A stretch of 64,000 nucleotides of DNA from positions 62,001-126,000 of the forward strand of contig NZ_CP058529.1 of assembly GCF_013401515.1 (NCBI RefSeq), in the 5' to 3' direction. Both the position numbers and the translations under genes were made by a program. Source of the DNA: Halorarum halophilum (lineage in GTDB: Archaea; Halobacteriota; Halobacteria; Halobacteriales; Haloferacaceae). This document shows, in pieces, positions 1 through 64,000 of this stretch. The notes below the pieces were generated by a model that was given only the letters and a program-made list of their open reading frames with translations, had not been told where the DNA came from and did no database searches. The stretch's first letter is position 1. Each line of letters opens with the position of its first letter.

Positions 1-421
1 GCGCGCCGAACGCGCCGTGCGTCGAGGTGTGCGAGTCGCCACAGACGATGGTCTTGCCCGGCTGGGTGAGCCCCTGTTCCGGACCGACGACGTGGACGAT
101 GCCCTGGTCGCCCGTCGACGGGTCGGCGAACTCGATGCCCGCGTCGCGGACGTTCTCCTCGAGTTCGCTCATCATCCGCTCGGCCGCGTCGTCGCCGTAG
201 GGGCGCGACTGGTCTGCGGTCGGGACGATGTGGTCGACGGTCGCGTACGTCAGTTTCGGGTACGCGACCTCCATCTCGCGCTCGCGGAGCATGCCGAACG
301 CCTGCGGGCTCGTCACCTCGTGGATGAGGTGGAGCCCGACGAACAGCTGGTCCTGGCCGGTCGGGAGCGTGGTCACCTTGTGCCGGTCCCACACCTTGTC
401 GTACAGCGTTCCCTCGCTCAT
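1..421 (-). CDS. leuC: 3-isopropylmalate dehydratase large subunit (partial, N-terminus)
   Basis: Isomerises 2-isopropylmalate to 3-isopropylmalate in leucine synthesis, working with LeuD. Only the first 140 residues are in the window; the gene runs off the left edge. The aconitase-family substrate-site motif [12 protein letters not shown] is seen at residues 128-139, and an early [13 protein letters not shown] block at 30-42 is typical of LeuC. The ATG at 419-421 overlaps the TGA of the upstream small gene, so it is the last visible member of the ilvB-ilvN-ilvC-unknown-leuC operon. The Fe-S cysteines would lie outside the window. Confidence 0.95.
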
Positions 422-756
422 TCGTCGCTCCCTACGTTGCTCGGTCGTTCGAACCCACGGGTCCACACGTCGTTCGCTTCGGGGTACGGCGGCTCGTGAC
501 TCACGTCCGCCATCGACTCGTCGGTCCCGTCGGGTCGGCCCGAACCGTTCCGTCGGGTACGTCCGTGTCGGTCGTCGGCGCCGGGTCGCGGTGGCTCCTC
601 GCCGCCGTCGGCCATCGCCGGTCCCCGGCGGTACACCGCCCAGAACGTCTCGCTCGTGTCGGGGTTGACGTGGCTCACGTCGGCCATCGTCCGGTCGTCC
701 CCGTCCGACTGGTCGTCGGGGGTCGACGATCCGTCCGGGTCGTGTCGGTCGGTCAT
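418..756 (-). CDS. Small acidic protein of unknown function between ilvC and leuC, with a duplicated motif
   Basis: A 112-residue hydrophilic protein whose ATG overlaps the ilvC stop and whose stop overlaps the leuC start, so it is almost certainly translated with both. Two copies of a short motif are visible: [20 protein letters not shown] at residues 24-43 and [20 protein letters not shown] at 82-101. Each begins with MADVSH and holds a conserved tryptophan about a dozen residues later. The rest is Asp/Gly/Arg-rich and probably disordered. I do not recognise an enzyme family. A small unknown gene at this place in the branched-chain operon is something I recall from other haloarchaea, which suggests a conserved accessory role; that role is inference only. 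Confidence 0.75.
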
Positions 757-1817
757 CCCCGCATCCCCACGCGGCCCTCCTCGTCCTCCTCCGTCTCGCT
801 CCCCTCGGTCTCGCCGCCCCACGCGAAGAGGCTCCGGAGGTCCTCGCCGACCGCCTCGATGTCGTGGCTCTTCTCCGCGGCACGGAGCTGCGTGTAGGAC
901 GGGCGGCCGGCCTGGTTCTCGGCGATCCACTCGCGGGCGAACGTCCCGTTCTGGACGTCGTCGAGCACGGTCTCCATCCGCGCGCGGACCTCGTCGTTCA
1001 CCACGTCGTCGCCGCGGGTGAGCCCGCCGTACTCGGCCGTGTCGGACACCGAGTCCCACATGTCGCCGAGCCCTCCCTCGTACATCAGGTCCACGATGAG
1101 CTTCAGCTCGTTCAGGCACTCGAAGTAGGCCATCTCGCGGCTGTACCCCGCGTCCACGAGCGTCTCGTACGCCTGCTTCACCAGCGCGGTGACGCCGCCG
1201 CACAGCACCGCCTGCTCGCCGAACAGGTCCGTCTCGGTCTCCTCGCGGAACGTGGTCTCGATGACCCCGGCGCGGGTGCAGCCGATGGCCTGGGCGTACG
1301 CGAGCGCCTCCTCCTTCGCGCGGCCAGTCTCGTCCTGATACACCGCGAGCAGGCCGGGCGTCCCCTGGTCCGCCTCGTAGTTCCGGCGGACGAGGTGGCC
1401 CGGCGACTTGGGGGCGATCATCGTCACGTCGACGCCCTCGGGCGGCCTGATCTGGTTGTAGTGGATGTTGAAGCCGTGCGCGAACTGGAGCGTCTGTCCC
1501 TCCTCGAGTTCGTCGCGGATGGCCTCGAACACGTCCGGCTGGACCGTGTCGGGCACGAGCATCGAGACGATGTCGGCCTCGGCGGCCGCCTCGACGGGCG
1601 TCGCGACGCGGAGGCCGTCGGCCTCGGCGGCGGCGCGCGAGGAGGAACTCTCGCGGAGGCCGACGATCACGTCGACCCCGCTGTCGTCGAGGTTCTGGGC
1701 GTGGGCGTGGCCCTGGCTGCCGTAGCCGAGCACGGCCACGGTCTTGTCGTCGATGTAGCTGCGATTCGCGTCGTCGTCGTAGTACACTGCGGATTCGAAG
1801 GTGTCGTCGTCAGTCAT
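753..1817 (-). CDS. ilvC: Ketol-acid reductoisomerase
   Basis: Converts acetolactate or acetohydroxybutyrate, with NADPH and Mg2+, to the dihydroxy acid in valine, leucine and isoleucine synthesis. The 354-residue protein has the Rossmann nucleotide-binding motif [10 protein letters not shown] at 31-40, FAHGFNIHY at about 112-120, and the all-helical metal-binding domain with [13 protein letters not shown] at about 196-208 and [13 protein letters not shown] at about 237-249. This is the short class I form, with an extra acidic tail rich in Glu after about residue 330. Its start overlaps the end of ilvN by 8 bases, and its stop overlaps the next start, giving tight coupling. Confidence 0.97.
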
Positions 1818-2625
1818 CGTAGTTTGGTGTCGCGTCGTCCGTTGCCGCCGAGTGCCCCGGCTCCTCGCCGGGCGTCGTCGGGGAGTCGCCGCGTTCGAGC
1901 GCGGTCTGGCCGGTCCGGGAGATCTCGATGATGCCGAACTGCCGGAACGCGTCGACCGCGTCGTCGATCTTCCGCTCGTGGCCCGTGATCTCCACGGTGA
2001 TGGTACGCGGCCCGGCGTCGAGCGTCCGGCCCTCGTACATCTCGGTGATGGCGTGGACCTTGTCCGGCTCGTCGCCGCGGACCTTCAGGAGCACCAGCTC
2101 CGAACGCACCGCGTTATCGCCGAGCTCGCCGAGGGCGATGACGGGCTTCAGTTTTCCCAGCTGCTTCTTCGCCTGGTCGATGCCGGGCTCAGTCTCGTGG
2201 ATGACCAGGGTGATCCTCGCGTGTCCCTCGACGGTCGTCGGCCCGACCGTGAGGCTCTCGATGTTGAACTGGCGCCGGGAGAACAGCCCGGAGACGCGCG
2301 AGAGCACGCCCGGCTCGTGATCGACGAGCGCCGAGATGACGGCCGTCCGCTGGGCAGGCTCGGCCTCGGCGTCGGGGTCGATCCGGATGCCCTGGGCGTT
2401 CCGCCGCGCGGTCGGCTGCGGCCGTTCGTCCGGCCGCGGCCCGGCCATCCCGCGCTCGGGAACGTGTGACTCGGCGCCGGTCCGCGTCGCGTGTTCGGCC
2501 GCCGGAGCGTCGGACGGGTGGGCGTCGAACCCCGCGCTCGCAGCCCCCGCGCCGGCGGCGCCGTCCGTCGCGTCGGTCGCCCCGTCCCGGCTCTCCGCGC
2601 CGGTCGCGTCGTCGGAATCGCTCAT
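1810..2625 (-). CDS. ilvN: Acetolactate synthase small (regulatory) subunit
   Basis: Regulatory partner of IlvB that normally binds valine and activates the catalytic subunit. The start at 2625 was chosen because this ATG overlaps the ilvB stop (ATGA). The frame stays open further upstream, but only as a shadow of ilvB. The ACT domain begins near residue 94 ([20 protein letters not shown]) and a second conserved block follows ([17 protein letters not shown]). The 271-residue protein is unusually long because about 90 N-terminal residues are a low-complexity, Ala/Gly/Asp-rich extension without recognisable fold. The last residues are also acidic and Pro/Thr-rich. Confidence 0.95.
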
Positions 2626-4382
2626 AGTTGGTCCTCCGTGAGCGCGAACTCGCCGTTGGCGCCGCCGCTCGACACCATCGGGTAGACGTTCTCGCGGGGG
2701 TCGATGTGGGCGTCGACGACGGATGGGCCGTCGTAGGCGAGCGCCTCGCCCACCACGTCGGCGACCTCGTCGTACGAGTCGATCCGGAACCCGCGCGCGC
2801 CGAACGCCTCGGCCAGCTTGTCGAACTCGGGCATCCAGTCGTACTCCGAGGCCATGTGGCGCCCCTCGAAGAAGGCGTCCTGCCACTGGCGGACCATCCC
2901 GATGTACTCGTTGTTGAGCACGACGACGGTGATGTCGAGGTTCTCGCGCACGGCCACGGAGAGCTCCTGGATCGTCATCAGGAACGAGCCGTCGCCGTCG
3001 AAGCAGACGATCTCGCGGTCGTCGTCGGCGGCCAGCCGCGCGCCGATGGCGCCCGGGAGGCCGTACCCCATCGTCCCGAGGCCGTGCGAGGAGACGAACG
3101 TGCGCGGCTCGGTGAACGTCCAGTACTGGGCCGCCCACATCTGGTGTTGTCCGACGCCGGTCGTGACGATGGCGTCGTCGCCGGTCGCGGCGTCGAACGC
3201 CTCGACGACGAACTGCGGCTTGACGGGTTCGTCCGCGTCGACCGCGTAGTCCATCGGGTACTCCTCGCGCCACGCGGTGCACTGCTCGCACCACTCCTTG
3301 GCGTCGGGCGAGCGCTCCATGGCGACCTCGAGCTGTTCGAGCACGGTGCCCGCGTCGCCGACAACCGGGTAGTCGGCGTGGACGTTCTTCGAGATCTCCG
3401 CCGGGTCGATGTCCACGTGGACGACGTCGGCGCCGGGCGCGAACGTGTCGACGCCGCCGGTCAGGCGGTCGTCGAAGCGCGTCCCGACCGCGATCAGGCA
3501 GTCGGTGTGGCTGATGGCCATGTTCGCGTAGCCGGTGCCGTGCATGCCCGCCCAGGAGAGACAGAGGTCGTCGTCCTCCGGGAACGAGCCGATGCCCGGC
3601 ATCGTCGTCACGACGGGGATGCCATGTTCGCGCGCGAACGCCCTGGCCTCGTCGGTCGCGTCGCCCTTGACGACGCCGCCGCCGAACAGGCAGAGCGGTT
3701 TCTCCGCGCGCTCGATGACGCTCGCGGCCGCCTCGACCTCCTCGGCGTCGGCCTCGGGGTCGGGCTTCGAGCGTGCCGGCGCCTCGGGCAGCTTCGGCGC
3801 GCGGTCGGTCTCGCCGAAGGAGACGTCCTTCGGGAGGTCGACGAGCGTCGGGCCCGGTCGGCCGACCTCGGCGAGCGCGAACGCCTCGCCGACGACGTCG
3901 CCGACGGTCTTCGAGTCGCTCGCGAAGTAGTTGTGCTTCGTGATGGGCGCCGTGACGCCGGTCGTGTCGGTCTCCTGGAACGCGTCGGAGCCGACCATGT
4001 GGCTCGGAACCTGACCGGTCAGCGCGAGCATCGCGTCCGAGTCCATCGACGCGTCGGCGATGCCGGTGACGAGGTTCGTCGCGCCCGGGCCCGAGGTGGC
4101 GAGACAGACGCCGGGCGTGCCGGTCACCACGCCGTACGCATCGGCGGCGTGGGCGGCGCCCTGCTCGTGGGCCATGGTCACGTGCTCGATGCTCGAACTG
4201 TACAGCGCGTCGTAGACGGGCATGATGGCGCCCCCCTGGACGCCGAATGCGGTCTCGACGTCGGCCGATTCGAGGGCGGCGACGACGGCGGCGGCACCGT
4301 TCGCCGGCGCGACGGTAGTCGCGTCCGCGCTCGCCTCCTCGTCCTCGGCCGCGTCGGCCGCGGGGTTGGCGGATTCGCTCAT
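2622..4382 (-). CDS. ilvB: Acetolactate synthase large (catalytic) subunit
   Basis: Thiamine-diphosphate enzyme that joins two pyruvates, or pyruvate and 2-oxobutyrate, in the first common step of branched-chain amino acid synthesis. The 586-residue protein has the cofactor-activating glutamate in AHEQGAAHAADAYG (Glu73), a central domain typical of ThDP enzymes, and the C-terminal ThDP/Mg2+ motif beginning GDGSFLMTIQEL and ending LNNEYIGMV. About 25 acidic N-terminal residues precede the catalytic fold. First gene of the operon; an AGGAG-type ribosome-binding site lies just before the ATG, in a leader of roughly 95 bases. Confidence 0.97.
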   Translation of the reverse strand: MSESANPAADAAEDEEASADATTVAPANGAAAVVAALESADVETAFGVQGGAIMPVYDALYSSSIEHVTMAHEQGAAHAADAYGVVTGTPGVCLATSGPGATNLVTGIADASMDSDAMLALTGQVPSHMVGSDAFQETDTTGVTAPITKHNYFASDSKTVGDVVGEAFALAEVGRPGPTLVDLPKDVSFGETDRAPKLPEAPARSKPDPEADAEEVEAAASVIERAEKPLCLFGGGVVKGDATDEARAFAREHGIPVVTTMPGIGSFPEDDDLCLSWAGMHGTGYANMAISHTDCLIAVGTRFDDRLTGGVDTFAPGADVVHVDIDPAEISKNVHADYPVVGDAGTVLEQLEVAMERSPDAKEWCEQCTAWREEYPMDYAVDADEPVKPQFVVEAFDAATGDDAIVTTGVGQHQMWAAQYWTFTEPRTFVSSHGLGTMGYGLPGAIGARLAADDDREIVCFDGDGSFLMTIQELSVAVRENLDITVVVLNNEYIGMVRQWQDAFFEGRHMASEYDWMPEFDKLAEAFGARGFRIDSYDEVADVVGEALAYDGPSVVDAHIDPRENVYPMVSSGGANGEFALTEDQL

Positions 4383-4411
4383 GTCCTGTCTCCTGTCGGG
4401 TGTCGTGTCAT
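4379..4411 (-). other. Possible 10-codon leader ORF upstream of ilvB
   Basis: Between the predicted transcription start and ilvB, an ATG opens a ten-codon frame (MTRHPTGDRT) whose TGA overlaps the ilvB ATG. It contains three Thr but no Leu, Ile or Val codons, so it does not look like a classical branched-chain attenuator. It could couple translation into ilvB or be a chance ORF. Confidence 0.25.
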
Positions 4412-4477
4412 CTGCTGGTCGTTGTGGATCCTGTCGGTCGGCGGTACGGTCGAACGGGGTCTTGAGAACGGTGTTGT

Positions 4478-4505
4478 GTAGGGGTAGCTAGACCCCTACA
4501 ATAAT
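4478..4505 (-). promoter_or_regulatory. ilvB operon promoter with overlapping palindromic operator
   Basis: Read on the minus strand, an ATTATTG TATA-like element (4499-4505) is followed at once by a perfect inverted repeat, GTAGGGGT, six-base spacer, ACCCCTAC (4478-4499). Transcription would begin about 27 bases after the TATA, near 4475, so the palindrome fills the space between TATA box and start site. In archaea this is where repressors block polymerase recruitment. The palindrome and its position are seen; the regulator and its ligand are unknown. Confidence 0.55.
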
Positions 4506-4670
4506 CGCGACGGCCGTCACTACGCCGGGAACGCGGGCGTGAGTGACCGGTGCCGTCTTCATCTCGTCCTCCGGTATCGGCCCGACGGCTAAAACCTTGT
4601 CCCGCCCGGCAATCGTTGCGCGGACGGTTCACCCGCCGCTGGACGGGGCGGTCGGCCGTCGGGGGAGCCA

Positions 4671-5904
4671 TCAGACCGTCGCCCCCCGCTCCCGCTCGTC
4701 GTCCGGACGATCGACGCCCTCTCGTTCGGCGAAGCGCCGGACGTCGTCCATCGTGACGCGCTCGTCCGCGCCGTAGTCCTTCACCCGACGGGTGACCGCG
4801 CGGACCTCCGAGTCGGTCGGGTCGAACCCGTCCTCGCGCAGTCGCTGGCGGACGGAGTGGGTGCCCGTGTGCTTGCCCATCACGAACTCCCGCTCCGCGC
4901 CGACCATCTCCGGGGTCATCACGCCGGGCTCGAACGTGTCGCTGTTCTCGATGACACCGGCGGCGTGGATGCCGGACTCGTGGGAGAAGGCGTTGCGGCC
5001 GACGACCGGCTTGTTCGCGGGCACCGGCATGTCGCTCGCCGCCTCGACGATGCGGGACAGCTCGGTGATGCGCGTCGTATCGATGCCGGTGTCGGCGCCG
5101 TACAGCGACTCGGCGCCCATCACGACCTCCTCGAGCGCGGCGTTGCCGGCGCGTTCGCCGATGCCGTTCACGGACACCTGCATCTGGGCCGCGCCGGCCT
5201 CGACGCCGGCCAGCGCGTTCGCGGCGGCCAGCCCGAAGTCGTCGTGCGTATGCACGTCGACGCGGCCGTCGGTGTGCTCGCGGACGACCTCGATGAGGTC
5301 GCCGAAGCGCCGGGGCGTGGCGACCCCGCACGTGTCGGGGACGTTGATCCAGTCGACGCCGACCTCGTCGACGGCCTCGATGACCTCGACGAGGAACGAC
5401 TCGTCCGTGCGCGTGGCGTCCATCGGCGAGAACATCACGTCGACGCCGGCGTCGCGGACGCGCTGGACCGACTCGACCGCACGCTCCACGACCTCCTCTC
5501 GCGTGGCGTGCATCGAGTCCTCGATCTGCACGTCGCTCGTGGAGACGAACGTGTGGACCATGTCGACCCCCGAGTCGAGCGCCGCCTCGATGTCGGCATC
5601 GACCACGCGGGCGAGCCCGCAGGTCGTCGCGTCGGTGGCCGCGGCGATGTCCGAGACCGCCTCGAACTCGGCGTCGGAGTTGACCGGGAACCCCGCCTCG
5701 ACGACGTGGACCCCCATCTCCGACAGCACCGCGGCTATCTCGCGTTTCTGTTCGTAGTCGAACGACGTGCGTGGCGACTGCTCGCCGTCACGGAGCGTCG
5801 TGTCGAAAATCCTGACCGTCTCGAACTCGTCAGTTGCACTCAGCGTGCCCTGGAAGAACTCGTTCCGCCGGACTGGGTACCGACGAGTCCTGATTATGGG
5901 ACAT
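4671..5904 (-). CDS. leuA: 2-isopropylmalate synthase, 5' end apparently frameshifted
   Basis: Condenses 2-oxoisovalerate with acetyl-CoA to start leucine synthesis. The HMGL-like catalytic barrel is complete: DTTLRDGEQSPR metal/substrate motif, EAGFPVNSD, the HTHDDFGLAAAN metal ligands, and VNGIGERAGNAALEEV. The short form ends near residue 400 and lacks the C-terminal allosteric leucine-binding domain of bacterial LeuA. Oddity: the coding frame is open from a stop at 5904-5906 to the first possible GTG at 5727-5729 with no ATG, GTG or TTG, and starting at that GTG would delete the essential DTTLRDGEQ motif. An ATG at 5902-5904, correctly spaced from a TATA-like box, opens in another frame (MSHNQDSSVPSPAERV) and reaches the point where FFQGTL begins in the LeuA frame. 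A five-base loss there would explain it, either a real mutation or a sequencing error. A rare ATA/ATC start is the alternative. Confidence 0.85.
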
Positions 5905-6296
5905 CAACAGACCGTGGGGGAGAACTCCTTGTAAAGCGTTGTGGTCGGACACATCGTACGGTCCCGACGTGGACCCTTTGGGTGACGCTCTCACCCGAAA
6001 ATCGACGGACTGCGGCGACTACTATCCAACCCATATACCTTATACGTATTAATATTCTGTCTTCGATGCGGTGGCCGTTCGTTCACATCTGTCGCAGTGG
6101 CGGCACGCCACGACCGGCAGTCGTCCACTTCCGCCGAGTCCCACGGCCCGCTCGTGGGGCGCCCGAAGGATCTTCCCGAGCGGAGGTCCCCAAGCATCGT
6201 TCACCTCGACAGAACGACGGTTCCCCAGCACACATCGACGGACGGGCGTCGGACGACTACCGAACGCTTTTGCCCGGTCACTCCGAGTTGGGGCCA
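5905..6296. promoter_or_regulatory. Divergent intergenic region between leuA and the DUF5779-like gene
   Basis: No gene seen in about 390 bases. On the minus strand, CTTTACAAG at 5928-5936 lies about 28 bases before the ATG at 5904, fitting a leaderless leuA promoter. A 6-bp-arm hairpin (GGGTGA, five bases, TCACCC) is at 5980-5996. An AT-rich patch at about 6028-6060 holds TATA-like sequence readable on both strands. Near 6264-6273 a CGCTTTTGCC element stands about 27 bases before the plus-strand ATG at 6297. The AT-rich patch has no assigned gene and might drive an untranslated RNA; that is speculation. Confidence 0.5.
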
Positions 6297-6587
6297 ATGA
6301 CCGAGTTCGGCCTCGACCTCCAGGAAGCCGAGGAGCAACTGGACGAGGAGGTCGCGGGCGAGGTCGTCCTCGGGGTGCTCGACGGCACCACCGACCCGAC
6401 GGTGTGGATCCGGAACGTGGAGTACGGGAACGTCCTCGTGCTCGCAGTGGCCGGGGACCTCAACGAACTCGCCGGCGGGTTCGCCCGCGAGGTGTCCGAC
6501 ATGGGCGGGGAGCTCTCCCACTTCCGGGGGTTCCTCATCGTCTCCCCGCCGAACGTCGCCATCAACACCGACCGGCTGCGGAGTTGA
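6297..6587 (+). CDS. Conserved haloarchaeal protein, DUF5779-like
   Basis: A 96-residue soluble acidic protein. An amphipathic N-terminal helix (residues 4-22) is followed by hydrophobic strands: GEVVLGVLDG, NVLVLAVAGDL and FRGFLIVSPP. The longer open frame upstream is a leuA shadow; this ATG was chosen because it sits about 27 bases after a TATA-like element and begins the compact conserved part. Size and sequence look like the haloarchaeal DUF5779 family, recalled from memory and not checked. Function unknown. It is monocistronic and faces away from leuA. Confidence 0.75.
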   Translation: MTEFGLDLQEAEEQLDEEVAGEVVLGVLDGTTDPTVWIRNVEYGNVLVLAVAGDLNELAGGFAREVSDMGGELSHFRGFLIVSPPNVAINTDRLRS

Positions 6588-6617
6588 GCGTTCGCGTCCA
6601 GTTCTCGCGAGCGCCGG

Positions 6618-7400
6618 CTACGCCGGCAGCAGGACCAGATGGTGCCCGTCGGGGTCGTAGAGTTCGACGCTACCGTCGTCGTGCTCCAGCAACCGGACCG
6701 AGGGCAGGTCCCCGAACGCGCGTTCGGCGGCCGCCGCCGGGTCGGCGACCCTGACGCCGAAGTCGACGTGGGCGCCCCCGCGTGCGCCCGCGAGCCCGAG
6801 TTGCGGCTCCCAGAGCTCCAGGTCGAACGGACGAGGGGCGTCGCTGTCGCTCCCCATTCCGGTTCCGTCCGTCTCCGGGTCACCGCCGCTCGCGTCCGCG
6901 TCCGACCCGTCGTCCACGGTCGGCCCGCGCAGCCGCACCCGCCTGCGTTTCGTGCCCCGGTCGACCGGCTCGAAGCCGAGCGCTCGGTAGGACCGCTCCG
7001 CCGCGTCGACGTTCGCCACCTCCAGGACCACCTCGAACACCCCGACGAGACCCCGTCCGCCGTCGGCCAACCCGGCGATCTCTGGACAGTGACTGTCGTC
7101 GTCGAACGGGTACAGCGAGCGGAACGACCCGAAGGCGACCTCCTCGGCGTCGGGGAACTGCGCCCGCCAGGAGTCGTACTCCGTCCGGGGCGTCTCGAAG
7201 GCGAAGTGGACGTGCAGACCGCCGCGCGGGACCGAGGTGGGTCGCCGGCAGACCAGTTCGGTCCCGCCGACGTCGAACGCGAGTTCCGTGTCGCCGCGTC
7301 GCGTCGGGACGAGACTGAGCCTGTCCGCGTAGAAGTCGGCGGCCCGGTCCAGGTCGTGTACCTCCAGCGCGAGGTGCGCGAGCGCGGGGGTCCGTCTCAC
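6618..7400 (-). CDS. VOC (glyoxalase/dioxygenase fold) protein with two domains
   Basis: A 260-residue protein starting at GTG 7398-7400. Two betaalphabetabetabeta VOC units are visible: the first begins LAHLALEVHDLDRAADFYAD (residues 6-25) and the second begins LVGVFEVVLEVANVDAAERSYRALGF near the middle. The ending YDPDGHHLVLLPA is typical of the family. VOC proteins bind a divalent metal and catalyse isomerisation, ring cleavage or glyoxal detoxification; the substrate here cannot be told. The His of the first domain (HLALEV) and an acidic pattern in ELYDPDGH fit metal ligands. A Gly/Asp-rich linker (GSDADASGGDPETDGTGMGS) interrupts the second domain. It is divergent from the gene at 7443. 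Confidence 0.8.
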   Translation of the reverse strand: MRRTPALAHLALEVHDLDRAADFYADRLSLVPTRRGDTELAFDVGGTELVCRRPTSVPRGGLHVHFAFETPRTEYDSWRAQFPDAEEVAFGSFRSLYPFDDDSHCPEIAGLADGGRGLVGVFEVVLEVANVDAAERSYRALGFEPVDRGTKRRRVRLRGPTVDDGSDADASGGDPETDGTGMGSDSDAPRPFDLELWEPQLGLAGARGGAHVDFGVRVADPAAAAERAFGDLPSVRLLEHDDGSVELYDPDGHHLVLLPA

Positions 7401-7442
7401 CAGTGAGCGTGCGCGGCGCCGGCACTTAAGCCCGAGGCGTCC

Positions 7443-8135
7443 ATGGGTTCGGCTATGCCGATGAAAGCGTCCGGCGAACCCGACCTGCAAGTCGTAGATC
7501 GGTTCGACGGCGGCGTCGGCTGGCTCGCGTACCCCGACGAGTCGATGGCACGGGCCAGTCACGCACTCGCCGTGGACGGGGACGTGTGGGTGGTCGACCC
7601 CGTCGACGCGCCCGGCGTCGACGACCTCCTCGCGGATCTGGACGGGGACGTCGCCGGGACGGTGGTCTGTCTCGATCGCCACTCGCGAGACGCCGCCGAG
7701 ATCGCGACCCGGCACGACGTCCCGGTCTACGTGCCCGACTGGATGACCGGCGTCGCCTCGGAGCTCGACGCGCCCGTCCAGCGGTTCGGACGCGAACTCG
7801 GCGGCCTCTCCGCGATCCGGGTCCGGGACTCCACCATCCCGCCGTGGCAGGAGGTCGCGCTCGTGGACGCCGAGTCGGGGACGCTGTACGTGCCCGAGGC
7901 GGTCGGGACGTCCGTGTACTTCCTGACGCGGGGGGAGCGGCTCGGGGTCCACCCGATGCTCCGGCTCGTGCCGCCGCGTCGGGCGCTCGGCAGACGCTCC
8001 CCGGAACGCGTGCTCGTCGGCCACGGGTCGGGCGTACACGACGGCGCGGGGGCGGCGCTGGAGACGGCGCTTCGCGAGTCACGGGGGAACGCGCCAAGCC
8101 TGTACCTGAAGACGCTCCGCTCGTTCCTGAGATAG
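7443..8135 (+). CDS. Degenerate metallo-beta-lactamase-fold protein, haloarchaeal
   Basis: A 230-residue soluble protein. Its order of elements recalls the metallo-beta-lactamase fold: ASHALAVDGDVWVVDPV (sheet entry and Asp), VVCLDRHSRDAAEIA where HxHxDH would be, VALVDAESGTLYVPEAVG, and a closing VLVGHGSGVHDGAG that resembles the usual GHG-VH segment. The zinc motif is not intact (DRHSRDA), so catalytic metal binding is doubtful. In-frame ATGs at 7443, 7455 and 7461 are all possible; CTTAAG at about 7425 would favour 7455 for a leaderless transcript. Function unknown. The next gene follows closely on the same strand. Confidence 0.65.
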   Translation: MGSAMPMKASGEPDLQVVDRFDGGVGWLAYPDESMARASHALAVDGDVWVVDPVDAPGVDDLLADLDGDVAGTVVCLDRHSRDAAEIATRHDVPVYVPDWMTGVASELDAPVQRFGRELGGLSAIRVRDSTIPPWQEVALVDAESGTLYVPEAVGTSVYFLTRGERLGVHPMLRLVPPRRALGRRSPERVLVGHGSGVHDGAGAALETALRESRGNAPSLYLKTLRSFLR

Positions 8136-8218
8136 GTCACTGGATGCGGCCGAGGACGGGTCTGGTGACGACCGCGACCGTCCGCGGGTTTTTGGTGGGC
8201 GCGACTGCACTATCCCCC

Positions 8219-8635
8219 GTGGTACTCCTCACGCGCGACCTGCTGACCGTGTTGCTCGAGCGGGCCGCGACGGCGGAGCCCGAGGGTGTGAACGTCCTGC
8301 TCGATATGACTCCGGCGGGCGAACTCCAGGGCGACACCGGCGGCCTCGACCCGTCAGTGCCCGTGCTCACGCACTTCTACTTCCCCGAGGCGGGTGGCTC
8401 CGTCAGGGCCGTGTTCGGCATGGACCTCGGGACGCCCGCCGGACGGGCACGGTTCATCTCCCACCCCGACGGCGATCCGACGCTCAGGGAGACGGACGAC
8501 CTCGCGGCCGTGGTGCTTGTGACGGTCCCCCCGTTCGGCGAGAGCGACGTCTCGGCGTACGACCGGCGCGGGACGGGGCTCGACCTCCGGATCGTCGACG
8601 CCGCGCCGCCGGAGGAACGGATCGAGGAGCCCTGA
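8219..8635 (+). CDS. Conserved haloarchaeal hypothetical protein
   Basis: A 138-residue soluble protein from GTG 8219-8221, chosen because a TTTTTGG element lies about 27 bases upstream (leaderless start); the longer frame is a shadow of the previous gene. Visible features are an N-terminal helix (TRDLLTVLLERAATAEP), the strand-turn segments VNVLLDMTPAGEL and VLTHFYFPEAGG, then VFGMDLGTPAGRARFISHPD and a C-terminal IVDAAPPEERIEEP. The His and Asp pattern (THFY, SHPDGDP) might be a site, but I do not recognise the family. No membrane segment or signal peptide. Confidence 0.65.
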   Translation: MVLLTRDLLTVLLERAATAEPEGVNVLLDMTPAGELQGDTGGLDPSVPVLTHFYFPEAGGSVRAVFGMDLGTPAGRARFISHPDGDPTLRETDDLAAVVLVTVPPFGESDVSAYDRRGTGLDLRIVDAAPPEERIEEP

Positions 8636-8659
8636 GCGGTCGAACCACGGATCTCGACG

Positions 8660-8869
8660 CTACTCCAGGTAGCCGAGGTCGCGCAGCTGGTCGGTGATCT
8701 CGTCGAACTCCGCCTCCGTCAGCGCGCCCTGTTTCTGATGCTGGATGACGATGCTCCGGAGGAGGAAGCGCACGAGGTCGCTGGTCGAGGAGAAACTCGT
8801 CCCCTCGATCGTCTCCTCCACACGTTCGGCGAGGTCCTTCGGGATGGAGACGGTGGTGTACTCGGTCAC
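8660..8869 (-). CDS. CopG/ribbon-helix-helix transcriptional regulator
   Basis: A 69-residue DNA-binding protein. The N-terminal strand TEYTTVSIPKDLAERV followed by two helices (SFSSTSDLVRFLLRSIVIQHQ) is a ribbon-helix-helix fold, which binds DNA as a dimer with the strand in the major groove. The C-terminal part (LTEAEFDEITDQLRDLGYLE) is a short acidic extension. GTG at 8867-8869 was chosen because a CTTATG TATA-like box lies about 27 bases upstream; an in-frame ATG at 8896 would overlap that box. Single gene; target unknown. Confidence 0.8.
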   Translation of the reverse strand: MTEYTTVSIPKDLAERVEETIEGTSFSSTSDLVRFLLRSIVIQHQKQGALTEAEFDEITDQLRDLGYLE

Positions 8870-9001
8870 ACATTCGGGTCCGGTCGTCACCGGCATAAGC
8901 GCGGCGCCTCTCCCGAACACGGCCTCCCTGGAGCCCTCCGCGGTCGGGCGACCGCCCCGTCACCCCCGCGTTTTAGGTCCCCCGGTGACAACGCCACGGC
9001 G

Positions 9002-9328
9002 ATGGCACGCAGACCGCCGCAGGGTGGCTCCGGTGACCGGGAGGCCGTCGAGTTCGGCATCGCCGTGCTAGATGCCCGACTCGACGACGCCGGGGTGACG
9101 TTCCCGGCGACCGCCGAGGAGGTCCTGTCGGAACTCGACGACACGAAGGTCGCGTACGACGCCTCGGGTCACACGTTGGACCTCCGGGATGCCTTCGCGG
9201 AGGTCGACGCCGAGCGCTTCGAGTCCGAGACGGAACTGCTCAACGCGGTCTACCCGGCCTTCGAGGCGCGACGCAAGCGGGCGGCCGACTCGCTGATCGC
9301 GCGGCTCCGGGCGCTCCTTCCGATGTGA
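9002..9328 (+). CDS. Conserved haloarchaeal small protein (DUF5789-like)
   Basis: A 108-residue acidic, soluble protein. The core VTFPATAEEVLSELDDTKV followed by LDLRDAFAEVDAERFESET and a basic C-terminal helix (EARRKRAADSLIARLRALL) looks like a small helical family common in haloarchaea. I associate it with DUF5789 from memory, at low confidence. The ATG at 9002 follows a GC-rich region with a TTTTAGG element about 30 bases before. Function unknown. Confidence 0.6.
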   Translation: MARRPPQGGSGDREAVEFGIAVLDARLDDAGVTFPATAEEVLSELDDTKVAYDASGHTLDLRDAFAEVDAERFESETELLNAVYPAFEARRKRAADSLIARLRALLPM

Positions 9329-9334
9329 ATTACG

Positions 9335-9350
9335 GTTCGACCTGTCGAAC
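9335..9350. terminator. Short perfect inverted repeat between convergent genes
   Basis: GTTCGAC, two-base loop, GTCGAAC lies just after the stop of the preceding gene and before the end of aglJ. It could be a hairpin at the mRNA ends or a protein site; no T-run follows, so the terminator call is weak. Confidence 0.25.
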
Positions 9351-9418
9351 GTTCCGATAACGTAGTCCTTCCGTCAGTCTCCGCTCTCGTCGGACAGCTC
9401 CGGTATCCAAGTTCGAGT

Positions 9419-10405
9419 TCACTTCGCCTCGGGCCGTCTCGGTTCGTCTTCCCGACTCGTCTCTCGTTCCGGTACTGAGTCGTGATTCCGTCCACTGTCG
9501 TTCGCCTCAATACGGTCGAGCGTCTCCCGGTGGAGGGTGACGATGAGATCGGAGAGCACACCGAAGATGAGTAGTTGGACGCCGAAGATTAGCGAGACCC
9601 CCGAAACGACTGCGAGCACTTCGTGGGAGACGCCGTAGATGAACCACTCGTAAGCGACGTAGCCCGCAATGATGATGCCGAACAGCCCCGAGAGAACGCC
9701 TGCGCTCCCGAAGTAGAATAGTGGGTTGGAGGTCTTCGCCTGTCGATAGATGGCCATGAGGATGATGCCGCCGTCCTTCACCGGGTGGAGGTTCGTGTTC
9801 GACCCGTTCGGGCGTGGCAGGTAGGTGATTGGCACGACGGCCGTCCGAACTCCGTGGCGCGCACACTCCACTGAGAGTTCCGTCTCGATGCCGAACCCGT
9901 CGGCCGAGAGGGTGAGTCGGCGGAAGGAGTCGCGGGTGAACGCGCGGTAGCCCGAGAGGATGTCGCCGAAGTCCTCGCGGTGGATGAAGCCGAACAGCCA
10001 GTTGAAGGTCCTATTGCCGATTCGGTTGAACCCCGTCATGGCGTCCTCGTGCATGTCGGCGAATCGGTCGCCGACGACGTGTTCGGCCCGGCCCTCGAAG
10101 AGGGGTTCGAGCATGGCGTCGGCGTCCTTCGCGCGGTACGTGCCGTCGGCGTCGGCCATGAGGACGTACTCTGTATCGACGTGGTCACGGACCGCCTCTC
10201 GAATCGCCTGGCCCTTGCCCGTGCCCCTCTGGATGACGACGCGTGCGCCGGCTTCTTCGGCGAGTTTGCGTGTTCGGTCGGTAGAGTCGCCGTCCGCGAC
10301 GAGGACGTTCGAGAAGCCGTGCTCGCGGAAGTCCCGTACGACGTCGCCGACGGTCTCGGCCTCGTTGTAGGCGGGGAGGAGTACGGTGACGGCGTCCCTG
10401 TTCAT
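9419..10405 (-). CDS. aglJ: AglJ-type dolichol-phosphate hexosyltransferase
   Basis: Family 2 glycosyltransferase that in Haloferax adds the first sugar to dolichol phosphate for S-layer N-glycosylation. The 328-residue protein has an N-terminal GT-A domain (VTVLLPAYNEAETVGDVV, residues 6-23), the nucleotide-sugar/metal DxD motif MADADGTY at 83-90, and FGDILSGYRAFTRDSF typical of DPM1/AglJ-like enzymes. Two membrane segments follow near residues 235-285, then a charged cytosolic tail (RETSREDEPRRPEAK). The start at 10405 was chosen over a longer frame because GTTAAC lies about 27 bases upstream. It stands at the left end of the glycosylation region, as in Haloferax. Confidence 0.88.
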   Translation of the reverse strand: MNRDAVTVLLPAYNEAETVGDVVRDFREHGFSNVLVADGDSTDRTRKLAEEAGARVVIQRGTGKGQAIREAVRDHVDTEYVLMADADGTYRAKDADAMLEPLFEGRAEHVVGDRFADMHEDAMTGFNRIGNRTFNWLFGFIHREDFGDILSGYRAFTRDSFRRLTLSADGFGIETELSVECARHGVRTAVVPITYLPRPNGSNTNLHPVKDGGIILMAIYRQAKTSNPLFYFGSAGVLSGLFGIIIAGYVAYEWFIYGVSHEVLAVVSGVSLIFGVQLLIFGVLSDLIVTLHRETLDRIEANDSGRNHDSVPERETSREDEPRRPEAK

Positions 10406-11981
10406 TAGTGGGTTGGTCAGATGGATGGCGGTTAACACCTTCGGGAGTGGGTCGAGTCGGTCGCCCGCTCCCTGGATAGATTGCGACCGGGGTCTCATTC
10501 GAGGGTGCGTGCAACGGGAGGGCAGGTCGATGCTGTCGCGGCATGCCCGCCGTCGGTCCGCCTTCGAGAACGGGGCGCGAGCAGCGCAGGTCATCGGTGG
10601 ACGCTCGCGTCCGTTGCCTGGCTGTTCGACCGCCTGACGACACCAGCGACTTCTCATCCCGTTCGCCCCCGGTCACCATCCGCTCGGTTCCGAGTTCTGT
10701 CGCGAATCAAGCAATAACATCGAGGCGATCGACGCCACATGCGCGGCGCTGAGGCTACCCCCACGTGCGTCACCGTGGATAACCCTCCCGCCGCTCGGCC
10801 ACTGGACGAACCGGTTCGGAAGGTACACACCCGTATTCTCCCGCAGTAACCACTCTCCCTATCGATGTACTGGTTTGCTCGGTTTCGATCGGCTCTCCAC
10901 TAACGTGGTGGCAGAGCAGGCTGGTGAATTCTGTACGGAGCGTGCCTGAACTGTCCGGATTCGGTTCGGCAAACCGTCGTTGGTCACCCACTATGGACAC
11001 ACGATACGAGTGAAATCCGCCGTGTACCTGGGGTGAGACGGTCGATCGCTGAATCGCCGATTCGGCTTGGAACCGAGTCTGTCTCGGGCCCCTCACACAT
11101 CCGTGGGCGAATTCACTGGATTGGGGTCCTCTCGACGTGATATTGCGTCCAGCGTGGTGCTAGCTCTTCGGCGAATTCGGTGATACTGCATCCGGCGATT
11201 TGACTCGCGAGCGGGCTCTGTACCCCCGATATCCGGGGTGGAGCGCTCGTCGTTGGTGGATCGATCGTGGCGAGACGCGGGGAAATCTGTAGATACACAC
11301 CCTCTCGACGCATATTCGGGTGGAGAACCGGTTCATACATCAGTTCCTTGTCCGGGCCTCTACCCGAATTCGTAGCGTACACGGCGTCACGGGAGTATAC
11401 ACTGCGGATACTGGTCCCTGTACGTTTTGCAGGCTAGGTTCCCATTTCCCCATAGACCTCCGAATTCACTCGCAATTTAGCCTGTATCCATGATGTACAT
11501 CTATCTGAGGAATCATCCGTTAGAGCGACACAGTGGTAGGCGGGTAGCGAGCGTATCCATTATTACCATTTCTGTCTTTCCACATCCGGACCCAACGGAG
11601 TCCCAACCGTTGCGAGTCGGCAGCCAACTTCGTACATAGTCCGATACTCATACAGAGGTTCAAGCAGAGGTGGAAGCCAGAGCGAATGCCGCCTGCAATT
11701 AATACATGGATTTACTTCATATCGAAATGGTCACAACCGACTCTAATTCCTTTCAAATAATAAATGTTTGACTGGCTCTGCGGAGCAGATAACATGACAA
11801 TCTCGATTGGAGTGCTGAATAATCAATCATCATTATACCTGCATATTTCTCGGGCGATTTTATCTCTTCACTACGACGCCACTGCATGCACTTTTCCCCC
11901 AAGGACAGGGCCATGAGACTTGGTGATTACCGAAACCTTCAATCGTGGCCACTGTAATCAGAAGTAGGAGAAAATTGAACG
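10406..11981. other. Gene-free, AT-rich boundary of the glycosylation island
   Basis: Nearly 1.6 kb with no convincing gene. The first part (to about 11,100) is moderately GC-rich; the right part is strikingly AT-rich for this genome. The line at 11,701-11,760 has 19 G/C in 60, whereas 24,421-24,480 has 44 in 60. Short open frames on the minus strand at 10,770-11,096 and 11,113-11,382 lack family motifs and normal haloarchaeal codon bias. No inverted terminal repeats or transposase motifs were recognised. It may be the decayed remains of lost glycan genes or an old insertion. Confidence 0.6.
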
Positions 11982-13361
11982 ATGACTCAGAGTCCTTCGA
12001 TTGCCGTCGTCGTACTCGATACGCTTCGCAAGGACGCGTTCGACGAGGCATTCGACTGGCTTCCAGGGTTGCGCTTTGAGAACGCCTGGTCGACGAGTCA
12101 CTGGACAGTTCCGGTTCATGCATCTCTATTCGCGGGGAAGTACGCTAGTGATCTAGGCGTCCACGTGGGAAATCAGTATCTCGATTGCCCGGAGCCAGTA
12201 CTCGCTGAACAGCTCGCGGACGCAGGTTACACGACTCGTGCGTTCTCGTGTAATCCGAATATCTCGAAACCGTTTGCATTCGACCGTGGGTTTGACGAGT
12301 TCCACGGAAGCTGGCGGCTCCGTGGTCTCGAGGAGAACGTCTTCGACTGGCAGTCGTTCATCGCCGAGACACGCGGCGATGGGATAAGGAGGTATCTTGA
12401 AGCACTTTGGCAATGTATTCACGAGGACTGTGCGACCTGGCCATCCATAAAGCGGGGATTTCGACTCAAACTCTACTCGCTCACCCCAAGTGCGACCGCA
12501 CATGTGGATGATGGCGCGTGTGAAGCTCTCGACTACATCCGCCGAGCAGAATTCGACCGTCCTGAGTTTCTCTTCGTCAATTTGATGGAGGCACATGGCC
12601 CTTACACACCCCCAGAGGAGTACATCACGACTGGATCGCGAGAGGAGGTCGTCGAGCGGACCACGTACAATGGACTAGTGGCGACTGTGGCCGATAGACC
12701 TCCGAATGATGCCGAATACCTCCGCCGGACGTACGACGATGCAGTTCGCTACCTCTCGGATATCTACCGAGATATGTTCCAAGAGTTACGGGCGTCGTTC
12801 GATTATGTCATTACGCTCTCCGACCACGGTGAGCTATTTGGTGAGCACGATGCTTGGCAGCACGCCTACGGCGTCTACCCGGAACTTACGCATGTCCCAC
12901 TCGTCATCTCGGGTGATGGCATCCCAGACGAATCGTTCCCGGAGACAGTCAGCTTGATTGATGTCCACAGTACGGTTCGCTCGCTTACCGGTCTCGACGC
13001 GAACTCCTGTGGAACGAGCTTGGTCGAAGTCGACGATTCGGAGAAGCTGACGGTTACGCCGCCCGACAGCTCGTACTTTACGGAGTATCACGGCGTAAAC
13101 CCATTAAACAGGGCCGCAGTGGTAGAAGCCGGCTTCGACCCATCACCGTTCGATGAACAGTTGTACGGCGTGAAGTCGCCAACGACTCCGTATGCCTACG
13201 AAACTCTCGATGGCGTCCAATCCTCCGCGGACGGCGATCCTGCGACAGCCGCAGATACGATCAAGCGCCATCGGTCACAAGCAACGATTCGGGTCGTTGA
13301 GGACGCAGGTGAAGTTTCAGACGTCGTTCGTCGACGACTCGAAGAGCTCGGATACGCATGA
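11982..13361 (+). CDS. Sulfatase/alkaline-phosphatase-superfamily protein 1
   Basis: A 459-residue cytosolic-looking hydrolase or transferase. The metal site appears complete: Asp13 in VVVLDTLRKD, a Thr nucleophile at about residue 42 in SHWTVPVHASLFAG (the place of Cys/Ser in true sulfatases), Asp281-His282 in LSDHGELFGEHD, and His294 in QHAYG. The family cleaves or transfers sulfate, phosphate or phospho-sugar esters. With a Thr nucleophile and no formylglycine motif, phospho-transfer or phosphatase chemistry on a glycan intermediate is as likely as desulfation. No signal peptide or membrane helix. First of three plus-strand genes in the island; GC is lower than in housekeeping genes. Confidence 0.8.
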   Translation: MTQSPSIAVVVLDTLRKDAFDEAFDWLPGLRFENAWSTSHWTVPVHASLFAGKYASDLGVHVGNQYLDCPEPVLAEQLADAGYTTRAFSCNPNISKPFAFDRGFDEFHGSWRLRGLEENVFDWQSFIAETRGDGIRRYLEALWQCIHEDCATWPSIKRGFRLKLYSLTPSATAHVDDGACEALDYIRRAEFDRPEFLFVNLMEAHGPYTPPEEYITTGSREEVVERTTYNGLVATVADRPPNDAEYLRRTYDDAVRYLSDIYRDMFQELRASFDYVITLSDHGELFGEHDAWQHAYGVYPELTHVPLVISGDGIPDESFPETVSLIDVHSTVRSLTGLDANSCGTSLVEVDDSEKLTVTPPDSSYFTEYHGVNPLNRAAVVEAGFDPSPFDEQLYGVKSPTTPYAYETLDGVQSSADGDPATAADTIKRHRSQATIRVVEDAGEVSDVVRRRLEELGYA

Positions 13362-13395
13362 ATTACTACACCCTTCCAGAAGTACAGCGAGTGGA

Positions 13396-14328
13396 ATGAC
13401 GTTTGCTAACTGGATCGAGTCGACGCGCGAACAGATCGCACAGGATGGCTGGGACGGCGTCAAAGAGAGCATCTACGAACTTCGACTGGGGGCACTGCGT
13501 CGGCTCGAACGGTTTGCCGACCCTGGTACCAACGTGTTCGATCACGAATGGGACGTGCTCTTGATCCTCGACGGGTGCCGGGTTGACGCGATGGCGGAAG
13601 TAGCCGACGAGTATGAGTTCCTCGACGATCCGGGTTCGCACCGATCCGTTGGATCGGCGTCCTACCAGTGGATGGAGCGGACCTTCACCGACGAGTACGC
13701 CGATGAGATGGCACGGACTGCCCACGTCACGGCCAACCCGTTTACCGACGAGTTCTGCGACCCTGCGGAGTGGGCGCTCCTCGACGAGGTCTGGCGGAAT
13801 GCCTGGAACGAAGATGTCGGCATCGTTCCAGCCCGGAGCGTGACCGACGGGGCGATTCGCGCGGCGAGGGAGCGAGACGACGAGTTTGACCGCCTGCTGG
13901 TCCACTACATGCAGCCACACTTCCCGAGCGTGCCAGAACCGATGGGCAGTGGCACACGCTTGAACGAGTGGATTGACGGACGTGAGATGGCGTGGCAAGG
14001 GCTGCGCAGAGGTCGATTCACTGAGCAGGAGGTTTGGAACGCTTACGTCGCCAATCTCAGGTACGTTCTCAACGACGTGGCAGTCCTCCTCGAAAACTTG
14101 GATGCGGAAAAGGTGGTGCTCACAGCAGACCATGGAAACGCGAAGGGGGAGTGGGGCGTCTACGGTCATCCAAACGTCGCCATTAACGTACTGCGGGAAG
14201 TACCGTGGTACGTGACGACGGCGATTGACGAGGATTCCTACGAACCGAACCAGCGGGTCGATTCAGGAGCCGAAGAAGATGTGTCAGTCGCGGACCGCCT
14301 CCAAGCACTCGGTTACAGCGATAACTGA
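13396..14328 (+). CDS. Alkaline-phosphatase-superfamily protein 2 (haloarchaeal glycan-island type)
   Basis: A 310-residue protein with the outline of the sulfatase/AlkP fold in a shorter version. DVLLILDGCRVDAM carries metal ligand Asp59, SVGSASYQWMERTF is a likely nucleophile region, and TADHGNAKGEWGVYGHP carries Asp245-His246 and His258. The N-terminal 50 residues are helical and amphipathic (WIESTREQIAQDGWDGVKES). No export signal is seen. ATG 13396 was chosen because the upstream open frame overlaps the previous gene. It is separated by 34 bases from the sulfatase-like gene before it and by two bases from the glycosyltransferase after it, so it is probably cotranscribed. Confidence 0.75.
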   Translation: MTFANWIESTREQIAQDGWDGVKESIYELRLGALRRLERFADPGTNVFDHEWDVLLILDGCRVDAMAEVADEYEFLDDPGSHRSVGSASYQWMERTFTDEYADEMARTAHVTANPFTDEFCDPAEWALLDEVWRNAWNEDVGIVPARSVTDGAIRAARERDDEFDRLLVHYMQPHFPSVPEPMGSGTRLNEWIDGREMAWQGLRRGRFTEQEVWNAYVANLRYVLNDVAVLLENLDAEKVVLTADHGNAKGEWGVYGHPNVAINVLREVPWYVTTAIDEDSYEPNQRVDSGAEEDVSVADRLQALGYSDN

Positions 14329-14330
14329 GG

Positions 14331-15287
14331 ATGACGGACCTTCCGGACGTCGACCTGTCTAATTTAGAGCGGAACGACGATGAGACTCTCGTCTCCGCTA
14401 TCGTCCCCACGTTTGGGGACGCCGACCTTCTCTCACCCGGCCTACAGAGCATTGCCAACCAAACGTATGGAAACGTAGAGATAATCATAGTCGACAGCAG
14501 CGGTGTTGGATGGTTAGAGGACCTAGCGGCTGATACTGAAGGTATCGTTTACGTCTATCAGGAGCCGAAGGGACTAGCAGCGGCTCGAAACCGCGGAATA
14601 GAGGCAGCCTCCGGTGAGGTGATCGCTTTCCTTGACGCAGACGACCGCTGGTACCCGGAGAAGTTGGAGCGTCAGATGGCCGAGATGGACGCAGGTGGTG
14701 CGGACGTAGTGTACAGCGATGTCTGCGTCCTGACCGATGATGGGGAGAGACGTCGGCTGTCTGCGCTTCCCATCTCTGATCCTGACAATCATCACATCGA
14801 GTTCCTCTACAAGGGAGGAGTGCCGATACTGTCGGTGGTCGTCCGGCGGGAATGCTTCGAACAGAATCGCTTCAATGAGGACCTTCCGGCCGTTGAGGAT
14901 CGTAACCTCTTGACCCAACTGTTCGCGGTATTCGAACCGGCTAGAGTTGCAGAACCGCTTGCCGTGTACCGTCAACGACAGGGGTCTATGAGTTCAGATG
15001 CGGCGACCATGTACGAGGCCGAGATGATCTCGCTAGAACATCTTGCTGACGAGTTTCCGTCAGTGGCGAACTGCTATGAGGACTTAGTAGCCCTAGCTGA
15101 GTACAAATACGGCAAACGCTTGCTGCGGAGCGGCAGCCCTGGCGAGGCACGCAGACACTTCATCACCGCGACGTTGGCGGGCCACCGCGACTATCGATTG
15201 GCAGTATTGCTGGCGATTTCGATCCTTCCAGTTGACCATCGGCGATCTCTCTGGCATCTTGAGCGCGTCCAAGAGTATCTGAGTTAG
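14331..15287 (+). CDS. Glycosyltransferase family 2
   Basis: A 318-residue GT-A fold transferase. VSAIVPTFGDADLLSPGLQS at 21-40 is the nucleotide-binding start, LAAARNRGI at 82-90 follows, and the DxD metal/sugar-nucleotide motif FLDADDRW is at 100-107. EDRNLLTQLF in the second half fits the ED catalytic-base region of family 2. No membrane helix near the end, so it probably acts at the cytosolic face on a lipid-linked glycan. Starts two bases after the AlkP-like gene; its last four bases overlap the end of the convergent flippase gene. Sugar specificity cannot be read from the sequence. Confidence 0.85.
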   Translation: MTDLPDVDLSNLERNDDETLVSAIVPTFGDADLLSPGLQSIANQTYGNVEIIIVDSSGVGWLEDLAADTEGIVYVYQEPKGLAAARNRGIEAASGEVIAFLDADDRWYPEKLERQMAEMDAGGADVVYSDVCVLTDDGERRRLSALPISDPDNHHIEFLYKGGVPILSVVVRRECFEQNRFNEDLPAVEDRNLLTQLFAVFEPARVAEPLAVYRQRQGSMSSDAATMYEAEMISLEHLADEFPSVANCYEDLVALAEYKYGKRLLRSGSPGEARRHFITATLAGHRDYRLAVLLAISILPVDHRRSLWHLERVQEYLS

Positions 15288-16693
15288 GCTTCTAGTGGGA
15301 GATTTCTCCGGACGGTGGCTCGGAAGTCCCCGGACAGTACAACCAATAACAGCAGGTAGCTCACTGCGCCGACGCCGACGAGTGCCACTCCAACGAGCAC
15401 CCGATTTGGGAGAACCAGCCGTCCGGCATAGACAACGACTGCCATTCCGGCGGCTGCTATCCATTGTTTCGATATCTCGATAAGAGGAAGGTCGACGGAC
15501 ACTAGATGGGTGAACGACCGGTAGGCAAATACTGCCGTGACAACGGCGGAGAGGGCAGTCGCTATCGCAGCACCGGTCCAACCGAACGCAGCAATCAAGC
15601 TCACGTTGAGGCCCACGTTCGCGATGACGAATACCGCGTTCACACGGAACGCGAGATCGGGACGATCCAGCCCATTAAGACCGTTCAGGAACTGGTTGCC
15701 GTACTCGTACACCAAGCGGGCAACGACCAGCACAACAAGTACGGTCGTGGCCTGTTGGAACTCATTGCCATATACTCGCAGGACGAGGTCCCCGACGAGC
15801 AGACTGCCGACCAATCCTGGGATGAGAAACAGACCGGTGTAGGAGAGGCCATCAGCGACGAAGCTTCCGACGCGATCCGGATCGCCTTCGCTTGCGGCGC
15901 GGCTCATCTCCGGAAACAACGCTTGGGCGATGGCCACGCTGAAGATGGCGAGCATCGATGCGAGGTTCCAGGCCACCTCGTAGTAACCGATGTACGACGA
16001 AGTGACGAACAGTCCGAGAACGACGGTATCCATCGAAGAGAACGCTCGCGAACTGAACTTTCCGAGCCAGGCGTAGCGTGCATAAGAGGTGATTCCTTTG
16101 AGGTGACGCCGTTCAGGTAGTTCGATGCCAACCGAGAGATAGACGAGGCCGACAAGGGTGGCGACGATGCCGGCGATGACGTAGCCGGCCAACAATCCCA
16201 CGAGTCCGAGGCCGAAGAATACAGCGAGGATTTGAAGCACGCTTCGGACGGTGCGGTCCACGGGCTGGAGTAATGCGGCGACGTGAACCTTGTGTTGTCC
16301 ACTGAGGGCGGCGGTGACGAACTTGAATGCCATCCCAGCCAATAACAGGCCCAGAATGTATACTGCGACGGGCTCACCGATGTAGCTGTTAACCTGCTTG
16401 CTAAAGGTTAACACAACGACGGAGAGGACGACGAACGCCGCAAGGACTAATCCGGCTCCTGTGGTCAGGTATGGATCGGATTCCCCTGTCTCGCTAAGCC
16501 GCTTCGTCACCGCGTTCTCGATGCCGAGGATACCGATAACCTGGAGCCAGATGACCAGCGCGATGACGAGCATGTATTCCCCGAACACCGCCGACCCGAG
16601 ATTCCGGGTGATGTAGATCGTCGCTATGAAGCCGACGACCGAGGCAGAGAATTGGGAGACGAACCCCGTGAACGACGTTTGACCGATCCTCAT
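15284..16693 (-). CDS. Polysaccharide flippase (Wzx/MOP superfamily, AglR-like)
   Basis: A 469-residue integral membrane protein with about 12-14 hydrophobic segments (for example VVGFIATIYITRNLGSAVFG near the start and VAVYILGLLLAGMAFKFVTA). The early ITRNLGSAVFGEY pattern is characteristic of the RfbX/Wzx family. It should move the dolichol-linked glycan from the cytosolic to the outer face, where AglB uses it. AglR has been given this kind of role in Haloferax; equivalence is by family, not proven. Last gene of the minus-strand cassette AglG-like, GT4, sulfatase-like, flippase. Confidence 0.88.
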   Translation of the reverse strand: MRIGQTSFTGFVSQFSASVVGFIATIYITRNLGSAVFGEYMLVIALVIWLQVIGILGIENAVTKRLSETGESDPYLTTGAGLVLAAFVVLSVVVLTFSKQVNSYIGEPVAVYILGLLLAGMAFKFVTAALSGQHKVHVAALLQPVDRTVRSVLQILAVFFGLGLVGLLAGYVIAGIVATLVGLVYLSVGIELPERRHLKGITSYARYAWLGKFSSRAFSSMDTVVLGLFVTSSYIGYYEVAWNLASMLAIFSVAIAQALFPEMSRAASEGDPDRVGSFVADGLSYTGLFLIPGLVGSLLVGDLVLRVYGNEFQQATTVLVVLVVARLVYEYGNQFLNGLNGLDRPDLAFRVNAVFVIANVGLNVSLIAAFGWTGAAIATALSAVVTAVFAYRSFTHLVSVDLPLIEISKQWIAAAGMAVVVYAGRLVLPNRVLVGVALVGVGAVSYLLLLVVLSGDFRATVRRNLPLEA

Positions 16694-16736
16694 AATGTTC
16701 TAAAGCAGTGCGCCCACCCCGACCTTTTCATAATAA

Positions 16737-18089
16737 TCACTCTCGGTAGCCGAGTTGCCTAAGGCGTTTTTTGACCCCCTCTTCCATCTCAACTTCCCCG
16801 ACTCCTACGTCGGTTACCTCGACCTCGCGTTCGTGTTCGCGGATGACCGCTTGACATCGGTCGGCAATGGACTCGTGCTTGCTAATGACGTTCTCTGTCT
16901 CCATAGGGTCATCAGGCAGGTAGAAGAGTTCCTCCTCGTTCCCACGGCGGATGTACTTCCACTCGTGGTCCCGATAGGCAAATCGTTTCTCACCGGTATT
17001 CGTGCTTTTCCAGTCTGCGATGTGGACGTTGCGGTCCCAGTCTCCGTCAAACAGCCGTTGCAAGCTTTCACCGTGGAAATTCTCCGGGGCGTTTAGTCCG
17101 GCGCTGTCGACCAACGTCGGTGAGACGTCGAGGAGGCCGACGAGGTCATTGTGCTCACCGTCGTGTTCGCCATCGTCGAAGACGAGCGGCACGTGGATGG
17201 CCTCATCGTAGAAGCGGTTTTGATGGCTAAATCTACCATGTTCGGTGAACTCCTCCCCGTGGTCCGAGGTAACCATCACGTTCACGTCTCCCCACACATC
17301 TCGCGCACTTTCTACGAGCCGTCCGATTTCCGTGTCAGAGAAGCGAATTTCAGCGTCATAAAGGTCGATGATGTCCGAAAGCTCTTCGCTGGTCACTTCG
17401 CCAGGCTCTTCTAACATTTTCCTCCGGAGCCTGATCGCCCGCCGCTTGTCGATCGGCTCGTCACGAAATGCCAGCTGCTGTTCCACTGGTGGCACATACG
17501 GGTGGTGGACGTCCATGTAATGAACCCAGAGGAAGTTGGGTTGCTCGTTATCTGCCTCTTGAATCCACTCCACGCCCATGTCCGTAATTTCGTCGGCGGT
17601 GACGTACGCCGAGCCGATGTTCGCACCGGCCTGACGCTCAGCGACCTCGAATGCACGGGCGAGTGTCTGGTACACGACACCGTCCTCGTTGAGGCGGTCC
17701 TTCACCGCTTGCCGAAGGCGGGCTGTCGGCGATGGATGCGTTTTCGAGTCGAAGAAGGTGTCGAATCCCCGGTCGTAGCCGAAATCAGCACTTAAATAGA
17801 GGTTGGAGTGGAAGCCAGCAGTTCGATATCCAGCGTCATGAAAAACCTCGGAAACGACCGTCTGTTCGTCTGAAACTCTCTCGTACCCACCGTACATCGT
17901 GGCGTACGTGGAGGTCAAAATGGAGGGGAAGGACGGCCGGGTGCTGCAAGCGTGCGCGAAGGCATTGGTAAATGTCGTCCCTTGGGCAGCGTACTTGTCG
18001 ATGTTCGGAGTCGTATCGCGTTCATAGCCCAAATGGCTCACGTGGTCAGCACGGAGGGAGTCAATGGTGATTAGAAGTGTATCTTGCAT
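16737..18089 (-). CDS. Sulfatase-family protein 3
   Basis: A 450-residue sulfatase-superfamily enzyme, the most classical of the three in this island. LLITIDSLRADHVSHLGYER carries metal ligand Asp10, ACSTRPSFPSILTSTY at 47-62 holds the nucleophile region (CSTRPS rather than the C/S-x-P-x-R of formylglycine sulfatases), and VTSDHGEEFTEHGRFSH supplies the second metal site. ENFHGESLQRLFDGDWDR and the C-terminal substrate domain are typical. No signal peptide, so it would act in the cytosol, perhaps transferring or removing a charged ester on the glycan. It lies between the GT4 gene and the flippase gene in the same direction. Confidence 0.83.
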   Translation of the reverse strand: MQDTLLITIDSLRADHVSHLGYERDTTPNIDKYAAQGTTFTNAFAHACSTRPSFPSILTSTYATMYGGYERVSDEQTVVSEVFHDAGYRTAGFHSNLYLSADFGYDRGFDTFFDSKTHPSPTARLRQAVKDRLNEDGVVYQTLARAFEVAERQAGANIGSAYVTADEITDMGVEWIQEADNEQPNFLWVHYMDVHHPYVPPVEQQLAFRDEPIDKRRAIRLRRKMLEEPGEVTSEELSDIIDLYDAEIRFSDTEIGRLVESARDVWGDVNVMVTSDHGEEFTEHGRFSHQNRFYDEAIHVPLVFDDGEHDGEHNDLVGLLDVSPTLVDSAGLNAPENFHGESLQRLFDGDWDRNVHIADWKSTNTGEKRFAYRDHEWKYIRRGNEEELFYLPDDPMETENVISKHESIADRCQAVIREHEREVEVTDVGVGEVEMEEGVKKRLRQLGYRE

Positions 18090-18110
18090 ACGTTTCGGTC
18101 CTAACTGGGA

Positions 18111-19100
18111 TTATTTGACGCTTGTGATGGCGCGACGGTAATCCGCTGTTATTTCTTGCCAGTCGAACTGGCGGACGAGACCCCGCAGTAAGTCACGATC
18201 CATCAGCCCCGCTCGCTGAATGGCTTCTGCCACTTCTTCAGGGTCTGATTCGGTATACACGAGATGGTCTCCAAACCGCTCCACGGCCCGACCTTCGATC
18301 TGGACGATCGGAAGGCCAGTAGCACCGTACTCGAGTACCTTCAACGTATGAGGGTCGTCAACGAGCGATACGCCCACATCAGCGAGGACGACGTAGCCTG
18401 GAACCTTTTCGTGAGGAACGGTACCGAGGTAGTGGACATTACTGCGCGCGTCGTCAGCCTGCAGCACCTGTTCGTGCAGACTCCCATCGCCGAGAATAAC
18501 CAGCGACCAGTTGTCGAGGTATTCCATCGCCGTGAGTAGTTCCTCAATGTGATAAATTGGTTCCAGACCGCCGACGTAGATGGCGACGTTCTCGCACAAC
18601 TGCTGGCCTTCAAGGTGTTCCTGCGCGGCCGTCACCGCCTCTGAATCGGGATCAGCAAAACGCTCATACTCCACTCCGAGGTCGGTCTTAGTCATCACTT
18701 TTGCGTATCGTTCCACTCGGTTCCGCTCCTCGCCGTAGACGTATAGTACGTGGTCGGCGATATGGAATGCGAAGTTCTCCAGCAGGCGTACGACGACGGC
18801 GAGCCATCGGAGGTGGGTGTCGGTGAACTGTTGGATAGGGTCAACGTGATCGACGACGAGCGGTGTGCCAGTTACGGATTTGACGAGCGCGCCGGCGATG
18901 GCGCCCGCACGTGTAGTACCGACGACGACATCGTACTCGTCGGCGTCGCGAAGCGACTGTAGTAGCGTGTAAGGGGTCGTTCCTCGCAAGGTAACTGCGA
19001 AACCATCGGCTTCAAGGTGGTCGGCGATTCGCTGACGGCCGACGCTGATATTCGCTGGCTTGTCCGGTGTGAGCCACAACACTTGGAGGTGAGCGTTCAC
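18111..19100 (-). CDS. Glycosyltransferase family 4
   Basis: A 329-residue GT-B fold transferase. The N-terminal half holds a nucleotide-free Rossmann-like region (YDVVVGTTRAGAIAGALV, TPLVVDHVDP). The C-terminal half has the donor site: VAIYVGGLEPIYHIEELLTA, WSLVILGDGSLHEQV and the E-x7-E-like HTLKVLEYGATGLPIV. GTG at 19098-19100 was chosen because it overlaps the TGA of the upstream aglG-like gene, showing translational coupling; a longer frame exists only as a shadow. Probably adds one sugar of the lipid-linked glycan. Confidence 0.85.
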   Translation of the reverse strand: MNAHLQVLWLTPDKPANISVGRQRIADHLEADGFAVTLRGTTPYTLLQSLRDADEYDVVVGTTRAGAIAGALVKSVTGTPLVVDHVDPIQQFTDTHLRWLAVVVRLLENFAFHIADHVLYVYGEERNRVERYAKVMTKTDLGVEYERFADPDSEAVTAAQEHLEGQQLCENVAIYVGGLEPIYHIEELLTAMEYLDNWSLVILGDGSLHEQVLQADDARSNVHYLGTVPHEKVPGYVVLADVGVSLVDDPHTLKVLEYGATGLPIVQIEGRAVERFGDHLVYTESDPEEVAEAIQRAGLMDRDLLRGLVRQFDWQEITADYRRAITSVK

Positions 19101-20029
19101 GCGAAACCACCTCGGTATTTCGTAAAGCCGTACAGGTAGCCAAAGCCCACGAGTGCGGTCAACACCCAAAGACAGAAGAACCTCTCAGCTTCTGTCGCTG
19201 ATGGCTGGCGAACTAATCGTCGGCCTCGCTTAGGGCCAAACCCAAAGAGTAGTTTCCCGAGGAACTCCCCTTCCTCCCCGCCCGAATCCTCCACGAACGT
19301 CTCCATCGCCCGCTTCGAGTACCCCTGCCAAAAAGCCCGATCTAGCAACCACCAGAGATCAGTCCGATACTCGAACACCTTGTGTTCCACCTCCGCCTCC
19401 GGGACGTACCACACCCCCTCGCCGTACACCTCGCGCATACGCGCCGCAAGTTCCGTCTCGCCGCCCTGGAGGTTCGCCTCCCCCTTTCGCCCGCCGATCG
19501 CCGTATCGAAGCCCCCCAACTCCAGAAAGACGTCCCGCCGGAACGAGATGTTCGACCCGAACGTGTTCCGGACCTCGCCCGCCCCGTCAGCGAACCCGCG
19601 ATGGGTCACCCCCACAAGCCAGTCGAACTCCGAGGGGAGATAGGACGGCCGCCCGGCGACCCACCGGCCGGTCATCTTGCCGCCGACGGCGATCCGATCG
19701 TGCTCCTCGTACGCCTCGACGAGGAGCTCCACCCACTCCCCATCGGGAACGGCGTCGTCGTCGATGAACGCCACTACGTCGCCCGTCGCCAGCCTCGCCC
19801 CGGTGTTTCTGCTCTCCAACAGGCCGACGTTCTCCTCGTTACAGTGGAGAACGACGTCCTCGCTCCCCCCGTATTCCGCCTCGACGCGTTCGAACACCGC
19901 GTCGGTTCCGTCGACCACGACGACCAACTCCACGTCCCCGTACGTCTGGTCGAGGACGGCGTCCGCTGCCTCCCGGAAGTCGTCGTACATCGACTCGGCG
20001 TACGTACAGAGGACGACGGAGACTCGCAC
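19097..20029 (-). CDS. aglG: AglG-like glycosyltransferase (family 2)
   Basis: A 310-residue family 2 transferase with VSVVLCTYAESMYDDFREAA at 3-22, FIDDDAVPDGEW near residue 90 (DDD metal motif), and the stretch HRGFADGAGEVRNTFGSNIS that I recognise from haloarchaeal AglG, the hexuronic acid transferase acting on glucosyl-dolichyl phosphate. RAFWQGYSKRAM near residue 235 also fits. A hydrophobic segment near the C-terminus (WVLTALVGFGYLYGF) would anchor it to the membrane. It is divergent from aglB with 107 bases between starts, and first in the four-gene minus-strand cassette. The AglG identity rests on remembered similarity; the GT2 assignment is certain. Confidence 0.78.
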   Translation of the reverse strand: MRVSVVLCTYAESMYDDFREAADAVLDQTYGDVELVVVVDGTDAVFERVEAEYGGSEDVVLHCNEENVGLLESRNTGARLATGDVVAFIDDDAVPDGEWVELLVEAYEEHDRIAVGGKMTGRWVAGRPSYLPSEFDWLVGVTHRGFADGAGEVRNTFGSNISFRRDVFLELGGFDTAIGGRKGEANLQGGETELAARMREVYGEGVWYVPEAEVEHKVFEYRTDLWWLLDRAFWQGYSKRAMETFVEDSGGEEGEFLGKLLFGFGPKRGRRLVRQPSATEAERFFCLWVLTALVGFGYLYGFTKYRGGFA

Positions 20030-20104
20030 ATCCGGGTATCTGATGCGACGGTCATACCTGTTTTCCTCTCGCGCGCCGCGCCACTGCGAGCCCTACTTCA
20101 GAAG

Positions 20105-20112
20105 GCTTATTC
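20105..20112 (+). promoter_or_regulatory. aglB TATA box (leaderless start)
   Basis: GCTTATTC lies about 28 bases before the aglB ATG, the spacing at which haloarchaeal transcripts begin on the start codon. The same 107-base gap must also hold the minus-strand aglG-like promoter. Confidence 0.5.
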
Positions 20113-20136
20113 ACGCGTTCCGAATCCATCCCCGTA

Positions 20137-23100
20137 ATGAGTAACGGCAGCGATAGTGACGCGAGCGCCACGGGTTCACCCTCCGTCCCTGGCCTCGAGT
20201 ACGACTTCGAGGGGAAGTCGGTTCTCGACATCCTCCGGGACCTCTACCACGTCCCGGTGCTCCTCGCGGTCTTCGCGACGATGTTGTGGATCCGCCTCCA
20301 GTCGTACGACCGCTTCACGCAGGGCGGCGAGATCTACTTCAGCGGCAACGACGCGTGGTACCACCTCCGCGAGACGATCTACGCGGTCCAGCACTGGCCG
20401 TTCACGATGCCGTTCGACCCGTGGACGAACTTTCCGACCGGCACGGCGTCGGGCGGGCAGTTCGGGAGCCTGTTCGACCAGCTCGTCGCGCTGGCCGCGC
20501 TGATTCTCGGGCTCGGCGACCCCTCCTCCGAACTCATCGCACGAACGCTCCTCGTCTCCCCGGCCGTGTTCGGCGCGCTGACCGTCATTCCGGCATACCT
20601 CATCGGCAAACGGCTCGGCGGGCGCATCGGCGGCCTGTTCGCGTCCGTCGTCCTCCTGCTCCTACCCGGCACCTTCCTCCGACGGACGCTCGTCGGCTTC
20701 GCCGATCACAACGGGGCCGAGCCGTTCTTCCAGGGCCTCGCGGTCGTCGCCATCATGGTCGCACTCGCGGTAGCACAGCGGGACCGCCCGATCTGGGAAC
20801 TCGTCGAATCCCGCGACTGGGACGCGCTCCGCGAACCGGCAAAGTGGAGCGCGCTCGCGGGCGTCGCGATGGGCCTCTACCTCTGGGTATGGCCGCCGGG
20901 AATCCTCCTCGTCGGCGTGTTCGCCGTCTATGTGACCCTCCAGTCGGTGAGCGATTACGTCGGCGGTCGGTCCCCGGACCACGTCGCGTTCGTGGCTATC
21001 GTGTCGATGGCGACCACGCTGCTGTTCGCCGTCATCAGCTTCGACGAAGCGTCATTCAGCCCTTCGTCGATCAGCCTCCTCCACCTCTCGTTCATCCCCA
21101 CCGTCGCAGTGGGTGCCGCCGGGCTGGCCTGGCTCGCTCGCCAGTTCGATGCTCGCGAGTTCTCCGACGACCGGCTCACCGCGTTCGGCTTCCCGGTGGC
21201 GGTTTCCGCACTGGGGGCCGTCGCGATTCTCGCGGTGGTCCTGATCCCCGTCGAGCCGTTCTCGACCATCAGCAACAACCTCCTCCGCTTCGTCGGCTTC
21301 AGCGCCGGCGCGGCCAGTCGCACCATCGGCGAGGCCCAGCCGTTCCTCTCGTCGGGGCTCTCCCGGTACTACTCCGACACCGGCGTCGTCCTCGCCGAGT
21401 ACGGCTTCGCGTTCGTCACAGCCCTCCTCGCGGCGGTCTGGATGCTCGCCAAGCCGCTCTGGCAGCGGGGTGAGGACGACGACTACCTCCTGCTCGGCGG
21501 TGCCACGCTCCTCGTCCTGTTCATGTTCGTCGGACGCGGGCTGTACAACGACTTCGCCGGGGCACTCGGCGTCAACCCGCAGTTGCTCGGACTCGCCATC
21601 GTCGGCGCGCTCGTGTTCGCCGCCGTCATCCGCGTCCGGTACGACGCCGAACACCTGTTCGCGTTCGTCTGGGTCGCCTTCATCACGGCCGCGGCGTTCA
21701 CCCAGGTCCGGTTCAACTACTACCTCGCGGTCGGGGTCGCGGCGTTCAACGCCTACTTCATCGCCGAGTTCCTGCGCGCCATCGACGTCGACCTCTCGCG
21801 GGAGTCGGTCCCCGACGTGGAGACCTACCAGCTGATCGCGGTCGCGTTGGCGGTGATGGTCGTGCTCGTCCCCGTCCTGATGCTCCCGCTCTCGCTCGGG
21901 AACTCGGGCAGCGCCTCCATCGACCGTACCAGCACGGCGTGGCAGACCGGCAACAGTACCGGCCCCGGGTCGGTCGTCGTGTGGGACCAGAGCCTCGAGT
22001 GGATGCAGAACAATACGCCACGGGAGGGAACCCTCGGCGGCGCGAACAACGGGGAGCAACTCGACTACTACGGGAAGTACGACCGTCCGCAGGACGGGGA
22101 CTTCGACTACCCGGACGGCTCCTACGGCGTCCAGTCCTGGTGGGACTACGGTCACTACATCACGGTCCAGGGCGAGCGCATCCCGAACGCCAACCCGTTC
22201 CAGCAGGGCGCGACCGAGGCGGCGAACTACCTCCTCGCGCCGAACGAGTCGCAGGCCGAAGCGGTCCTCGAGCGGAACAGCGAGGACGACGCCACTACCC
22301 GCTACGTGATGGTCGACTGGGAGATGGTAACGGAGACGTCCAAGCTCAGCGCCCCCGCCGTGTTCTACGACGAGGGGAACCTCTCGGCGAACGACCTCTA
22401 CTCGCGAGACACGCCAGTGCTCCGCGAGACCCAGCGGGGGTATGGGGTCGCGTTCTACGACCACCCGCAACGGTACTACGACAGCCAGATGGTCCGGCTG
22501 TACAAGTACCACGGTAGCCGCGCCGAGCCGACGGTGAACACCGGGTTCGGCGAGGCCGTCATCGTCTTCGACTACGACCCCGTCCCGCAGGCACCCGATT
22601 ACAAGGCCGTGCCGCAGGGTGAGAACGCCACGGCAATCCGAACGTTCCCCAACATGACCGCCGCCGAGCAGTTCGTCGAGGAGGACGGGACGGCACAGAT
22701 CGGCGGCGTGGGTGACTACCCGCGCGAGCCCGTGCCGGCCCTCCAGCACTACCGCCTCGTCGACGCGAGCGAGACCTCGGCGTACGCGTCCCAGCAGTAC
22801 CAGCAGTCGGTGCTGCGGGAGTCGCAGTCGCTCGGCCTCCGGCCCGGACTGCTCCAGAAGACGTCGCCCAACTGGGTGAAGACGTTCGAGCGCGTCCCGG
22901 GCGCGACCGTCGAGGGCTCGGGTGCAGACCCGAACGAGACGGTCACCGCGACCGTGCAGATGAAGATGGCGCCCGGCGAGAACGCCTCGACGTTCACCTA
23001 CGAGCAGCAGACGACGGCCGACGAGAACGGGAACTTCGAGTTCGCCCTCCCGTACTCGACGACCGGATACGACGAGTACGGCCCGGAGAACGGCTACACC

Positions 23101-23502
23101 GACGTGGGCGTTCGGGCGGACGGCCCGTACAGCGTCACCGGCGAGGTGACGTCGAACGACAGCGCCTACCTGCTCCGCGACCAGGCGACGCTGAACGTCA
23201 GCGAGGGCGACGTGAACGGCGCCGAGGACGGAACCGCCTCGGTGACCCTCCAGGAGGAGGTGCTCCAGGAACCCGGCGGTGCGAACGAATCTAACGGGAA
23301 CGAAACCAGCGGTAACGAGACCGCTGGGAACGAGACGGCTGGAAACCAGACTGCCGGAAACGAAACCCTGGGTAACGGAACCGCGAGCAACGAGACCGGC
23401 GGCAACGAGTCCGCCTCGATCGCGGCGTCGGGTCCGCCGACCCACAGCGGAGCAAGCGCGCCCGCCGTTCGCGCGGGCGTCCGTACCGCTGCACGCCCCT
23501 AG
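20137..23502 (+). CDS. aglB: Archaeal oligosaccharyltransferase AglB
   Basis: Transfers the glycan from its dolichol carrier to Asn of N-x-S/T sequons outside the cell, mainly on the S-layer. The 1121-residue STT3-family protein has the first-loop metal/catalytic motif GNDAWYHLRE (Asp72), about 13 membrane helices up to roughly residue 590, the second motif region GFADHNGAEPFFQG, and the sequon-binding WWDYG at 668-672. The extracellular part continues as beta-rich sequence to about 1045. Odd feature: residues 1050-1092 contain nine NxT/S sequons exactly five residues apart, followed by a short Ala/Pro-rich tail. The start is set by a TATA-like box about 28 bases upstream. The DUF368 gene begins at the base after its stop. 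Confidence 0.96.
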   Translation: MSNGSDSDASATGSPSVPGLEYDFEGKSVLDILRDLYHVPVLLAVFATMLWIRLQSYDRFTQGGEIYFSGNDAWYHLRETIYAVQHWPFTMPFDPWTNFPTGTASGGQFGSLFDQLVALAALILGLGDPSSELIARTLLVSPAVFGALTVIPAYLIGKRLGGRIGGLFASVVLLLLPGTFLRRTLVGFADHNGAEPFFQGLAVVAIMVALAVAQRDRPIWELVESRDWDALREPAKWSALAGVAMGLYLWVWPPGILLVGVFAVYVTLQSVSDYVGGRSPDHVAFVAIVSMATTLLFAVISFDEASFSPSSISLLHLSFIPTVAVGAAGLAWLARQFDAREFSDDRLTAFGFPVAVSALGAVAILAVVLIPVEPFSTISNNLLRFVGFSAGAASRTIGEAQPFLSSGLSRYYSDTGVVLAEYGFAFVTALLAAVWMLAKPLWQRGEDDDYLLLGGATLLVLFMFVGRGLYNDFAGALGVNPQLLGLAIVGALVFAAVIRVRYDAEHLFAFVWVAFITAAAFTQVRFNYYLAVGVAAFNAYFIAEFLRAIDVDLSRESVPDVETYQLIAVALAVMVVLVPVLMLPLSLGNSGSASIDRTSTAWQTGNSTGPGSVVVWDQSLEWMQNNTPREGTLGGANNGEQLDYYGKYDRPQDGDFDYPDGSYGVQSWWDYGHYITVQGERIPNANPFQQGATEAANYLLAPNESQAEAVLERNSEDDATTRYVMVDWEMVTETSKLSAPAVFYDEGNLSANDLYSRDTPVLRETQRGYGVAFYDHPQRYYDSQMVRLYKYHGSRAEPTVNTGFGEAVIVFDYDPVPQAPDYKAVPQGENATAIRTFPNMTAAEQFVEEDGTAQIGGVGDYPREPVPALQHYRLVDASETSAYASQQYQQSVLRESQSLGLRPGLLQKTSPNWVKTFERVPGATVEGSGADPNETVTATVQMKMAPGENASTFTYEQQTTADENGNFEFALPYSTTGYDEYGPENGYTDVGVRADGPYSVTGEVTSNDSAYLLRDQATLNVSEGDVNGAEDGTASVTLQEEVLQEPGGANESNGNETSGNETAGNETAGNQTAGNETLGNGTASNETGGNESASIAASGPPTHSGASAPAVRAGVRTAARP
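23284..23412 (+). repeat. 15-base-period tandem repeat encoding nine N-glycosylation sequons in AglB
   Basis: A degenerate 15-base unit encodes Asn-x-Thr/Ser with Asn at residues 1050, 1055, 1060, 1065, 1070, 1075, 1080, 1085 and 1090 of AglB (NES, NET, NET, NET, NQT, NET, NGT, NET, NES). Codon wobble differs between units, so it is maintained at protein level and not a recent expansion. Confidence 0.9.
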
Positions 23503-24552
23503 ATGGCCCGTGACACTGCGGACGACGTGCCGGGCGACGCGACGGATACTGATGGGTACGGAACGACCGACGGGGTGACTGCCGACGCCGCCACCGGCGG
23601 GGTAGACGACGAGGATCCGGTCACGACGCTCGGCGTGTTCCTCCGGGGGCTCTGCATGGGGACTGCCGACGCCGTCCCGGGCGTCTCGGGCGGGACCATC
23701 GCGCTCATCACGGGCATCTACGACCGGCTGATCGCGGCCGTCACGTCGTTCGACGTGGAACTCGTTCGGCGCGCGCTCGGCGGGCTGACCGGGGACCGCG
23801 ACCGGTTCGCGGGCGCGTGGCGCGACGCGGACCTGACGTTCCTGCTGGTGCTCGGCACCGGCATCCTCACGGCGGTGCTCACCGTGACGCGCGTCCTCCA
23901 CGTCGCCATCAACACGCGGCCCGCGCCGACGTTCGGCTTCTTCTTCGGGCTCATCGCCGCGTCGGCGCTCGTCCTGTGGAGCGAACTCCACCTGAACTCG
24001 CGGCGGCGGGTCGTCGCCGGCCTCGTGGGCGCGGTGCTCGCATTCGTCGTCTCGGGCGAGGCGGGCGCGGCCCTGCCGAACTCCCCGGCGACGACCGCGT
24101 TCGCCGGCGCGTTCGCGGTGAGCGCGATGATCCTCCCGGGCATCTCTGGGTCGCTCGTACTCGTCATCCTCGGGCAGTACGAGCGCATGTCGGGCGCGCT
24201 GTCGGCGTTCCAGGACGCCCTGGTCGGGGTCGTTGGCGGCGCTGACCCGTCGACGCTCGCCGGGCCGGGGGTGACCGTGGTCTCGTTCATGGCCGGCGGC
24301 GTGGTCGGACTGCTGACGATCGCCCACCTGGTCCGCCGCGCGCTGGAGCGCGACCGGGCGACGACGATGACGTTCCTCGTCGGGCTCATCGTGGGCGCGC
24401 TCCGCGCGCCGGTCGCGAGCGCGGGGGCGAACCTCGCCGAACTCGGTCGCGGGTGGACGCCTGAGACCGTCGGGCTGTTCGCCGCCGCCGCCGTGGTCGG
24501 CGCGCTCGCCATCTTCGCCGTGGACCGTGCGGCGGGCGGCATCGAGCTGTGA
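23503..24552 (+). CDS. DUF368 membrane protein, probable polyprenyl-phosphate transporter (PopT family)
   Basis: A 349-residue protein with about 8-10 membrane segments. The DUF368 signature GLCMGTADAVPGVSGGTIALITGIYDRL is at about 48-75, and a second related GISGSLVLVILGQYERM near 210-226 shows the internal repeat. Bacterial DUF368 (PopT) proteins have been shown to return undecaprenyl phosphate across the membrane. Starting directly after the aglB stop, this one most likely recycles dolichyl phosphate released by AglB. The N-terminal 40 residues are acidic and Thr/Asp-rich, probably cytosolic. The transport role in archaea is inference. Confidence 0.88.
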   Translation: MARDTADDVPGDATDTDGYGTTDGVTADAATGGVDDEDPVTTLGVFLRGLCMGTADAVPGVSGGTIALITGIYDRLIAAVTSFDVELVRRALGGLTGDRDRFAGAWRDADLTFLLVLGTGILTAVLTVTRVLHVAINTRPAPTFGFFFGLIAASALVLWSELHLNSRRRVVAGLVGAVLAFVVSGEAGAALPNSPATTAFAGAFAVSAMILPGISGSLVLVILGQYERMSGALSAFQDALVGVVGGADPSTLAGPGVTVVSFMAGGVVGLLTIAHLVRRALERDRATTMTFLVGLIVGALRAPVASAGANLAELGRGWTPETVGLFAAAAVVGALAIFAVDRAAGGIEL

Positions 24553-24629
24553 GACCCGAGACGGCAACGGACGCCGTTGAGGTGTAACCGTCGGTGCTTT
24601 TCCCGCGCGCGTTCCGATAGTCGGGTAGG

Positions 24630-25046
24630 ATGCCGGAGGAAGTCGTCACCGCGAGCGGCCACGAGCACGTGAGCGCCGAGCACGCGAGTACGTTCGAGGT
24701 CACGAGCGACGACTGGCTCACGCCGGCGGGCGACTGCATCGTCGGCGTGGCGGCCGATCGCGTCCCGACCGACTTCTCGGAGGAGTTCGTGACCGCCTGC
24801 CGCGACGCCGACGCCCGGATCACGGCGACGTTCGAGGCCGCCGGTATCGAGGACGTCGTGACCGGCCGCGGCGACCCCGACCTGACGTTCGAGGGAGACC
24901 GGAGCCTCGTCGGTCGGACGAGCGACTACGTCGACGAACGGACGGTGATGGTCGAGGCCGACAGGTCAGCCGAGGGCCTCGACCGGAAACTGGTGACGGC
25001 GCTCTCCCGGGGCGCGTCGCTGACGGTTACGTTTTCAGTGGAGTGA
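24630..25046 (+). CDS. DUF371 family protein
   Basis: A 138-residue soluble archaeal protein matching DUF371: VTASGHEHVSAEHASTFEVT at 6-25, then a GDCIVGVAADRVPTDFSEEF core and a closing SRGASLTVTFSVE. A beta-rich fold is likely. The family is widespread in archaea and uncharacterised. A GCTTTTCCC element about 30 bases before the ATG fits a leaderless start. Nothing nearby suggests a pathway. Confidence 0.78.
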   Translation: MPEEVVTASGHEHVSAEHASTFEVTSDDWLTPAGDCIVGVAADRVPTDFSEEFVTACRDADARITATFEAAGIEDVVTGRGDPDLTFEGDRSLVGRTSDYVDERTVMVEADRSAEGLDRKLVTALSRGASLTVTFSVE

Positions 25047-25080
25047 GGCCACCTGTCCGAATCTACGTTCGAACTTGCGG

Positions 25081-25230
25081 TTGGCGTGCGTGACGTGAGC
25101 GCCCCCGTGGCGCGAACAAACGCGCGCGAGGGATGACCGAGCGGCCGAGCGGAGCGAGGGCGTGAGGGAATCGGCTGGGGAGGCTTGAGGACTCCAGTTG
25201 AGCCAGCAGTAGTTCATTCCCTATCCGGTC
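25081..25230. repeat. Haloarchaeal dispersed intergenic repeat-like sequence
   Basis: The gap between DUF371 and nth has a run of GAGCG/GAGGG words and the string GGAATCGGCTGGGGAGGC at about 25,171-25,188, resembling a dispersed intergenic element seen in many haloarchaeal genomes. A related GGAATCGGCAGGGGGAGG occurs at about 39,260. No ORF, transposase or clean terminal repeats were seen. Confidence 0.4.
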
Positions 25231-25303
25231 CCTCGCCTCTGAGTGGTGTTCCTCGCCCACGTACCCCCGATGGTTCTTGTACCGAGACGACCCACGCGAA
25301 CCC

Positions 25304-26131
25304 ATGAGCGACGACGAGCCGGAGGTGAACATTAGCGGGGGTGCCGACGGCGGCGGCGCGTTCGCGGAGTTCGAACCCGGCGACGCCGACACCCGCGCCG
25401 AGGCGGTCGTGGACGAACTCGGGGAACTGTACTGGCAGAAGGCGTACGGCGGGCAGGACGCGTTCGAGTGTCTCGTCCGCACCGTCCTCTCGCAGAACAC
25501 GAGCGACGTGGCGAGCCAGCCCGCCCACGACAGCCTGATGACCAGGTACGGCCCCGGCGGAAGCGCGTCGGCGGCCGGTCCGGACCTCGCGGTCTCGCTC
25601 GCCGACGCCCCGCAGGACGGCCTCGCCGAAACTATCTCCTCGGCGGGCCTCTACAACCAGAAGTCGGAGACGCTGATCCGACTCGCGGGTCGCGTGGTCG
25701 ACGAGTACGGCGGCGCGGCGGGGTTCGACGAGTTCGTGAAGGGGGGCGACCCGAGGGAGGTCCGGTCGGCGCTGCTCGTGATGAAGGGCGTCGGGCCGAA
25801 GACCGCGGACTGCGTCCTCCTGTTCGCCGGCGGCCGCGGCGGCGTCTTCCCGGTCGACACGCACGTCCACCGCATCGCGCGCCGGATGGGGATCGCGCCG
25901 CCCGACGCCGACCACGAGGAGGTACGCGAGCACGTCGAGGCCGCGGTTCCACCGGAGAAGTGCGGCTTCGGTCACACGGCGATGATCCAGTTCGGCAGGG
26001 AGTACTGCAAGGCGCGGAAACCGGCCTGTCTGGACGGACCGGAGGCGTGCCCACTGTACGACCTGTGCGACCGCGTCGGCGTCGACGAACTAACGGGGGA
26101 GGTCGTGGATCCTGCCGAGACGGTCGAGTGA
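25304..26131 (+). CDS. nth: Endonuclease III (DNA glycosylase/AP lyase)
   Basis: Base-excision repair enzyme removing oxidised pyrimidines. The 275-residue protein has the helix-hairpin-helix MKGVGPKTADC with the catalytic Lys at about 166, and the catalytic Asp at about 185 in FPVDTHVHR, the classical HhH-GPD pair. A C-terminal cysteine set (C-x6-C-x6-C-x5-C in EYCKARKPACLDGPEACPLYDLC) should bind a 4Fe-4S cluster, with a middle spacing longer than the usual x2. ATG 25304 was preferred to 25277 because TTCTTGTACC is about 27 bases upstream. The first 35 residues are acidic and Gly-rich. Confidence 0.93.
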   Translation: MSDDEPEVNISGGADGGGAFAEFEPGDADTRAEAVVDELGELYWQKAYGGQDAFECLVRTVLSQNTSDVASQPAHDSLMTRYGPGGSASAAGPDLAVSLADAPQDGLAETISSAGLYNQKSETLIRLAGRVVDEYGGAAGFDEFVKGGDPREVRSALLVMKGVGPKTADCVLLFAGGRGGVFPVDTHVHRIARRMGIAPPDADHEEVREHVEAAVPPEKCGFGHTAMIQFGREYCKARKPACLDGPEACPLYDLCDRVGVDELTGEVVDPAETVE

Positions 26132-26212
26132 CCACTCGGTCGTCCCCCCGCCTCATCGTGGACGATTGAGACGTCGGTCCCACCTTATCCGCCGTCGGCG
26201 CGAAACGGCCGC

Positions 26213-26872
26213 ATGAGTGTCATCGGCGACTTCACGGTCCCGGCGAGCGCGTTCGCACTTTCGGACGCGCTGTCGGCCGTCCCGGAGATGACCGTCAGGG
26301 GTGACCAGCATGCCACGCACAGCACGATGGAGGTCCTTCCGTTCCTGTGGGCCTCGGGCGGCGATTTCGGCTCGTTCACACGCGCGATGCGGGAGGACCC
26401 GTCCGTCGAGAAGGTCACCGTCGTCGACGAGCTGGGGGAAACGCTCCTGTATAAGGTCGAGTGGAGGGACGAGTTCTTCGCCCTCGTCGACGATATGGTG
26501 GACCACCACGCCGCGGTGATCGACGCCAGGGGTCGCGATGGGGACTGGCGGCTCAGGCTTCGGTTCGTCGAGGACAGCCAGGTATCGTCCTTCCAGCGCC
26601 ACTTCGACGAGACGGGCCACCCGTTCGAGGTGCAGCGGCTCTACCACCCCTCGGAGGCCCGTCAGCGCGAGTTCGGCCTCACCGCCGAGCAGCACGAGAC
26701 GCTGACGGTGGCGCTCCGGAAGGGCTACTTCGGGGTGCCCCGGCGGACCTCGATGGAGGATCTCGGCGGTCTGCTCGGCGTGTCCTCGAACGCCGTCTCC
26801 CAGCGACTTCGCCGGGGATGCGACTCGCTCTTACGGAGCACGCTCACCATCGAGGATGACGCGGAAAGGTGA
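26213..26872 (+). CDS. Bat-type helix-turn-helix regulator (HTH_10)
   Basis: A 219-residue transcriptional regulator of the bacterioopsin-activator family so abundant in haloarchaea. The N-terminal about 150 residues form a sensor-like alpha/beta domain (HSTMEVLPFLWASGGDFGSF, VEKVTVVDELGETLLYKV). The C-terminal HTH_10 domain begins FGLTAEQHETLTVALRKGYF and continues SMEDLGGLLGVSSNAVSQRL, about residues 160-207. Its ligand and targets are unknown. CCTTATCC about 27 bases before the ATG fits a leaderless transcript. A winged-helix gene follows in the same direction 76 bases later. Confidence 0.87.
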   Translation: MSVIGDFTVPASAFALSDALSAVPEMTVRGDQHATHSTMEVLPFLWASGGDFGSFTRAMREDPSVEKVTVVDELGETLLYKVEWRDEFFALVDDMVDHHAAVIDARGRDGDWRLRLRFVEDSQVSSFQRHFDETGHPFEVQRLYHPSEARQREFGLTAEQHETLTVALRKGYFGVPRRTSMEDLGGLLGVSSNAVSQRLRRGCDSLLRSTLTIEDDAER

Positions 26873-26948
26873 CTCGGACCAAGGGGTACTTGAGTGGCGT
26901 GAGTGGTGAGCCGTCCCGCCCTTCCCCCGGCTGCCGCAAGTGCGACCG

Positions 26949-27317
26949 ATGAGTAACGACACGAGGATGCACTCTGAATCCGCCAAGGGGGAGGACGCGA
27001 TTGTCGACCAGAACAGGCTGTTCTCGGCGATGGGGAGCCGGCGGTCACGGCTCGCACTCGCCTACCTGCACGAGCACGACGACCAGCTGTCGCTCGCCGA
27101 CCTCGCTGACGAGGTCGCCGTTGCGGAGCACGACCGGTCGGTCGCCGACGTTCCGGCGGAGGCTGTCAAGCGCGTCCACGTCAGCCTGTATCACAACGAG
27201 GTACCGAAACTCCGGAACCTCGGACTCGTAGCGTACGAGCAGGAGCGCGACCTCGTCGCGCTCTCGGAGGACGGGGCCGACGCGACGTCCCTGCTGATCG
27301 AACTCGACCTGCTGTAG
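26949..27317 (+). CDS. Winged-helix DUF7344-like protein
   Basis: A 122-residue protein with a small winged-helix domain: FSAMGSRRSRLALAYLHEHD, LSLADLADEVAVAEHD, then RVHVSLYHNEVPKLRNLGLV and a short wing YEQERDLVALSED. This is the pattern of the haloarchaeal DUF7344 family of predicted transcription factors. A GTG at 26940 in the same frame is an alternative start; ATG 26949 is simpler. Its function and targets are unknown. Confidence 0.75.
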   Translation: MSNDTRMHSESAKGEDAIVDQNRLFSAMGSRRSRLALAYLHEHDDQLSLADLADEVAVAEHDRSVADVPAEAVKRVHVSLYHNEVPKLRNLGLVAYEQERDLVALSEDGADATSLLIELDLL

Positions 27318-27394
27318 TCCGTCAGCGCGGACGCCCGCTCATCCCTCACGACCTCGACTCGGAACGGTCCCGTACAGGCCGTCCTTCCAAGTGA

Positions 27395-27838
27395 TTACGC
27401 CACCGAACACTCGGCTTCGGGGATGCCGTCGACGGGCGGGTCCGACTCCTCGTAGGTGTAGTCGTCCCCGGTGACGGCGCTCAGCATGGGGAGTTCGAAC
27501 CGGTAGTCGAACGCCAGCCCGAACCGGGAGAACGGGTCCGCGAGGAACCCGGTCACGTCCCCGACGCCGGCGAAGACGACGCCGGTCCGGAGCGTGACGA
27601 TCCGGTGCTCGCCCGTCGTCCCGACGAGCGAGACGCCGAACTCGCCCTCGCCGGGGAGGTTCGTGAACAGCGAGGTGTACAGCGACACGTCGATGGTCGG
27701 ACCTTCGCTCCCGATCTCGAGGTCCTCGCCGGTGCCGAAGCAGTCGGCCGGGTCGGCCGCGGCAGGGGCGACGGGGACCGAGAGCGTGGCGAGGAGGAGG
27801 AGGAGCGCGAGGGCGAGCGAGTGGACGGGTCGGTGCAT
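27395..27838 (-). CDS. Secreted haloarchaeal protein (DUF7332-like)
   Basis: A 147-residue protein with a clear Sec-type signal peptide (SLALALLLLLATLSVPVAPA ending AAA near residue 28). The mature part is acidic, beta-rich and has only two Cys, one near each end, CFGTGEDLEIG and EAECSVA, which could pair. No lipobox. A TATTATGC element lies about 27 bases before the ATG. Function unknown; I recall a similar family under DUF7332 but could not check it. Confidence 0.7.
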   Translation of the reverse strand: MHRPVHSLALALLLLLATLSVPVAPAAADPADCFGTGEDLEIGSEGPTIDVSLYTSLFTNLPGEGEFGVSLVGTTGEHRIVTLRTGVVFAGVGDVTGFLADPFSRFGLAFDYRFELPMLSAVTGDDYTYEESDPPVDGIPEAECSVA

Positions 27839-27963
27839 CGTACCCAGAGGTGACCCTGGGGTGCATAATACCTCTGGCTCCAGTTCTCACGGGACGTCCC
27901 CAGCCCCGGGTTGGGCGGTACCGTGCCGATAGCACTCCGGACCAGGATCGGCGGAGCGTCGGC

Positions 27964-29361
27964 TCACTCCGATGATTCGTCGGGTTCGTCCGGGAAGATC
28001 TTCCCCGGGTTGAGCGTCCCGGCCGGGTCCAGCGCGTCCTTGATCGCCCGCATCGCCCTGACGCCCGTCTCGCCGTGTTCGACCAGCAGGAACCGCCGCT
28101 TGCCCCGACCGATCCCGTGCTCCCCGGTCGCCGTCCCGCCCAGGTCGATGGCCATCCCGACGACCTCCTCGTAGATGTCGGCCGCGTCCGCGACGGACGA
28201 CTCGTCGGTCGGATCGACGAGCACGTCGAAGTGAACGTTGCCGTCGCCCGCGTGCCCGAACGTCGGGATCGGGATATCGTACTCGTCGGACAGTTCGTGA
28301 ATGCGCCCGAGGAGCGCCGCGTACGAACTGACGGGAACCGCGACGTCGCCCGCGTGGAGCGACCTGCGGTCCGGATAGTACGCGCGGACTGCGTCGGCGA
28401 GTTCGCGCCGCGGCTCCCACACGTCCGCGCCGGTCGATCTGTCCTCGAACTCGACCGAAACGGGGTCGTGCGCGTCGATGACCCCCCGGCAGAAGTCGAC
28501 CTCGGCGTCGACGGCGTGGTCCGCCTGCAACTCCAGGAACAGCATTGGCCCCTCCGGCAACGTCGACCCGATGTAGTCGTTGACCATCCTGGCGCTCAGG
28601 GTGTCGACGAGTTCGACGGCGCTGACGTCGACGCCGGACCGCACGATGTCGGCCGCGGCCGCCGTCGCGTCCTCGATGCTCGCAAAGCTCGCGCGGCCGA
28701 CACGCGACTGTTCCGGGCGTCCCGCGAGTTGGAGCGTCGCGCGCGTCACGACGCCCAGGGTGCCCTCGCTGCCGACGATCAGGTCCCGGAGGTTGTAGCC
28801 CGACGAACTCTTCTCGGCCCGGGTCCCGGCCGTGAACACCGACCCGTCGGCGAGGACCACCTCTATCTCGCGCACCCAGTCGGCCACCTTCCCGTACTTG
28901 ACGGTCCGCTTCCCGCTCGCGTTCGTCGCGATCATGCCCCCGACGGTCGCCATCTCGGCGGAGGTCGGGAGCGGGGGGAAGAACAACCCGTGGGACGCGA
29001 CGGCGTCGTCGACGGCCGCGCCGACGACGCCGGCCTCGACGTCGATCTGGCGGTCGGCCGGCCGGACCTCGTCGACGGAATCCATCCGCGTCAGGTCGAG
29101 GCTGATGCCGCCGTGGGTCGGAACCGCGTTGCCCTCGATCCCCGTCCCGGCCGCGAAGGGCGTGACCGGGACGCCTCGCTCGGTCGCCGCGGCGAGGACG
29201 TCCGCGACCTCGGCGGTCGTTTCGGGCCAGACGACGACGTCCGGCGGTGAGGCGTCGCGCTCGGCGGTCCCCCAGTCGCGTCCGTGGTGGTCCCGGTCGG
29301 CATCGGTCGTCGACACCTGCTCCGTCGAGAGGAGCGCGTTGAGAAACGACGTGTCGGTCAT
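27964..29361 (-). CDS. FAD-binding oxidoreductase, D-lactate dehydrogenase / glycolate oxidase GlcD type
   Basis: A 465-residue flavoenzyme that should oxidise a 2-hydroxy acid such as D-lactate or glycolate. The FAD-binding type 4 (PCMH) domain shows VVVWPETTAEVADVLAAATE, PFAAGTGIEGNAVPTHGGIS and VGGMIATNASGKRTVKYG. The C-terminal substrate domain shows FGHAGDGNVHFDVLV and GGTATGEHGIGRGKRRFL, the usual GlcD/DLD signature. The exact substrate is not set by these motifs. Soluble and cytosolic. Divergent from the M20 hydrolase with 96 bases between. Confidence 0.9.
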   Translation of the reverse strand: MTDTSFLNALLSTEQVSTTDADRDHHGRDWGTAERDASPPDVVVWPETTAEVADVLAAATERGVPVTPFAAGTGIEGNAVPTHGGISLDLTRMDSVDEVRPADRQIDVEAGVVGAAVDDAVASHGLFFPPLPTSAEMATVGGMIATNASGKRTVKYGKVADWVREIEVVLADGSVFTAGTRAEKSSSGYNLRDLIVGSEGTLGVVTRATLQLAGRPEQSRVGRASFASIEDATAAAADIVRSGVDVSAVELVDTLSARMVNDYIGSTLPEGPMLFLELQADHAVDAEVDFCRGVIDAHDPVSVEFEDRSTGADVWEPRRELADAVRAYYPDRRSLHAGDVAVPVSSYAALLGRIHELSDEYDIPIPTFGHAGDGNVHFDVLVDPTDESSVADAADIYEEVVGMAIDLGGTATGEHGIGRGKRRFLLVEHGETGVRAMRAIKDALDPAGTLNPGKIFPDEPDESSE

Positions 29362-29457
29362 GACGGAGCCTCGCGAGTAACGGTGAAAAGCGTTGGCGAG
29401 GGCGGCGACCACCTCGGTAGCCTTTTGGCTCCGTTCGGAATTCATGAACCAACCCGA

Positions 29458-30729
29458 ATGAACCGATTCACGCGGTACGACGACGACCTGCGAACGTTCG
29501 TCGAGTCGTTCCTGGGGTTCGACACGACCGACGGCGGGGAACGCGATGCCCAGGAGTGGGTGCTCGACCGGCTCGCGTCGTTCGGCTTCGACACGTACGA
29601 GTGGACGGCCGACGCCGAGCGCCTCGCGACCCACCCGGAGTTCCCGGACGACCCGGACGAGATTCCGGTCGCGGACCGACCGAGTGTCGCCGGCGTCGCC
29701 GAGTTCGGCGACCCGGAGGCCGGCCCGACCGTCGTCCTCAACGGGCACGTGGACGTGGTACCGGCGGACGAGACGCTGTGGGACACCGACCCGTTCGACC
29801 CCGTCTGGGGCGAGCGCGAGGACGGATCGGTGACGATCACCGCCCGGGGTGCCGCCGACATGAAGGTCGGGACCGCGACGTGCATCTTCGCCGGACGGGC
29901 GCTCGCGGACGCGGCCGACGACCTCGACCTGAACGGGCGGGTCGTCGTCGAGAGCGTCGCCGGCGAGGAGGAGGGCGGGATCGGCGCCGCGTCGGCCGCG
30001 ATGGACAGCCCGTACCCCTTCGAGCGCGACGCGGCGATCGTCGCCGAACCCACATCGCTGACGCCCGTCACGGCGACGGAAGGGAGCCTCATGAAGCGGC
30101 TCCACGTCGACGGCCGGTCGGCCCACGCCGCGCGCCGCTGGAACGGGGAGTCCGTCCTGCCGCACTTCGAGCGGATCCGCCGGGCGTTCGAGGAACTGGA
30201 GACGGAGCGTGCTGAGCGCGTCCGCCACCCGCTGTACGAGCAGTTCTCGAACCCGTGGCCCGTCAACGTCGGCACCGTCCACGCGGGGTCGTGGGCCTCC
30301 TCGGTGCCGGCGTCGCTGGACGCGGAGGTCCGTATCGGCGTCGCTCCGGGCGAGACCGTCGAGTCGGTGGAGGCCGAGTTCGACGCGGCGCTCGGCGACG
30401 TGGTCGCGGACAGCGAGTGGCTCTCCGCGCACCCGCCGACGTTCGAGCGGTTCTCCGTCCAGTTCTCGCCGGCCGAGACGGACCCGGACGCCGCGGTCGT
30501 GACGACCCTCCGGGACGCGATGGACGCCGCCGGGCTGTCGGAGACGGACCCCATCGGCGAGACGTACGGCGCGGACTCGCGCCACTTCGTCCACGCGGGG
30601 ATTCCGGCCGTCGTCTTCGGCCCGGGCGACATCGACGAGGCGCACTTCCCGAACGAGTCGATCGTCTGGGAGGAGGTCCTGACCGCCGGCGAGGTCATCA
30701 CGGACACTACTTGTAGGCTCCTCTCCTGA
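29458..30729 (+). CDS. M20 family metallo-amidohydrolase (ArgE/DapE type)
   Basis: A 423-residue zinc hydrolase of the acetylornithine deacetylase/succinyl-diaminopimelate desuccinylase family. Zinc ligands are visible: His97 with Asp99 in LNGHVDVVP, the bridging Asp in GAADMKVGTAT, Glu-Glu in VAGEEEGGIGA, and a C-terminal His in DIDEAHFPNESI. The lid/dimerisation domain starts at SLMKRLHVDGRSAHAARRW. ATG 29458 was chosen because the longer frame overlaps the divergent oxidoreductase. It removes an acyl group from an N-acyl amino acid or peptide; the substrate is unknown. It may act with the aminotransferase that follows it convergently. Confidence 0.87.
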   Translation: MNRFTRYDDDLRTFVESFLGFDTTDGGERDAQEWVLDRLASFGFDTYEWTADAERLATHPEFPDDPDEIPVADRPSVAGVAEFGDPEAGPTVVLNGHVDVVPADETLWDTDPFDPVWGEREDGSVTITARGAADMKVGTATCIFAGRALADAADDLDLNGRVVVESVAGEEEGGIGAASAAMDSPYPFERDAAIVAEPTSLTPVTATEGSLMKRLHVDGRSAHAARRWNGESVLPHFERIRRAFEELETERAERVRHPLYEQFSNPWPVNVGTVHAGSWASSVPASLDAEVRIGVAPGETVESVEAEFDAALGDVVADSEWLSAHPPTFERFSVQFSPAETDPDAAVVTTLRDAMDAAGLSETDPIGETYGADSRHFVHAGIPAVVFGPGDIDEAHFPNESIVWEEVLTAGEVITDTTCRLLS

Positions 30730-30816
30730 TCGGGCATCGGTGGTTACGTGCGGAATCGGTGATTCCGCGCGGCGTTCACCTCGATGCGTGGGCGTCCGAC
30801 GGGTTCGGACTCCCGA

Positions 30817-31986
30817 CTACTCCTCCCAGAACCGGTTCTCGTCGAGCCGACGGATCGCCTCGTCGATGGTGTCCTCGTTCCGCGAGAAGGTGAACCGGAC
30901 CCAGTCGCTCCCCCCGTCGGTGTAGAAACTGCTCCCGGGAACCGCGGCGACGCCCGCCTCGCGGATGAGTCGGAGCGCGAAGTCGGTGTCGTCCTCGTCG
31001 GTCGGGTAGCGCGTCATCATGTAGTACGCCCCGTCGGGCATCACGGGGTCGAGCCCGACGGACCGGAGCCCCTCGTACAGCTGGCCCCGCCGGCGCTCGT
31101 AGGAATCGGCGAGGTCGGCGTAGTACCGTTCGGGCAGCGAGAGCGCCTCGACGCCGGCTTGCTGGAACGGCGTCGGCGCGCAGATGCTGGTGTAGTCGTG
31201 GAACTTCCGCAGTTCCGCCGAGAGCGGCTCGGGCGCGAGCGCGAAGCCGACCCGCCAGCCCGTCACGGAGTACGTCTTCGACATGCCCGTGCAGACGACG
31301 GTTCGCTCCGCGAGGCCGTCGATCGTGACCGGGCTCCGGTAGTGGTCGGCGTAGACGATGTGCTCGTAGATCTCGTCGGTGACGACGACGAGGTCCTCCT
31401 CGGCCGCGACGTCCGCGACGAGTTGCAGTTCCTCAGGGGTGAACACCTTCCCGGTCGGGTTCTGCGGGTGGTTCAGGATGAGGATGGACGCGTCCGACGC
31501 GGCCTCGCGGAGCGGCCCCTCCTCGACGGCGAGCCCGTCCGTGATGTCGAGGGGGATCGGCCGCCCCTCGGCGAACTGGACGCCGGGGATGTAGCTCTCG
31601 TAGGTCGGCTCGAAGTAGACGACGCCGTCGCCGGGGTCACACAGCGACAGCAGCGTCGACATGATCGCCTCGCTCGTCCCGCAGGTGACGGTCACCTCGG
31701 TCTCCGGGTCGTACGAGACGTCCTTCCAGTCGGCGTAGCGCTCGGCGATCGCCTCCCGGAGTTCCGGGAGCCCCCACGTGATCGTGTACTGGCTGGACGT
31801 GTCGATCGCGTCCTTAGCCGCACGCTTTACCGACTTCGGCGTCTCGTCCTCGTCGGGGATGCCCTGAGAGAGGTTGATCGCGCCGAGTCGATGGGCCTCG
31901 CGCGTCATCTCTCGGATGACCGACTCGTTCATTCCCCGCACGCGCTTGCTACCCAGCGGCCGATCGAACGCGTCCTCGGCTGTCAT
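30817..31986 (-). CDS. PLP-dependent class I aminotransferase
   Basis: A 389-residue fold-type I aminotransferase. The pattern of LGAINLSQGIPDEDETPKSV at 34-53, CGTSEAIMSTLLSL, the PLP-contacting NHPQNPTGKVFTPEEL, the TDEIYEHIVY aspartate, the Schiff-base Lys in GMSKTYSVTGWRVG (about residue 240), and the final WVRFTFSRNEDTI with the carboxylate-binding Arg are all intact. It resembles the aspartate/aromatic/kynurenine type Igamma group; the precise amino donor is uncertain. Divergent from the solute-binding-protein locus. Confidence 0.9.
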   Translation of the reverse strand: MTAEDAFDRPLGSKRVRGMNESVIREMTREAHRLGAINLSQGIPDEDETPKSVKRAAKDAIDTSSQYTITWGLPELREAIAERYADWKDVSYDPETEVTVTCGTSEAIMSTLLSLCDPGDGVVYFEPTYESYIPGVQFAEGRPIPLDITDGLAVEEGPLREAASDASILILNHPQNPTGKVFTPEELQLVADVAAEEDLVVVTDEIYEHIVYADHYRSPVTIDGLAERTVVCTGMSKTYSVTGWRVGFALAPEPLSAELRKFHDYTSICAPTPFQQAGVEALSLPERYYADLADSYERRRGQLYEGLRSVGLDPVMPDGAYYMMTRYPTDEDDTDFALRLIREAGVAAVPGSSFYTDGGSDWVRFTFSRNEDTIDEAIRRLDENRFWEE

Positions 31987-32201
31987 ACCCGCACTTGCCG
32001 GCGGGGGGTAAGAAAGCAGTCGGTGTTCGGGCCTCCCGCTAGTACGGTCGAACCTGGTCGATTCCAGCCCGGCCGCTACCGGATTCCGAGCGGGATATCG
32101 GATCGTTCACTTTTGTTCGACAGTTTCTCGACGTGATTGATGGACACACGCGGGACGGGAAGTTGACAACGATGTACAGTTCCCTAGAAATATCCGACAA
32201 T

Positions 32202-32294
32202 CTTATTTAGCCCTCTCGGAGTTGGTATCACATGGCAAACGACGACGAACACGAAGCGGGAACCGACAGCGCCAGCGAGGGAGACGATGCGTAA
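32202..32294 (+). promoter_or_regulatory. Promoter and 20-residue leader ORF before the solute-binding protein
   Basis: A strong TATA box, CTTATTTAG (32,202-32,210), lies about 26 bases before an ATG at 32,232 that opens a 20-codon acidic ORF (MANDDEHEAGTDSASEGDDA, TAA at 32,292-32,294). It overlaps the first 8 bases of the solute-binding protein gene (ATG 32,287). The spacing suggests that the transcript is leaderless from the small ORF, so the binding protein would be reached by translational coupling. Confidence 0.55.
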
Positions 32295-33411
32295 GGGCAC
32301 CGACGGACGGTCGACAGTGAATCGTCGTCGCTTCGTGCAGGGAGCGGCAGCGGCGGGGATCACTGCCGCGGCCGGCTGTCTCGGCGGCGGGGGCGGCGGG
32401 GAGAGCGACCGCGTCCCCACCGACGTCGAGGAGTGGCCGCCCGAGAACCTCGAGTCGAACCTGAACATGTGGAACTGGTACGACAGCTGGGCAGAGTGGG
32501 CCATCGACGCCTTCGGCGACGAGTTCGACGTACAGGTGAGCAACACCGGCTTCTCGTCGCCGGATCAGTGGTACTCCCAGCTCGAGGCGGGCAACAGCGA
32601 GATCGACAACATCGCCGCCACCACGAACTGGGTCGAGCGTTCCATCGAGAACGACTTCCTCCACGAGATCCCGGTCGACGTCATGCCCGCCTGGGAGAAC
32701 ATCACCGACCGCATCAAGGAGGCGAGTTCCTACCAGCAGGACGGGAAGACGTACGCCGTCCCGGAGTCGCTCGTGTTGTACCCGCTCACGTACAACGACG
32801 AGTACTTCGACTCGGCGCCCACCTCCTGGGGCGTTCTCTGGGACGATCAACACGAGGGCAACCTCTGCATGTGGGACAACGCGACCGTCTCCTGCCAGAT
32901 CGCCGCGATGTACACCGGACAGGACCCGATCCAGCCCGACGACTTCAAGGAGATCGAGGAGGTCCTCGTCCAGCAGAAGCCGCTCCTCCAGACGTACTGG
33001 GGCGACTACCAGCAGGGGATGAGCCTCTTCGTCAACGAGGACGTCGTGGCGGGGCCGCTCACGATGGGCCGCACCTACACGGCGCGGTTCCAGGAGGGCG
33101 CGCCCGTCCACTACACGGCGCCCGACGAGGGTGCGATGTACACGAGCGACCTCTTCGTCATCCCGAAGGGGTCGCCCAACCCCATCGCGAGCCTCCAGTT
33201 CACCAACTGGGCCAGCGAGACGGAGAACGCGGCTAAGCTGTTCGAGACGATGGGCTACCAGCCCGCCGTCGACATCAGCGACGAGCTCTCCCAGGAGGAC
33301 GCCGAGTTCACGAACTGGCCGGACGACTGGAACCTGATCTTCTCCGAGACGCTCTCGGACGAGGTCCGGTCCCGGTACGACGAGATCTGGACGGCAGTGA
33401 AGGCCGCATAG
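32287..33411 (+). CDS. Extracellular solute-binding lipoprotein (PotD-like)
   Basis: A 374-residue periplasmic-type binding protein for a polyamine-family ABC transporter. The twin-arginine signal NRRRFVQGAAAAG (12-24) ends in a lipobox with Cys31 (AAAGC), so it is exported folded and lipid-anchored, as is usual in haloarchaea. Mature domain shows SQLEAGNSEIDNIAATTNWV and LFVIPKGSPNPIASLQFTNW, typical of the PotD/PotF superfamily. The ligand could be a polyamine, amino acid or another small cation. First major gene of a four-gene operon; it is translationally coupled to a short leader ORF. Confidence 0.9.
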   Translation: MRKGTDGRSTVNRRRFVQGAAAAGITAAAGCLGGGGGGESDRVPTDVEEWPPENLESNLNMWNWYDSWAEWAIDAFGDEFDVQVSNTGFSSPDQWYSQLEAGNSEIDNIAATTNWVERSIENDFLHEIPVDVMPAWENITDRIKEASSYQQDGKTYAVPESLVLYPLTYNDEYFDSAPTSWGVLWDDQHEGNLCMWDNATVSCQIAAMYTGQDPIQPDDFKEIEEVLVQQKPLLQTYWGDYQQGMSLFVNEDVVAGPLTMGRTYTARFQEGAPVHYTAPDEGAMYTSDLFVIPKGSPNPIASLQFTNWASETENAAKLFETMGYQPAVDISDELSQEDAEFTNWPDDWNLIFSETLSDEVRSRYDEIWTAVKAA

Positions 33412-33412
33412 G

Positions 33413-34519
33413 ATGTCCCTGTTGAGCGTTCGCGGACTCACGAAGGAGTTCGGCAACCTCACGGCGGTCGACGACGTGAGCTTCGACATCGAGGACGGGG
33501 AGTTCGTCTCCATCCTCGGGCCGAGCGGGTCGGGGAAGTCGACGGCCCTCCGGATGGTCGCCGGGTTCGAGGAGCCGACGTCGGGGGAGATCCGCCTCGA
33601 CGGCGAGGACGTTGTCGGGTCGCCCCCGTTCGAACGCGACGTGAACATGGTGTTCCAGGACCTCGCGCTGTTCCCGCATCTGACCGTCGCGGAGAACATC
33701 GGGTACGGGCTCAAGCAGCGGGGCGTCCCCGCCGCGGAGCGACGCGAGCGGACCGAGCGCATCCTGGAGATGGTGCGGCTCGACGGCTACGGCGACCGCA
33801 CCCCGTCGGAACTCTCGGGCGGCGAGCAGCAGCGCGTCGCGCTCGCCCGCGCGCTCGTCAACGAACCGGCGCTCGTCCTGTTCGACGAACCGCTCTCCTC
33901 GCTGGACCGGAAGCTTCGCCAGCACATGCAGGGCGAGCTACAGCGGATCCAGGCGGAGACGAACACGACGTTCCTCTACGTCACGCACGACCAGGAGGTG
34001 GCGCTCGCCGTCTCTGACCGGCTCGTCGTGCTCGACGAGGGCCGGATCCAGCAGGTCGGGACGGTCGAGGAGCTGTACGAGGCCCCGGAGAGCAAGTTCG
34101 TCGCGGACTTCATCGGCGACGTCAACGCCGTCGAGGGGCGGGTGACCGCGGTCGAGGACGGCCGGGTGGTCGTCGACGCCGGGACCGGGGAGGTCGCGAT
34201 TCCGCGGGACGCCGCCGGCGACGTGGCGGCCGGCGACGCGGTCGACGTCTGCGTTCGGCCGTACCAGGTCCGTCTCGACGACGGCACGCCGACGCCCGGC
34301 GACGGGCGGTTCTCGACCACCGGCGTGGTACGGAACCGGAGCTATCAGGGGAGCGACTCGCTGTACGGGGTCGAGACCGAACAGTGGGGCCAACTGTCGG
34401 CGGAGATCCGCGGGAACTCGTTCGACATCGGCGAGTCCGTCGCCGTCACGTGGGACGGCGCCGACGTCCACCTCTACCGGCGCGGCGCGTCCGCGGACGG
34501 TGAGACGGAGGCGACCTGA
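33413..34519 (+). CDS. ABC transporter ATPase (PotA-like)
   Basis: A 368-residue ATPase. Walker A GPSGSGKST (36-44), Q-loop VFQDLALF, signature LSGGEQQ (134-140), Walker B ALVLFDEP (about 153-160), D-loop SSLD and switch His in YVTHDQEVALAVSDR are all present. The C-terminal part from about residue 240 is a TOBE regulatory/substrate-sensing domain as in PotA/CysA/FbpC. It starts two bases after the binding-protein stop. Drives uptake through the two permeases that follow. Confidence 0.95.
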   Translation: MSLLSVRGLTKEFGNLTAVDDVSFDIEDGEFVSILGPSGSGKSTALRMVAGFEEPTSGEIRLDGEDVVGSPPFERDVNMVFQDLALFPHLTVAENIGYGLKQRGVPAAERRERTERILEMVRLDGYGDRTPSELSGGEQQRVALARALVNEPALVLFDEPLSSLDRKLRQHMQGELQRIQAETNTTFLYVTHDQEVALAVSDRLVVLDEGRIQQVGTVEELYEAPESKFVADFIGDVNAVEGRVTAVEDGRVVVDAGTGEVAIPRDAAGDVAAGDAVDVCVRPYQVRLDDGTPTPGDGRFSTTGVVRNRSYQGSDSLYGVETEQWGQLSAEIRGNSFDIGESVAVTWDGADVHLYRRGASADGETEAT

Positions 34520-35466
34520 TGGCCGAGCGCTCCGACGCCGCGGACGAGCCGGCGGCACCCGACCGGCAGAACGCGCTCGGTTCGTCCGGCGGCGGGCGTC
34601 TCGACGACCTGGCCGCGTTCTTCCGCGAGCGCCCCCGGCTCCGGACGCTCGCCGTCGCGGGGCCGCCGTACGCGATACTGGTACTGTTCTTCGCGATCCC
34701 GCTGCTCGCCATGGTCGTCGTCTCCTTCCAGACGGGCGATATCGGCGGGCCGTGGACGCTGTCGAACTACACGGAGTTCCTCAACTCGGACACGTACCTC
34801 TCGGTGGTCTGGCAGACGCTGCTGATCAGCGTGCAGGTGACCGCCATCGTGACGGTGGTCGGCTACGCGCTGGCGTACAGCATCGTCCGGTTCTCCCGGC
34901 GGACGACGCTGCTGCTCCTGCTCGTCATCCTGCCGTTCTGGACCAGCTACATCATCCGGATGTACGCCTGGATCAACATCCTCCAGAGCGACGGCGTGCT
35001 CGACTCGACGCTGAACATGGTCGGCCTGCCGGCGCTGAGCCTGCTGTACAGCGAGCCGGCCGTGCTCATCGGCTTCACCTACGTCTGGCTACCGCTGGCG
35101 GTGCTGCCGTTCTACGCGTCGCTGACGAACCTGGACTCGGACCTCATCGAGGCCTCGAAGGACCTCGGCGCCGGACCGGTGCGGACGTTCGCCTCGGTGA
35201 CCCTGCCGATGACGATCAACGGCGTCGTCACCGGCATCATCCTCGTGTTCATCCCCACGTTCGGCTCGTTCATCACGCCGCGGCTGCTCGGGGGGACGAG
35301 CAACATCATGATCGGCATGGTGATCGAGAACCAGTTCAAGAGCGCGTTCAACTGGCCGTTCGGCGCGGCCATCGGGATGGTCATCTCCGTCGTCGTCGTG
35401 GCGCTGCTGATCCTCGGCACGCGCCTCGGCGGCGGCCTGTTCGCACAGGGGGGTGAGGAGTCGTGA
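34519..35466 (+). CDS. ABC transporter permease (PotB-like)
   Basis: A 315-residue membrane protein with about six membrane segments, preceded by a 45-residue hydrophilic Arg/Asp-rich N-terminus that may be cytosolic. The ATPase-coupling EAA loop is seen as SDLIEASKDLGAGPVRTFAS. IIRMYAWINIL and similar blocks match PotB/PotH permeases. Start overlaps the ATPase stop by one base (TGATG), and its end overlaps the next start, so the subunits are coupled. Confidence 0.92.
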   Translation: MAERSDAADEPAAPDRQNALGSSGGGRLDDLAAFFRERPRLRTLAVAGPPYAILVLFFAIPLLAMVVVSFQTGDIGGPWTLSNYTEFLNSDTYLSVVWQTLLISVQVTAIVTVVGYALAYSIVRFSRRTTLLLLLVILPFWTSYIIRMYAWINILQSDGVLDSTLNMVGLPALSLLYSEPAVLIGFTYVWLPLAVLPFYASLTNLDSDLIEASKDLGAGPVRTFASVTLPMTINGVVTGIILVFIPTFGSFITPRLLGGTSNIMIGMVIENQFKSAFNWPFGAAIGMVISVVVVALLILGTRLGGGLFAQGGEES

Positions 35467-36296
35467 CCCGAGGCGGTCGCCTCGCGGGGCTGTTCGAGCG
35501 GGCCGTCCAGGCCCACGCCTCGCGCATGGCCGCGGTCGTCATCGCGCTGGTGATCGCGTTCCTCTGGGTGCCGATCGCGGTGCTCGTGTTCATGTCGTTC
35601 GCCGACGGGGGCGTGCTGTCGTTCCCGCCGGATAAGCTCACCCTCCGGTGGTACCGGGTGTTCCTTTCGAACGACGCCGCGCTGGACGCCATCGTGACGA
35701 CGCTGACCATCTCTGTCCCGGCGACGGTCGTCAGCGTCGTCCTTTCCACGATGATCGCGTACGCCGTCAACCGGTACGTGTTCCCGGGCCGGAGCTGGCT
35801 GCAGCTCCTCGCGACGCTGCCGATCATCGTCCCGCTCGTGGTGACCGGCGTCGCCATGGTGCTGTTCTTCAAGGGGACGCTCGGCCTCCCGGACTACATC
35901 TCGGTAGTGATCGCCCACGTGATCAGGACGATCCCGTTCGCGACGCTGGTCATCCTCCCGACGTTCCTGACGTTCGACCGGCGGCTGGAGGAGGCCTCGA
36001 AGGACCTCGGCGCGGACGAACTCCGGACGTTCTGGCAGGTCACCCTCCCGAACATCTTCCCGGGGATCGTCGCCGGCGGCCTGCTCGCGTTCACCCTTTC
36101 GTTCAACGAGTTCGTCTACACCTACTTCGTGAAGGGGTCGGGCGACCCGACGCTGCCGGTGTACATCTGGAACCAGATCCGCTACAACGTCACGCCGGAG
36201 GTGAACGTCATCAGCGTCGTGTTCCTGCTCGTCGCGGTGTCGATGGTGCTCGTGGCCGTCTCGCTCACGCGGGTCGAACTGCTCGCGCGACGCTGA
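35463..36296 (+). CDS. ABC transporter permease (PotC-like)
   Basis: A 277-residue second permease with six membrane segments. The GTG start (35,463) overlaps the TGA of the preceding permease. The coupling loop EEASKDLGADELRTFWQVTL and the C-terminal FNEFVYTYFVKGSGDPTLPV match PotC/PotI. Forms the membrane heterodimer with the preceding permease. Last gene of the operon; the next gene is convergent. Confidence 0.93.
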   Translation: MTRGGRLAGLFERAVQAHASRMAAVVIALVIAFLWVPIAVLVFMSFADGGVLSFPPDKLTLRWYRVFLSNDAALDAIVTTLTISVPATVVSVVLSTMIAYAVNRYVFPGRSWLQLLATLPIIVPLVVTGVAMVLFFKGTLGLPDYISVVIAHVIRTIPFATLVILPTFLTFDRRLEEASKDLGADELRTFWQVTLPNIFPGIVAGGLLAFTLSFNEFVYTYFVKGSGDPTLPVYIWNQIRYNVTPEVNVISVVFLLVAVSMVLVAVSLTRVELLARR

Positions 36297-36509
36297 CGCG
36301 GGCCGGCCGCGAGCGTCGTCCGGCACCGGACGATCCCCTTCCCGTGAATCTCTTGTTCGACCGGCCTCCCTTCGAGAGCCGTCGGTGAGGACGACTGGGA
36401 GAACTGGGTTCCCGCGCGTTCGAATCCGCACGTCGCGTCGTTTCGAACGGGGGCGAGACGACGGTTCGAACGAGACGACGAACCGGTTCGACCGGAGCGA
36501 CCCGGCCGA

Positions 36510-38435
36510 CTACTTGAACCGGAACGTCTCGAGGTTCTTCGGCGCGAACGTCCGCATGTTGTAGTCGTGGTACAGCGCCGAGGAGAGGTCCTGCACGGAG
36601 CGCTCGTCGCCGTGGACGCATAGCACCTTCTCCGGCCGGGGGTTCATCGTCTTCACGAAGTTCTCGAGCCCCTGCCGGTCCGCGTGCCCGGAGAAGCCGT
36701 CGACGGTCTCCACGTCCATCTTCAGGGTGAGCGTGTCCGTGCGGCCCGAGCCGTTGCGGTTCTGGACCGGGATCTCCTCCCAGCCGTTCTGGATGCGGCG
36801 CCCCAGCGTCCCCTGGGCCTGGTAGCCGACGAAGGTGAGGATGGACTCCTCCTCGCCGCCGAGGTGCCGGAGCCAGGACATGATCGGGCCGCCGGTGACC
36901 ATACCTGAGGTCGAGAGGATGATGCAGGGGCCGCCGTCGGCGACGTCCTGGCGCTCCTCCTCGCCGCCGTCGATGTGGTTGAACTGGTCCGCGAGGAACG
37001 GGTTCTCGTCCTCGTGGAAGATGCGGTCGCGGAGCTCGTCGCGCAGGTACTCGGGGTAGGTCGTGTGGATGGCCGTCGCCTCCCAGATCATCCCGTCGAG
37101 GTGGACGGGCATCTCGGGGATCTTCCCCGAGCGCATCGCCTCCTCGATGACGAGCATCATCTCCTGTGACCGGCCAACGGCGAACGCCGGGATGAGCACC
37201 TTGCCGCCCCGGTCGTGGGCCTCGTTGATGACCTCGACGAGGCGGCGCTCGGAGTCCTCCTGGTCGGTCTGGTAGTCGTTGCGCCCGCCGTAGGTGGACT
37301 CCATCACGAGCGTCTCCACGCGCGGGAAGTCGTTGACCGCGCCGTTGAACAGCCGCGTGTCGTCGTAGTGGATGTCGCCCGAGAAGCAGACGTTGTAGAG
37401 GCCGTCGCCGATGTGGAAGTGCGAGACGGCCGAGCCGAGGATGTGGCCGGCGTTGTGGAATGTGAGCTTCACGTCCGGGGCGATGTCGGTGACGTCGCCG
37501 TACTCCAGCGGGATGGTGTGCTTGATCGCCTCGCGCACCTGGGAGGACTCGTACGGCGGGGTGCGACCCTCCTTGTTGGCCACGTCGAGGTAGTCGAGCG
37601 TGAGCAGGCCCATCAGGTCGCGGGTCGGTTCGGTGCAGTAGATGGGGCCGTCGTAGCCGTACTTGAAGATGAGCGGGAGCAGCGCCGAGTGGTCGAGATG
37701 GGCGTGGGTGAGCACGACCGCGTCGATGTTCTGCGCGCCCGCGCCGAGCGCCTCGGGCACCTGCAGGTACGGTACCTCGCCGTCCGAACCCGGCTTGTCG
37801 CCGCAGTCGACGAGGATGCGCGTCTCGGCCGTGTTGAGCACGAACGCCGCGCGGCCGACCTCACGACAGCAGCCGAGGGTGGTGATGCGGACCCACTGGT
37901 CGTCGGCCATCTCCTCGCGGTGGATCTGCCGGCCGACGCGTTCGAGGATGTCGCGCCGCTCCTCGCGCTCCTGTTTCAGGAAGTTGCGGACGTTCGATAC
38001 CGTCGAGGACTCGATGGGCGGCGTGCGGACGACCTCCGGGGTCCAGCCGACCTCCTGGGTGATCTCGCGGAGGGTCGAGCCGTGGCGGCCGATGACCATG
38101 CCGGGCTTCTCCGCCTCGATGACGACCTCGCCCGTGTCCTGGTGGAAGTCCAGGTCGGTGACGCCGGCCTCCTCGGGGATGACCGAGAGGATCCGTCCCT
38201 CGGCCTCCGTCGGGTCCGAGAGCACGTCGGGGTGCGGGCGGATGGTGATCCGCTTGCGGAGCTTCGACGCGAGCCGCCGCACGAGATCGCCGTTCCCCGC
38301 GAACTCCTTGGGGTGGCGCGTGTAGACGACGAGCTCCGGACCTTCGTACTTGACGTCGGTGACGGAGATGTCGTCGGGGATCTCTGATTCGATCTGTGCC
38401 TTCGTCTCTTCGAGTTGCGTGTCGACTTGACTCAT
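36510..38435 (-). CDS. fttA: aCPSF1 (FttA) beta-CASP ribonuclease / transcription termination factor
   Basis: The 641-residue archaeal CPSF73-like nuclease that cleaves RNA 3' ends and triggers transcription termination. Two KH domains occupy about residues 1-150 (a VIGRHGS GxxG loop is at 114-120). The metallo-beta-lactamase core has THAHLDHS at 243-250 and HNAGHILGSAVSHFHIGD. The beta-CASP domain has PRVETLVMESTYGGR and IPAFAVGRSQEMMLV, and ends FSGHADRQGL and CVHGD-like motifs. It acts as a dimer. Minus-strand single gene; the region upstream contains a TTATAAAA element usable on either strand. Confidence 0.96.
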   Translation of the reverse strand: MSQVDTQLEETKAQIESEIPDDISVTDVKYEGPELVVYTRHPKEFAGNGDLVRRLASKLRKRITIRPHPDVLSDPTEAEGRILSVIPEEAGVTDLDFHQDTGEVVIEAEKPGMVIGRHGSTLREITQEVGWTPEVVRTPPIESSTVSNVRNFLKQEREERRDILERVGRQIHREEMADDQWVRITTLGCCREVGRAAFVLNTAETRILVDCGDKPGSDGEVPYLQVPEALGAGAQNIDAVVLTHAHLDHSALLPLIFKYGYDGPIYCTEPTRDLMGLLTLDYLDVANKEGRTPPYESSQVREAIKHTIPLEYGDVTDIAPDVKLTFHNAGHILGSAVSHFHIGDGLYNVCFSGDIHYDDTRLFNGAVNDFPRVETLVMESTYGGRNDYQTDQEDSERRLVEVINEAHDRGGKVLIPAFAVGRSQEMMLVIEEAMRSGKIPEMPVHLDGMIWEATAIHTTYPEYLRDELRDRIFHEDENPFLADQFNHIDGGEEERQDVADGGPCIILSTSGMVTGGPIMSWLRHLGGEEESILTFVGYQAQGTLGRRIQNGWEEIPVQNRNGSGRTDTLTLKMDVETVDGFSGHADRQGLENFVKTMNPRPEKVLCVHGDERSVQDLSSALYHDYNMRTFAPKNLETFRFK

Positions 38436-38593
38436 AGCTGCAGGGACATCGGGTTGGGGGCGCCGCTGTGAACCGGTGCGGTGCCGTCGGTCTGACTGAA
38501 CGTGAGATATCGCATGATACGGGACTCTCTATTCGAGGTTCGGCCCCCCGTGGGGTGACGAAAACCCGCTTGGTAGCACGTATCCGGTCGGGG

Positions 38594-38601
38594 TTATAAA
38601 A
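38594..38601. promoter_or_regulatory. Bidirectional TATA box between aCPSF1 and the 38,643 gene
   Basis: TTATAAAA, the best TATA box of this neighbourhood, suits a plus-strand start near 38,623, about 20 bases before the ATG at 38,643. Its reverse (TTTTATAA) would give aCPSF1 a leader of roughly 130 bases, unusually long for a haloarchaeon. Confidence 0.4.
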
Positions 38602-38642
38602 GCCTTCGCAAAGCGCAAGGAGCGGGCGCCCCACGCTCGGAT

Positions 38643-39140
38643 ATGCGACTCACGCCCGCCCGCGTCCGCGCGGAGCGCGACCGCCTGCGCGACCGGGCCG
38701 ACGAGGTGGTTCCCGTCATCAACGACACTCGGGACGCGCTCGGCGACCTGTTCGGGACCGACGTGGCGACGGTCGCCGCCGCCGAGTACCGCGACGAGGT
38801 GGACGCGGTGTTCGCGGACGGCGACCGCGCGGTGAACGTCGCGGCCCTGTGTGGCGTCCTCCGCGACCTCGATGTGGAGGGGGACTACCCGGGGTTCGTC
38901 GTCGACGAACTGCTCGGGCGCGAGCTGGCCGCCACGATCGCGGGAGAACAGCCCCTCGCGCTGCTCGCGGAGGCGACGTTCCACTTCGCGGACGTGCACA
39001 CCCATGGCGAGGACGGGATCGACGTGGCAGGCCAGGACGACCTCGACGCTGCGCTCGCCGCGGGGTTCCAGACGCGGCTGCCGGGCTGGGAGTGGACGGA
39101 TGGCGAGAGCCCGTTCTCCGTGGAACCGACGGGGGAGTGA
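38643..39140 (+). CDS. Conserved haloarchaeal hypothetical protein
   Basis: A 165-residue acidic protein of unknown function. A basic N-terminal helix (RVRAERDRLRDRADEVV) is followed by an all-alpha core (NVAALCGVLRDLDVEGDYPG, DELLGRELAATIAGEQ) and a histidine-rich turn HFADVHTHGEDG. The HFADVHTH cluster could bind a metal, but there is no known motif. Soluble, no signal peptide. Divergent neighbour of aCPSF1 with a shared promoter region, which might link it to RNA or transcription functions; this is only context. Confidence 0.7.
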   Translation: MRLTPARVRAERDRLRDRADEVVPVINDTRDALGDLFGTDVATVAAAEYRDEVDAVFADGDRAVNVAALCGVLRDLDVEGDYPGFVVDELLGRELAATIAGEQPLALLAEATFHFADVHTHGEDGIDVAGQDDLDAALAAGFQTRLPGWEWTDGESPFSVEPTGE

Positions 39141-39503
39141 ACCGGCGGACGGCATGGCGTAACGGAGCCGCTGGCAGTGGGGCGCGGCGACCGCCCATCG
39201 TGGGCGGCCGACCGTCGTACAAGGGATGGGCACCAGAGTGCGAGCGTGCGAGCGCGAGGAGCGGAATCGGCAGGGGGAGGGCGTGGCTGCTGTGCTGTCG
39301 GGTGGGACTGAAAGGGGCCGGGCGCTCCGGGAAGGCGGGGGAAGCAAGCACTGCAGTGAACGAGCAGAGCGAGGGAACGAAGAGCGCAGCGAGCCCTCCG
39401 ACCGGAGCGCCCGGGGGCTTTCAAGGTAGTCGTCGCGCCTACGTCGAATCGATTGGTCAGTCGACATCGTTTACTCACACCCCTCCAACACGACGTTCGA
39501 GTA
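39141..39503. repeat. Intergenic element with long imperfect inverted repeat
   Basis: Gene-free stretch of 363 bases. The perfect 13-base inverted repeat CCGGGCGCTCCGG (39,318-39,330) and CCGGAGCGCCCGG (39,402-39,414) extends outward imperfectly to arms of about 23-24 bases (39,307-39,330; 39,402-39,424), one arm reading ACTGAAAGGGG and the other ending CCCCCTTTGAAAG-like on the opposite strand. The 71-base middle is Gly/Glu-word rich (GAGCG, GCGAG). This looks like a non-autonomous repeat or stable RNA hairpin. The last 30 bases hold a CGTTTACTC TATA-like box for the Nudix gene. Confidence 0.55.
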
Positions 39504-40028
39504 ATGCGCGACGCGACGCTGTGCCACCTCGTCCGGGAGGCGCGAAGCGCCTCGGGAGAGTGGGCTGAATCCGCGAACGACGAGACCCTCCTCATCCACA
39601 AGAAGCGCGGCGTCGGCAGCGACCAGTACGTCGGCCCGGGCGGCAAGGTCGAACCGGGCGAGACGCCGCGCGAGTGCGTCGTCCGCGAGGTACGGGAGGA
39701 GGTCGGCATCGAGGTTCGCGACCCGGTGAAGGTCGGCGAATTCGAGTACTACTCCGAGGACTGGAACGCGCTCGTCCACGTCTACCGCGCCACCGAGTAC
39801 GCTGGCGACCCCGTGGAGACCGACGAGGCGGTCCCTGAGTGGTTTCCGGTCGACGACCTCCCACTCTCGGAGATGTGGGCGACCGACCGCGACTGGCTCC
39901 CGACGGTGCTCGCGGGCGGGACGTCCCGCGGCCGGTTCGTCTACCACGGGGGCGACCCGCGGCTGGTCGAGGTGGAGACGGACGTGCCGATCGAGAGGAC
40001 GGCGGGGGTTGACCACGCTACCTCGTAG
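39504..40028 (+). CDS. Nudix hydrolase
   Basis: A 174-residue pyrophosphatase of the MutT/8-oxo-dGTPase group. The Nudix box runs from Gly46 to Gly68 (begins GGKVEPGETPREC, ends REVREEVG), with all canonical Glu and Gly residues. VGPGG before it and the insert YYSEDWNALVHVYRATEY are typical of archaeal MTH1-like enzymes. It cleaves a nucleoside diphosphate derivative, perhaps an oxidised nucleotide. ATG 39,504 was chosen because a TTTACTC element is about 27 bases upstream. Monocistronic. Confidence 0.87.
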   Translation: MRDATLCHLVREARSASGEWAESANDETLLIHKKRGVGSDQYVGPGGKVEPGETPRECVVREVREEVGIEVRDPVKVGEFEYYSEDWNALVHVYRATEYAGDPVETDEAVPEWFPVDDLPLSEMWATDRDWLPTVLAGGTSRGRFVYHGGDPRLVEVETDVPIERTAGVDHATS

Positions 40029-40218
40029 CACGCCGGCGGTACCGCTTTGCCACCTGCCTCGCTCCGGATGAGTACGTCCGTGCGTCGCGGCGCCGCCGAC
40101 TCATACCGCTTCGAGAGTCGGGCGTCCGTTGCCGACCCCGCCTCGGTTCCGCCGGGTGGGACCTAGCCCACCCATCGCCGTCACCCACGTCCATCCTCCC
40201 ACGACCGAAACGCGCCGA

Positions 40219-40225
40219 GTTTAAG
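40219..40225 (+). promoter_or_regulatory. proS TATA box (leaderless start)
   Basis: GTTTAAG lies about 27 bases before the ATG at 40,249, so the transcript probably starts at the start codon. The 220-base gap upstream holds no gene. Confidence 0.5.
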
Positions 40226-40248
40226 ACCGCAGTCCGAAACCAACGAGT

Positions 40249-41733
40249 ATGAGCGAAGACGACGGCGCCGAACAGGAACTCGGCGTTACGAAGTCGAAGG
40301 AGTACGAGACCGGCGAGTGGTACGCCGAGGTGGTCCAGAAGGCCGGCCTGGCGAACTACGGCCCCGAGGGGATGTCCGGATTCATCGTCACGCGCCCGCG
40401 CGCGTACGCACTGTGGGAGCGCGTGCAGGGGTTCCTCGACGCGAAGTTCAAGGACACGGGCGTGCAGAACGCCTACTTCCCCATGTTCATCCCCGAGTCC
40501 TACCTCGAACGCGAGAAGGACATCGTCGAGGGATTCGACCCCGAGGTCGCCTGGGTCACCCACGGCGGCCACGAGGAACTGGAGGAGCGGCTCGCCGTGC
40601 GGCCCACCTCCGAGTCCATCATCACCCCCTACATCAGCCAGTGGGTGCGGAGCCACCGCGACCTCCCGCTGCGGGTGAACCAGTGGTGCTCGGTCGTGCG
40701 CTGGGAGGCGACCGAGACGAAGCCGTTCTTCCGCACCAAGGAGTTCCTCTGGCAGGAGGGGCACACGGCCCACGAGACGGGAGAGGACGCGTGGGAGGAG
40801 ACGATGCTCCGGCTCGACCAGTACGAGTCGGCCTACGAGGAACTGCTCGGCATCCCCGTGCTCCGGGGACAGAAACCGGACCACGACAAGTTCCCCGGTG
40901 CCGACACGACCACGACCGTCGAGGCGCTGATGCCCGACGGCAAGTCGGTCCAGGGGGCCACCTCCCACCACCTCGGCACCTCCTTCGCGGAGGCGTTCGA
41001 CATCACCTACTCGGACGAGGACGAGGAGGAGAACCTCGCCCACACGACCTCGTGGGGGTTCTCCTGGCGGGCGCTCGGCGCGCTCATCATGACCCACTCG
41101 GACGACCAGGGGCTCGTTCTCCCGCCCACCGTCGCGCCCGAGCAGGTCGTCGTCGTCCCCATCTGGCAGTCGGACACCCAGGAGGAGGTGCTCTCGTACG
41201 CCGAGGGCATCGCCGAGGAACTGGAGGAGGCCGGAATCCGCGTCGAACTCGACGACCGCGACACGCGCAACCCCGGCTTCAAGTTCAACGAACACGAGCT
41301 GAACGGCGTCCCCGTCCGCTTCGAGATCGGACCGCACGAGGTCGACGACCGCGAAGTGACGGTCGTCCACCGCCCGGACGGTGAGCAGGTGACCGTCGAC
41401 CGCGAGGGGATCGCGGACGCGGCGCAGGTACACCTCGACGAGGTGTTCGCGAAACTGTACGCCGCCGCCGAGGAGAACCTCGAGGGCGAGGTCCGGGAGG
41501 CCGACGACCGCGCGGGCATCCTCGGCACCATCGGCCAGCACGGCGGCTACGTGAAGGCGCCGTGGTGCGGCGACGAGGCCTGCGAGGACGAGATCAAGGA
41601 GCAGATCGCCGCCGAGATCGTGATGGTGCCGTTCGAGGAGGACGACGACCTCCGGAACGAGGACCACGACGAGACGTGCGCGATCTGCGGGGAGGGGGCC
41701 CGGCGGACGGCGTACTTCGCGAAGGCGTACTGA
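40249..41733 (+). CDS. proS: Prolyl-tRNA synthetase (archaeal/eukaryotic type)
   Basis: Charges tRNA-Pro. The 494-residue protein has class II motifs: the motif 1 region with FPMFIPESYLE, the motif 2 region VRPTSESIITPY and VVRWEATETKPFFRTKEFLW, and the motif 3 region ALIMTHSDDQGLVLPP. The anticodon-binding domain follows, then the archaeal C-terminal zinc-containing domain with Cys in PWCGDEACED and TCAICGEGA, ending in Tyr as ProRS does. No bacterial editing insert. Acidic, as expected for a halophile. Confidence 0.96.
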   Translation: MSEDDGAEQELGVTKSKEYETGEWYAEVVQKAGLANYGPEGMSGFIVTRPRAYALWERVQGFLDAKFKDTGVQNAYFPMFIPESYLEREKDIVEGFDPEVAWVTHGGHEELEERLAVRPTSESIITPYISQWVRSHRDLPLRVNQWCSVVRWEATETKPFFRTKEFLWQEGHTAHETGEDAWEETMLRLDQYESAYEELLGIPVLRGQKPDHDKFPGADTTTTVEALMPDGKSVQGATSHHLGTSFAEAFDITYSDEDEEENLAHTTSWGFSWRALGALIMTHSDDQGLVLPPTVAPEQVVVVPIWQSDTQEEVLSYAEGIAEELEEAGIRVELDDRDTRNPGFKFNEHELNGVPVRFEIGPHEVDDREVTVVHRPDGEQVTVDREGIADAAQVHLDEVFAKLYAAAEENLEGEVREADDRAGILGTIGQHGGYVKAPWCGDEACEDEIKEQIAAEIVMVPFEEDDDLRNEDHDETCAICGEGARRTAYFAKAY

Positions 41734-41941
41734 CACTCCCTGCCACCTGGATAATTGGACGAATGGTCGCCTGATTTCGGTTGGATTTTCGGAGTATACG
41801 AATGAGCAGCAATCAGGTTTCGAACTCTCCGATTTCTGGCTGCATACACGCGCTTCGTCGAATGACCAGTCGATTCCGAATACGTTCGACCTAATATTCC
41901 CTTGTATGGTATTGGTACACCCTTAGCCCTTCAGGAACACG

Positions 41942-41949
41942 GCTTTACG
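41942..41949 (+). promoter_or_regulatory. gltB TATA box (leaderless start)
   Basis: GCTTTACG stands about 27 bases before the gltB ATG. The 238-base gap upstream is unusually AT-rich for this genome and may hold binding sites of a nitrogen regulator, but no palindrome stood out. Confidence 0.45.
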
Positions 41950-41971
41950 TTGGTTACCCTCACCCCAACGC

Positions 41972-44900
41972 ATGACCGAGCCGGACGCGTCCGAGCGCCC
42001 GGTCGCGGGCCTGGCGGACCCCGCGGACGAGCGCTCGAACTGTGGTGTAGGTGCCGTCGTCGACCTCGACGGCGGTCGCTCGCACGCTGTAGTATCGGAT
42101 GGTATCGAACTCCTGGAGAACCTCGAACATCGGGGGGCGACCGGGGCTGAACCGAACACTGGCGACGGGGCGGGCGTCATGCTCCAGCGACCCGACGGCT
42201 TCTTCGAGGCGGTCGTCGGCGACCTGCCGGACACGTACGCGGTCGGATCGCTGTTCATGCCGACCGACGGGGACGTACGCGCCGAGCTACGGGAACTGTT
42301 CGAGACGACTCTGGCTGAGTACGACGTCGAGACGGTCGCGTGGCGCGAGGTGCCGACGGACGCCGAGGCGGCGGACCTCGGCGAGACGGCGTTGGAATCC
42401 GAGCCGTCCGTCTGGCAGGCGTTCGTCGCGCCGGGCGAGGGGGTCCCGACTGAGGACTTCGACCGACGGCTCTATGTCGCCCGTCGGGCGCTGGAGACCG
42501 CGGCCGACGACGTCGAGGGGGCCGGCAGGTTCTACGTCTGCTCGCTCGACCGCGAACGGCTCGTCTACAAGGGCCTGCTGAAGGCGAGCCAGCTCCCGGC
42601 GTACTACCCTGACCTCCGCGACGAGCGGCTGGAGTCGGGCGTCGCGCTGGTCCACGCGCGGTTCTCGACGAACACGCTCGGCGCGTGGCACCTCGCGCAC
42701 CCGTACCGCAACGTCGTCCACAACGGCGAGTTCAACACCATCCGGGGCAACGTGAACTGGATGCGCGCCCGCGAGGCCGACCTCTCGGGCGGCGGCTTCA
42801 CCGACGGGGAGCTCGATGCGGTCACGCCGGTCGTCTCCGACCCGGACCAGTCCGACACCGCCTCGCTGGACGAGACGCTCGACCTGTTGCTCCAGGGCGG
42901 CCGGGAGCTCCCGCACGCGCTCCGGATGCTCATCCCCGAGGCGTACCGTCGCGACGAGGCGATGAGCGAGGAGCGGCACGAGTTCTACGAGTTCCACGCC
43001 TCGCTCGTCGAGCCGTGGGACGGCCCGGCGCTCGTCATCGGCTTCGACGGCGAGCGCGTCGCCGGGGTGCTCGACCGAAACGGCCTGCGCCCATGCCGAT
43101 ACGACGTGACGACCGACGACCGGCTGGTGATGGCCAGCGAGGTCGGGGCGCTCGACCACGAGCCGAGCGAGGTGCGAGAGCGCGGTCGGCTCCAGCCGGG
43201 TGAGGTGTTCGTCGCCGACCGGGAGCGGGGCGAGGTCGTCCCCGACGAGGCGGTCTTCGCGGACCTGACCGACGACAAGTACGGCGAGTGGGTCGACGCG
43301 GAACAGCGCGACCTGGGCGACGTGGCCGCCGAGGACGCCCCCGAGGTCTCCGGTGATCTACGGGGCCTCCAGGCGGCGTTCGGCTACACGACCGACCAGC
43401 TGAACCACCTCATCGAGCCGATGTCGAAGGAGGGGAAGGACCCCGTCGGCTCGATGGGCGACGACACGCCGCTGTCGGTGCTCTCGGAGTACAACCGGCC
43501 GCTGTTCACGTACTTCAAGCAGCTGTTCGCGCAGGTGTCGAACCCGCCGATCGACTACATCCGTGAGGAGCTGGTCACCTCGCTGGAGGCCCGGCTCGGC
43601 CCCCAGCGGAACCTCCTCGGCGAGTCGCCGGAGCACGCCCAGCAGGTCGTCTGCGACTCGCCCATCCTGACCGAGGCGGAGGCTGCCGGGTTCCGCGACC
43701 TCGAAGCGCGGACCGACGGGGACCTCTCGTCGACCACGCTCGACACGACGTTCGACCCCGACGCGGACCTGGAGGCGGCCGTCGCCGCGCTCCGCGACGG
43801 GGCGGTCGCGGCCGTACGCGACGGCGCGGACGTGCTCGTGCTCTCGGATCGGACGGTCGACGCCGAGCACGCGCCGATCCCGAGCCTGCTCGCCACGGCG
43901 GCGGTCCACCACGCGCTGGTCCGCGAGGGGCTGCGCTCCCGCTGCGGGCTGGTCGTGGAGTCCGGCGACCCGCGCGAGGTCCACTACGTCGCCACCCTCG
44001 TCGGCTACGGCGCCGGCGCCGTGTGCCCGTACCTCGCCTACGAGACCGTGCGCGACCTCGTCGCCGGCCCCGACGGCGCCGACGAGGTGGAGGCGCTCGC
44101 GAGCTACCGCGCGGCGCTCGAACAGGGCCTCCTGAAGACGATGGCGAAGATGGGCATCTCGACCGTGGAATCGTACCGCGGCGCCCAGATCTTCGAGGCC
44201 GTCGGGCTCGACTCCGACTTCGTCCGCGAGTACTTCGAGGGGACCGAGATCCGCACGGAGGGAATCGGCATCGCGGAGATCGCCGCCGACGTCCGCGAGC
44301 GCCACCGGGTCGGCTTCGGCGAGGACCCGACGCTCGAGACCCACGGCGAGTACGAGAACCGCTCCTCGGGCATCCGCCACGGCTGGAACCCCCACTCGGT
44401 GCGCGACCTCCAGGCGGCCGTCCGCGGAGGCGACCGCGAGAAGTGGGACTCGTTCGCCGAGCAGGTGAACGACGCCGAGCACCCGGCCGAACTGCGGAAC
44501 CTCCTCGCGTTCGACTCCGACCGCGACCCCGTCCCGCTGGAGGAGGTCGAACCGGTCGGCGAGATCGCGAAGCGGTTCACCACGGCCGCGATGAGCCTCG
44601 GGAGCCTCTCGCCGGAGGCCCACGAGAACAACTCGATCGCCATGCGCCGGCTCGGCGGCAAGTCGAACACCGGCGAGGGCGGTGAGCCGCCCGAGCGGTT
44701 CGGGACCGAGCGGGAGTGCGACGTGAAGCAGGTCGCCTCCGGCCGGTTCGGCGTCACCGCGGAGTACCTCGCGAGCGCCGACGAACTCCAGATCAAGATG
44801 GCGCAGGGCTCCAAGCCCGGCGAGGGCGGTCACCTCCCCGGTGCGAAGGTGAACGAGTACATCGCGCACGTCCGCTGTTCGACCCCGGGCGTCGGGCTCA

Positions 44901-46504
44901 TCTCGCCGCCCCCGCAACACGACATCTACTCCATCGAGGACCTGAAGCAGCTCATCCACGACCTGAAGTCCGCCAACCCGGAGGCCGACGTCAACGTGAA
45001 GCTCGTCTCGGAGGCCGGTATCGGCACCATCGCGGCGGGCGTCGCGAAGGCCGAGGCCGACGTAGTACACGTGTCCGGTCACTCCGGCGGCACCGGCGCG
45101 TCGCCGAAGACGAGCATCAAGAACGCTGGCCTCCCGTGGGAACTCGGCCTCGCGGAGACGAACCAGATGCTCCGCGCGACGGGGCTGCGCGACCGCATCC
45201 GCGTCGCCGTCGACGGCGGGATGAAGACCGGCCGCGACGTCGCGGTCGGCGCGCTGCTCGGGGCCGAGGAATTCTCCTTCGGCACCGGGGCGCTGGTCTC
45301 CTCGGGCTGCGTGATGGCCCGCCAGTGCCACCAGAACACCTGCCCGGTGGGCGTCGCCACCCAGCGTGACGACCTCCGCGAGCGGTTCCCCGGCGAACCC
45401 GAGCACGTCATCAACTTCATGACGTTCATCGCGGGGGAGCTCCGCGAGATCATGGCCGACCTCGGCTTCCGTACCGTCGAGGAGATGATCGGCCGGCCGG
45501 ACGTCCTGGCCCAGCGCGACGACCTGGAGGGGAAGGCGGCCCACCTCGACCTCTCGACCGTGCTCGCGGATCCCGCGCACGGCGCACGGACGAAGGTGCG
45601 CGAACAGGACCACCGTGACGTCGCCGAGGGGATCGACTGGGAGCTCATCGACGAGGCCGAGGAGGCGATCTCGGCCGGCGAGCCCGTCGCCCTCTCGCGC
45701 ACGCTCCGGAACACGGACCGCGCGGTCGGCGCGACGCTCTCGAACCGCATCGCCCGCGAACACGGTGGAGAGGGCCTCCCGCGGGACACCGTCAGCCTGG
45801 ACTTCGACGGCACCGCCGGCCAGTCGTTCGGCGCGTTCCTCGCGGGCGGCGTCACCGCCAGCCTCACCGGCGCGGCGAACGACTACGTCGGCAAGGGGCT
45901 CTCGGGCGGTACCGTCTCGATCGAGACGCCCGCGGACGCCGCGTTCGACCCGACCGAGAACGTCCTCGTCGGCAACGTCGCGCTGTACGGCGCGACGAGC
46001 GGAGAGGCGTACGTCAACGGCGTCGCAGGCGAACGCTTCGCCGTCCGCAACTCCGGCGCGAAGGCGGTCGTCGAGGGGCTCGGCGACCACGGCTGCGAGT
46101 ACATGACCGGCGGCGTCGTCGCCGTCCTCGGCGACACCGGGCGGAACTTCGGCGCCGGCATGTCAGGCGGCGTCGCGTACGTGTACGACCCGGACGACGA
46201 GTTCGGCGCGAAGGTGAACCGCGGCATGGTGTCGCTGTCCGAGGACCTCACCGAGGCGGACGAGGCGATGCTCCGCCGACTGGTCGAGAACCACCTCGCC
46301 CACACCGGGAGCGAGCGGGCGGCGGACCTGCTTGAGAACTGGTCGGAGTCCGTCGGGGAGTTCGTCCGCGTGCTCCCGGACGCCTACGCACAGGTCATCG
46401 CGGAGGGCCGCGGCGACGACGTCCGCGAGCAACTCCCCGAGGCCGCCGGCGGCGAGGATGCGGTTTCGAGCTTCGAGCGCGGTGCCGTCTCCGGCGACGA
46501 CTGA
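41972..46504 (+). CDS. gltB: Glutamate synthase large subunit (GltB)
   Basis: Makes two glutamates from glutamine and 2-oxoglutarate. The 1510-residue protein has an N-terminal glutaminase domain whose nucleophile Cys24 (SNCGVGAVVDLDGG) follows a short propeptide, a central domain, the FMN-binding synthase barrel (KPGEGGHLPGAKV, SGHSGGTGASPKTSIKNAG), the 3Fe-4S cysteines 1113, 1119 and 1124 (CVMARQCHQNTCPVG), and the C-terminal right-handed beta-helix with Gly repeats. No small gltD subunit is nearby, so electrons may come from ferredoxin or a distant partner. The Fe-S cluster is conserved in both types. Confidence 0.96.
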   Translation: MTEPDASERPVAGLADPADERSNCGVGAVVDLDGGRSHAVVSDGIELLENLEHRGATGAEPNTGDGAGVMLQRPDGFFEAVVGDLPDTYAVGSLFMPTDGDVRAELRELFETTLAEYDVETVAWREVPTDAEAADLGETALESEPSVWQAFVAPGEGVPTEDFDRRLYVARRALETAADDVEGAGRFYVCSLDRERLVYKGLLKASQLPAYYPDLRDERLESGVALVHARFSTNTLGAWHLAHPYRNVVHNGEFNTIRGNVNWMRAREADLSGGGFTDGELDAVTPVVSDPDQSDTASLDETLDLLLQGGRELPHALRMLIPEAYRRDEAMSEERHEFYEFHASLVEPWDGPALVIGFDGERVAGVLDRNGLRPCRYDVTTDDRLVMASEVGALDHEPSEVRERGRLQPGEVFVADRERGEVVPDEAVFADLTDDKYGEWVDAEQRDLGDVAAEDAPEVSGDLRGLQAAFGYTTDQLNHLIEPMSKEGKDPVGSMGDDTPLSVLSEYNRPLFTYFKQLFAQVSNPPIDYIREELVTSLEARLGPQRNLLGESPEHAQQVVCDSPILTEAEAAGFRDLEARTDGDLSSTTLDTTFDPDADLEAAVAALRDGAVAAVRDGADVLVLSDRTVDAEHAPIPSLLATAAVHHALVREGLRSRCGLVVESGDPREVHYVATLVGYGAGAVCPYLAYETVRDLVAGPDGADEVEALASYRAALEQGLLKTMAKMGISTVESYRGAQIFEAVGLDSDFVREYFEGTEIRTEGIGIAEIAADVRERHRVGFGEDPTLETHGEYENRSSGIRHGWNPHSVRDLQAAVRGGDREKWDSFAEQVNDAEHPAELRNLLAFDSDRDPVPLEEVEPVGEIAKRFTTAAMSLGSLSPEAHENNSIAMRRLGGKSNTGEGGEPPERFGTERECDVKQVASGRFGVTAEYLASADELQIKMAQGSKPGEGGHLPGAKVNEYIAHVRCSTPGVGLISPPPQHDIYSIEDLKQLIHDLKSANPEADVNVKLVSEAGIGTIAAGVAKAEADVVHVSGHSGGTGASPKTSIKNAGLPWELGLAETNQMLRATGLRDRIRVAVDGGMKTGRDVAVGALLGAEEFSFGTGALVSSGCVMARQCHQNTCPVGVATQRDDLRERFPGEPEHVINFMTFIAGELREIMADLGFRTVEEMIGRPDVLAQRDDLEGKAAHLDLSTVLADPAHGARTKVREQDHRDVAEGIDWELIDEAEEAISAGEPVALSRTLRNTDRAVGATLSNRIAREHGGEGLPRDTVSLDFDGTAGQSFGAFLAGGVTASLTGAANDYVGKGLSGGTVSIETPADAAFDPTENVLVGNVALYGATSGEAYVNGVAGERFAVRNSGAKAVVEGLGDHGCEYMTGGVVAVLGDTGRNFGAGMSGGVAYVYDPDDEFGAKVNRGMVSLSEDLTEADEAMLRRLVENHLAHTGSERAADLLENWSESVGEFVRVLPDAYAQVIAEGRGDDVREQLPEAAGGEDAVSSFERGAVSGDD

Positions 46505-46589
46505 CCGGTCGCGACGTCGCCGGTTTTCTGACGACGGGGAAAACAGGAACACTTAGCCCCGCCCCTGCTGACCCACATCAACGACAAGG

Positions 46590-47402
46590 ATGCCCGAGTT
46601 CAACCCCTTCTTCTCCGACCTCCGAAGCCGGATCCGCAGCAAGGACACCGTCGTCTCCGTCGGCCTCGACGCGGACCTGAAGAAGATCCCCGAGCACCTG
46701 CTCGAGAAGGACCTCCCGCGCTGGGCGTTCAACCGCCGTATCATCGACGCCACGCACGAGTACGCCGCCTGCTACAAGCCGAACGTCGCCTTCTACGAGG
46801 ACGCCGACGGCTGGCGGTCGCTCCGCGAGACCATCGCCTACGCGGAGGGGAAGGACGTGCCCGTCCTGCTCGACGCCAAGCGGGCCGACATCGGCAACAC
46901 GGCGCGCAAGTACGCCGAGCTGCTCGACCACGCCGACGCCATCACCGTCAACCCGTACATGGGCCGCGACTCGCTCTCGCCGTTCCTCTCCCGCCGCGAC
47001 AAGGGCGTGTTCGTCCTCTGCCGGACCTCCAACCCGGGCGGCGCCGACCTCCAGGACCTCGAACTCGACTCTGGGGAGCCGCTGTACCGCCGGGTCGCCG
47101 CGCTCGCGGACGTGTGGAACGAGGCCGGAAACGTCGGCCTCGTCGTCGGCGCGACGACGCCCGACGAGCTGGAGGAGCTTCGCGAGGAGGTGCCCGACCT
47201 CCCGTTCCTCGTCCCCGGCGTCGGCGCGCAGGGCGGGGACGCCGAGGCGGCGGTTGAGTTCGGACTGGCCGACGGCGTTGGTCTCGTCAACTCCTCGCGG
47301 GGCATCATCTTCGCCGGCGCCGAGGCGGGCGAGGAGTTCGCGACCGTCGCCGGGCAGGCGGCGAAGCGACTGCGCGACCGGCTCAACCGACATCGCGAGT
47401 AA
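46590..47402 (+). CDS. pyrF: Orotidine-5'-phosphate decarboxylase
   Basis: Last step of de novo UMP synthesis. The 270-residue TIM-barrel enzyme has VSVGLDADLKKIP near the start, the catalytic LLDAKRADIGNT at 93-104 (Asp95, Lys97, Asp100), NPYMGRDSLSPF, and the phosphate-gripper region VPGVGAQGGDAEAA, of the long (type 2, about 270-residue) class used by haloarchaea. ACTTAGC about 35 bases upstream suggests a very short leader. A convergent zinc finger gene follows 15 bases later. Confidence 0.94.
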   Translation: MPEFNPFFSDLRSRIRSKDTVVSVGLDADLKKIPEHLLEKDLPRWAFNRRIIDATHEYAACYKPNVAFYEDADGWRSLRETIAYAEGKDVPVLLDAKRADIGNTARKYAELLDHADAITVNPYMGRDSLSPFLSRRDKGVFVLCRTSNPGGADLQDLELDSGEPLYRRVAALADVWNEAGNVGLVVGATTPDELEELREEVPDLPFLVPGVGAQGGDAEAAVEFGLADGVGLVNSSRGIIFAGAEAGEEFATVAGQAAKRLRDRLNRHRE

Positions 47403-47417
47403 CCCTTCCGGGATAGC

Positions 47418-47654
47418 TCACTCCGAGGTCGGGTTCGGTTCGTCGTCCGCTCCCGGGGCGACGTCGTCGGCCCCTTCGACGACGTCCTCCGCCCCCTCGG
47501 CGACGTCGCCGCCCCCGCGTGCCGTGCGGGCGCAGTTGAGACAGAAGCCAACGTCGTCGTCGTAGTGGTCCTCGCACACGACGGCCCCGCAGTTGTCACA
47601 CGTGAATCGAGCCTCCTTCGCCTCGCAGATCTGGCAGAGTTCGCTGACACTCAT
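47418..47654 (-). CDS. Small B-box/HIT-like zinc finger protein
   Basis: A 78-residue protein with eight potential zinc ligands: Cys at 7, 10, 19, 22, 27, 38 and 41 and His30 (CQIC, CDNC, CEDH, CLNC), an arrangement of a cross-brace zinc finger of the B-box/HIT type, enough for two zincs. The C-terminal half is acidic and low-complexity (GAEDVVEGADDVAPGADD) and probably disordered. Such small zinc fingers are common in haloarchaea and often act in protein or nucleic-acid interactions. Partner unknown. Confidence 0.8.
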   Translation of the reverse strand: MSVSELCQICEAKEARFTCDNCGAVVCEDHYDDDVGFCLNCARTARGGGDVAEGAEDVVEGADDVAPGADDEPNPTSE

Positions 47655-47752
47655 TGCTGGTCCCTGTCCACGTTCGCCACCCGTTCCCTTCAGGCCTCTG
47701 GCGGCGACCCCGGACGCGCGGGGTTTACGGTCGCGGAACGCCGAGTGACGCC

Positions 47753-48274
47753 GTGGACCGCGATCCGCTGCTGCTGGGGCTCGCCGCCGTCTTCGCCGGC
47801 ATCTCCGTCCTGATGGGCGTGCTGGCGTTCGACTCCTCGCTGTTCCTGTTAGTCGTGGCGCTCCCGTTCGGGGTCGTGTCGTACATCCTCTGGGAGCACG
47901 CCACCGGCCGCCTCGCCCAGCGGGTCCGCGAGTCGGACGTCAGCGCGGGTGACCACGCCGACGCGGGCCGCGGCCCCCGGGCATCCCGATCGCGATTCGG
48001 TCGCGAGGCGAGACAGCGGGCGCGGAACGGGCGGGGACGCGAGGGGAGGGCGCGGGGCCCGGGCGGGAGCGGCGGTCCCACCGGGTCGCCCGCGATGGAT
48101 CCCGGGATGGTGCCCGCCGAGGCGTATCGGGAACTCGACCTGTCGCCGGACGCCTCGCAGGCGGACGTGAAGCGGGCGTACCGCGAGCGGGTGAAGGAGG
48201 CCCACCCGGATTCGGGCGGCGACGAGGAGGAGTTCAAGCGCGTGAACCGCGCGTACGACACGCTGAAGGAGTGA
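47753..48274 (+). CDS. Membrane-anchored J-domain (DnaJ-like) protein
   Basis: A 173-residue type III J-protein. Two membrane segments at about residues 6-25 and 29-45 (LLLGLAAVFAGISVLMGVLA; LFLLVVALPFGVVSYIL), a basic Arg/Gly-rich linker, then a C-terminal J domain with the HPD motif (KEAHPDSGGD) and AYRELDLSPDASQADVKRAY. It should bring DnaK to the membrane. GTG 47,753 was chosen because GTTTACGG lies about 27 bases upstream; a longer open frame adds only shadow sequence. Confidence 0.8.
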   Translation: MDRDPLLLGLAAVFAGISVLMGVLAFDSSLFLLVVALPFGVVSYILWEHATGRLAQRVRESDVSAGDHADAGRGPRASRSRFGREARQRARNGRGREGRARGPGGSGGPTGSPAMDPGMVPAEAYRELDLSPDASQADVKRAYRERVKEAHPDSGGDEEEFKRVNRAYDTLKE

Positions 48275-48353
48275 TCCGGTTCTCGACCCGGGATTCGGCG
48301 AGTTCCCAGGCGGAAATACATTCTCATAACTTACGGAGAAGTATGCTATCACG

Positions 48354-48410
48354 TATCTATATTAGTTTATTACCCAACACGTCGAAGATGTGTGTAAGGA
48401 GGAATTTAGC
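48354..48410 (+). promoter_or_regulatory. doxX promoter and strong Shine-Dalgarno
   Basis: TATCTATATTAGTTTATT at 48,354-48,371 is the AT-rich promoter; transcription should start near 48,388. AAGGAGG (48,396-48,402) lies eight bases before the ATG at 48,411, an almost perfect ribosome-binding site. This decides the start against the earlier in-frame ATG at 48,390. Confidence 0.7.
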
Positions 48411-48989
48411 ATGGCAACATCCGCTTCCATCGATACCAGCAACACCTTCGAGAGCACCGTCGCCGGCCGGACCGTCCGCGCCCGAGCACACAGCCTCAGC
48501 GCGTGGTTCGTCCTCTCGCTTCGGCTCATGATGGGCGCCGCGTTCCTCTGGGCCGGCTGGACGAAGCTGCCATTCGTCGCGGGGGAGGCGTTCGACGCGA
48601 CCGGCTACCTCCGCTTCGCGACCGTCGCGAACGGCAGCCCCCTCGCCGATGCGTTCGTCGCGATGTCGAACGTCCCGTGGCTGATGACCGTCGCCAACGT
48701 CGCGGTACCGTGGGGGGAACTCCTCCTCGGGCTCGGGCTCCTCGTGGGCGCGTTCACTCGTCTCGCCTCGTTCTTCGGCGCGCTGCTCATGGCGACGTTC
48801 TACCTCGGGAACTGGAGCGTCGAACACGGCGTGATCAACGGTGACTTCGCGTACATGCTCGTGTTCCTCGCGGTCGCCGCGTTCGGCGCCGGGCGGATCC
48901 TCGGGCTCGACGCGTACATCGAGAACTACGAGGTGGGCGGCGTTCCCCTGCTGGAGCGCTACCCCGTCCTCGAGTACGTCCTCGGCTGA
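48411..48989 (+). CDS. DoxX family membrane protein
   Basis: A 192-residue inner-membrane protein with four hydrophobic segments. The DoxX core begins ARAHSLSAWFVLSLRLMMGA and has AAFLWAGWTKLPFVAGEAF, typical of the DoxX/DoxD fold. Some relatives belong to quinol-oxidising thiosulfate pathways or redox stress systems; here nothing nearby indicates a partner. It has a Shine-Dalgarno site, unlike most genes in the window. A 40-base polypyrimidine run follows 11 bases after its stop. Confidence 0.85.
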   Translation: MATSASIDTSNTFESTVAGRTVRARAHSLSAWFVLSLRLMMGAAFLWAGWTKLPFVAGEAFDATGYLRFATVANGSPLADAFVAMSNVPWLMTVANVAVPWGELLLGLGLLVGAFTRLASFFGALLMATFYLGNWSVEHGVINGDFAYMLVFLAVAAFGAGRILGLDAYIENYEVGGVPLLERYPVLEYVLG

Positions 48990-49000
48990 ACGACCTCGGA

Positions 49001-49040
49001 CCCTTCTTCCTCTCCTTCCTCTTCTCTCTCCTCTCCCTCC
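49001..49040 (+). terminator. 40-base pure polypyrimidine tract, likely terminator of doxX
   Basis: All 40 bases are C or T with repeated TCT/CTTC words. Archaeal termination uses U-rich or pyrimidine-rich ends that aCPSF1 acts on; this tract sits directly after doxX. An unbroken run this long is conspicuous in 70% GC DNA. Confidence 0.5.
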
Positions 49041-49149
49041 GCGAATCGATACACGATATCGGCGGTCCAGCCGGTAGGCCCCGGTTACACGCGGTAAACA
49101 TCCTGTTTCGTGAAAAACGTTATACTCGCCGAACGCTGACTCCCCGGCA

Positions 49150-50775
49150 ATGAGCGCTGACCGAGCCGCGCTCGAGCACGCCATCGAGCGCGGCGAGGAG
49201 GACGGCGGCTACATCGAGTTCAAGACCCGCCTCTCCAAGGACGTTCACCTAGCGGACGGCCGCCTGGAGAGTCTCGCCGCACAACTGCGCCACCGAGTCC
49301 TCTCGGGGGACGGCGAGGCGCTGTACGTTGTCGGCGTCACGGACGACGGCGGCATCGCCGGCATCTCGCCGGACTCGTTCTCCGAGACGATGGACGTGCT
49401 CTCCCTGCTGGCCGAGGAGGCCGAGGCGCACATCCACGACGTGGAGACCTGGAGCGCCGGCTCCGGTCCCGCCGACGAGGAAGGGCTGGTCGGCCTGGCG
49501 ACCGTTCGCGAGGGCGCGATGCTGGAGACCGACGACGAGCACATCGTCGTGGGCACGGCCGGCCACGTCGACCACGGCAAGTCCACGCTCGTCGGGTCGC
49601 TCGTCACCGGCGAGGCCGACGACGGCGAGGGCGGCACCCGGTCGTTCCTCGACGTCCAGCCCCACGAGGTCGAGCGCGGGCTGTCGGCGGACCTCTCGTA
49701 CGCGGTGTACGGCTTCGACGACGAGGGGCAGGTCCGGATGGACAACCCCCATCGGAAGTCCGACCGGGCCCGCGTCGTGCAGGAGGCCGACCGGCTGGTC
49801 TCGTTCGTCGACACCGTCGGCCACGAGCCGTGGCTCCGGACGACGATCCGCGGGCTGGTCGGCCAGAAACTCGACTACGGCCTGCTCGTCGTCGCCGCCG
49901 ACGACGGGCCGACGAAGACCACCCGCGAGCACCTCGGCATCCTGCTCGCGATGGACCTCCCGACCATCGTGGCGCTGACGAAGGTCGACGCGGTCACCGA
50001 CGAGCGCGCCGCCGAGGTCGAACGCGAGGTCGAGTCGATGCTCCGGGACGTCGGCCAGACCCCGCTCCGCGCCGAGCGACACGGCGTCCGGACGGCGGTC
50101 GAGGAGATCGGCGACGGCGTCGTCCCGGTGTTCTCCACCTCTGCGGTGACCCGCGAGGGGCTCGACGACCTGGACGAACTGCTGGAGGCGCTGCCCAAGC
50201 GGGCCAGCGACGCCGACGCGGAGTTCCGGATGTACGTCGACCGGACGTACGACGTGAAGGGCGTCGGCGCGGTCGCGTCGGGCACCATCCAGGCCGGAAC
50301 CGTCGAGGCGGGCGACGAACTCCTGCTCGGCCCGATGCCGGACGGCTCGTTCCGCGAGGTTGAGGTGCGCTCCATCGAGATGCACTACCACCGCGTGGAC
50401 AAGGCCCAGGCCGGCCGCATCGTCGGCATCGCGCTGAAGGGCGTCCGCGAGCGCGAGGTACAGCGCGGCATGGCGCTCGTTCCCCGGTCGGCCGACGTCC
50501 GCCCGGTCCGCTCGTTCGACGCCGAGGTGATGGTGCTCAACCACCCGACGAGGATTCAGGACGGGTACGAGCCCGTCATCCACCTCGAGACGGTGAGCGA
50601 GGCGGCGGTGTTCTCCCCCGAGGGCGGGCGGCTCCTCCCCGGGGACACCGGCGAGACGACGGTTGAGTTCAAGTTCCGACCGTACCTCGTCGAGGAGGGG
50701 CAGCGGTTCGTGTTCCGCGAGGGCCGCAGCAAGGGGGTCGGCACCGTCACCGACGTCGAGTACGCCGACGAGTGA
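49150..50775 (+). CDS. GTPBP1-like translational GTPase
   Basis: A 541-residue EF-Tu-superfamily GTPase related to eukaryotic GTPBP1/2. An N-terminal domain of about 130 residues (SKDVHLADGRLESLAAQLRH) is specific to this family. G motifs: GTAGHVDHGKST at 135-146, DTVGHEPW, and ALTKVDAV. Domains II and III follow (VDRTYDVKGVGAVASGTIQA; MALVPRSADVRPVRSF). GTPBP1 proteins act in mRNA surveillance and rescue of stalled elongation; the haloarchaeal role is unknown. Monocistronic. Confidence 0.88.
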   Translation: MSADRAALEHAIERGEEDGGYIEFKTRLSKDVHLADGRLESLAAQLRHRVLSGDGEALYVVGVTDDGGIAGISPDSFSETMDVLSLLAEEAEAHIHDVETWSAGSGPADEEGLVGLATVREGAMLETDDEHIVVGTAGHVDHGKSTLVGSLVTGEADDGEGGTRSFLDVQPHEVERGLSADLSYAVYGFDDEGQVRMDNPHRKSDRARVVQEADRLVSFVDTVGHEPWLRTTIRGLVGQKLDYGLLVVAADDGPTKTTREHLGILLAMDLPTIVALTKVDAVTDERAAEVEREVESMLRDVGQTPLRAERHGVRTAVEEIGDGVVPVFSTSAVTREGLDDLDELLEALPKRASDADAEFRMYVDRTYDVKGVGAVASGTIQAGTVEAGDELLLGPMPDGSFREVEVRSIEMHYHRVDKAQAGRIVGIALKGVREREVQRGMALVPRSADVRPVRSFDAEVMVLNHPTRIQDGYEPVIHLETVSEAAVFSPEGGRLLPGDTGETTVEFKFRPYLVEEGQRFVFREGRSKGVGTVTDVEYADE

Positions 50776-50821
50776 CGTCCGCGGATCGGTTTTTGGAACC
50801 AGAGCCGGGCCGGAGTTCGAT

Positions 50822-51334
50822 TCAGACGTACTCCGAGAGCGTCGCCGTCGGCACGTAGTCCTCCCCTCGACGCTCCGCCAGATCGAGCAGGACGAACCAG
50901 CCGAGCATCCGCTCCGCGCGGTCCGTCCAGACGCCCTCCCAGTCGTCCGTGCGGGTGCGCTCCCAGGTCGGCACGCGGTCGCGGAGCGCCTCGAACGCCT
51001 CGTCGACGGTCAGCGGATCGGTATCGTCCGCGGACGCGAGCGCATCCGCGACGTCGGTCGCGCCGTACACGCCGTCCAGGAACGACCGCCGGAGGTCGTC
51101 GACGGTCGGCGACGCTCGAACCCGCCTGAACCCCGAGGGCGTCTCCTCGGCCAGGCCGAGGGCCCGGAGGAAGGTGAGCCACGTCCGCGCGATGTCGCGG
51201 GAGCGCAGGTCGCATCGACGCATCAGCCGGGCGCAGCAGTCGTCCTCGCTCTCCGGGATCAGGGGGACCGCGGCCTGCACGTCCGTGACGAACCCCCTGT
51301 CTGCCGGCGGTTCCGGGACGAGTTTGAACTTCAT
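50822..51334 (-). CDS. Conserved haloarchaeal hypothetical protein downstream of mch
   Basis: A 170-residue soluble protein from ATG 51,332-51,334 (MKFKLVPEPP). It appears all-alpha, with DDCCARLMRRCDLRSRDIA, ARTWLTFLRALGLAEETPSG (winged-helix-like) and a second helical repeat. A double Cys (CC) with a third Cys nearby might form a site, but no known motif. Follows mch by 14 bases in the same direction, so it is likely cotranscribed. Function unknown; a DNA- or RNA-binding role is possible from the helix pattern. Confidence 0.7.
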   Translation of the reverse strand: MKFKLVPEPPADRGFVTDVQAAVPLIPESEDDCCARLMRRCDLRSRDIARTWLTFLRALGLAEETPSGFRRVRASPTVDDLRRSFLDGVYGATDVADALASADDTDPLTVDEAFEALRDRVPTWERTRTDDWEGVWTDRAERMLGWFVLLDLAERRGEDYVPTATLSEYV

Positions 51335-51348
51335 CGAACGGAACCGGT

Positions 51349-52284
51349 CTACTCGAGTCCGAACGACTCCGCGAGCAGGTCCTCGCGCGTCTCGCCGAGC
51401 GCGTACGTCGGCCCGTCGACCACGTCCACGGTCGTGGAGGCCGGCGCGAACACCGACTCGTCCACCTCGTAGAAGTCGTAGCCGGCGTCGGCGAAGATGT
51501 CCGCGAACGGCGTGCCGTACTCGTCGGCCGCGACTGACGGAAGTTCGTCGAAGCGGTCGAAGTCCTCCGCGACGGTGAGGTGGACCTCGCCGCCGTACGC
51601 GAGCGCGTCGTTCGTCCGACCCATCGCCTCCGTCTCGTCGTAGCTCACCGGGGCGACCGGTGCGGTGCCGGCCACCGAGAGCACGTTCATGGGGTCGTAG
51701 CCGAGCTCGAACAGCCGGAAGACGGCGAGTTCGGCCGCTCGCGCGGCTGTCGTGACGCTCCCGACGGTGGAGCCGACCGCGCACGTCGGGAGGAAGACGG
51801 CGGACTCGTTCACGTTCGTCCGCTCGGCCACGTGTTCTGCGACCGCGTCGCCGGGGAGTTCGACGCTCTCGACCGCGAGGACGGTGAGGTCGAACTCGTC
51901 GTAGTAGCCGACGGCCTCGAACTCGCTCTCCTCGCCGACGAGCGCGCGCGCCGGGCCCGAACCCAGCCCGTCGAATCCCTCCATGTCGAGCTCCCAGCCG
52001 GCCTTCTGCGAGCAGAGCAGGGCGATCCCCGGGTGGTCGGTCGTCAGTTCGACGTGTGGGATGGGTGCGCCGGCGACGCGGTCCATCCGCGCCTGCACGG
52101 TCGCGAGCCCGGCCGTCTGGATCTCCGCGAGCAGCAGGCCCGCCTCCAGCCCGCCGTCCGCCTCGACGCCGAAGTCGAGGACCGTTGCCCCGGAGTCCAG
52201 TTCGTAGGCGGCCAGGTTCAGCTCGTCGGCGAAGTCCAGCGCCTCGTCGACCAGCTCGACCGCCATGCGATTGAGGCTGTCCAT
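51349..52284 (-). CDS. mch: Methenyltetrahydromethanopterin cyclohydrolase
   Basis: A C1-pathway enzyme that converts methenyl- to formyl-tetrahydro-methanopterin (or -folate, used by haloarchaea). The 311-residue protein has the family's N-terminal SLNRMAVELVDEALDFADEL, IPHVELTTDHPGIALLCSQK, the PTCAVGSTVGSVTTAARAAE region, and AGTAPVAPVSYDETEAMGRT near the active site. Haloarchaea make no methane but keep Mch, presumably for folate-linked C1 metabolism. Second in an apparent operon of thiamine-binding-like gene, mch and a hypothetical gene. Confidence 0.93.
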   Translation of the reverse strand: MDSLNRMAVELVDEALDFADELNLAAYELDSGATVLDFGVEADGGLEAGLLLAEIQTAGLATVQARMDRVAGAPIPHVELTTDHPGIALLCSQKAGWELDMEGFDGLGSGPARALVGEESEFEAVGYYDEFDLTVLAVESVELPGDAVAEHVAERTNVNESAVFLPTCAVGSTVGSVTTAARAAELAVFRLFELGYDPMNVLSVAGTAPVAPVSYDETEAMGRTNDALAYGGEVHLTVAEDFDRFDELPSVAADEYGTPFADIFADAGYDFYEVDESVFAPASTTVDVVDGPTYALGETREDLLAESFGLE

Positions 52285-52319
52285 GGGTGTCGATTGGGCG
52301 CTTCCCCGGAAAGAGTTTG

Positions 52320-52688
52320 TCAGTCGGTTCCGCCGTCCTCGCCGTCCGCGTTCGTTCCGCCGCCGCCCTCCTCGTTCCCGGCGTCGCTGCGGGCGGGCCG
52401 ACCGAGTTCACGCTCGACGGCCTCGACCTTCTCGCTCGCGGGTTCGGTTCGGGTCCGCTTGTCGTCGATCTTGAGGACCGTGCTCACGCGGTCGCCGTCG
52501 ACGGCCCGGTGAGCGGCGGTCGCCGCGGCCATCAGCTCCTCGATGTCGTCCGCCTCGATCACCGTTCCCATCGGGTTCGTCTCGTAGCTCACGTCGAAGT
52601 CGTCGAGCGCTTCGACCGCCTTCGCGACCTCGCCGGCCATGCTCCCCTCGACGACGGGCGCGACGCTGAGCAGTGCGATGACTGTCAT
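52320..52688 (-). CDS. MTH1187/YkoF-family (DUF77) thiamine-binding-like protein
   Basis: A 122-residue protein whose first 85 residues match the MTH1187 fold: MTVIALLSVAPVVEGSMAGE, EALDDFDVSYETNPMGTVIE. In bacteria the family binds thiamine or a pyrimidine relative. The last 30 residues are acidic, Gly/Asp/Glu-rich and disordered. The start (ATG 52,688) and a 35-base gap to mch suggest a three-gene operon. The connection of a thiamine-type binder with C1 enzyme is unexplained. Confidence 0.78.
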   Translation of the reverse strand: MTVIALLSVAPVVEGSMAGEVAKAVEALDDFDVSYETNPMGTVIEADDIEELMAAATAAHRAVDGDRVSTVLKIDDKRTRTEPASEKVEAVERELGRPARSDAGNEEGGGGTNADGEDGGTD

Positions 52689-52849
52689 GGGTCGGGCTAC
52701 GACGCGAACCCACCTAACTCCCGGCCCGTATCTCGCGCTGGATTTCAGGTCGGATCCCGCGCTGGATTGCGGGCCGAATCTCGCGCCGATCACCTTTTCG
52801 GAGGACGATCCGCCGCTGGTTTCTCGGCACGAGGGGGAGAAGCGAGGAC

Positions 52850-53971
52850 GTGATCCCCGACCGTCGCCGCGTCGTCTCCGTCGCCCGCGCCGTCGTCCAC
52901 GAGATCAGGACGGAGAACGTCACCTTCCTCGCGGGGAGCATCGCGTACCACGCGTTCGTCTCGCTGCTCCCCTTGTTGCTGCTCGTCGTGCTCGTGCTCT
53001 CGTCGGCCGGGAACGGCGGGTTGCAGTCGGCGTTCGAGTCGCTGGTCCGTGGCGCGCTCACGCAGAACGCCGGGTCGGAGCTGCTCTCGGAGCTCGAACG
53101 CGCCGGCCAGTCGCGCGGCCTCTCCGTTGCCGGACTCGGAGTGCTGGTATGGGGGTCGCTCCGCATCTTCCGCGGGCTCGATACCGCGTTCTCCGACATC
53201 TACGAGACGGAGGCCGAGAACACCTTCCTCGACCAGCTCGGCGACGCGCTGTTGCTGCTCCTCGTGTTCGGTGTCGGGGTAGTGCTCGCGGCGTTCCTCC
53301 GCCAGTACGTCCCGTCCGGCGGGGACGGCCTGCTGTGGCCGATCGTCAGTCGGATCCTCCTCGTGCTGGCGCTCGTGGTCGCGCTGTTCCCGATGTACTA
53401 CGTCTTCCCGGACACGGACGTCGGCGTCGTCGAGGTCCTCCCGGGCACGGCCTTCGCGGCGGTCGGCCTCACCGTCTTCGAGTCGCTGTTCCAGGTGTAC
53501 GCGCAGTGGGGCGGCACGCAGCAGGACCCCAGCGTCGTCGCCGCCATCCTCGTGTTCCTCACGTGGCTCTACTTCTCCGGGCTGGTCATCCTCGTCGGCG
53601 CGTCCGTGAACGCCGTCCTCTCGAACCGGAGCGCCGACGTCGCCATCGACCCCGTCGTCGGCGGGGCCGGGAGGGAACCGGAGCGACCGACCTCGGACGA
53701 GGTCGTCCGCGCCATCACGGAACTCGAGTCCATGCTCGCGGACCCGGGCGCGCTGACGGTCACGGTCGGCGATCGCTCGGTCACCTTCCCCCCGCCGCAG
53801 CGACTCTCGACGGACACAGAGCCGTCGGTGCTCGACGCGCACGACGTGGGCGTGGAACTCCGGTGGGCGGTCGATTCGACGGCGACCGGTCTGGGTGGGG
53901 ACGAAGTGGCGAAACCCGACGTCGATCGGACCGTCGAACGGGACGACGATGGCGACGGTGGCGGCGACTGA
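52850..53971 (+). CDS. YihY/BrkB family membrane protein
   Basis: A 373-residue membrane protein (GTG start). Family motifs are seen in FLAGSIAYHAFVSLLPLLLL near residue 25 and VWGSLRIFRGLDTAFSDIYE near 100, and about six membrane helices end near residue 255. The C-terminal about 115 residues are hydrophilic, with VRAITELESMLADPG and an acidic DDDGDGGGD end. YihY proteins were once called ribonuclease BN; they are now regarded as membrane transporters or lipid-related proteins of uncertain role. Monocistronic, possibly followed by the small gene at 54,061. Confidence 0.87.
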   Translation: MIPDRRRVVSVARAVVHEIRTENVTFLAGSIAYHAFVSLLPLLLLVVLVLSSAGNGGLQSAFESLVRGALTQNAGSELLSELERAGQSRGLSVAGLGVLVWGSLRIFRGLDTAFSDIYETEAENTFLDQLGDALLLLLVFGVGVVLAAFLRQYVPSGGDGLLWPIVSRILLVLALVVALFPMYYVFPDTDVGVVEVLPGTAFAAVGLTVFESLFQVYAQWGGTQQDPSVVAAILVFLTWLYFSGLVILVGASVNAVLSNRSADVAIDPVVGGAGREPERPTSDEVVRAITELESMLADPGALTVTVGDRSVTFPPPQRLSTDTEPSVLDAHDVGVELRWAVDSTATGLGGDEVAKPDVDRTVERDDDGDGGGD

Positions 53972-54060
53972 ATCCGTCTCTCCGCTTCGTGATCGACGAC
54001 CGGAGGATGACCCCCGAGAACAGTCGAAACCGGCTTGGTCGTCGGCGAGCCAGGGCCGGT

Positions 54061-54339
54061 ATGTATCTGAGCCATCCGGTGCGCCGGCTCCGGGAGGACC
54101 CCGTGGCCGGCGAGGACGTGACGCTGGTGGTCGAACTGGGGGACTGCTCGGCCGAGGAACTGGCCGAGACCGTCGAGTCGCTCGGCGGCGAGGTCGAGGC
54201 CGAGTTGCGGTTCGACTCCTATCGGGTTCGGGTGGCGCAGGAGGCCGTGGACGAGTTCTGCGAGCTGGAGGGACTGGCGACGGTGGAGACAGACGGCGCG
54301 GTGGGGTACGGCGGCGACGCGGGCGAGGATATGAGATAA
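54061..54339 (+). CDS. Small protein with ferredoxin-like/peptidase-inhibitor I9-like fold
   Basis: A 92-residue acidic protein (ATG 54,061; an in-frame ATG at 54,007 would add 18 residues). The order beta (VTLVVELGDCS), alpha (AEELAETVESLGGE), beta (AELRFDSYRVRV), alpha (AQEAVDEFCELEG), beta (ATVETDGAV) is like the I9 propeptide/inhibitor fold. No protease is next to it. Function unknown. It overlaps no other good gene. Confidence 0.6.
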   Translation: MYLSHPVRRLREDPVAGEDVTLVVELGDCSAEELAETVESLGGEVEAELRFDSYRVRVAQEAVDEFCELEGLATVETDGAVGYGGDAGEDMR

Positions 54340-54519
54340 CCCACTGGCGCCGTCGGTGCTCGTTCGCGAACCGTGCCGAGACGGTCACCTTGCTTCGCCC
54401 GGTGCCCATCTGACCGACGCCAACTACGATCATCACCGAGTTCGTCGCCACCTCTCTCACTTCCGGGACCGCTACATTGGCCGGAACTTCTTTTCGGTAT
54501 ACGGAACGACGTCCGTACG

Positions 54520-55806
54520 ATGGGACGGTTTCGACACCCCCTGGTAGCGCTAGCACTGGTAGTCGCACTCACGCTCCCGTGGGTCGTCCTCCGATCGGTC
54601 GGTGTTGTGACCTCGCTTTCCACGATGGCCATCATCGCCACGAGCGGCGTGGCGGTGCTCGGCGCCGCATTCGTCCTCACGTGGGCTGCCGAGACCGCTG
54701 AAACGGACGTGCCACGAGCGTTCGCGCTCGCCGTGCTCGCGGTCATCGCTGTCGCCCCCGAGTACGCCGTCGACGCTCTCTACGCGTGGGAGGCGGGGGC
54801 TGCACCTGGAACACCAGCCTCGGAGACCGCCGCCAACTTGGCCGTGGCTAACATGACCGGGGCAAACCGTATCCTCATCGGACTCGGCTGGGCGGGCATC
54901 GCGCTGTACGCGATACACCGAGCGACTCGGTCGGGCGGCGACGCGGTCGTGAACCGGGAGGGATTCCTCGCCGACGCGGTCGAACTCGAACCGCGGATCA
55001 GTATCGAGATCGTGTTCCTCGCTATCGCTACGGTCTACGCCTTCGTTATCCCACTTAACGGGGGGATCGACGTGATCGATGCAGCGTTCCTCGTCGGACT
55101 GTACGTCGTCTACATCTACGTCATCTTCCAGGGGGAGGCGGGTGAGGAAGTCCACCTCGGTGTGCCTGGCTACTTCCAGAAACTCACACGTCCCCGCAGA
55201 GTTGGCGCGATCCTGATCATGTTCGCGTACTCTGCGATCGTAATTCTCATCGCGGTGAAACCGTTCGCGAAGGGCCTCGAGGTGCTCGGCCCGCGCCTCG
55301 GCGTCTCGTCGTTCTTCATGATTCAGTGGGTCGCACCCCTGGCCAGCGAGAGTCCGGAGTTCATCGCCACGGCGTACCTCGTGCGGAAGGCCAGGACGAC
55401 GGCGTCGTTCAACGCGCTCATCTCCTCGAAGCTCAATCAGTGGACGCTGCTCATCGGGACGCTCGTGCTGGTGTACAGTCTCTCGCTTGGCTATTACGAT
55501 ATGCTCTCGTTCAGCCAGAAGCAGGCCGGGGAGATCTGGCTCACGGCGGCGCAGAGTTTCTTCGCCGTTACGCTCCTGCTCAACTTCGAGATCAGCATCA
55601 GGGAGGCGCTCGCACTGCTCGGTCTCTTTCTGGCCCAGTTCTATCCTGCCTTCCAACGGTACGAGGGGTTACTTCTCTACAGCGCGTTCTACGTGGTTCT
55701 CGGTCTTGGCATCCTCGTTCTGCGGCGACGGCACCTCCCTCGTGTCGCCGCCTCGGTACGACGATACGCCTTCGGGACTGACGCTCAATCGACGATGACG
55801 GACTGA
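54520..55806 (+). CDS. CaCA family cation exchanger (sodium/calcium exchanger-like)
   Basis: A 428-residue membrane protein with about 11 helices. Two alpha-repeat regions are present but divergent: AVAPEYAVDALYAW with ANLAVANMTGANRILIGLGW in the first half, and APLASESPEFIATAYLV with ASFNALISSKLNQWTLLIGT in the second. A GTSxPE-like pattern survives as SESPEF. It probably exchanges Na+ or H+ for Ca2+ or another cation; the ion cannot be fixed. CTTTTCGGTA about 27 bases before ATG 54,520 suggests a leaderless start. Confidence 0.82.
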   Translation: MGRFRHPLVALALVVALTLPWVVLRSVGVVTSLSTMAIIATSGVAVLGAAFVLTWAAETAETDVPRAFALAVLAVIAVAPEYAVDALYAWEAGAAPGTPASETAANLAVANMTGANRILIGLGWAGIALYAIHRATRSGGDAVVNREGFLADAVELEPRISIEIVFLAIATVYAFVIPLNGGIDVIDAAFLVGLYVVYIYVIFQGEAGEEVHLGVPGYFQKLTRPRRVGAILIMFAYSAIVILIAVKPFAKGLEVLGPRLGVSSFFMIQWVAPLASESPEFIATAYLVRKARTTASFNALISSKLNQWTLLIGTLVLVYSLSLGYYDMLSFSQKQAGEIWLTAAQSFFAVTLLLNFEISIREALALLGLFLAQFYPAFQRYEGLLLYSAFYVVLGLGILVLRRRHLPRVAASVRRYAFGTDAQSTMTD

Positions 55807-55858
55807 ACAGGTGACTGAAACAGCACGGCCATTCCTCACGAAGCGGCGGCGACAGAAG

Positions 55859-55929
55859 TGCGCTGGCTGGGATTTGAACCCAGGTTGTGACCATGGCAAG
55901 GTCACGTGATACCACTACACTACCAGCGC
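55859..55929 (-). tRNA. tRNA-Gly (anticodon GCC)
   Basis: Reading the minus strand from 55,929: acceptor GCGCTGG pairs with CCAGCGC; the anticodon stem TGACC/GGTCA encloses TTGCCAT, with anticodon GCC; T-loop GTTCAAATC follows. The 71-base molecule has no intron, a discriminator A and no encoded CCA. It lies in the gap between the exchanger gene and the ribosomal operon. Confidence 0.95.
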
Positions 55930-56114
55930 CCTGTTGCAACTCACAGTTCCCGAGGGACCAACTTAACGCTGTCGAATGCGAAAGCACGTAACCGCAGGCG
56001 GGCGTGGGGGTACCTGACATGCCTTCGCCGCGTCACCCACGACACCACGTCGCATGCAAATCGACCGTAAACGGGTGTGTCAGGCCGTCACTCTCCCGGG
56101 GGCGTTCCGATGTT

Positions 56115-56163
56115 CTTTTACGGCGCGAATGAGCTACTTTGAGTTACAGTCCGGTGAAGCGAC
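56115..56163 (+). promoter_or_regulatory. Promoter of the SPOUT-ribosomal protein operon
   Basis: CTTTTACG (56,115-56,122) is the TATA box; initiation should be near 56,146, leaving about 18 untranslated bases with a GGTGA ribosome-binding site. The preceding 185 bases after the tRNA gene hold no gene. Confidence 0.5.
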
Positions 56164-56997
56164 ATGGATGGCACGACACTCGACGTGCTCGTGCCGTCGT
56201 CGCTCGTCCGGGAGGCCGAGGACGGCCGCGAGGCCACGCGGAAACTCGGTTACGTCGCCCGTGCGGCGACGATCTTCCGGGCGGACCGGTTGGTAGTCTT
56301 CCCCGACGGGGAAGGCGAACGCCGCTGGGGCGGCGGGTACGTTCGCACCGTGCTGGAGTACTGCGCGACCCCCTCCTACCTCCGGAAGGAGGAGTGGGGG
56401 ATGCGCGAGGAACTCCGGGACGTCGGCGTGCTCCCACCCATGCGGCCCGACACCTCCGGCCCAGACGGGTCGGAGTTGCGAGACGGAATCGTGACCGAGG
56501 TCGGACCTGAAGGCCGCGTTCGGGTCAATTGCGGACTGCAACACCCGATCTCCCTTCACCTGCCTCCCGGACGGGAGGTGGCGGAGGGGGAGCGCGTCAC
56601 CGTCAGGGTCTCTTCGCGAGAACCCGTCCGCGCCCGCATCGTGGACGACCCCGCACCGGGGTTCCGCGTCGCGGGCGAGGACATCTCGGACGCCCTCGCC
56701 GCCGCCGACGTGGCGGTCGCCACCTCGCGGCACGGACGACCGCTGTCCGTGTCCGAGCTGGGCGACCTCCACGCGCGACTACGCGACGAACACGTCGCCA
56801 TCGCGTTCGGCGCCCCCGGCAGAGGGCTTCCGGCCATCCTCGGGGTGGACCCCGAGGAGGTGCCGGTCGAACCCGGGGCCGTGGACGACTCGGGGTTCGA
56901 TCTCTGGCTGAATACGATTCCGCGACAGGGGAGCGAGGTCGTGCGGACGGAGGAAGCGGTGTTCGCCACGCTCTCGCCCCTCACGCTCACGGAGTAA
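56164..56997 (+). CDS. Putative RNA uridine N3-methyltransferase (SPOUT, DUF171)
   Basis: A 277-residue SPOUT-superfamily protein normally found just before rpl3 in archaea. TTLDVLVPSSLVREAEDGRE near the start, then an OB-like insert (GIVTEVGPEGRVRVNCGLQH) in the middle, and the knotted SAM-binding end with HVAIAFGAPGRGLPAILGVD and FDLWLNTIPRQGSEVVRTEE. SPOUT enzymes of this type methylate rRNA; the exact base in haloarchaea is not known to me. First gene of the ribosomal operon, 8 bases before rpl3. Confidence 0.88.
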   Translation: MDGTTLDVLVPSSLVREAEDGREATRKLGYVARAATIFRADRLVVFPDGEGERRWGGGYVRTVLEYCATPSYLRKEEWGMREELRDVGVLPPMRPDTSGPDGSELRDGIVTEVGPEGRVRVNCGLQHPISLHLPPGREVAEGERVTVRVSSREPVRARIVDDPAPGFRVAGEDISDALAAADVAVATSRHGRPLSVSELGDLHARLRDEHVAIAFGAPGRGLPAILGVDPEEVPVEPGAVDDSGFDLWLNTIPRQGSEVVRTEEAVFATLSPLTLTE

Positions 56998-57005
56998 GCC
57001 AAACA

Positions 57006-58022
57006 ATGCCACAACCAAGCAGACCACGCAAGGGCTCGTTGGGCTTCGGCCCGCGCACGCGCGCGACTAGCGAAGTCCCCCGCATCCGCTCGTGGCCCGA
57101 GGACGACGGCGCGGCCGGCGTCCAGGGCTTCGCGGGCTACAAGGCGGGCATGACCCACGTCGTCATGGTGAACGACGAATCCGACTCCCCGCGCGAGGGG
57201 ATGGAGGAGTCCGTTCCCGTGACGGTCGTGGAGGTGCCCCCCATGCGGGCGGTCGCCCTGCGAGCGTACGAGGACACGCCGTACGGACAGAAGCCGGTAA
57301 CCGAAGTGTGGGGTTCGGAGTTCCACGAGGAGCTCGACCGCACGCTCGACCTGCCGGCGGAGGACACCTTCGAGGACGACGCAGACGAACTCCGCGAGCT
57401 CGTGGACGACGGCGCGATCGACGATCTGCGCTTCATCACCCACACCGAGCCCGCGGCGATGGCGAACGTCCCGAAGAAGAAGCCCGACGTGATGGAGACC
57501 CGCGTCGGCGGGGACTCGCTGTCGGACCGGCTCGACTACGCCCTCGACCTCGTCGAGGAGGGTGGCGAGCACGAGTTCGGCGACGTGTTCCGCGCCGGCG
57601 AGTACATGGACGTCTCCGGCGTCACGAAGGGCAAGGGCACCCAGGGCCCCGTCAAGCGCTGGGGCGTCCAGAAGCGGAAGGGCAAGCACGCCCGCCAGGG
57701 GTGGCGGCGCCGGATCGGTAACCTCGGCCCGTGGAACCCCTCGCGCGTGCGTTCGACAGTCCCCCAGCAGGGCCAGATGGGCTACCACCAGCGGACCGAG
57801 CTCAACAAGCGGCTCATCGACTTCGGCGAGGGCGACGACGCCTCCGTCGAGGGCGGCTTCAAGGGCTACGGCGAGGTGGACGGCCACTACGCGCTCGTCA
57901 AGGGCTCGCTGCCGGGCCCCGACAAGCGGCTCCTGCGGTTCCGCCCGGCCATCCGGCCGAACGACCAGCCGCGCCTCGACCCCGAGGTGCGCTACGTCTC
58001 CACCGCATCGAACCAGGGCTAA
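57006..58022 (+). CDS. rpl3: Ribosomal protein uL3
   Basis: A 338-residue large-subunit protein near the peptidyl transferase centre. Starts MPQPSRPRKGSLGFGPR as archaeal/eukaryotic uL3; the loop reaching the catalytic site is seen in VTKGKGTQGPVKRWGVQKRK and PQQGQMGYHQRTELNKR. The acidic insert around residues 110-140 is a halophile trait. Second gene of the operon. Confidence 0.97.
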   Translation: MPQPSRPRKGSLGFGPRTRATSEVPRIRSWPEDDGAAGVQGFAGYKAGMTHVVMVNDESDSPREGMEESVPVTVVEVPPMRAVALRAYEDTPYGQKPVTEVWGSEFHEELDRTLDLPAEDTFEDDADELRELVDDGAIDDLRFITHTEPAAMANVPKKKPDVMETRVGGDSLSDRLDYALDLVEEGGEHEFGDVFRAGEYMDVSGVTKGKGTQGPVKRWGVQKRKGKHARQGWRRRIGNLGPWNPSRVRSTVPQQGQMGYHQRTELNKRLIDFGEGDDASVEGGFKGYGEVDGHYALVKGSLPGPDKRLLRFRPAIRPNDQPRLDPEVRYVSTASNQG

Positions 58023-58025
58023 CCC

Positions 58026-58772
58026 ATGAAGGCAACAGTACACGACCTGAACGGCGACACGACGGGCGAGGTGGACCTCCCCGAGGTCTTCGAGACCCAG
58101 TACCGACCGGACCTGATCCGTCGGGCCGTGGTCGCCGCGCAGGCAAACAGGAAGCAGGCCTACGGCGCCGACGAGTACGCCGGGCTCCGCACGCCCGCCG
58201 AGTCGTTCGGCTCCGGCCGCGGGATGGCCCACGTGCCCCGACAGAACGGGCAGGGCCGGCGCGTGCCCCAGACGGTGAAGGGGCGCAAGGCGCACCCGCC
58301 GAAGGCCGAGAAGGACCAGTCGAAGAAGGTGAACGACAAGGAGCGAAAGCTCGCCGTCCGCTCGGCCCTCGCGGCCACCGCGGACCCCGAGGTCGTCGCC
58401 GAGCGCGGTCACGCGTTCGACGAGGACATCGAGCTGCCGCTCGTCGTCTCGGACGACTTCGAGGACCTCGTGAAGACGAAGGAGGTCGTCGAACTGCTCG
58501 AGGCGCTCGGCGTGCACGACGACGTCGTGCGCGCTGACGAGGGCCGCTCGGTGCGCGCGGGCCAGGGCAAGGCTCGCGGGCGCAAGTACAAGGGGCCCAA
58601 GTCGATCCTCTTCGTGACCGCCGGCGAGCCGTCGAAGGCCGCCCGCAACCTCGCGGGCGTCGACGTGACGACCGCCGCCGAGGTGAACACGGAGGACCTC
58701 GCGCCCGGCACGCACGCGGGCCGACTCACCCTGTTCACCGAGAGCGCGCTCGAGGAGGTGGCGGACCGATGA
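58026..58772 (+). CDS. rpl4: Ribosomal protein uL4
   Basis: A 248-residue protein with the exit-tunnel loop [20 protein letters not shown] and [40 protein letters not shown] near the end is typical of archaeal L4. Its last four bases overlap the rpl23 start. Confidence 0.97.
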
Positions 58773-59020
58773 AGGTGATCAAACACCCGCTCGTCACCGA
58801 GAAGGCGATGGACGAGATGGACTTCGGCAACAAGCTGCAGTTCATCGTCGACGTCGACGCGACGAAGCCCGAAGTGATCGAGGCGATCCAGTCGCAGTTC
58901 GACGTGACCGTCGACGACGTGAACACGCAGATCACGCCCAAGGGGCAGAAGAAGGCCACCGTCGCCCTCGGCGAGGACGACGACGCCCAGGAAGTGGCCT
59001 CTCGAATCGGGGTGTTCTAG
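58769..59020 (+). CDS. rpl23: Ribosomal protein uL23
   Basis: An 83-residue protein, the docking site of SRP and factors at the tunnel exit. [20 protein letters not shown], and [20 protein letters not shown] match the family. ATGA overlap with rpl4. Confidence 0.97.
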
Positions 59021-59021
59021 A

Positions 59022-59747
59022 ATGGGACGCAGGATTCAGGGACAACGACGCGGTCGCGGTGGGTCCACCTTCCGTGCGCCCTCGCACCGCTACAAATCCG
59101 AGAAGAACCACAAGAAGGTCGAGGCGGACGACGCCACGATCTCCGGCACCGTCGTCGGCATCGAACACGACCCGGCGCGCTCCGCGCCGCTCGCGGACGT
59201 CGAGTTCGAGGACGACGACCGCCGACTCGTGCTCGCCCCCGAGGGCGTCACGGTCGGCGAGACGCTCCAGGTGGGCGTCTCGGCCGAGATCAAGCCCGGC
59301 AACACGCTCCCGCTCGCGGAGATCCCCGAGGGGATCCCGGTGTGCAACGTCGAGTCCAAGCCCGGCGACGGGGGCAAGTTCGCCCGCGCCTCGGGCGTGA
59401 ACGCGACGCTGCTAACCCACGACCGCGACGTCGCGGTCGTCCAGCTGCCGAGCGGCGAGGTCAAGCGGCTCAACCCCGACGCCCGCGCCACCATCGGCGT
59501 GGTCGCTGGCGGCGGTCGCACCGAGAAGCCGTTCGTGAAGGCCGGAAACAAGTACCACAAGATGAAATCGCGCGGGACGAAGTACCCGCGCGTTCGCGGG
59601 GTCGCGATGAACGCCGTCGACCACCCGTTCGGTGGCGGCGGCCGCCAGCACCCCGGCCAGCCCAAGTCCGTCTCGCGGAACGCTCCGCCGGGCCGGAAGG
59701 TGGGCGACATCGCCTCCAAGCGCACTGGCCGCGGAGGGAACAACTGA
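59022..59747 (+). CDS. rpl2: Ribosomal protein uL2
   Basis: A 241-residue core protein bound to 23S domain [22 protein letters not shown] start, ending [20 protein letters not shown] with the highly conserved His of the peptidyl transferase loop, and a basic tail. Confidence 0.97.
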
Positions 59748-59749
59748 AC

Positions 59750-60172
59750 ATGAGCTCCGAGTACAGAACCGGCCGCGAAGGTGAGTTCACCTACCGCGGC
59801 CACACGCTCGACGAACTCCAGGAGATGGATCTGGAGGACGTCGCGGAACTGCTCCCCGCCCGACAGCGGCGAACCATCACCCGAGGACTCGGCGTCCAGC
59901 AGATGAAGCTGCTCGAGGACGCCCGGGACGCGACCGAGGAGGAGACGGCGAACGACCCGCTCCGCACGCACGTGCGCGACATGCCCGTGCTGCCGGAGTT
60001 CGTGGGTCTCACGTTCGCCGTCTACGACGGACACGAGTTCGAGCGCGTCCGGGTGGAGCCCGAGATGATCGGGCACTACCTGGGCGAGTTCCACCTCACG
60101 CGGAACTCCGTCGAACACGGTCAGGCCGGACTCGGCGCGACCCGGTCCTCGAAGTTCGTGCCCCTCAAGTAA
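59750..60172 (+). CDS. rps19: Ribosomal protein uS19
   Basis: A 140-residue small-subunit head protein. [20 protein letters not shown] near the C-terminus is diagnostic, and [20 protein letters not shown] at the start is the archaeal extension. ATG 59,750 follows the rpl2 stop by two bases. Confidence 0.97.
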
Positions 60173-60174
60173 CC

Positions 60175-60642
60175 ATGGGAATCAACTACAGCGTCGACGC
60201 CGACCCGGACGCCTCCGCCAAGGGGATGCTCCGGGAGCGGCAACTCAGCCTGAAGCACAGCAAGGCCGTCGCCCGCGCCATCAAGGGCGAGACGGTCACC
60301 GACGCCGAGGAGTACCTCGAAGCGGTACTCGCCGGCGACCGGTCCGTCCCGTTCAGACAGCACAACTCCGGCGTCGGACACCGCTCCGACATCGACGGCT
60401 GGGACGCCGGCCGCTACCCGGAGAAGGCGACCGAGGACTTCCAGAAGCTCCTCGAGAACGTCAAGAACAACGCCGACCGCCAGGGCTTCGACGCCGACGA
60501 GATGGTCATCGACCACGTCGCCGCCCACAAGGTCGGCGAACAGCAGGGCCGCAAGCCCCGCGCGATGGGGCGCGCCTCGCCCTGGAACTCCACGCAGGTC
60601 GACGTCGAAATGATACTCACGGAACCGGAGGAGGCCGAATAA
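60175..60642 (+). CDS. rpl22: Ribosomal protein uL22
   Basis: A 155-residue exit-tunnel protein. SLKHSKAVARAIKGETVTDA, and GRKPRAMGRASPWNSTQVDV form the tunnel loop. End overlaps the rps3 ATG by one base (TAATG). Confidence 0.97.
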   Translation: MGINYSVDADPDASAKGMLRERQLSLKHSKAVARAIKGETVTDAEEYLEAVLAGDRSVPFRQHNSGVGHRSDIDGWDAGRYPEKATEDFQKLLENVKNNADRQGFDADEMVIDHVAAHKVGEQQGRKPRAMGRASPWNSTQVDVEMILTEPEEAE

Positions 60643-61691
60643 TGGCGGACGAGCACCAGTTCATCGAGGACGGGCTCCAGCGGAGCCAGATCAACGAGTT
60701 CTTCGAGACCGAACTCGGCCGCGCCGGCTACGGCGGCATGGACGTCGCCAAGACCCCGATGGGGACCCAGATCGTCCTGAAGGCCGAGAAGCCCGGCATG
60801 GTCATCGGCAAGGGCGGGAAGAACATCCGGAAGGTCACCCGCGAACTCGAGGAGCGGTTCGACATGGACGACCCGCAGATCGACGTGCAGGAGGTCGACG
60901 AACCCGACCTCAACGCGAAGATCGTCGCGGACCGTCTCGCGAACGCGCTCGAGCGCGGCTGGTACTTCCGGAAGGCCGGTCACACCACGATCGACCGCAT
61001 CATGGACGCCGGCGCGCTGGGCGCCGAGATCGTCCTGAGCGGGAAGGTCACCGGCGCCCGCTCGCGCGTCGAGAAGTTCAACCGCGGCTACGTCAAGCAC
61101 AACGGCGAGCCCGCGGAGGACGTCGTCGACGAGGGCCAGGGCGTCGCGGTCATGAAGCTCGGCACCATCGGCGTCACGGTGAAGATCATCCCGCCGGGTG
61201 CGAAGCTGCCGGACGACTTCGACATCAACGAGGACGCCGAGGCTCCCGAGGTCGAACAGACCGTCGAGGAGGAGGGCGTCGAGGATCTCCTCGCCGACGT
61301 CGAGGAGGGCGAGACCCCCGAGGTCCCCGACCACGACGAGCCCGAGATCCCCGACGAGTCGCCCGAGGAGGCCATCGACGAGGAGATCGTCGAGGAGGTC
61401 GTCGAGGAGGCCCAGAGCACCGACTCCAGCCGGGAGACCGCCGAGGGCGCCCCGGAGGAGTCCAACGTCGGAACCGCATCCGAGGAGGCCGTCGAGGTCG
61501 CCGAGGAGGAGGACCTCGACGAGGACGTCGAGGCCGAGGCCGAGGAGCTCGTCGCCGAGATGGAGGCCGAGGAGGAGTCCGAGACCGACGACTCCGCGGA
61601 ATCCGACGCCGACGAGGACACGACCGACGAGGCCGAGGACGGCGACGAGGCGGAGACGGCCGACGACGACACCGACGAGGGGGAGGAGTAG
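60642..61691 (+). CDS. rps3: Ribosomal protein uS3 with long acidic tail
   Basis: A 349-residue mRNA-channel protein. KH domain with GMVIGKGGKNIRKVTRELEE at about 45-65, and the C-terminal domain ending around residue 190 (GVTVKIIPPGAKLPDDF). The remaining about 150 residues are almost only Glu, Asp, Ala, Val, Thr and Ser, a hyperacidic tail with repeats such as EEAIDEEIVEEVVEEA. A tail exists in other haloarchaea, but this one is very long. Confidence 0.97.
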   Translation: MADEHQFIEDGLQRSQINEFFETELGRAGYGGMDVAKTPMGTQIVLKAEKPGMVIGKGGKNIRKVTRELEERFDMDDPQIDVQEVDEPDLNAKIVADRLANALERGWYFRKAGHTTIDRIMDAGALGAEIVLSGKVTGARSRVEKFNRGYVKHNGEPAEDVVDEGQGVAVMKLGTIGVTVKIIPPGAKLPDDFDINEDAEAPEVEQTVEEEGVEDLLADVEEGETPEVPDHDEPEIPDESPEEAIDEEIVEEVVEEAQSTDSSRETAEGAPEESNVGTASEEAVEVAEEEDLDEDVEAEAEELVAEMEAEEESETDDSAESDADEDTTDEAEDGDEAETADDDTDEGEE

Positions 61692-61694
61692 CCG

Positions 61695-61913
61695 ATGGCG
61701 ATCCTCCACGTCGCGGAGATCCGCGACATGACGCCCGCCGAGCGGGAGGCCGAGCTCGACGAACTCGAGACGGAACTGCTCAACGCCAAGGCCGTGCAGG
61801 CCGCGGGTGGCGCGCCCGAGAACCCCGGGCGGGTCGGCGAACTGCGAAAGACCATCGCGCGGATCAAGACGATCCGGCGAGAAGAAGGCGACATCGACGA
61901 GACCGAGGAGTAA
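61695..61913 (+). CDS. rpl29: Ribosomal protein uL29
   Basis: A 72-residue helical-hairpin protein at the tunnel exit. EIRDMTPAEREAELDELETE and NPGRVGELRKTIARIKTIRR are the two helices. Two bases before rnp1. Confidence 0.96.
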   Translation: MAILHVAEIRDMTPAEREAELDELETELLNAKAVQAAGGAPENPGRVGELRKTIARIKTIRREEGDIDETEE

Positions 61914-61915
61914 GG

Positions 61916-62395
61916 ATGCCACTGACCCCCGAGACGCTCACGCGACACGAACTCATCGGGCTGCCCGTTCGGGTGGCCGCCGCCGCCAGCGACGCCCACG
62001 CGGGCATCGCCGGGCGCGTCGTGTCCGAGAGCCAGCGGACCATATCTATCCGCACCGACTCGGGGGACAAACAGGTACCCAAACGGGGCGCGACGTTCGA
62101 GTTCGCGCTCCCCTCGGCTCACGATTCCGTCGAAACCGCTCCCGCCGGGCAGGCGGCGAGCGGGCCCACAAATGAAGCCGCCGGGGCGCGCAAGCCCCCG
62201 GGGTCCACGTGCGAACTTCCGTCGCTCGACGCCGACACTCTGGCCGTCGGCACCGAGCAGGACGATACTGCCGGGGTCACAGCCGGTCAGTCGGGCGGTT
62301 GCGAGGACGTGGTCTACGTTACGGTGGATGGGGCCAGACTGCTCTCACGACCCGCCTTCCGCACGGAACGTGCGGGTGATTCGACATGGCAATAG
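61916..62395 (+). CDS. rnp1: RNase P protein component 1 (Rpp29/Pop4) with central insertion
   Basis: A 159-residue OB-fold subunit of archaeal RNase P, which trims tRNA 5' ends. Residues 1-68 ([36 protein letters not shown]) and 131-159 ([20 protein letters not shown]) form the conserved barrel. Between them, about 60 residues (69-130) are a Gly/Ala/Thr/Asp-rich insertion not expected in the family (usual length about 95-110). End overlaps rps17 by ten bases. Confidence 0.93.
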
Positions 62396-62712
62396 GACTG
62401 AACACAGACGAACCGGAGGAGACCTGCTCCGACGAGAACTGTCCGTACCACGGGACGCTGTCCGTGCGCGGTCAGACGATCGAAGGAACGGTCGCCTCCA
62501 CAGCGATGGACAAGACCGTCGTCGTGGAGCGGGAGTACGACGTCTTCGTACCGAAGTACGACCGCTACATGAAACGACGGAGCCGCGTCCCCGCGCACTG
62601 CTCGCCCTGCCTCGACGTCGAGGAAGGCGACGAGGTGCGCATCGCCGAGACGCGACCGCTCTCGAAGACGAAATCCCACGTGGTCGTCGAGATCCGGGAG
62701 GGTGATTCCTGA
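62386..62712 (+). CDS. rps17: Ribosomal protein uS17
   Basis: A 108-residue 16S-binding OB-fold protein. [20 protein letters not shown] start and [20 protein letters not shown] are archaeal-type, with four Cys that may bind zinc (CSDENC, CSPC). Its stop overlaps the rpl14 ATG by one base. Confidence 0.96.
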
Positions 62713-63110
62713 TGGAAGCCCTCAAGGCCGACGTCACGCAGGGGCTCGAGAAGGGGTCGCTCATCGCGTGTGCCGACAACACAGGCGCGCGTGAGCTGAA
62801 GGTTATCAGCGTCTCCGGCTACACCGGGACCAAGAACAGACACCCCAAAGCGGGAGTGGGCGACAAGGTGACCGTCTCGGTCACCAAGGGCACGCCCGAG
62901 ATGCGCCGACAGGTCCTCGAGGCCGTCATCGTGCGTCAACGGAAGCCCATCCGTCGCCCCGACGGCACGCGCGTGAAGTTCGCGGACAACGCTGCAGTCG
63001 TCATCGACGACATGAGCGAGCCGCGCGGGACCGAGATCAAGGGTCCCATCGCGCGCGAGGTCGCCGAACGCTTCGGGAGCATCGCATCGACAGCGACGCA
63101 GATCGTATGA
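62712..63110 (+). CDS. rpl14: Ribosomal protein uL14
   Basis: A 132-residue protein at the subunit interface. [20 protein letters not shown] and [20 protein letters not shown] are characteristic; last bases overlap rpl24 (ATGA). Confidence 0.97.
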
Positions 63111-63469
63111 CAAAGCAACCGCACAAACAGCGCACCCGACAGCGGGACGCGCCCCTTCACGAGCGACACAAGCAGGTTCGCGCCACCCTCTCGGCCGACC
63201 TCCGCGAGGAGTACGGCCAGCGGAGCGTCCGCGTCAACGCGGGCGACACCGTCGAGGTCATGCGCGGCGACTTCGCCGGCGAGGAGGCCGAGGTCGTCTC
63301 GGTCGACCTGCGCGACGCGAAGATCCACGTCGAGGACGTGACGATCGAGTCGGCCGACGGGGAGGAAGTCCCCCGGCCGCTCGACACCTCGAACGTGCGC
63401 GTGGTGGGGCTCGCCCTCGACGACGAGCGCCGCGAGGCGCGTCTCGAGTCGGACGAGGAGGCAGCATAA
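63107..63469 (+). CDS. rpl24: Ribosomal protein uL24
   Basis: A 120-residue assembly-initiator protein with the KOW motif [20 protein letters not shown] at about 44-63. [20 protein letters not shown] is the archaeal N-terminus. TAATG overlap with rps4e. Confidence 0.97.
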
Positions 63470-64000
63470 TGAGTAACCATCAGAAGCGACTGTCGGCCCC
63501 GAACTCGTGGCCGGTCGAACGGAAGGAATCGACGTTCACCGTGAAGGCGGGCGCGGGCCCCCACGGCGAGTCGGGCGTCCCCCTGCTCATCGTCCTCCGG
63601 GACGTGCTGGGGTACGTCGACTCGAAGAAGGAGGCGCGCTACGCGCTCGACAACGACTCCGTGCTCGTGAACGGCGTGGCGGTGTCCGACGAGGCCCGCC
63701 CGGTCGGGATGTTCGACATCCTTGCGTTCCGCGAGCGCGAGGAGTTCTTCCGCGTGTTCCCGGGCGAGGGCGGGCGTCTCGCGCTCACCCCCATCGACGA
63801 GGAGTCCGCCTCCTCGCGGCTCGGGAAGGTCGAGGGCAAGACGCAGGTCGCCGGCGGCGGGTTCCAGTACACGCTGCACGACGGCACGACGCTCCAGGAC
63901 GACGAGGGCGAGTACAGCGGCAAGGACTCGCTCGTCGTCGACAACGAGACGAAGGAGGTCGTCGCGCACTTCCCCTACGAGGAGGGTGCGCTCGTCACCG
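63469..64000 (+). CDS. rps4e: Ribosomal protein eS4 (partial, N-terminal three quarters)
   Basis: Archaeal/eukaryotic small-subunit protein. The visible 177 residues contain the S4 RNA-binding start ([40 protein letters not shown]) and part of the central domain ([20 protein letters not shown]). The window ends before the KOW motif. Overlaps rpl24 by one base. Confidence 0.95.

Follow-up and report, generated by a model that had tools for sequence, protein, structure and literature searches.

A variable aglJ–aglB island in Halorarum halophilum as a candidate locus for a sulfated N-glycan

In the 64,000-nucleotide stretch of the Halorarum halophilum genome analysed here (the window), the region from aglJ to aglB appears to be an exchangeable island that would assemble a four-sugar, glucuronate-containing N-glycan bearing a charged group, most likely sulfate, added by proteins of the AlkP superfamily. 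We consider this reading, drawn by analogy with characterised haloarchaeal pathways, to be reasonably probable. Islands of this kind decide which sugars cover the haloarchaeal cell, and hence virus attachment and mating are probably affected by them.

Gene content and composition of the island

A sequence-only reading of this DNA had placed conserved N-glycosylation genes at both ends, and the profile searches bear this out. Specifically, AglJ and AglB, together with AglG, exceed the curated NCBIfam cutoffs, while DUF368 was recovered as PF04018 and, as AlkP1, AlkP3, the flippase, GT2 and GT4, exceeds its Pfam cutoff (Table 1). The arrangement is that of an aglB-anchored N-glycosylation island, with aglB (TIGR04154) accompanied by glycosyltransferases (NF041394, TIGR04182) and a flippase (PF01943), and AlkP superfamily proteins are encoded in the cluster (PF00884 for AlkP1 and AlkP3, a profile match for AlkP2). 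The predicted set of three AlkP-superfamily proteins, three glycosyltransferases (GT2, GT4 and AglG) and a flippase was found complete; the third glycosyltransferase, which had been counted within 11,982-19,100, exists as AglG, but its gene straddles the edge of that interval. In addition, the two convergent cassettes described in the same reading were confirmed: a plus cassette (AlkP1, AlkP2, GT2) and a minus cassette (flippase, AlkP3, GT4, AglG) meet tail to tail, with the ends of the GT2 and flippase genes overlapping by 4 bp.

Table 1. Features of the island (positions in the window)
Feature	Position	Strand	Assignment
aglJ	9419-10405	-	left border; TIGR04182 equivalog, 436 bits (cutoff 325)
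non-coding low-GC stretch	10406-11981		1.58 kb, GC 0.556
AlkP1	11982-13361	+	AlkP-superfamily, PF00884 above Pfam cutoff
C-terminal L-x-x-L-G-Y of AlkP1	13343-13361		
AlkP2	13396-14328	+	short AlkP-superfamily protein, below every Pfam cutoff
C-terminal L-x-x-L-G-Y of AlkP2	14302-14328		
GT2 glycosyltransferase	14331-15287	+	PF00535 2.9e-27; last gene of plus cassette
flippase-like membrane protein (AglR/Wzx/MurJ-like)	15284-16693	-	PF01943 5.2e-21
AlkP3	16737-18089	-	arylsulfatase-like type; PF00884 9.2e-44, SGSH_C
C-terminal L-x-x-L-G-Y of AlkP3	16737-16760		
GT4 glycosyltransferase	18111-19100 (start 19100 or 19169)	-	PF13692 6.6e-13
aglG	19097-20029	-	NF041394 equivalog, 504 bits (cutoff 440)
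aglB, oligosaccharyltransferase	20137-23502	+	right border; TIGR04154, 881 bits (cutoff 450)
DUF368	23503-24552	+	PF04018 2.7e-63

Two of the start positions were corrected. The true start of aglJ lies at about 10405, because its relatives start at the corresponding Met, and the open reading frame reaching 10657 is over-extended; AlkP2 starts at 13396 instead of 13192. A geneless stretch of low GC separates aglJ from AlkP1. Searches of this gap for open reading frame homology, counterparts in the other islands read, Rfam families and repeats returned nothing, so that no decayed genes, RNA genes or repeats were detected in it; the stretch is possibly decayed or regulatory.

The lower GC claimed for the middle of the island was checked gene by gene, together with codon use, and found to hold. 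The six middle genes (AlkP1 to GT4) have GC3 values of 0.613-0.723 (z -5.7 to -8.8), compared to 0.928 +/- 0.036 for the 30 other genes of the window, and their codon-usage distances lie 4.2-6.9 s.d. above the mean of the same 30 genes. This GC3 shift far exceeds chance. The values of aglB (0.91, z -0.5) and DUF368 (0.93, z +0.1) are normal, and those of AglJ (0.83) and AglG (0.81) are intermediate.

Variability between fixed borders

Of 60 genomes, 59 yielded a location for aglB, and each of the 36 genomes searched for AglJ gave a match of that type. Besides the window island, 26 others were read, giving 27 surveyed islands; of the 26, Halobacterium contributed 13, and the remaining 13 come from the family of the window or from further families in its order. 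In the 19 islands fetched with both borders, the window's included, aglJ and aglB diverge, each pointing outward, and enclose an interval of 1.5 to 32 kb. The content of this interval is variable, and the gene set of the window is repeated in none of the 26 other islands. A common gene set in close relatives, which would speak against a variable N-glycosylation island as originally proposed, was therefore not found when the intervals were compared.

The contrast between borders and middle is clearest in the two genomes of the same genus, G001 and G002. Here aglJ, aglB and DUF368 are 76-87% identical to those of the window (85-87% for aglJ, 76-78% for aglB), whereas identity falls to 26-48% for the six middle genes, where these are present at all. 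Both islands hold an AlkP gene of each of the three types, as the window does, but they carry extra sugar-biosynthesis genes and longer intervals (20 and 32 kb; that of the window measures 9.5 kb). For AlkP1 and AlkP2 the closest relatives lie outside the genus. The best match of AlkP1, at 52% identity, occupies the corresponding slot in a genome of another family (G042), and that of AlkP2, at 55%, is a slot gene of another genus (G012), while the same-genus versions of these two proteins are only 26-35% identical; the flippase shares 42-44% identity with slot genes from other families. AlkP3 is 48% identical to the slot gene of G001, and GT4 34% identical to the G001 gene adjoining its aglG.

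AglG behaves differently, being 76% identical in G001; on this value and its intermediate GC3 we assign it in part to the stable frame. The order of AglG, GT4 and AlkP3 beside aglB is also kept in G001, which argues for piecemeal change. As a separate observation, G002 (L063/L064) and contig C17 (L095) of the Halobacterium genome G097 share a colinear AlkP3-GT2-GT4-AlkP1-AlkP2-aglG stretch, a sign of between-family transfer. Relatives of the island were sought in viral contigs, where none were found.

AlkP proteins and the group they may transfer

The presence of three AlkP genes had been regarded as unusual, a view that the survey does not support. By profile search, 22 of the 27 islands have one or more AlkP genes in the slot, and the counts given here are lower bounds, as some of the fetched stretches end short of aglJ; all three types occur in five other islands (G001, G002, G126, G185 and G097), and the island of G012 holds six AlkP genes. 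AlkP genes are a standing part of these islands. This suggests that N-glycans carrying sulfate or another charged group are widespread among haloarchaea, beyond Halobacterium.

The residues of the metal site are kept in AlkP1 (D13, D281-H282, H294) and AlkP3 (D10, D276-H277, H289). At the nucleophile position both proteins have Thr (T42 and T50, respectively), compared to the Cys or Ser that becomes formylglycine in sulfatases, and the maturation motif C/S-x-P-x-R is replaced by T42-V-P-V-H in AlkP1 and T50-R-P-S-F in AlkP3, in a register checked against PDB sequences. The His at the position of the motif Arg is invariant across the AlkP1 set, and AlkP3 has Phe there. Therefore, given the Thr nucleophile and the loss of the motif Arg, we conclude that AlkP1 and AlkP3 are not formylglycine sulfatases. 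Their Thr site is compatible with a transferase-type active site, and AlkP1 is a predicted sulfo- or phospho-transferase.

The assignment of AlkP2 comes from profile comparison: the profile of its 15-member family matches those of AlkP3 and AlkP1 in hhalign at 99% probability (E 1e-19 and 9e-16, respectively). Its conserved residues are D59, H170, D245-H246 and H258, of which D59, D245-H246 and H258 are those expected at the metal site; a conserved Ser, either S84 or S87, probably serves as nucleophile. A conserved L-x-x-L-G-Y terminates all three AlkP types and their relatives, the Pfam-orphan AlkP2 family included. Structure prediction for AlkP2 was set aside, since models from a single sequence and from four sequences reached pLDDT 36 and 46 and the P-loop GTPase matches in the PDB (TM ~0.3) are meaningless. 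AlkP2 stands directly beside an AlkP gene of the same strand in 10 of 22 cases (the islands of the window genome, G002, G097, G019, G012 and G020 among them), which suggests that the two work as a pair; in Halobacterium genomes, members of the AlkP2 family are also found at a distance from aglB.

In the pathway that we propose, AglJ would load the first sugar, a hexose, onto dolichol phosphate, and AglG, as a glucuronosyltransferase, would add glucuronic acid as the second, both assignments being at equivalog level. GT4 and GT2 would extend the chain by a third and a fourth sugar, a total of four glycosyltransferases being in keeping with a tetrasaccharide. At least one AlkP protein may then move a charged group, most likely sulfate, to uronic acids of the lipid-linked glycan, in analogy with Agl30 and Agl31, after which the AglR-like flippase would bring the lipid with its glycan to the outer face and AglB, matched at equivalog or subfamily level, would transfer the glycan to S-layer asparagines. 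The DUF368 protein, a predicted polyprenyl-phosphate translocase, probably helps to recycle the lipid carrier. The genes aglF and aglM, for UDP-glucuronate supply, are absent from the aglJ–aglB interval.

The N-glycan is thus probably of the tetrasaccharide type, glucuronate-containing and sulfated, with sulfate as the best guess because AlkP proteins of the aglB cluster of Halobacterium salinarum sulfate the N-glycan. Specifically, Agl30 and Agl31, two AlkP-superfamily proteins of that cluster, were established in 2025 as N-glycan sulfotransferases through deletion, mass spectrometry and heterologous expression: deleting them lowers N-glycan sulfation, and expressing them in Haloferax volcanii causes it (PMC11980604). 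Agl30 and Agl31 are also neighbours by locus number.

As in LtaS and EptA, the AlkP proteins might transfer a phosphate-containing group (phosphate, phosphoglycerol or phosphoethanolamine) instead of sulfate, which we regard as unlikely. The Thr nucleophile with the D and D-H ligands, which we take to resemble the LtaS/EptA type, was counted in its favour; EptA-type chains occur among the PDB profile matches, and sulfate-activation enzymes were not found in the window genome. Sulfatases, however, outscore EptA in the PDB profiles; by eye, AlkP1, AlkP2 and AlkP3 show neither N-terminal membrane helices nor an LtaS/EptA-like membrane anchor, and the only haloarchaeal superfamily proteins of such a cluster to be tested act as glycan sulfotransferases (PMC11980604). 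It is equally improbable that the AlkP proteins are hydrolases trimming or recycling nucleotide-sugar or lipid-linked intermediates, with uronic acids as the sole charge of the glycan. Most characterised AlkP members are hydrolases, and deletion of the third Hbt. salinarum AlkP protein, VNG1063H, had no effect on sulfation (PMC11980604), which counts against fixing a role from superfamily membership alone; yet AlkP genes, often several, lie beside glycosyltransferases in at least 22 of the 27 variable islands, a pattern that fits glycan-specific modification better than housekeeping. Less probable again is that the middle genes build another surface glycan (exopolysaccharide or O-linked) and are merely located between aglJ and aglB. 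The AlkP2-family genes found away from aglB point in that direction; the frame of aglJ, aglG and aglB, the single flippase and the four glycosyltransferases argue against it, as does the precedent of Haloferax and Halobacterium, where the aglJ–aglB interval is the cluster for the N-glycan (PMC5867893, PMC4335974).

For the sulfated N-glycan that we favour, a supply of PAPS is not evident from the genes of the window genome, and the same gap appears in G097. ATP sulfurylase (PF01747, CysD) was found in none of 14 haloarchaeal genomes (the window genome, G097 and 12 others); in the window genome, which is 99.85% complete, PF01747 gave no match and the best CysD match, at about 32 bits, fell far below the cutoff of 397. 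A clear APS kinase is present in one of the 14, G002 (156 bits), with weak matches only in the other 13 (about 25 bits in the window genome and likewise in G097). The G002 enzyme (L120:6799-9123; G002:C1 ~134.8-137.1 kb) is fused to a cytidylyltransferase-like domain. Its gene lies in a plasmid-like part of this same-genus genome, close to a gene for a P-loop sulfotransferase. Either haloarchaea activate sulfate with enzymes that the profiles miss, or the AlkP proteins draw on a different donor, or they transfer a group other than sulfate. Since the gap extends over 14 genomes although N-glycan sulfation is proven in Hbt. salinarum, the AlkP proteins of the window island and its relatives might be sulfotransferases using a donor other than canonically made PAPS, to which we give a small chance. 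We found no paper settling the question of the haloarchaeal sulfate donor, and PMC11980604 does not mention PAPS. If the absence of sulfate-activation genes is confirmed, the origin of the sulfate becomes a directly testable question.

Comparison with the Haloferax and Halobacterium clusters

The clusters of H. volcanii, H. gibbonsii and Haloferax isolates are likewise bordered by aglJ and anchored by aglB, with variable content and gene exchange between fixed borders (PMC5867893). Their gene content differs from that of the window, and the H. volcanii pentasaccharide is unsulfated. The conserved borders and variable middle of the window island fit gene exchange of the kind described in Haloferax, by which the six middle genes may have been acquired.

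The VNG1048-1068 cluster of Hbt. salinarum, whose pathway uses four glycosyltransferases to make a di-sulfated tetrasaccharide (PMC8674786, PMC11980604), shares with the window aglJ, an AglG-type glycosyltransferase, a flippase, three AlkP genes, four glycosyltransferases and aglB. Only the Hbt. salinarum cluster has aglM, aglF, the AglQ/Agl32 epimerase and the methyltransferase AglP, and the gene order differs. The likeness to Agl30/Agl31 (VNG1056C/VNG1057C) is one of superfamily and cluster context. G097, with 100% bacteriorhodopsin identity to Hbt. salinarum, was rejected as a source of Agl30/Agl31, because its gene order differs from that of NRC-1 (PMC4335974) and because large chromosomal replacements, in which glycosyltransferases abound, distinguish strains of Hbt. 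salinarum from one another (PMC10264941); an NRC-1-like order was sought in 11 further Halobacterium islands and found in none.

In view of these systems, the suggestion of the sequence-only reading that the charged glycan had not been described before does not stand. Archaea have been known for decades to make N-glycans that contain uronate and are sulfated, and AlkP sulfotransferases encoded in an aglB cluster were published in 2025. In conclusion, the window island is a new example, and such islands and such enzymes are already known from related species.
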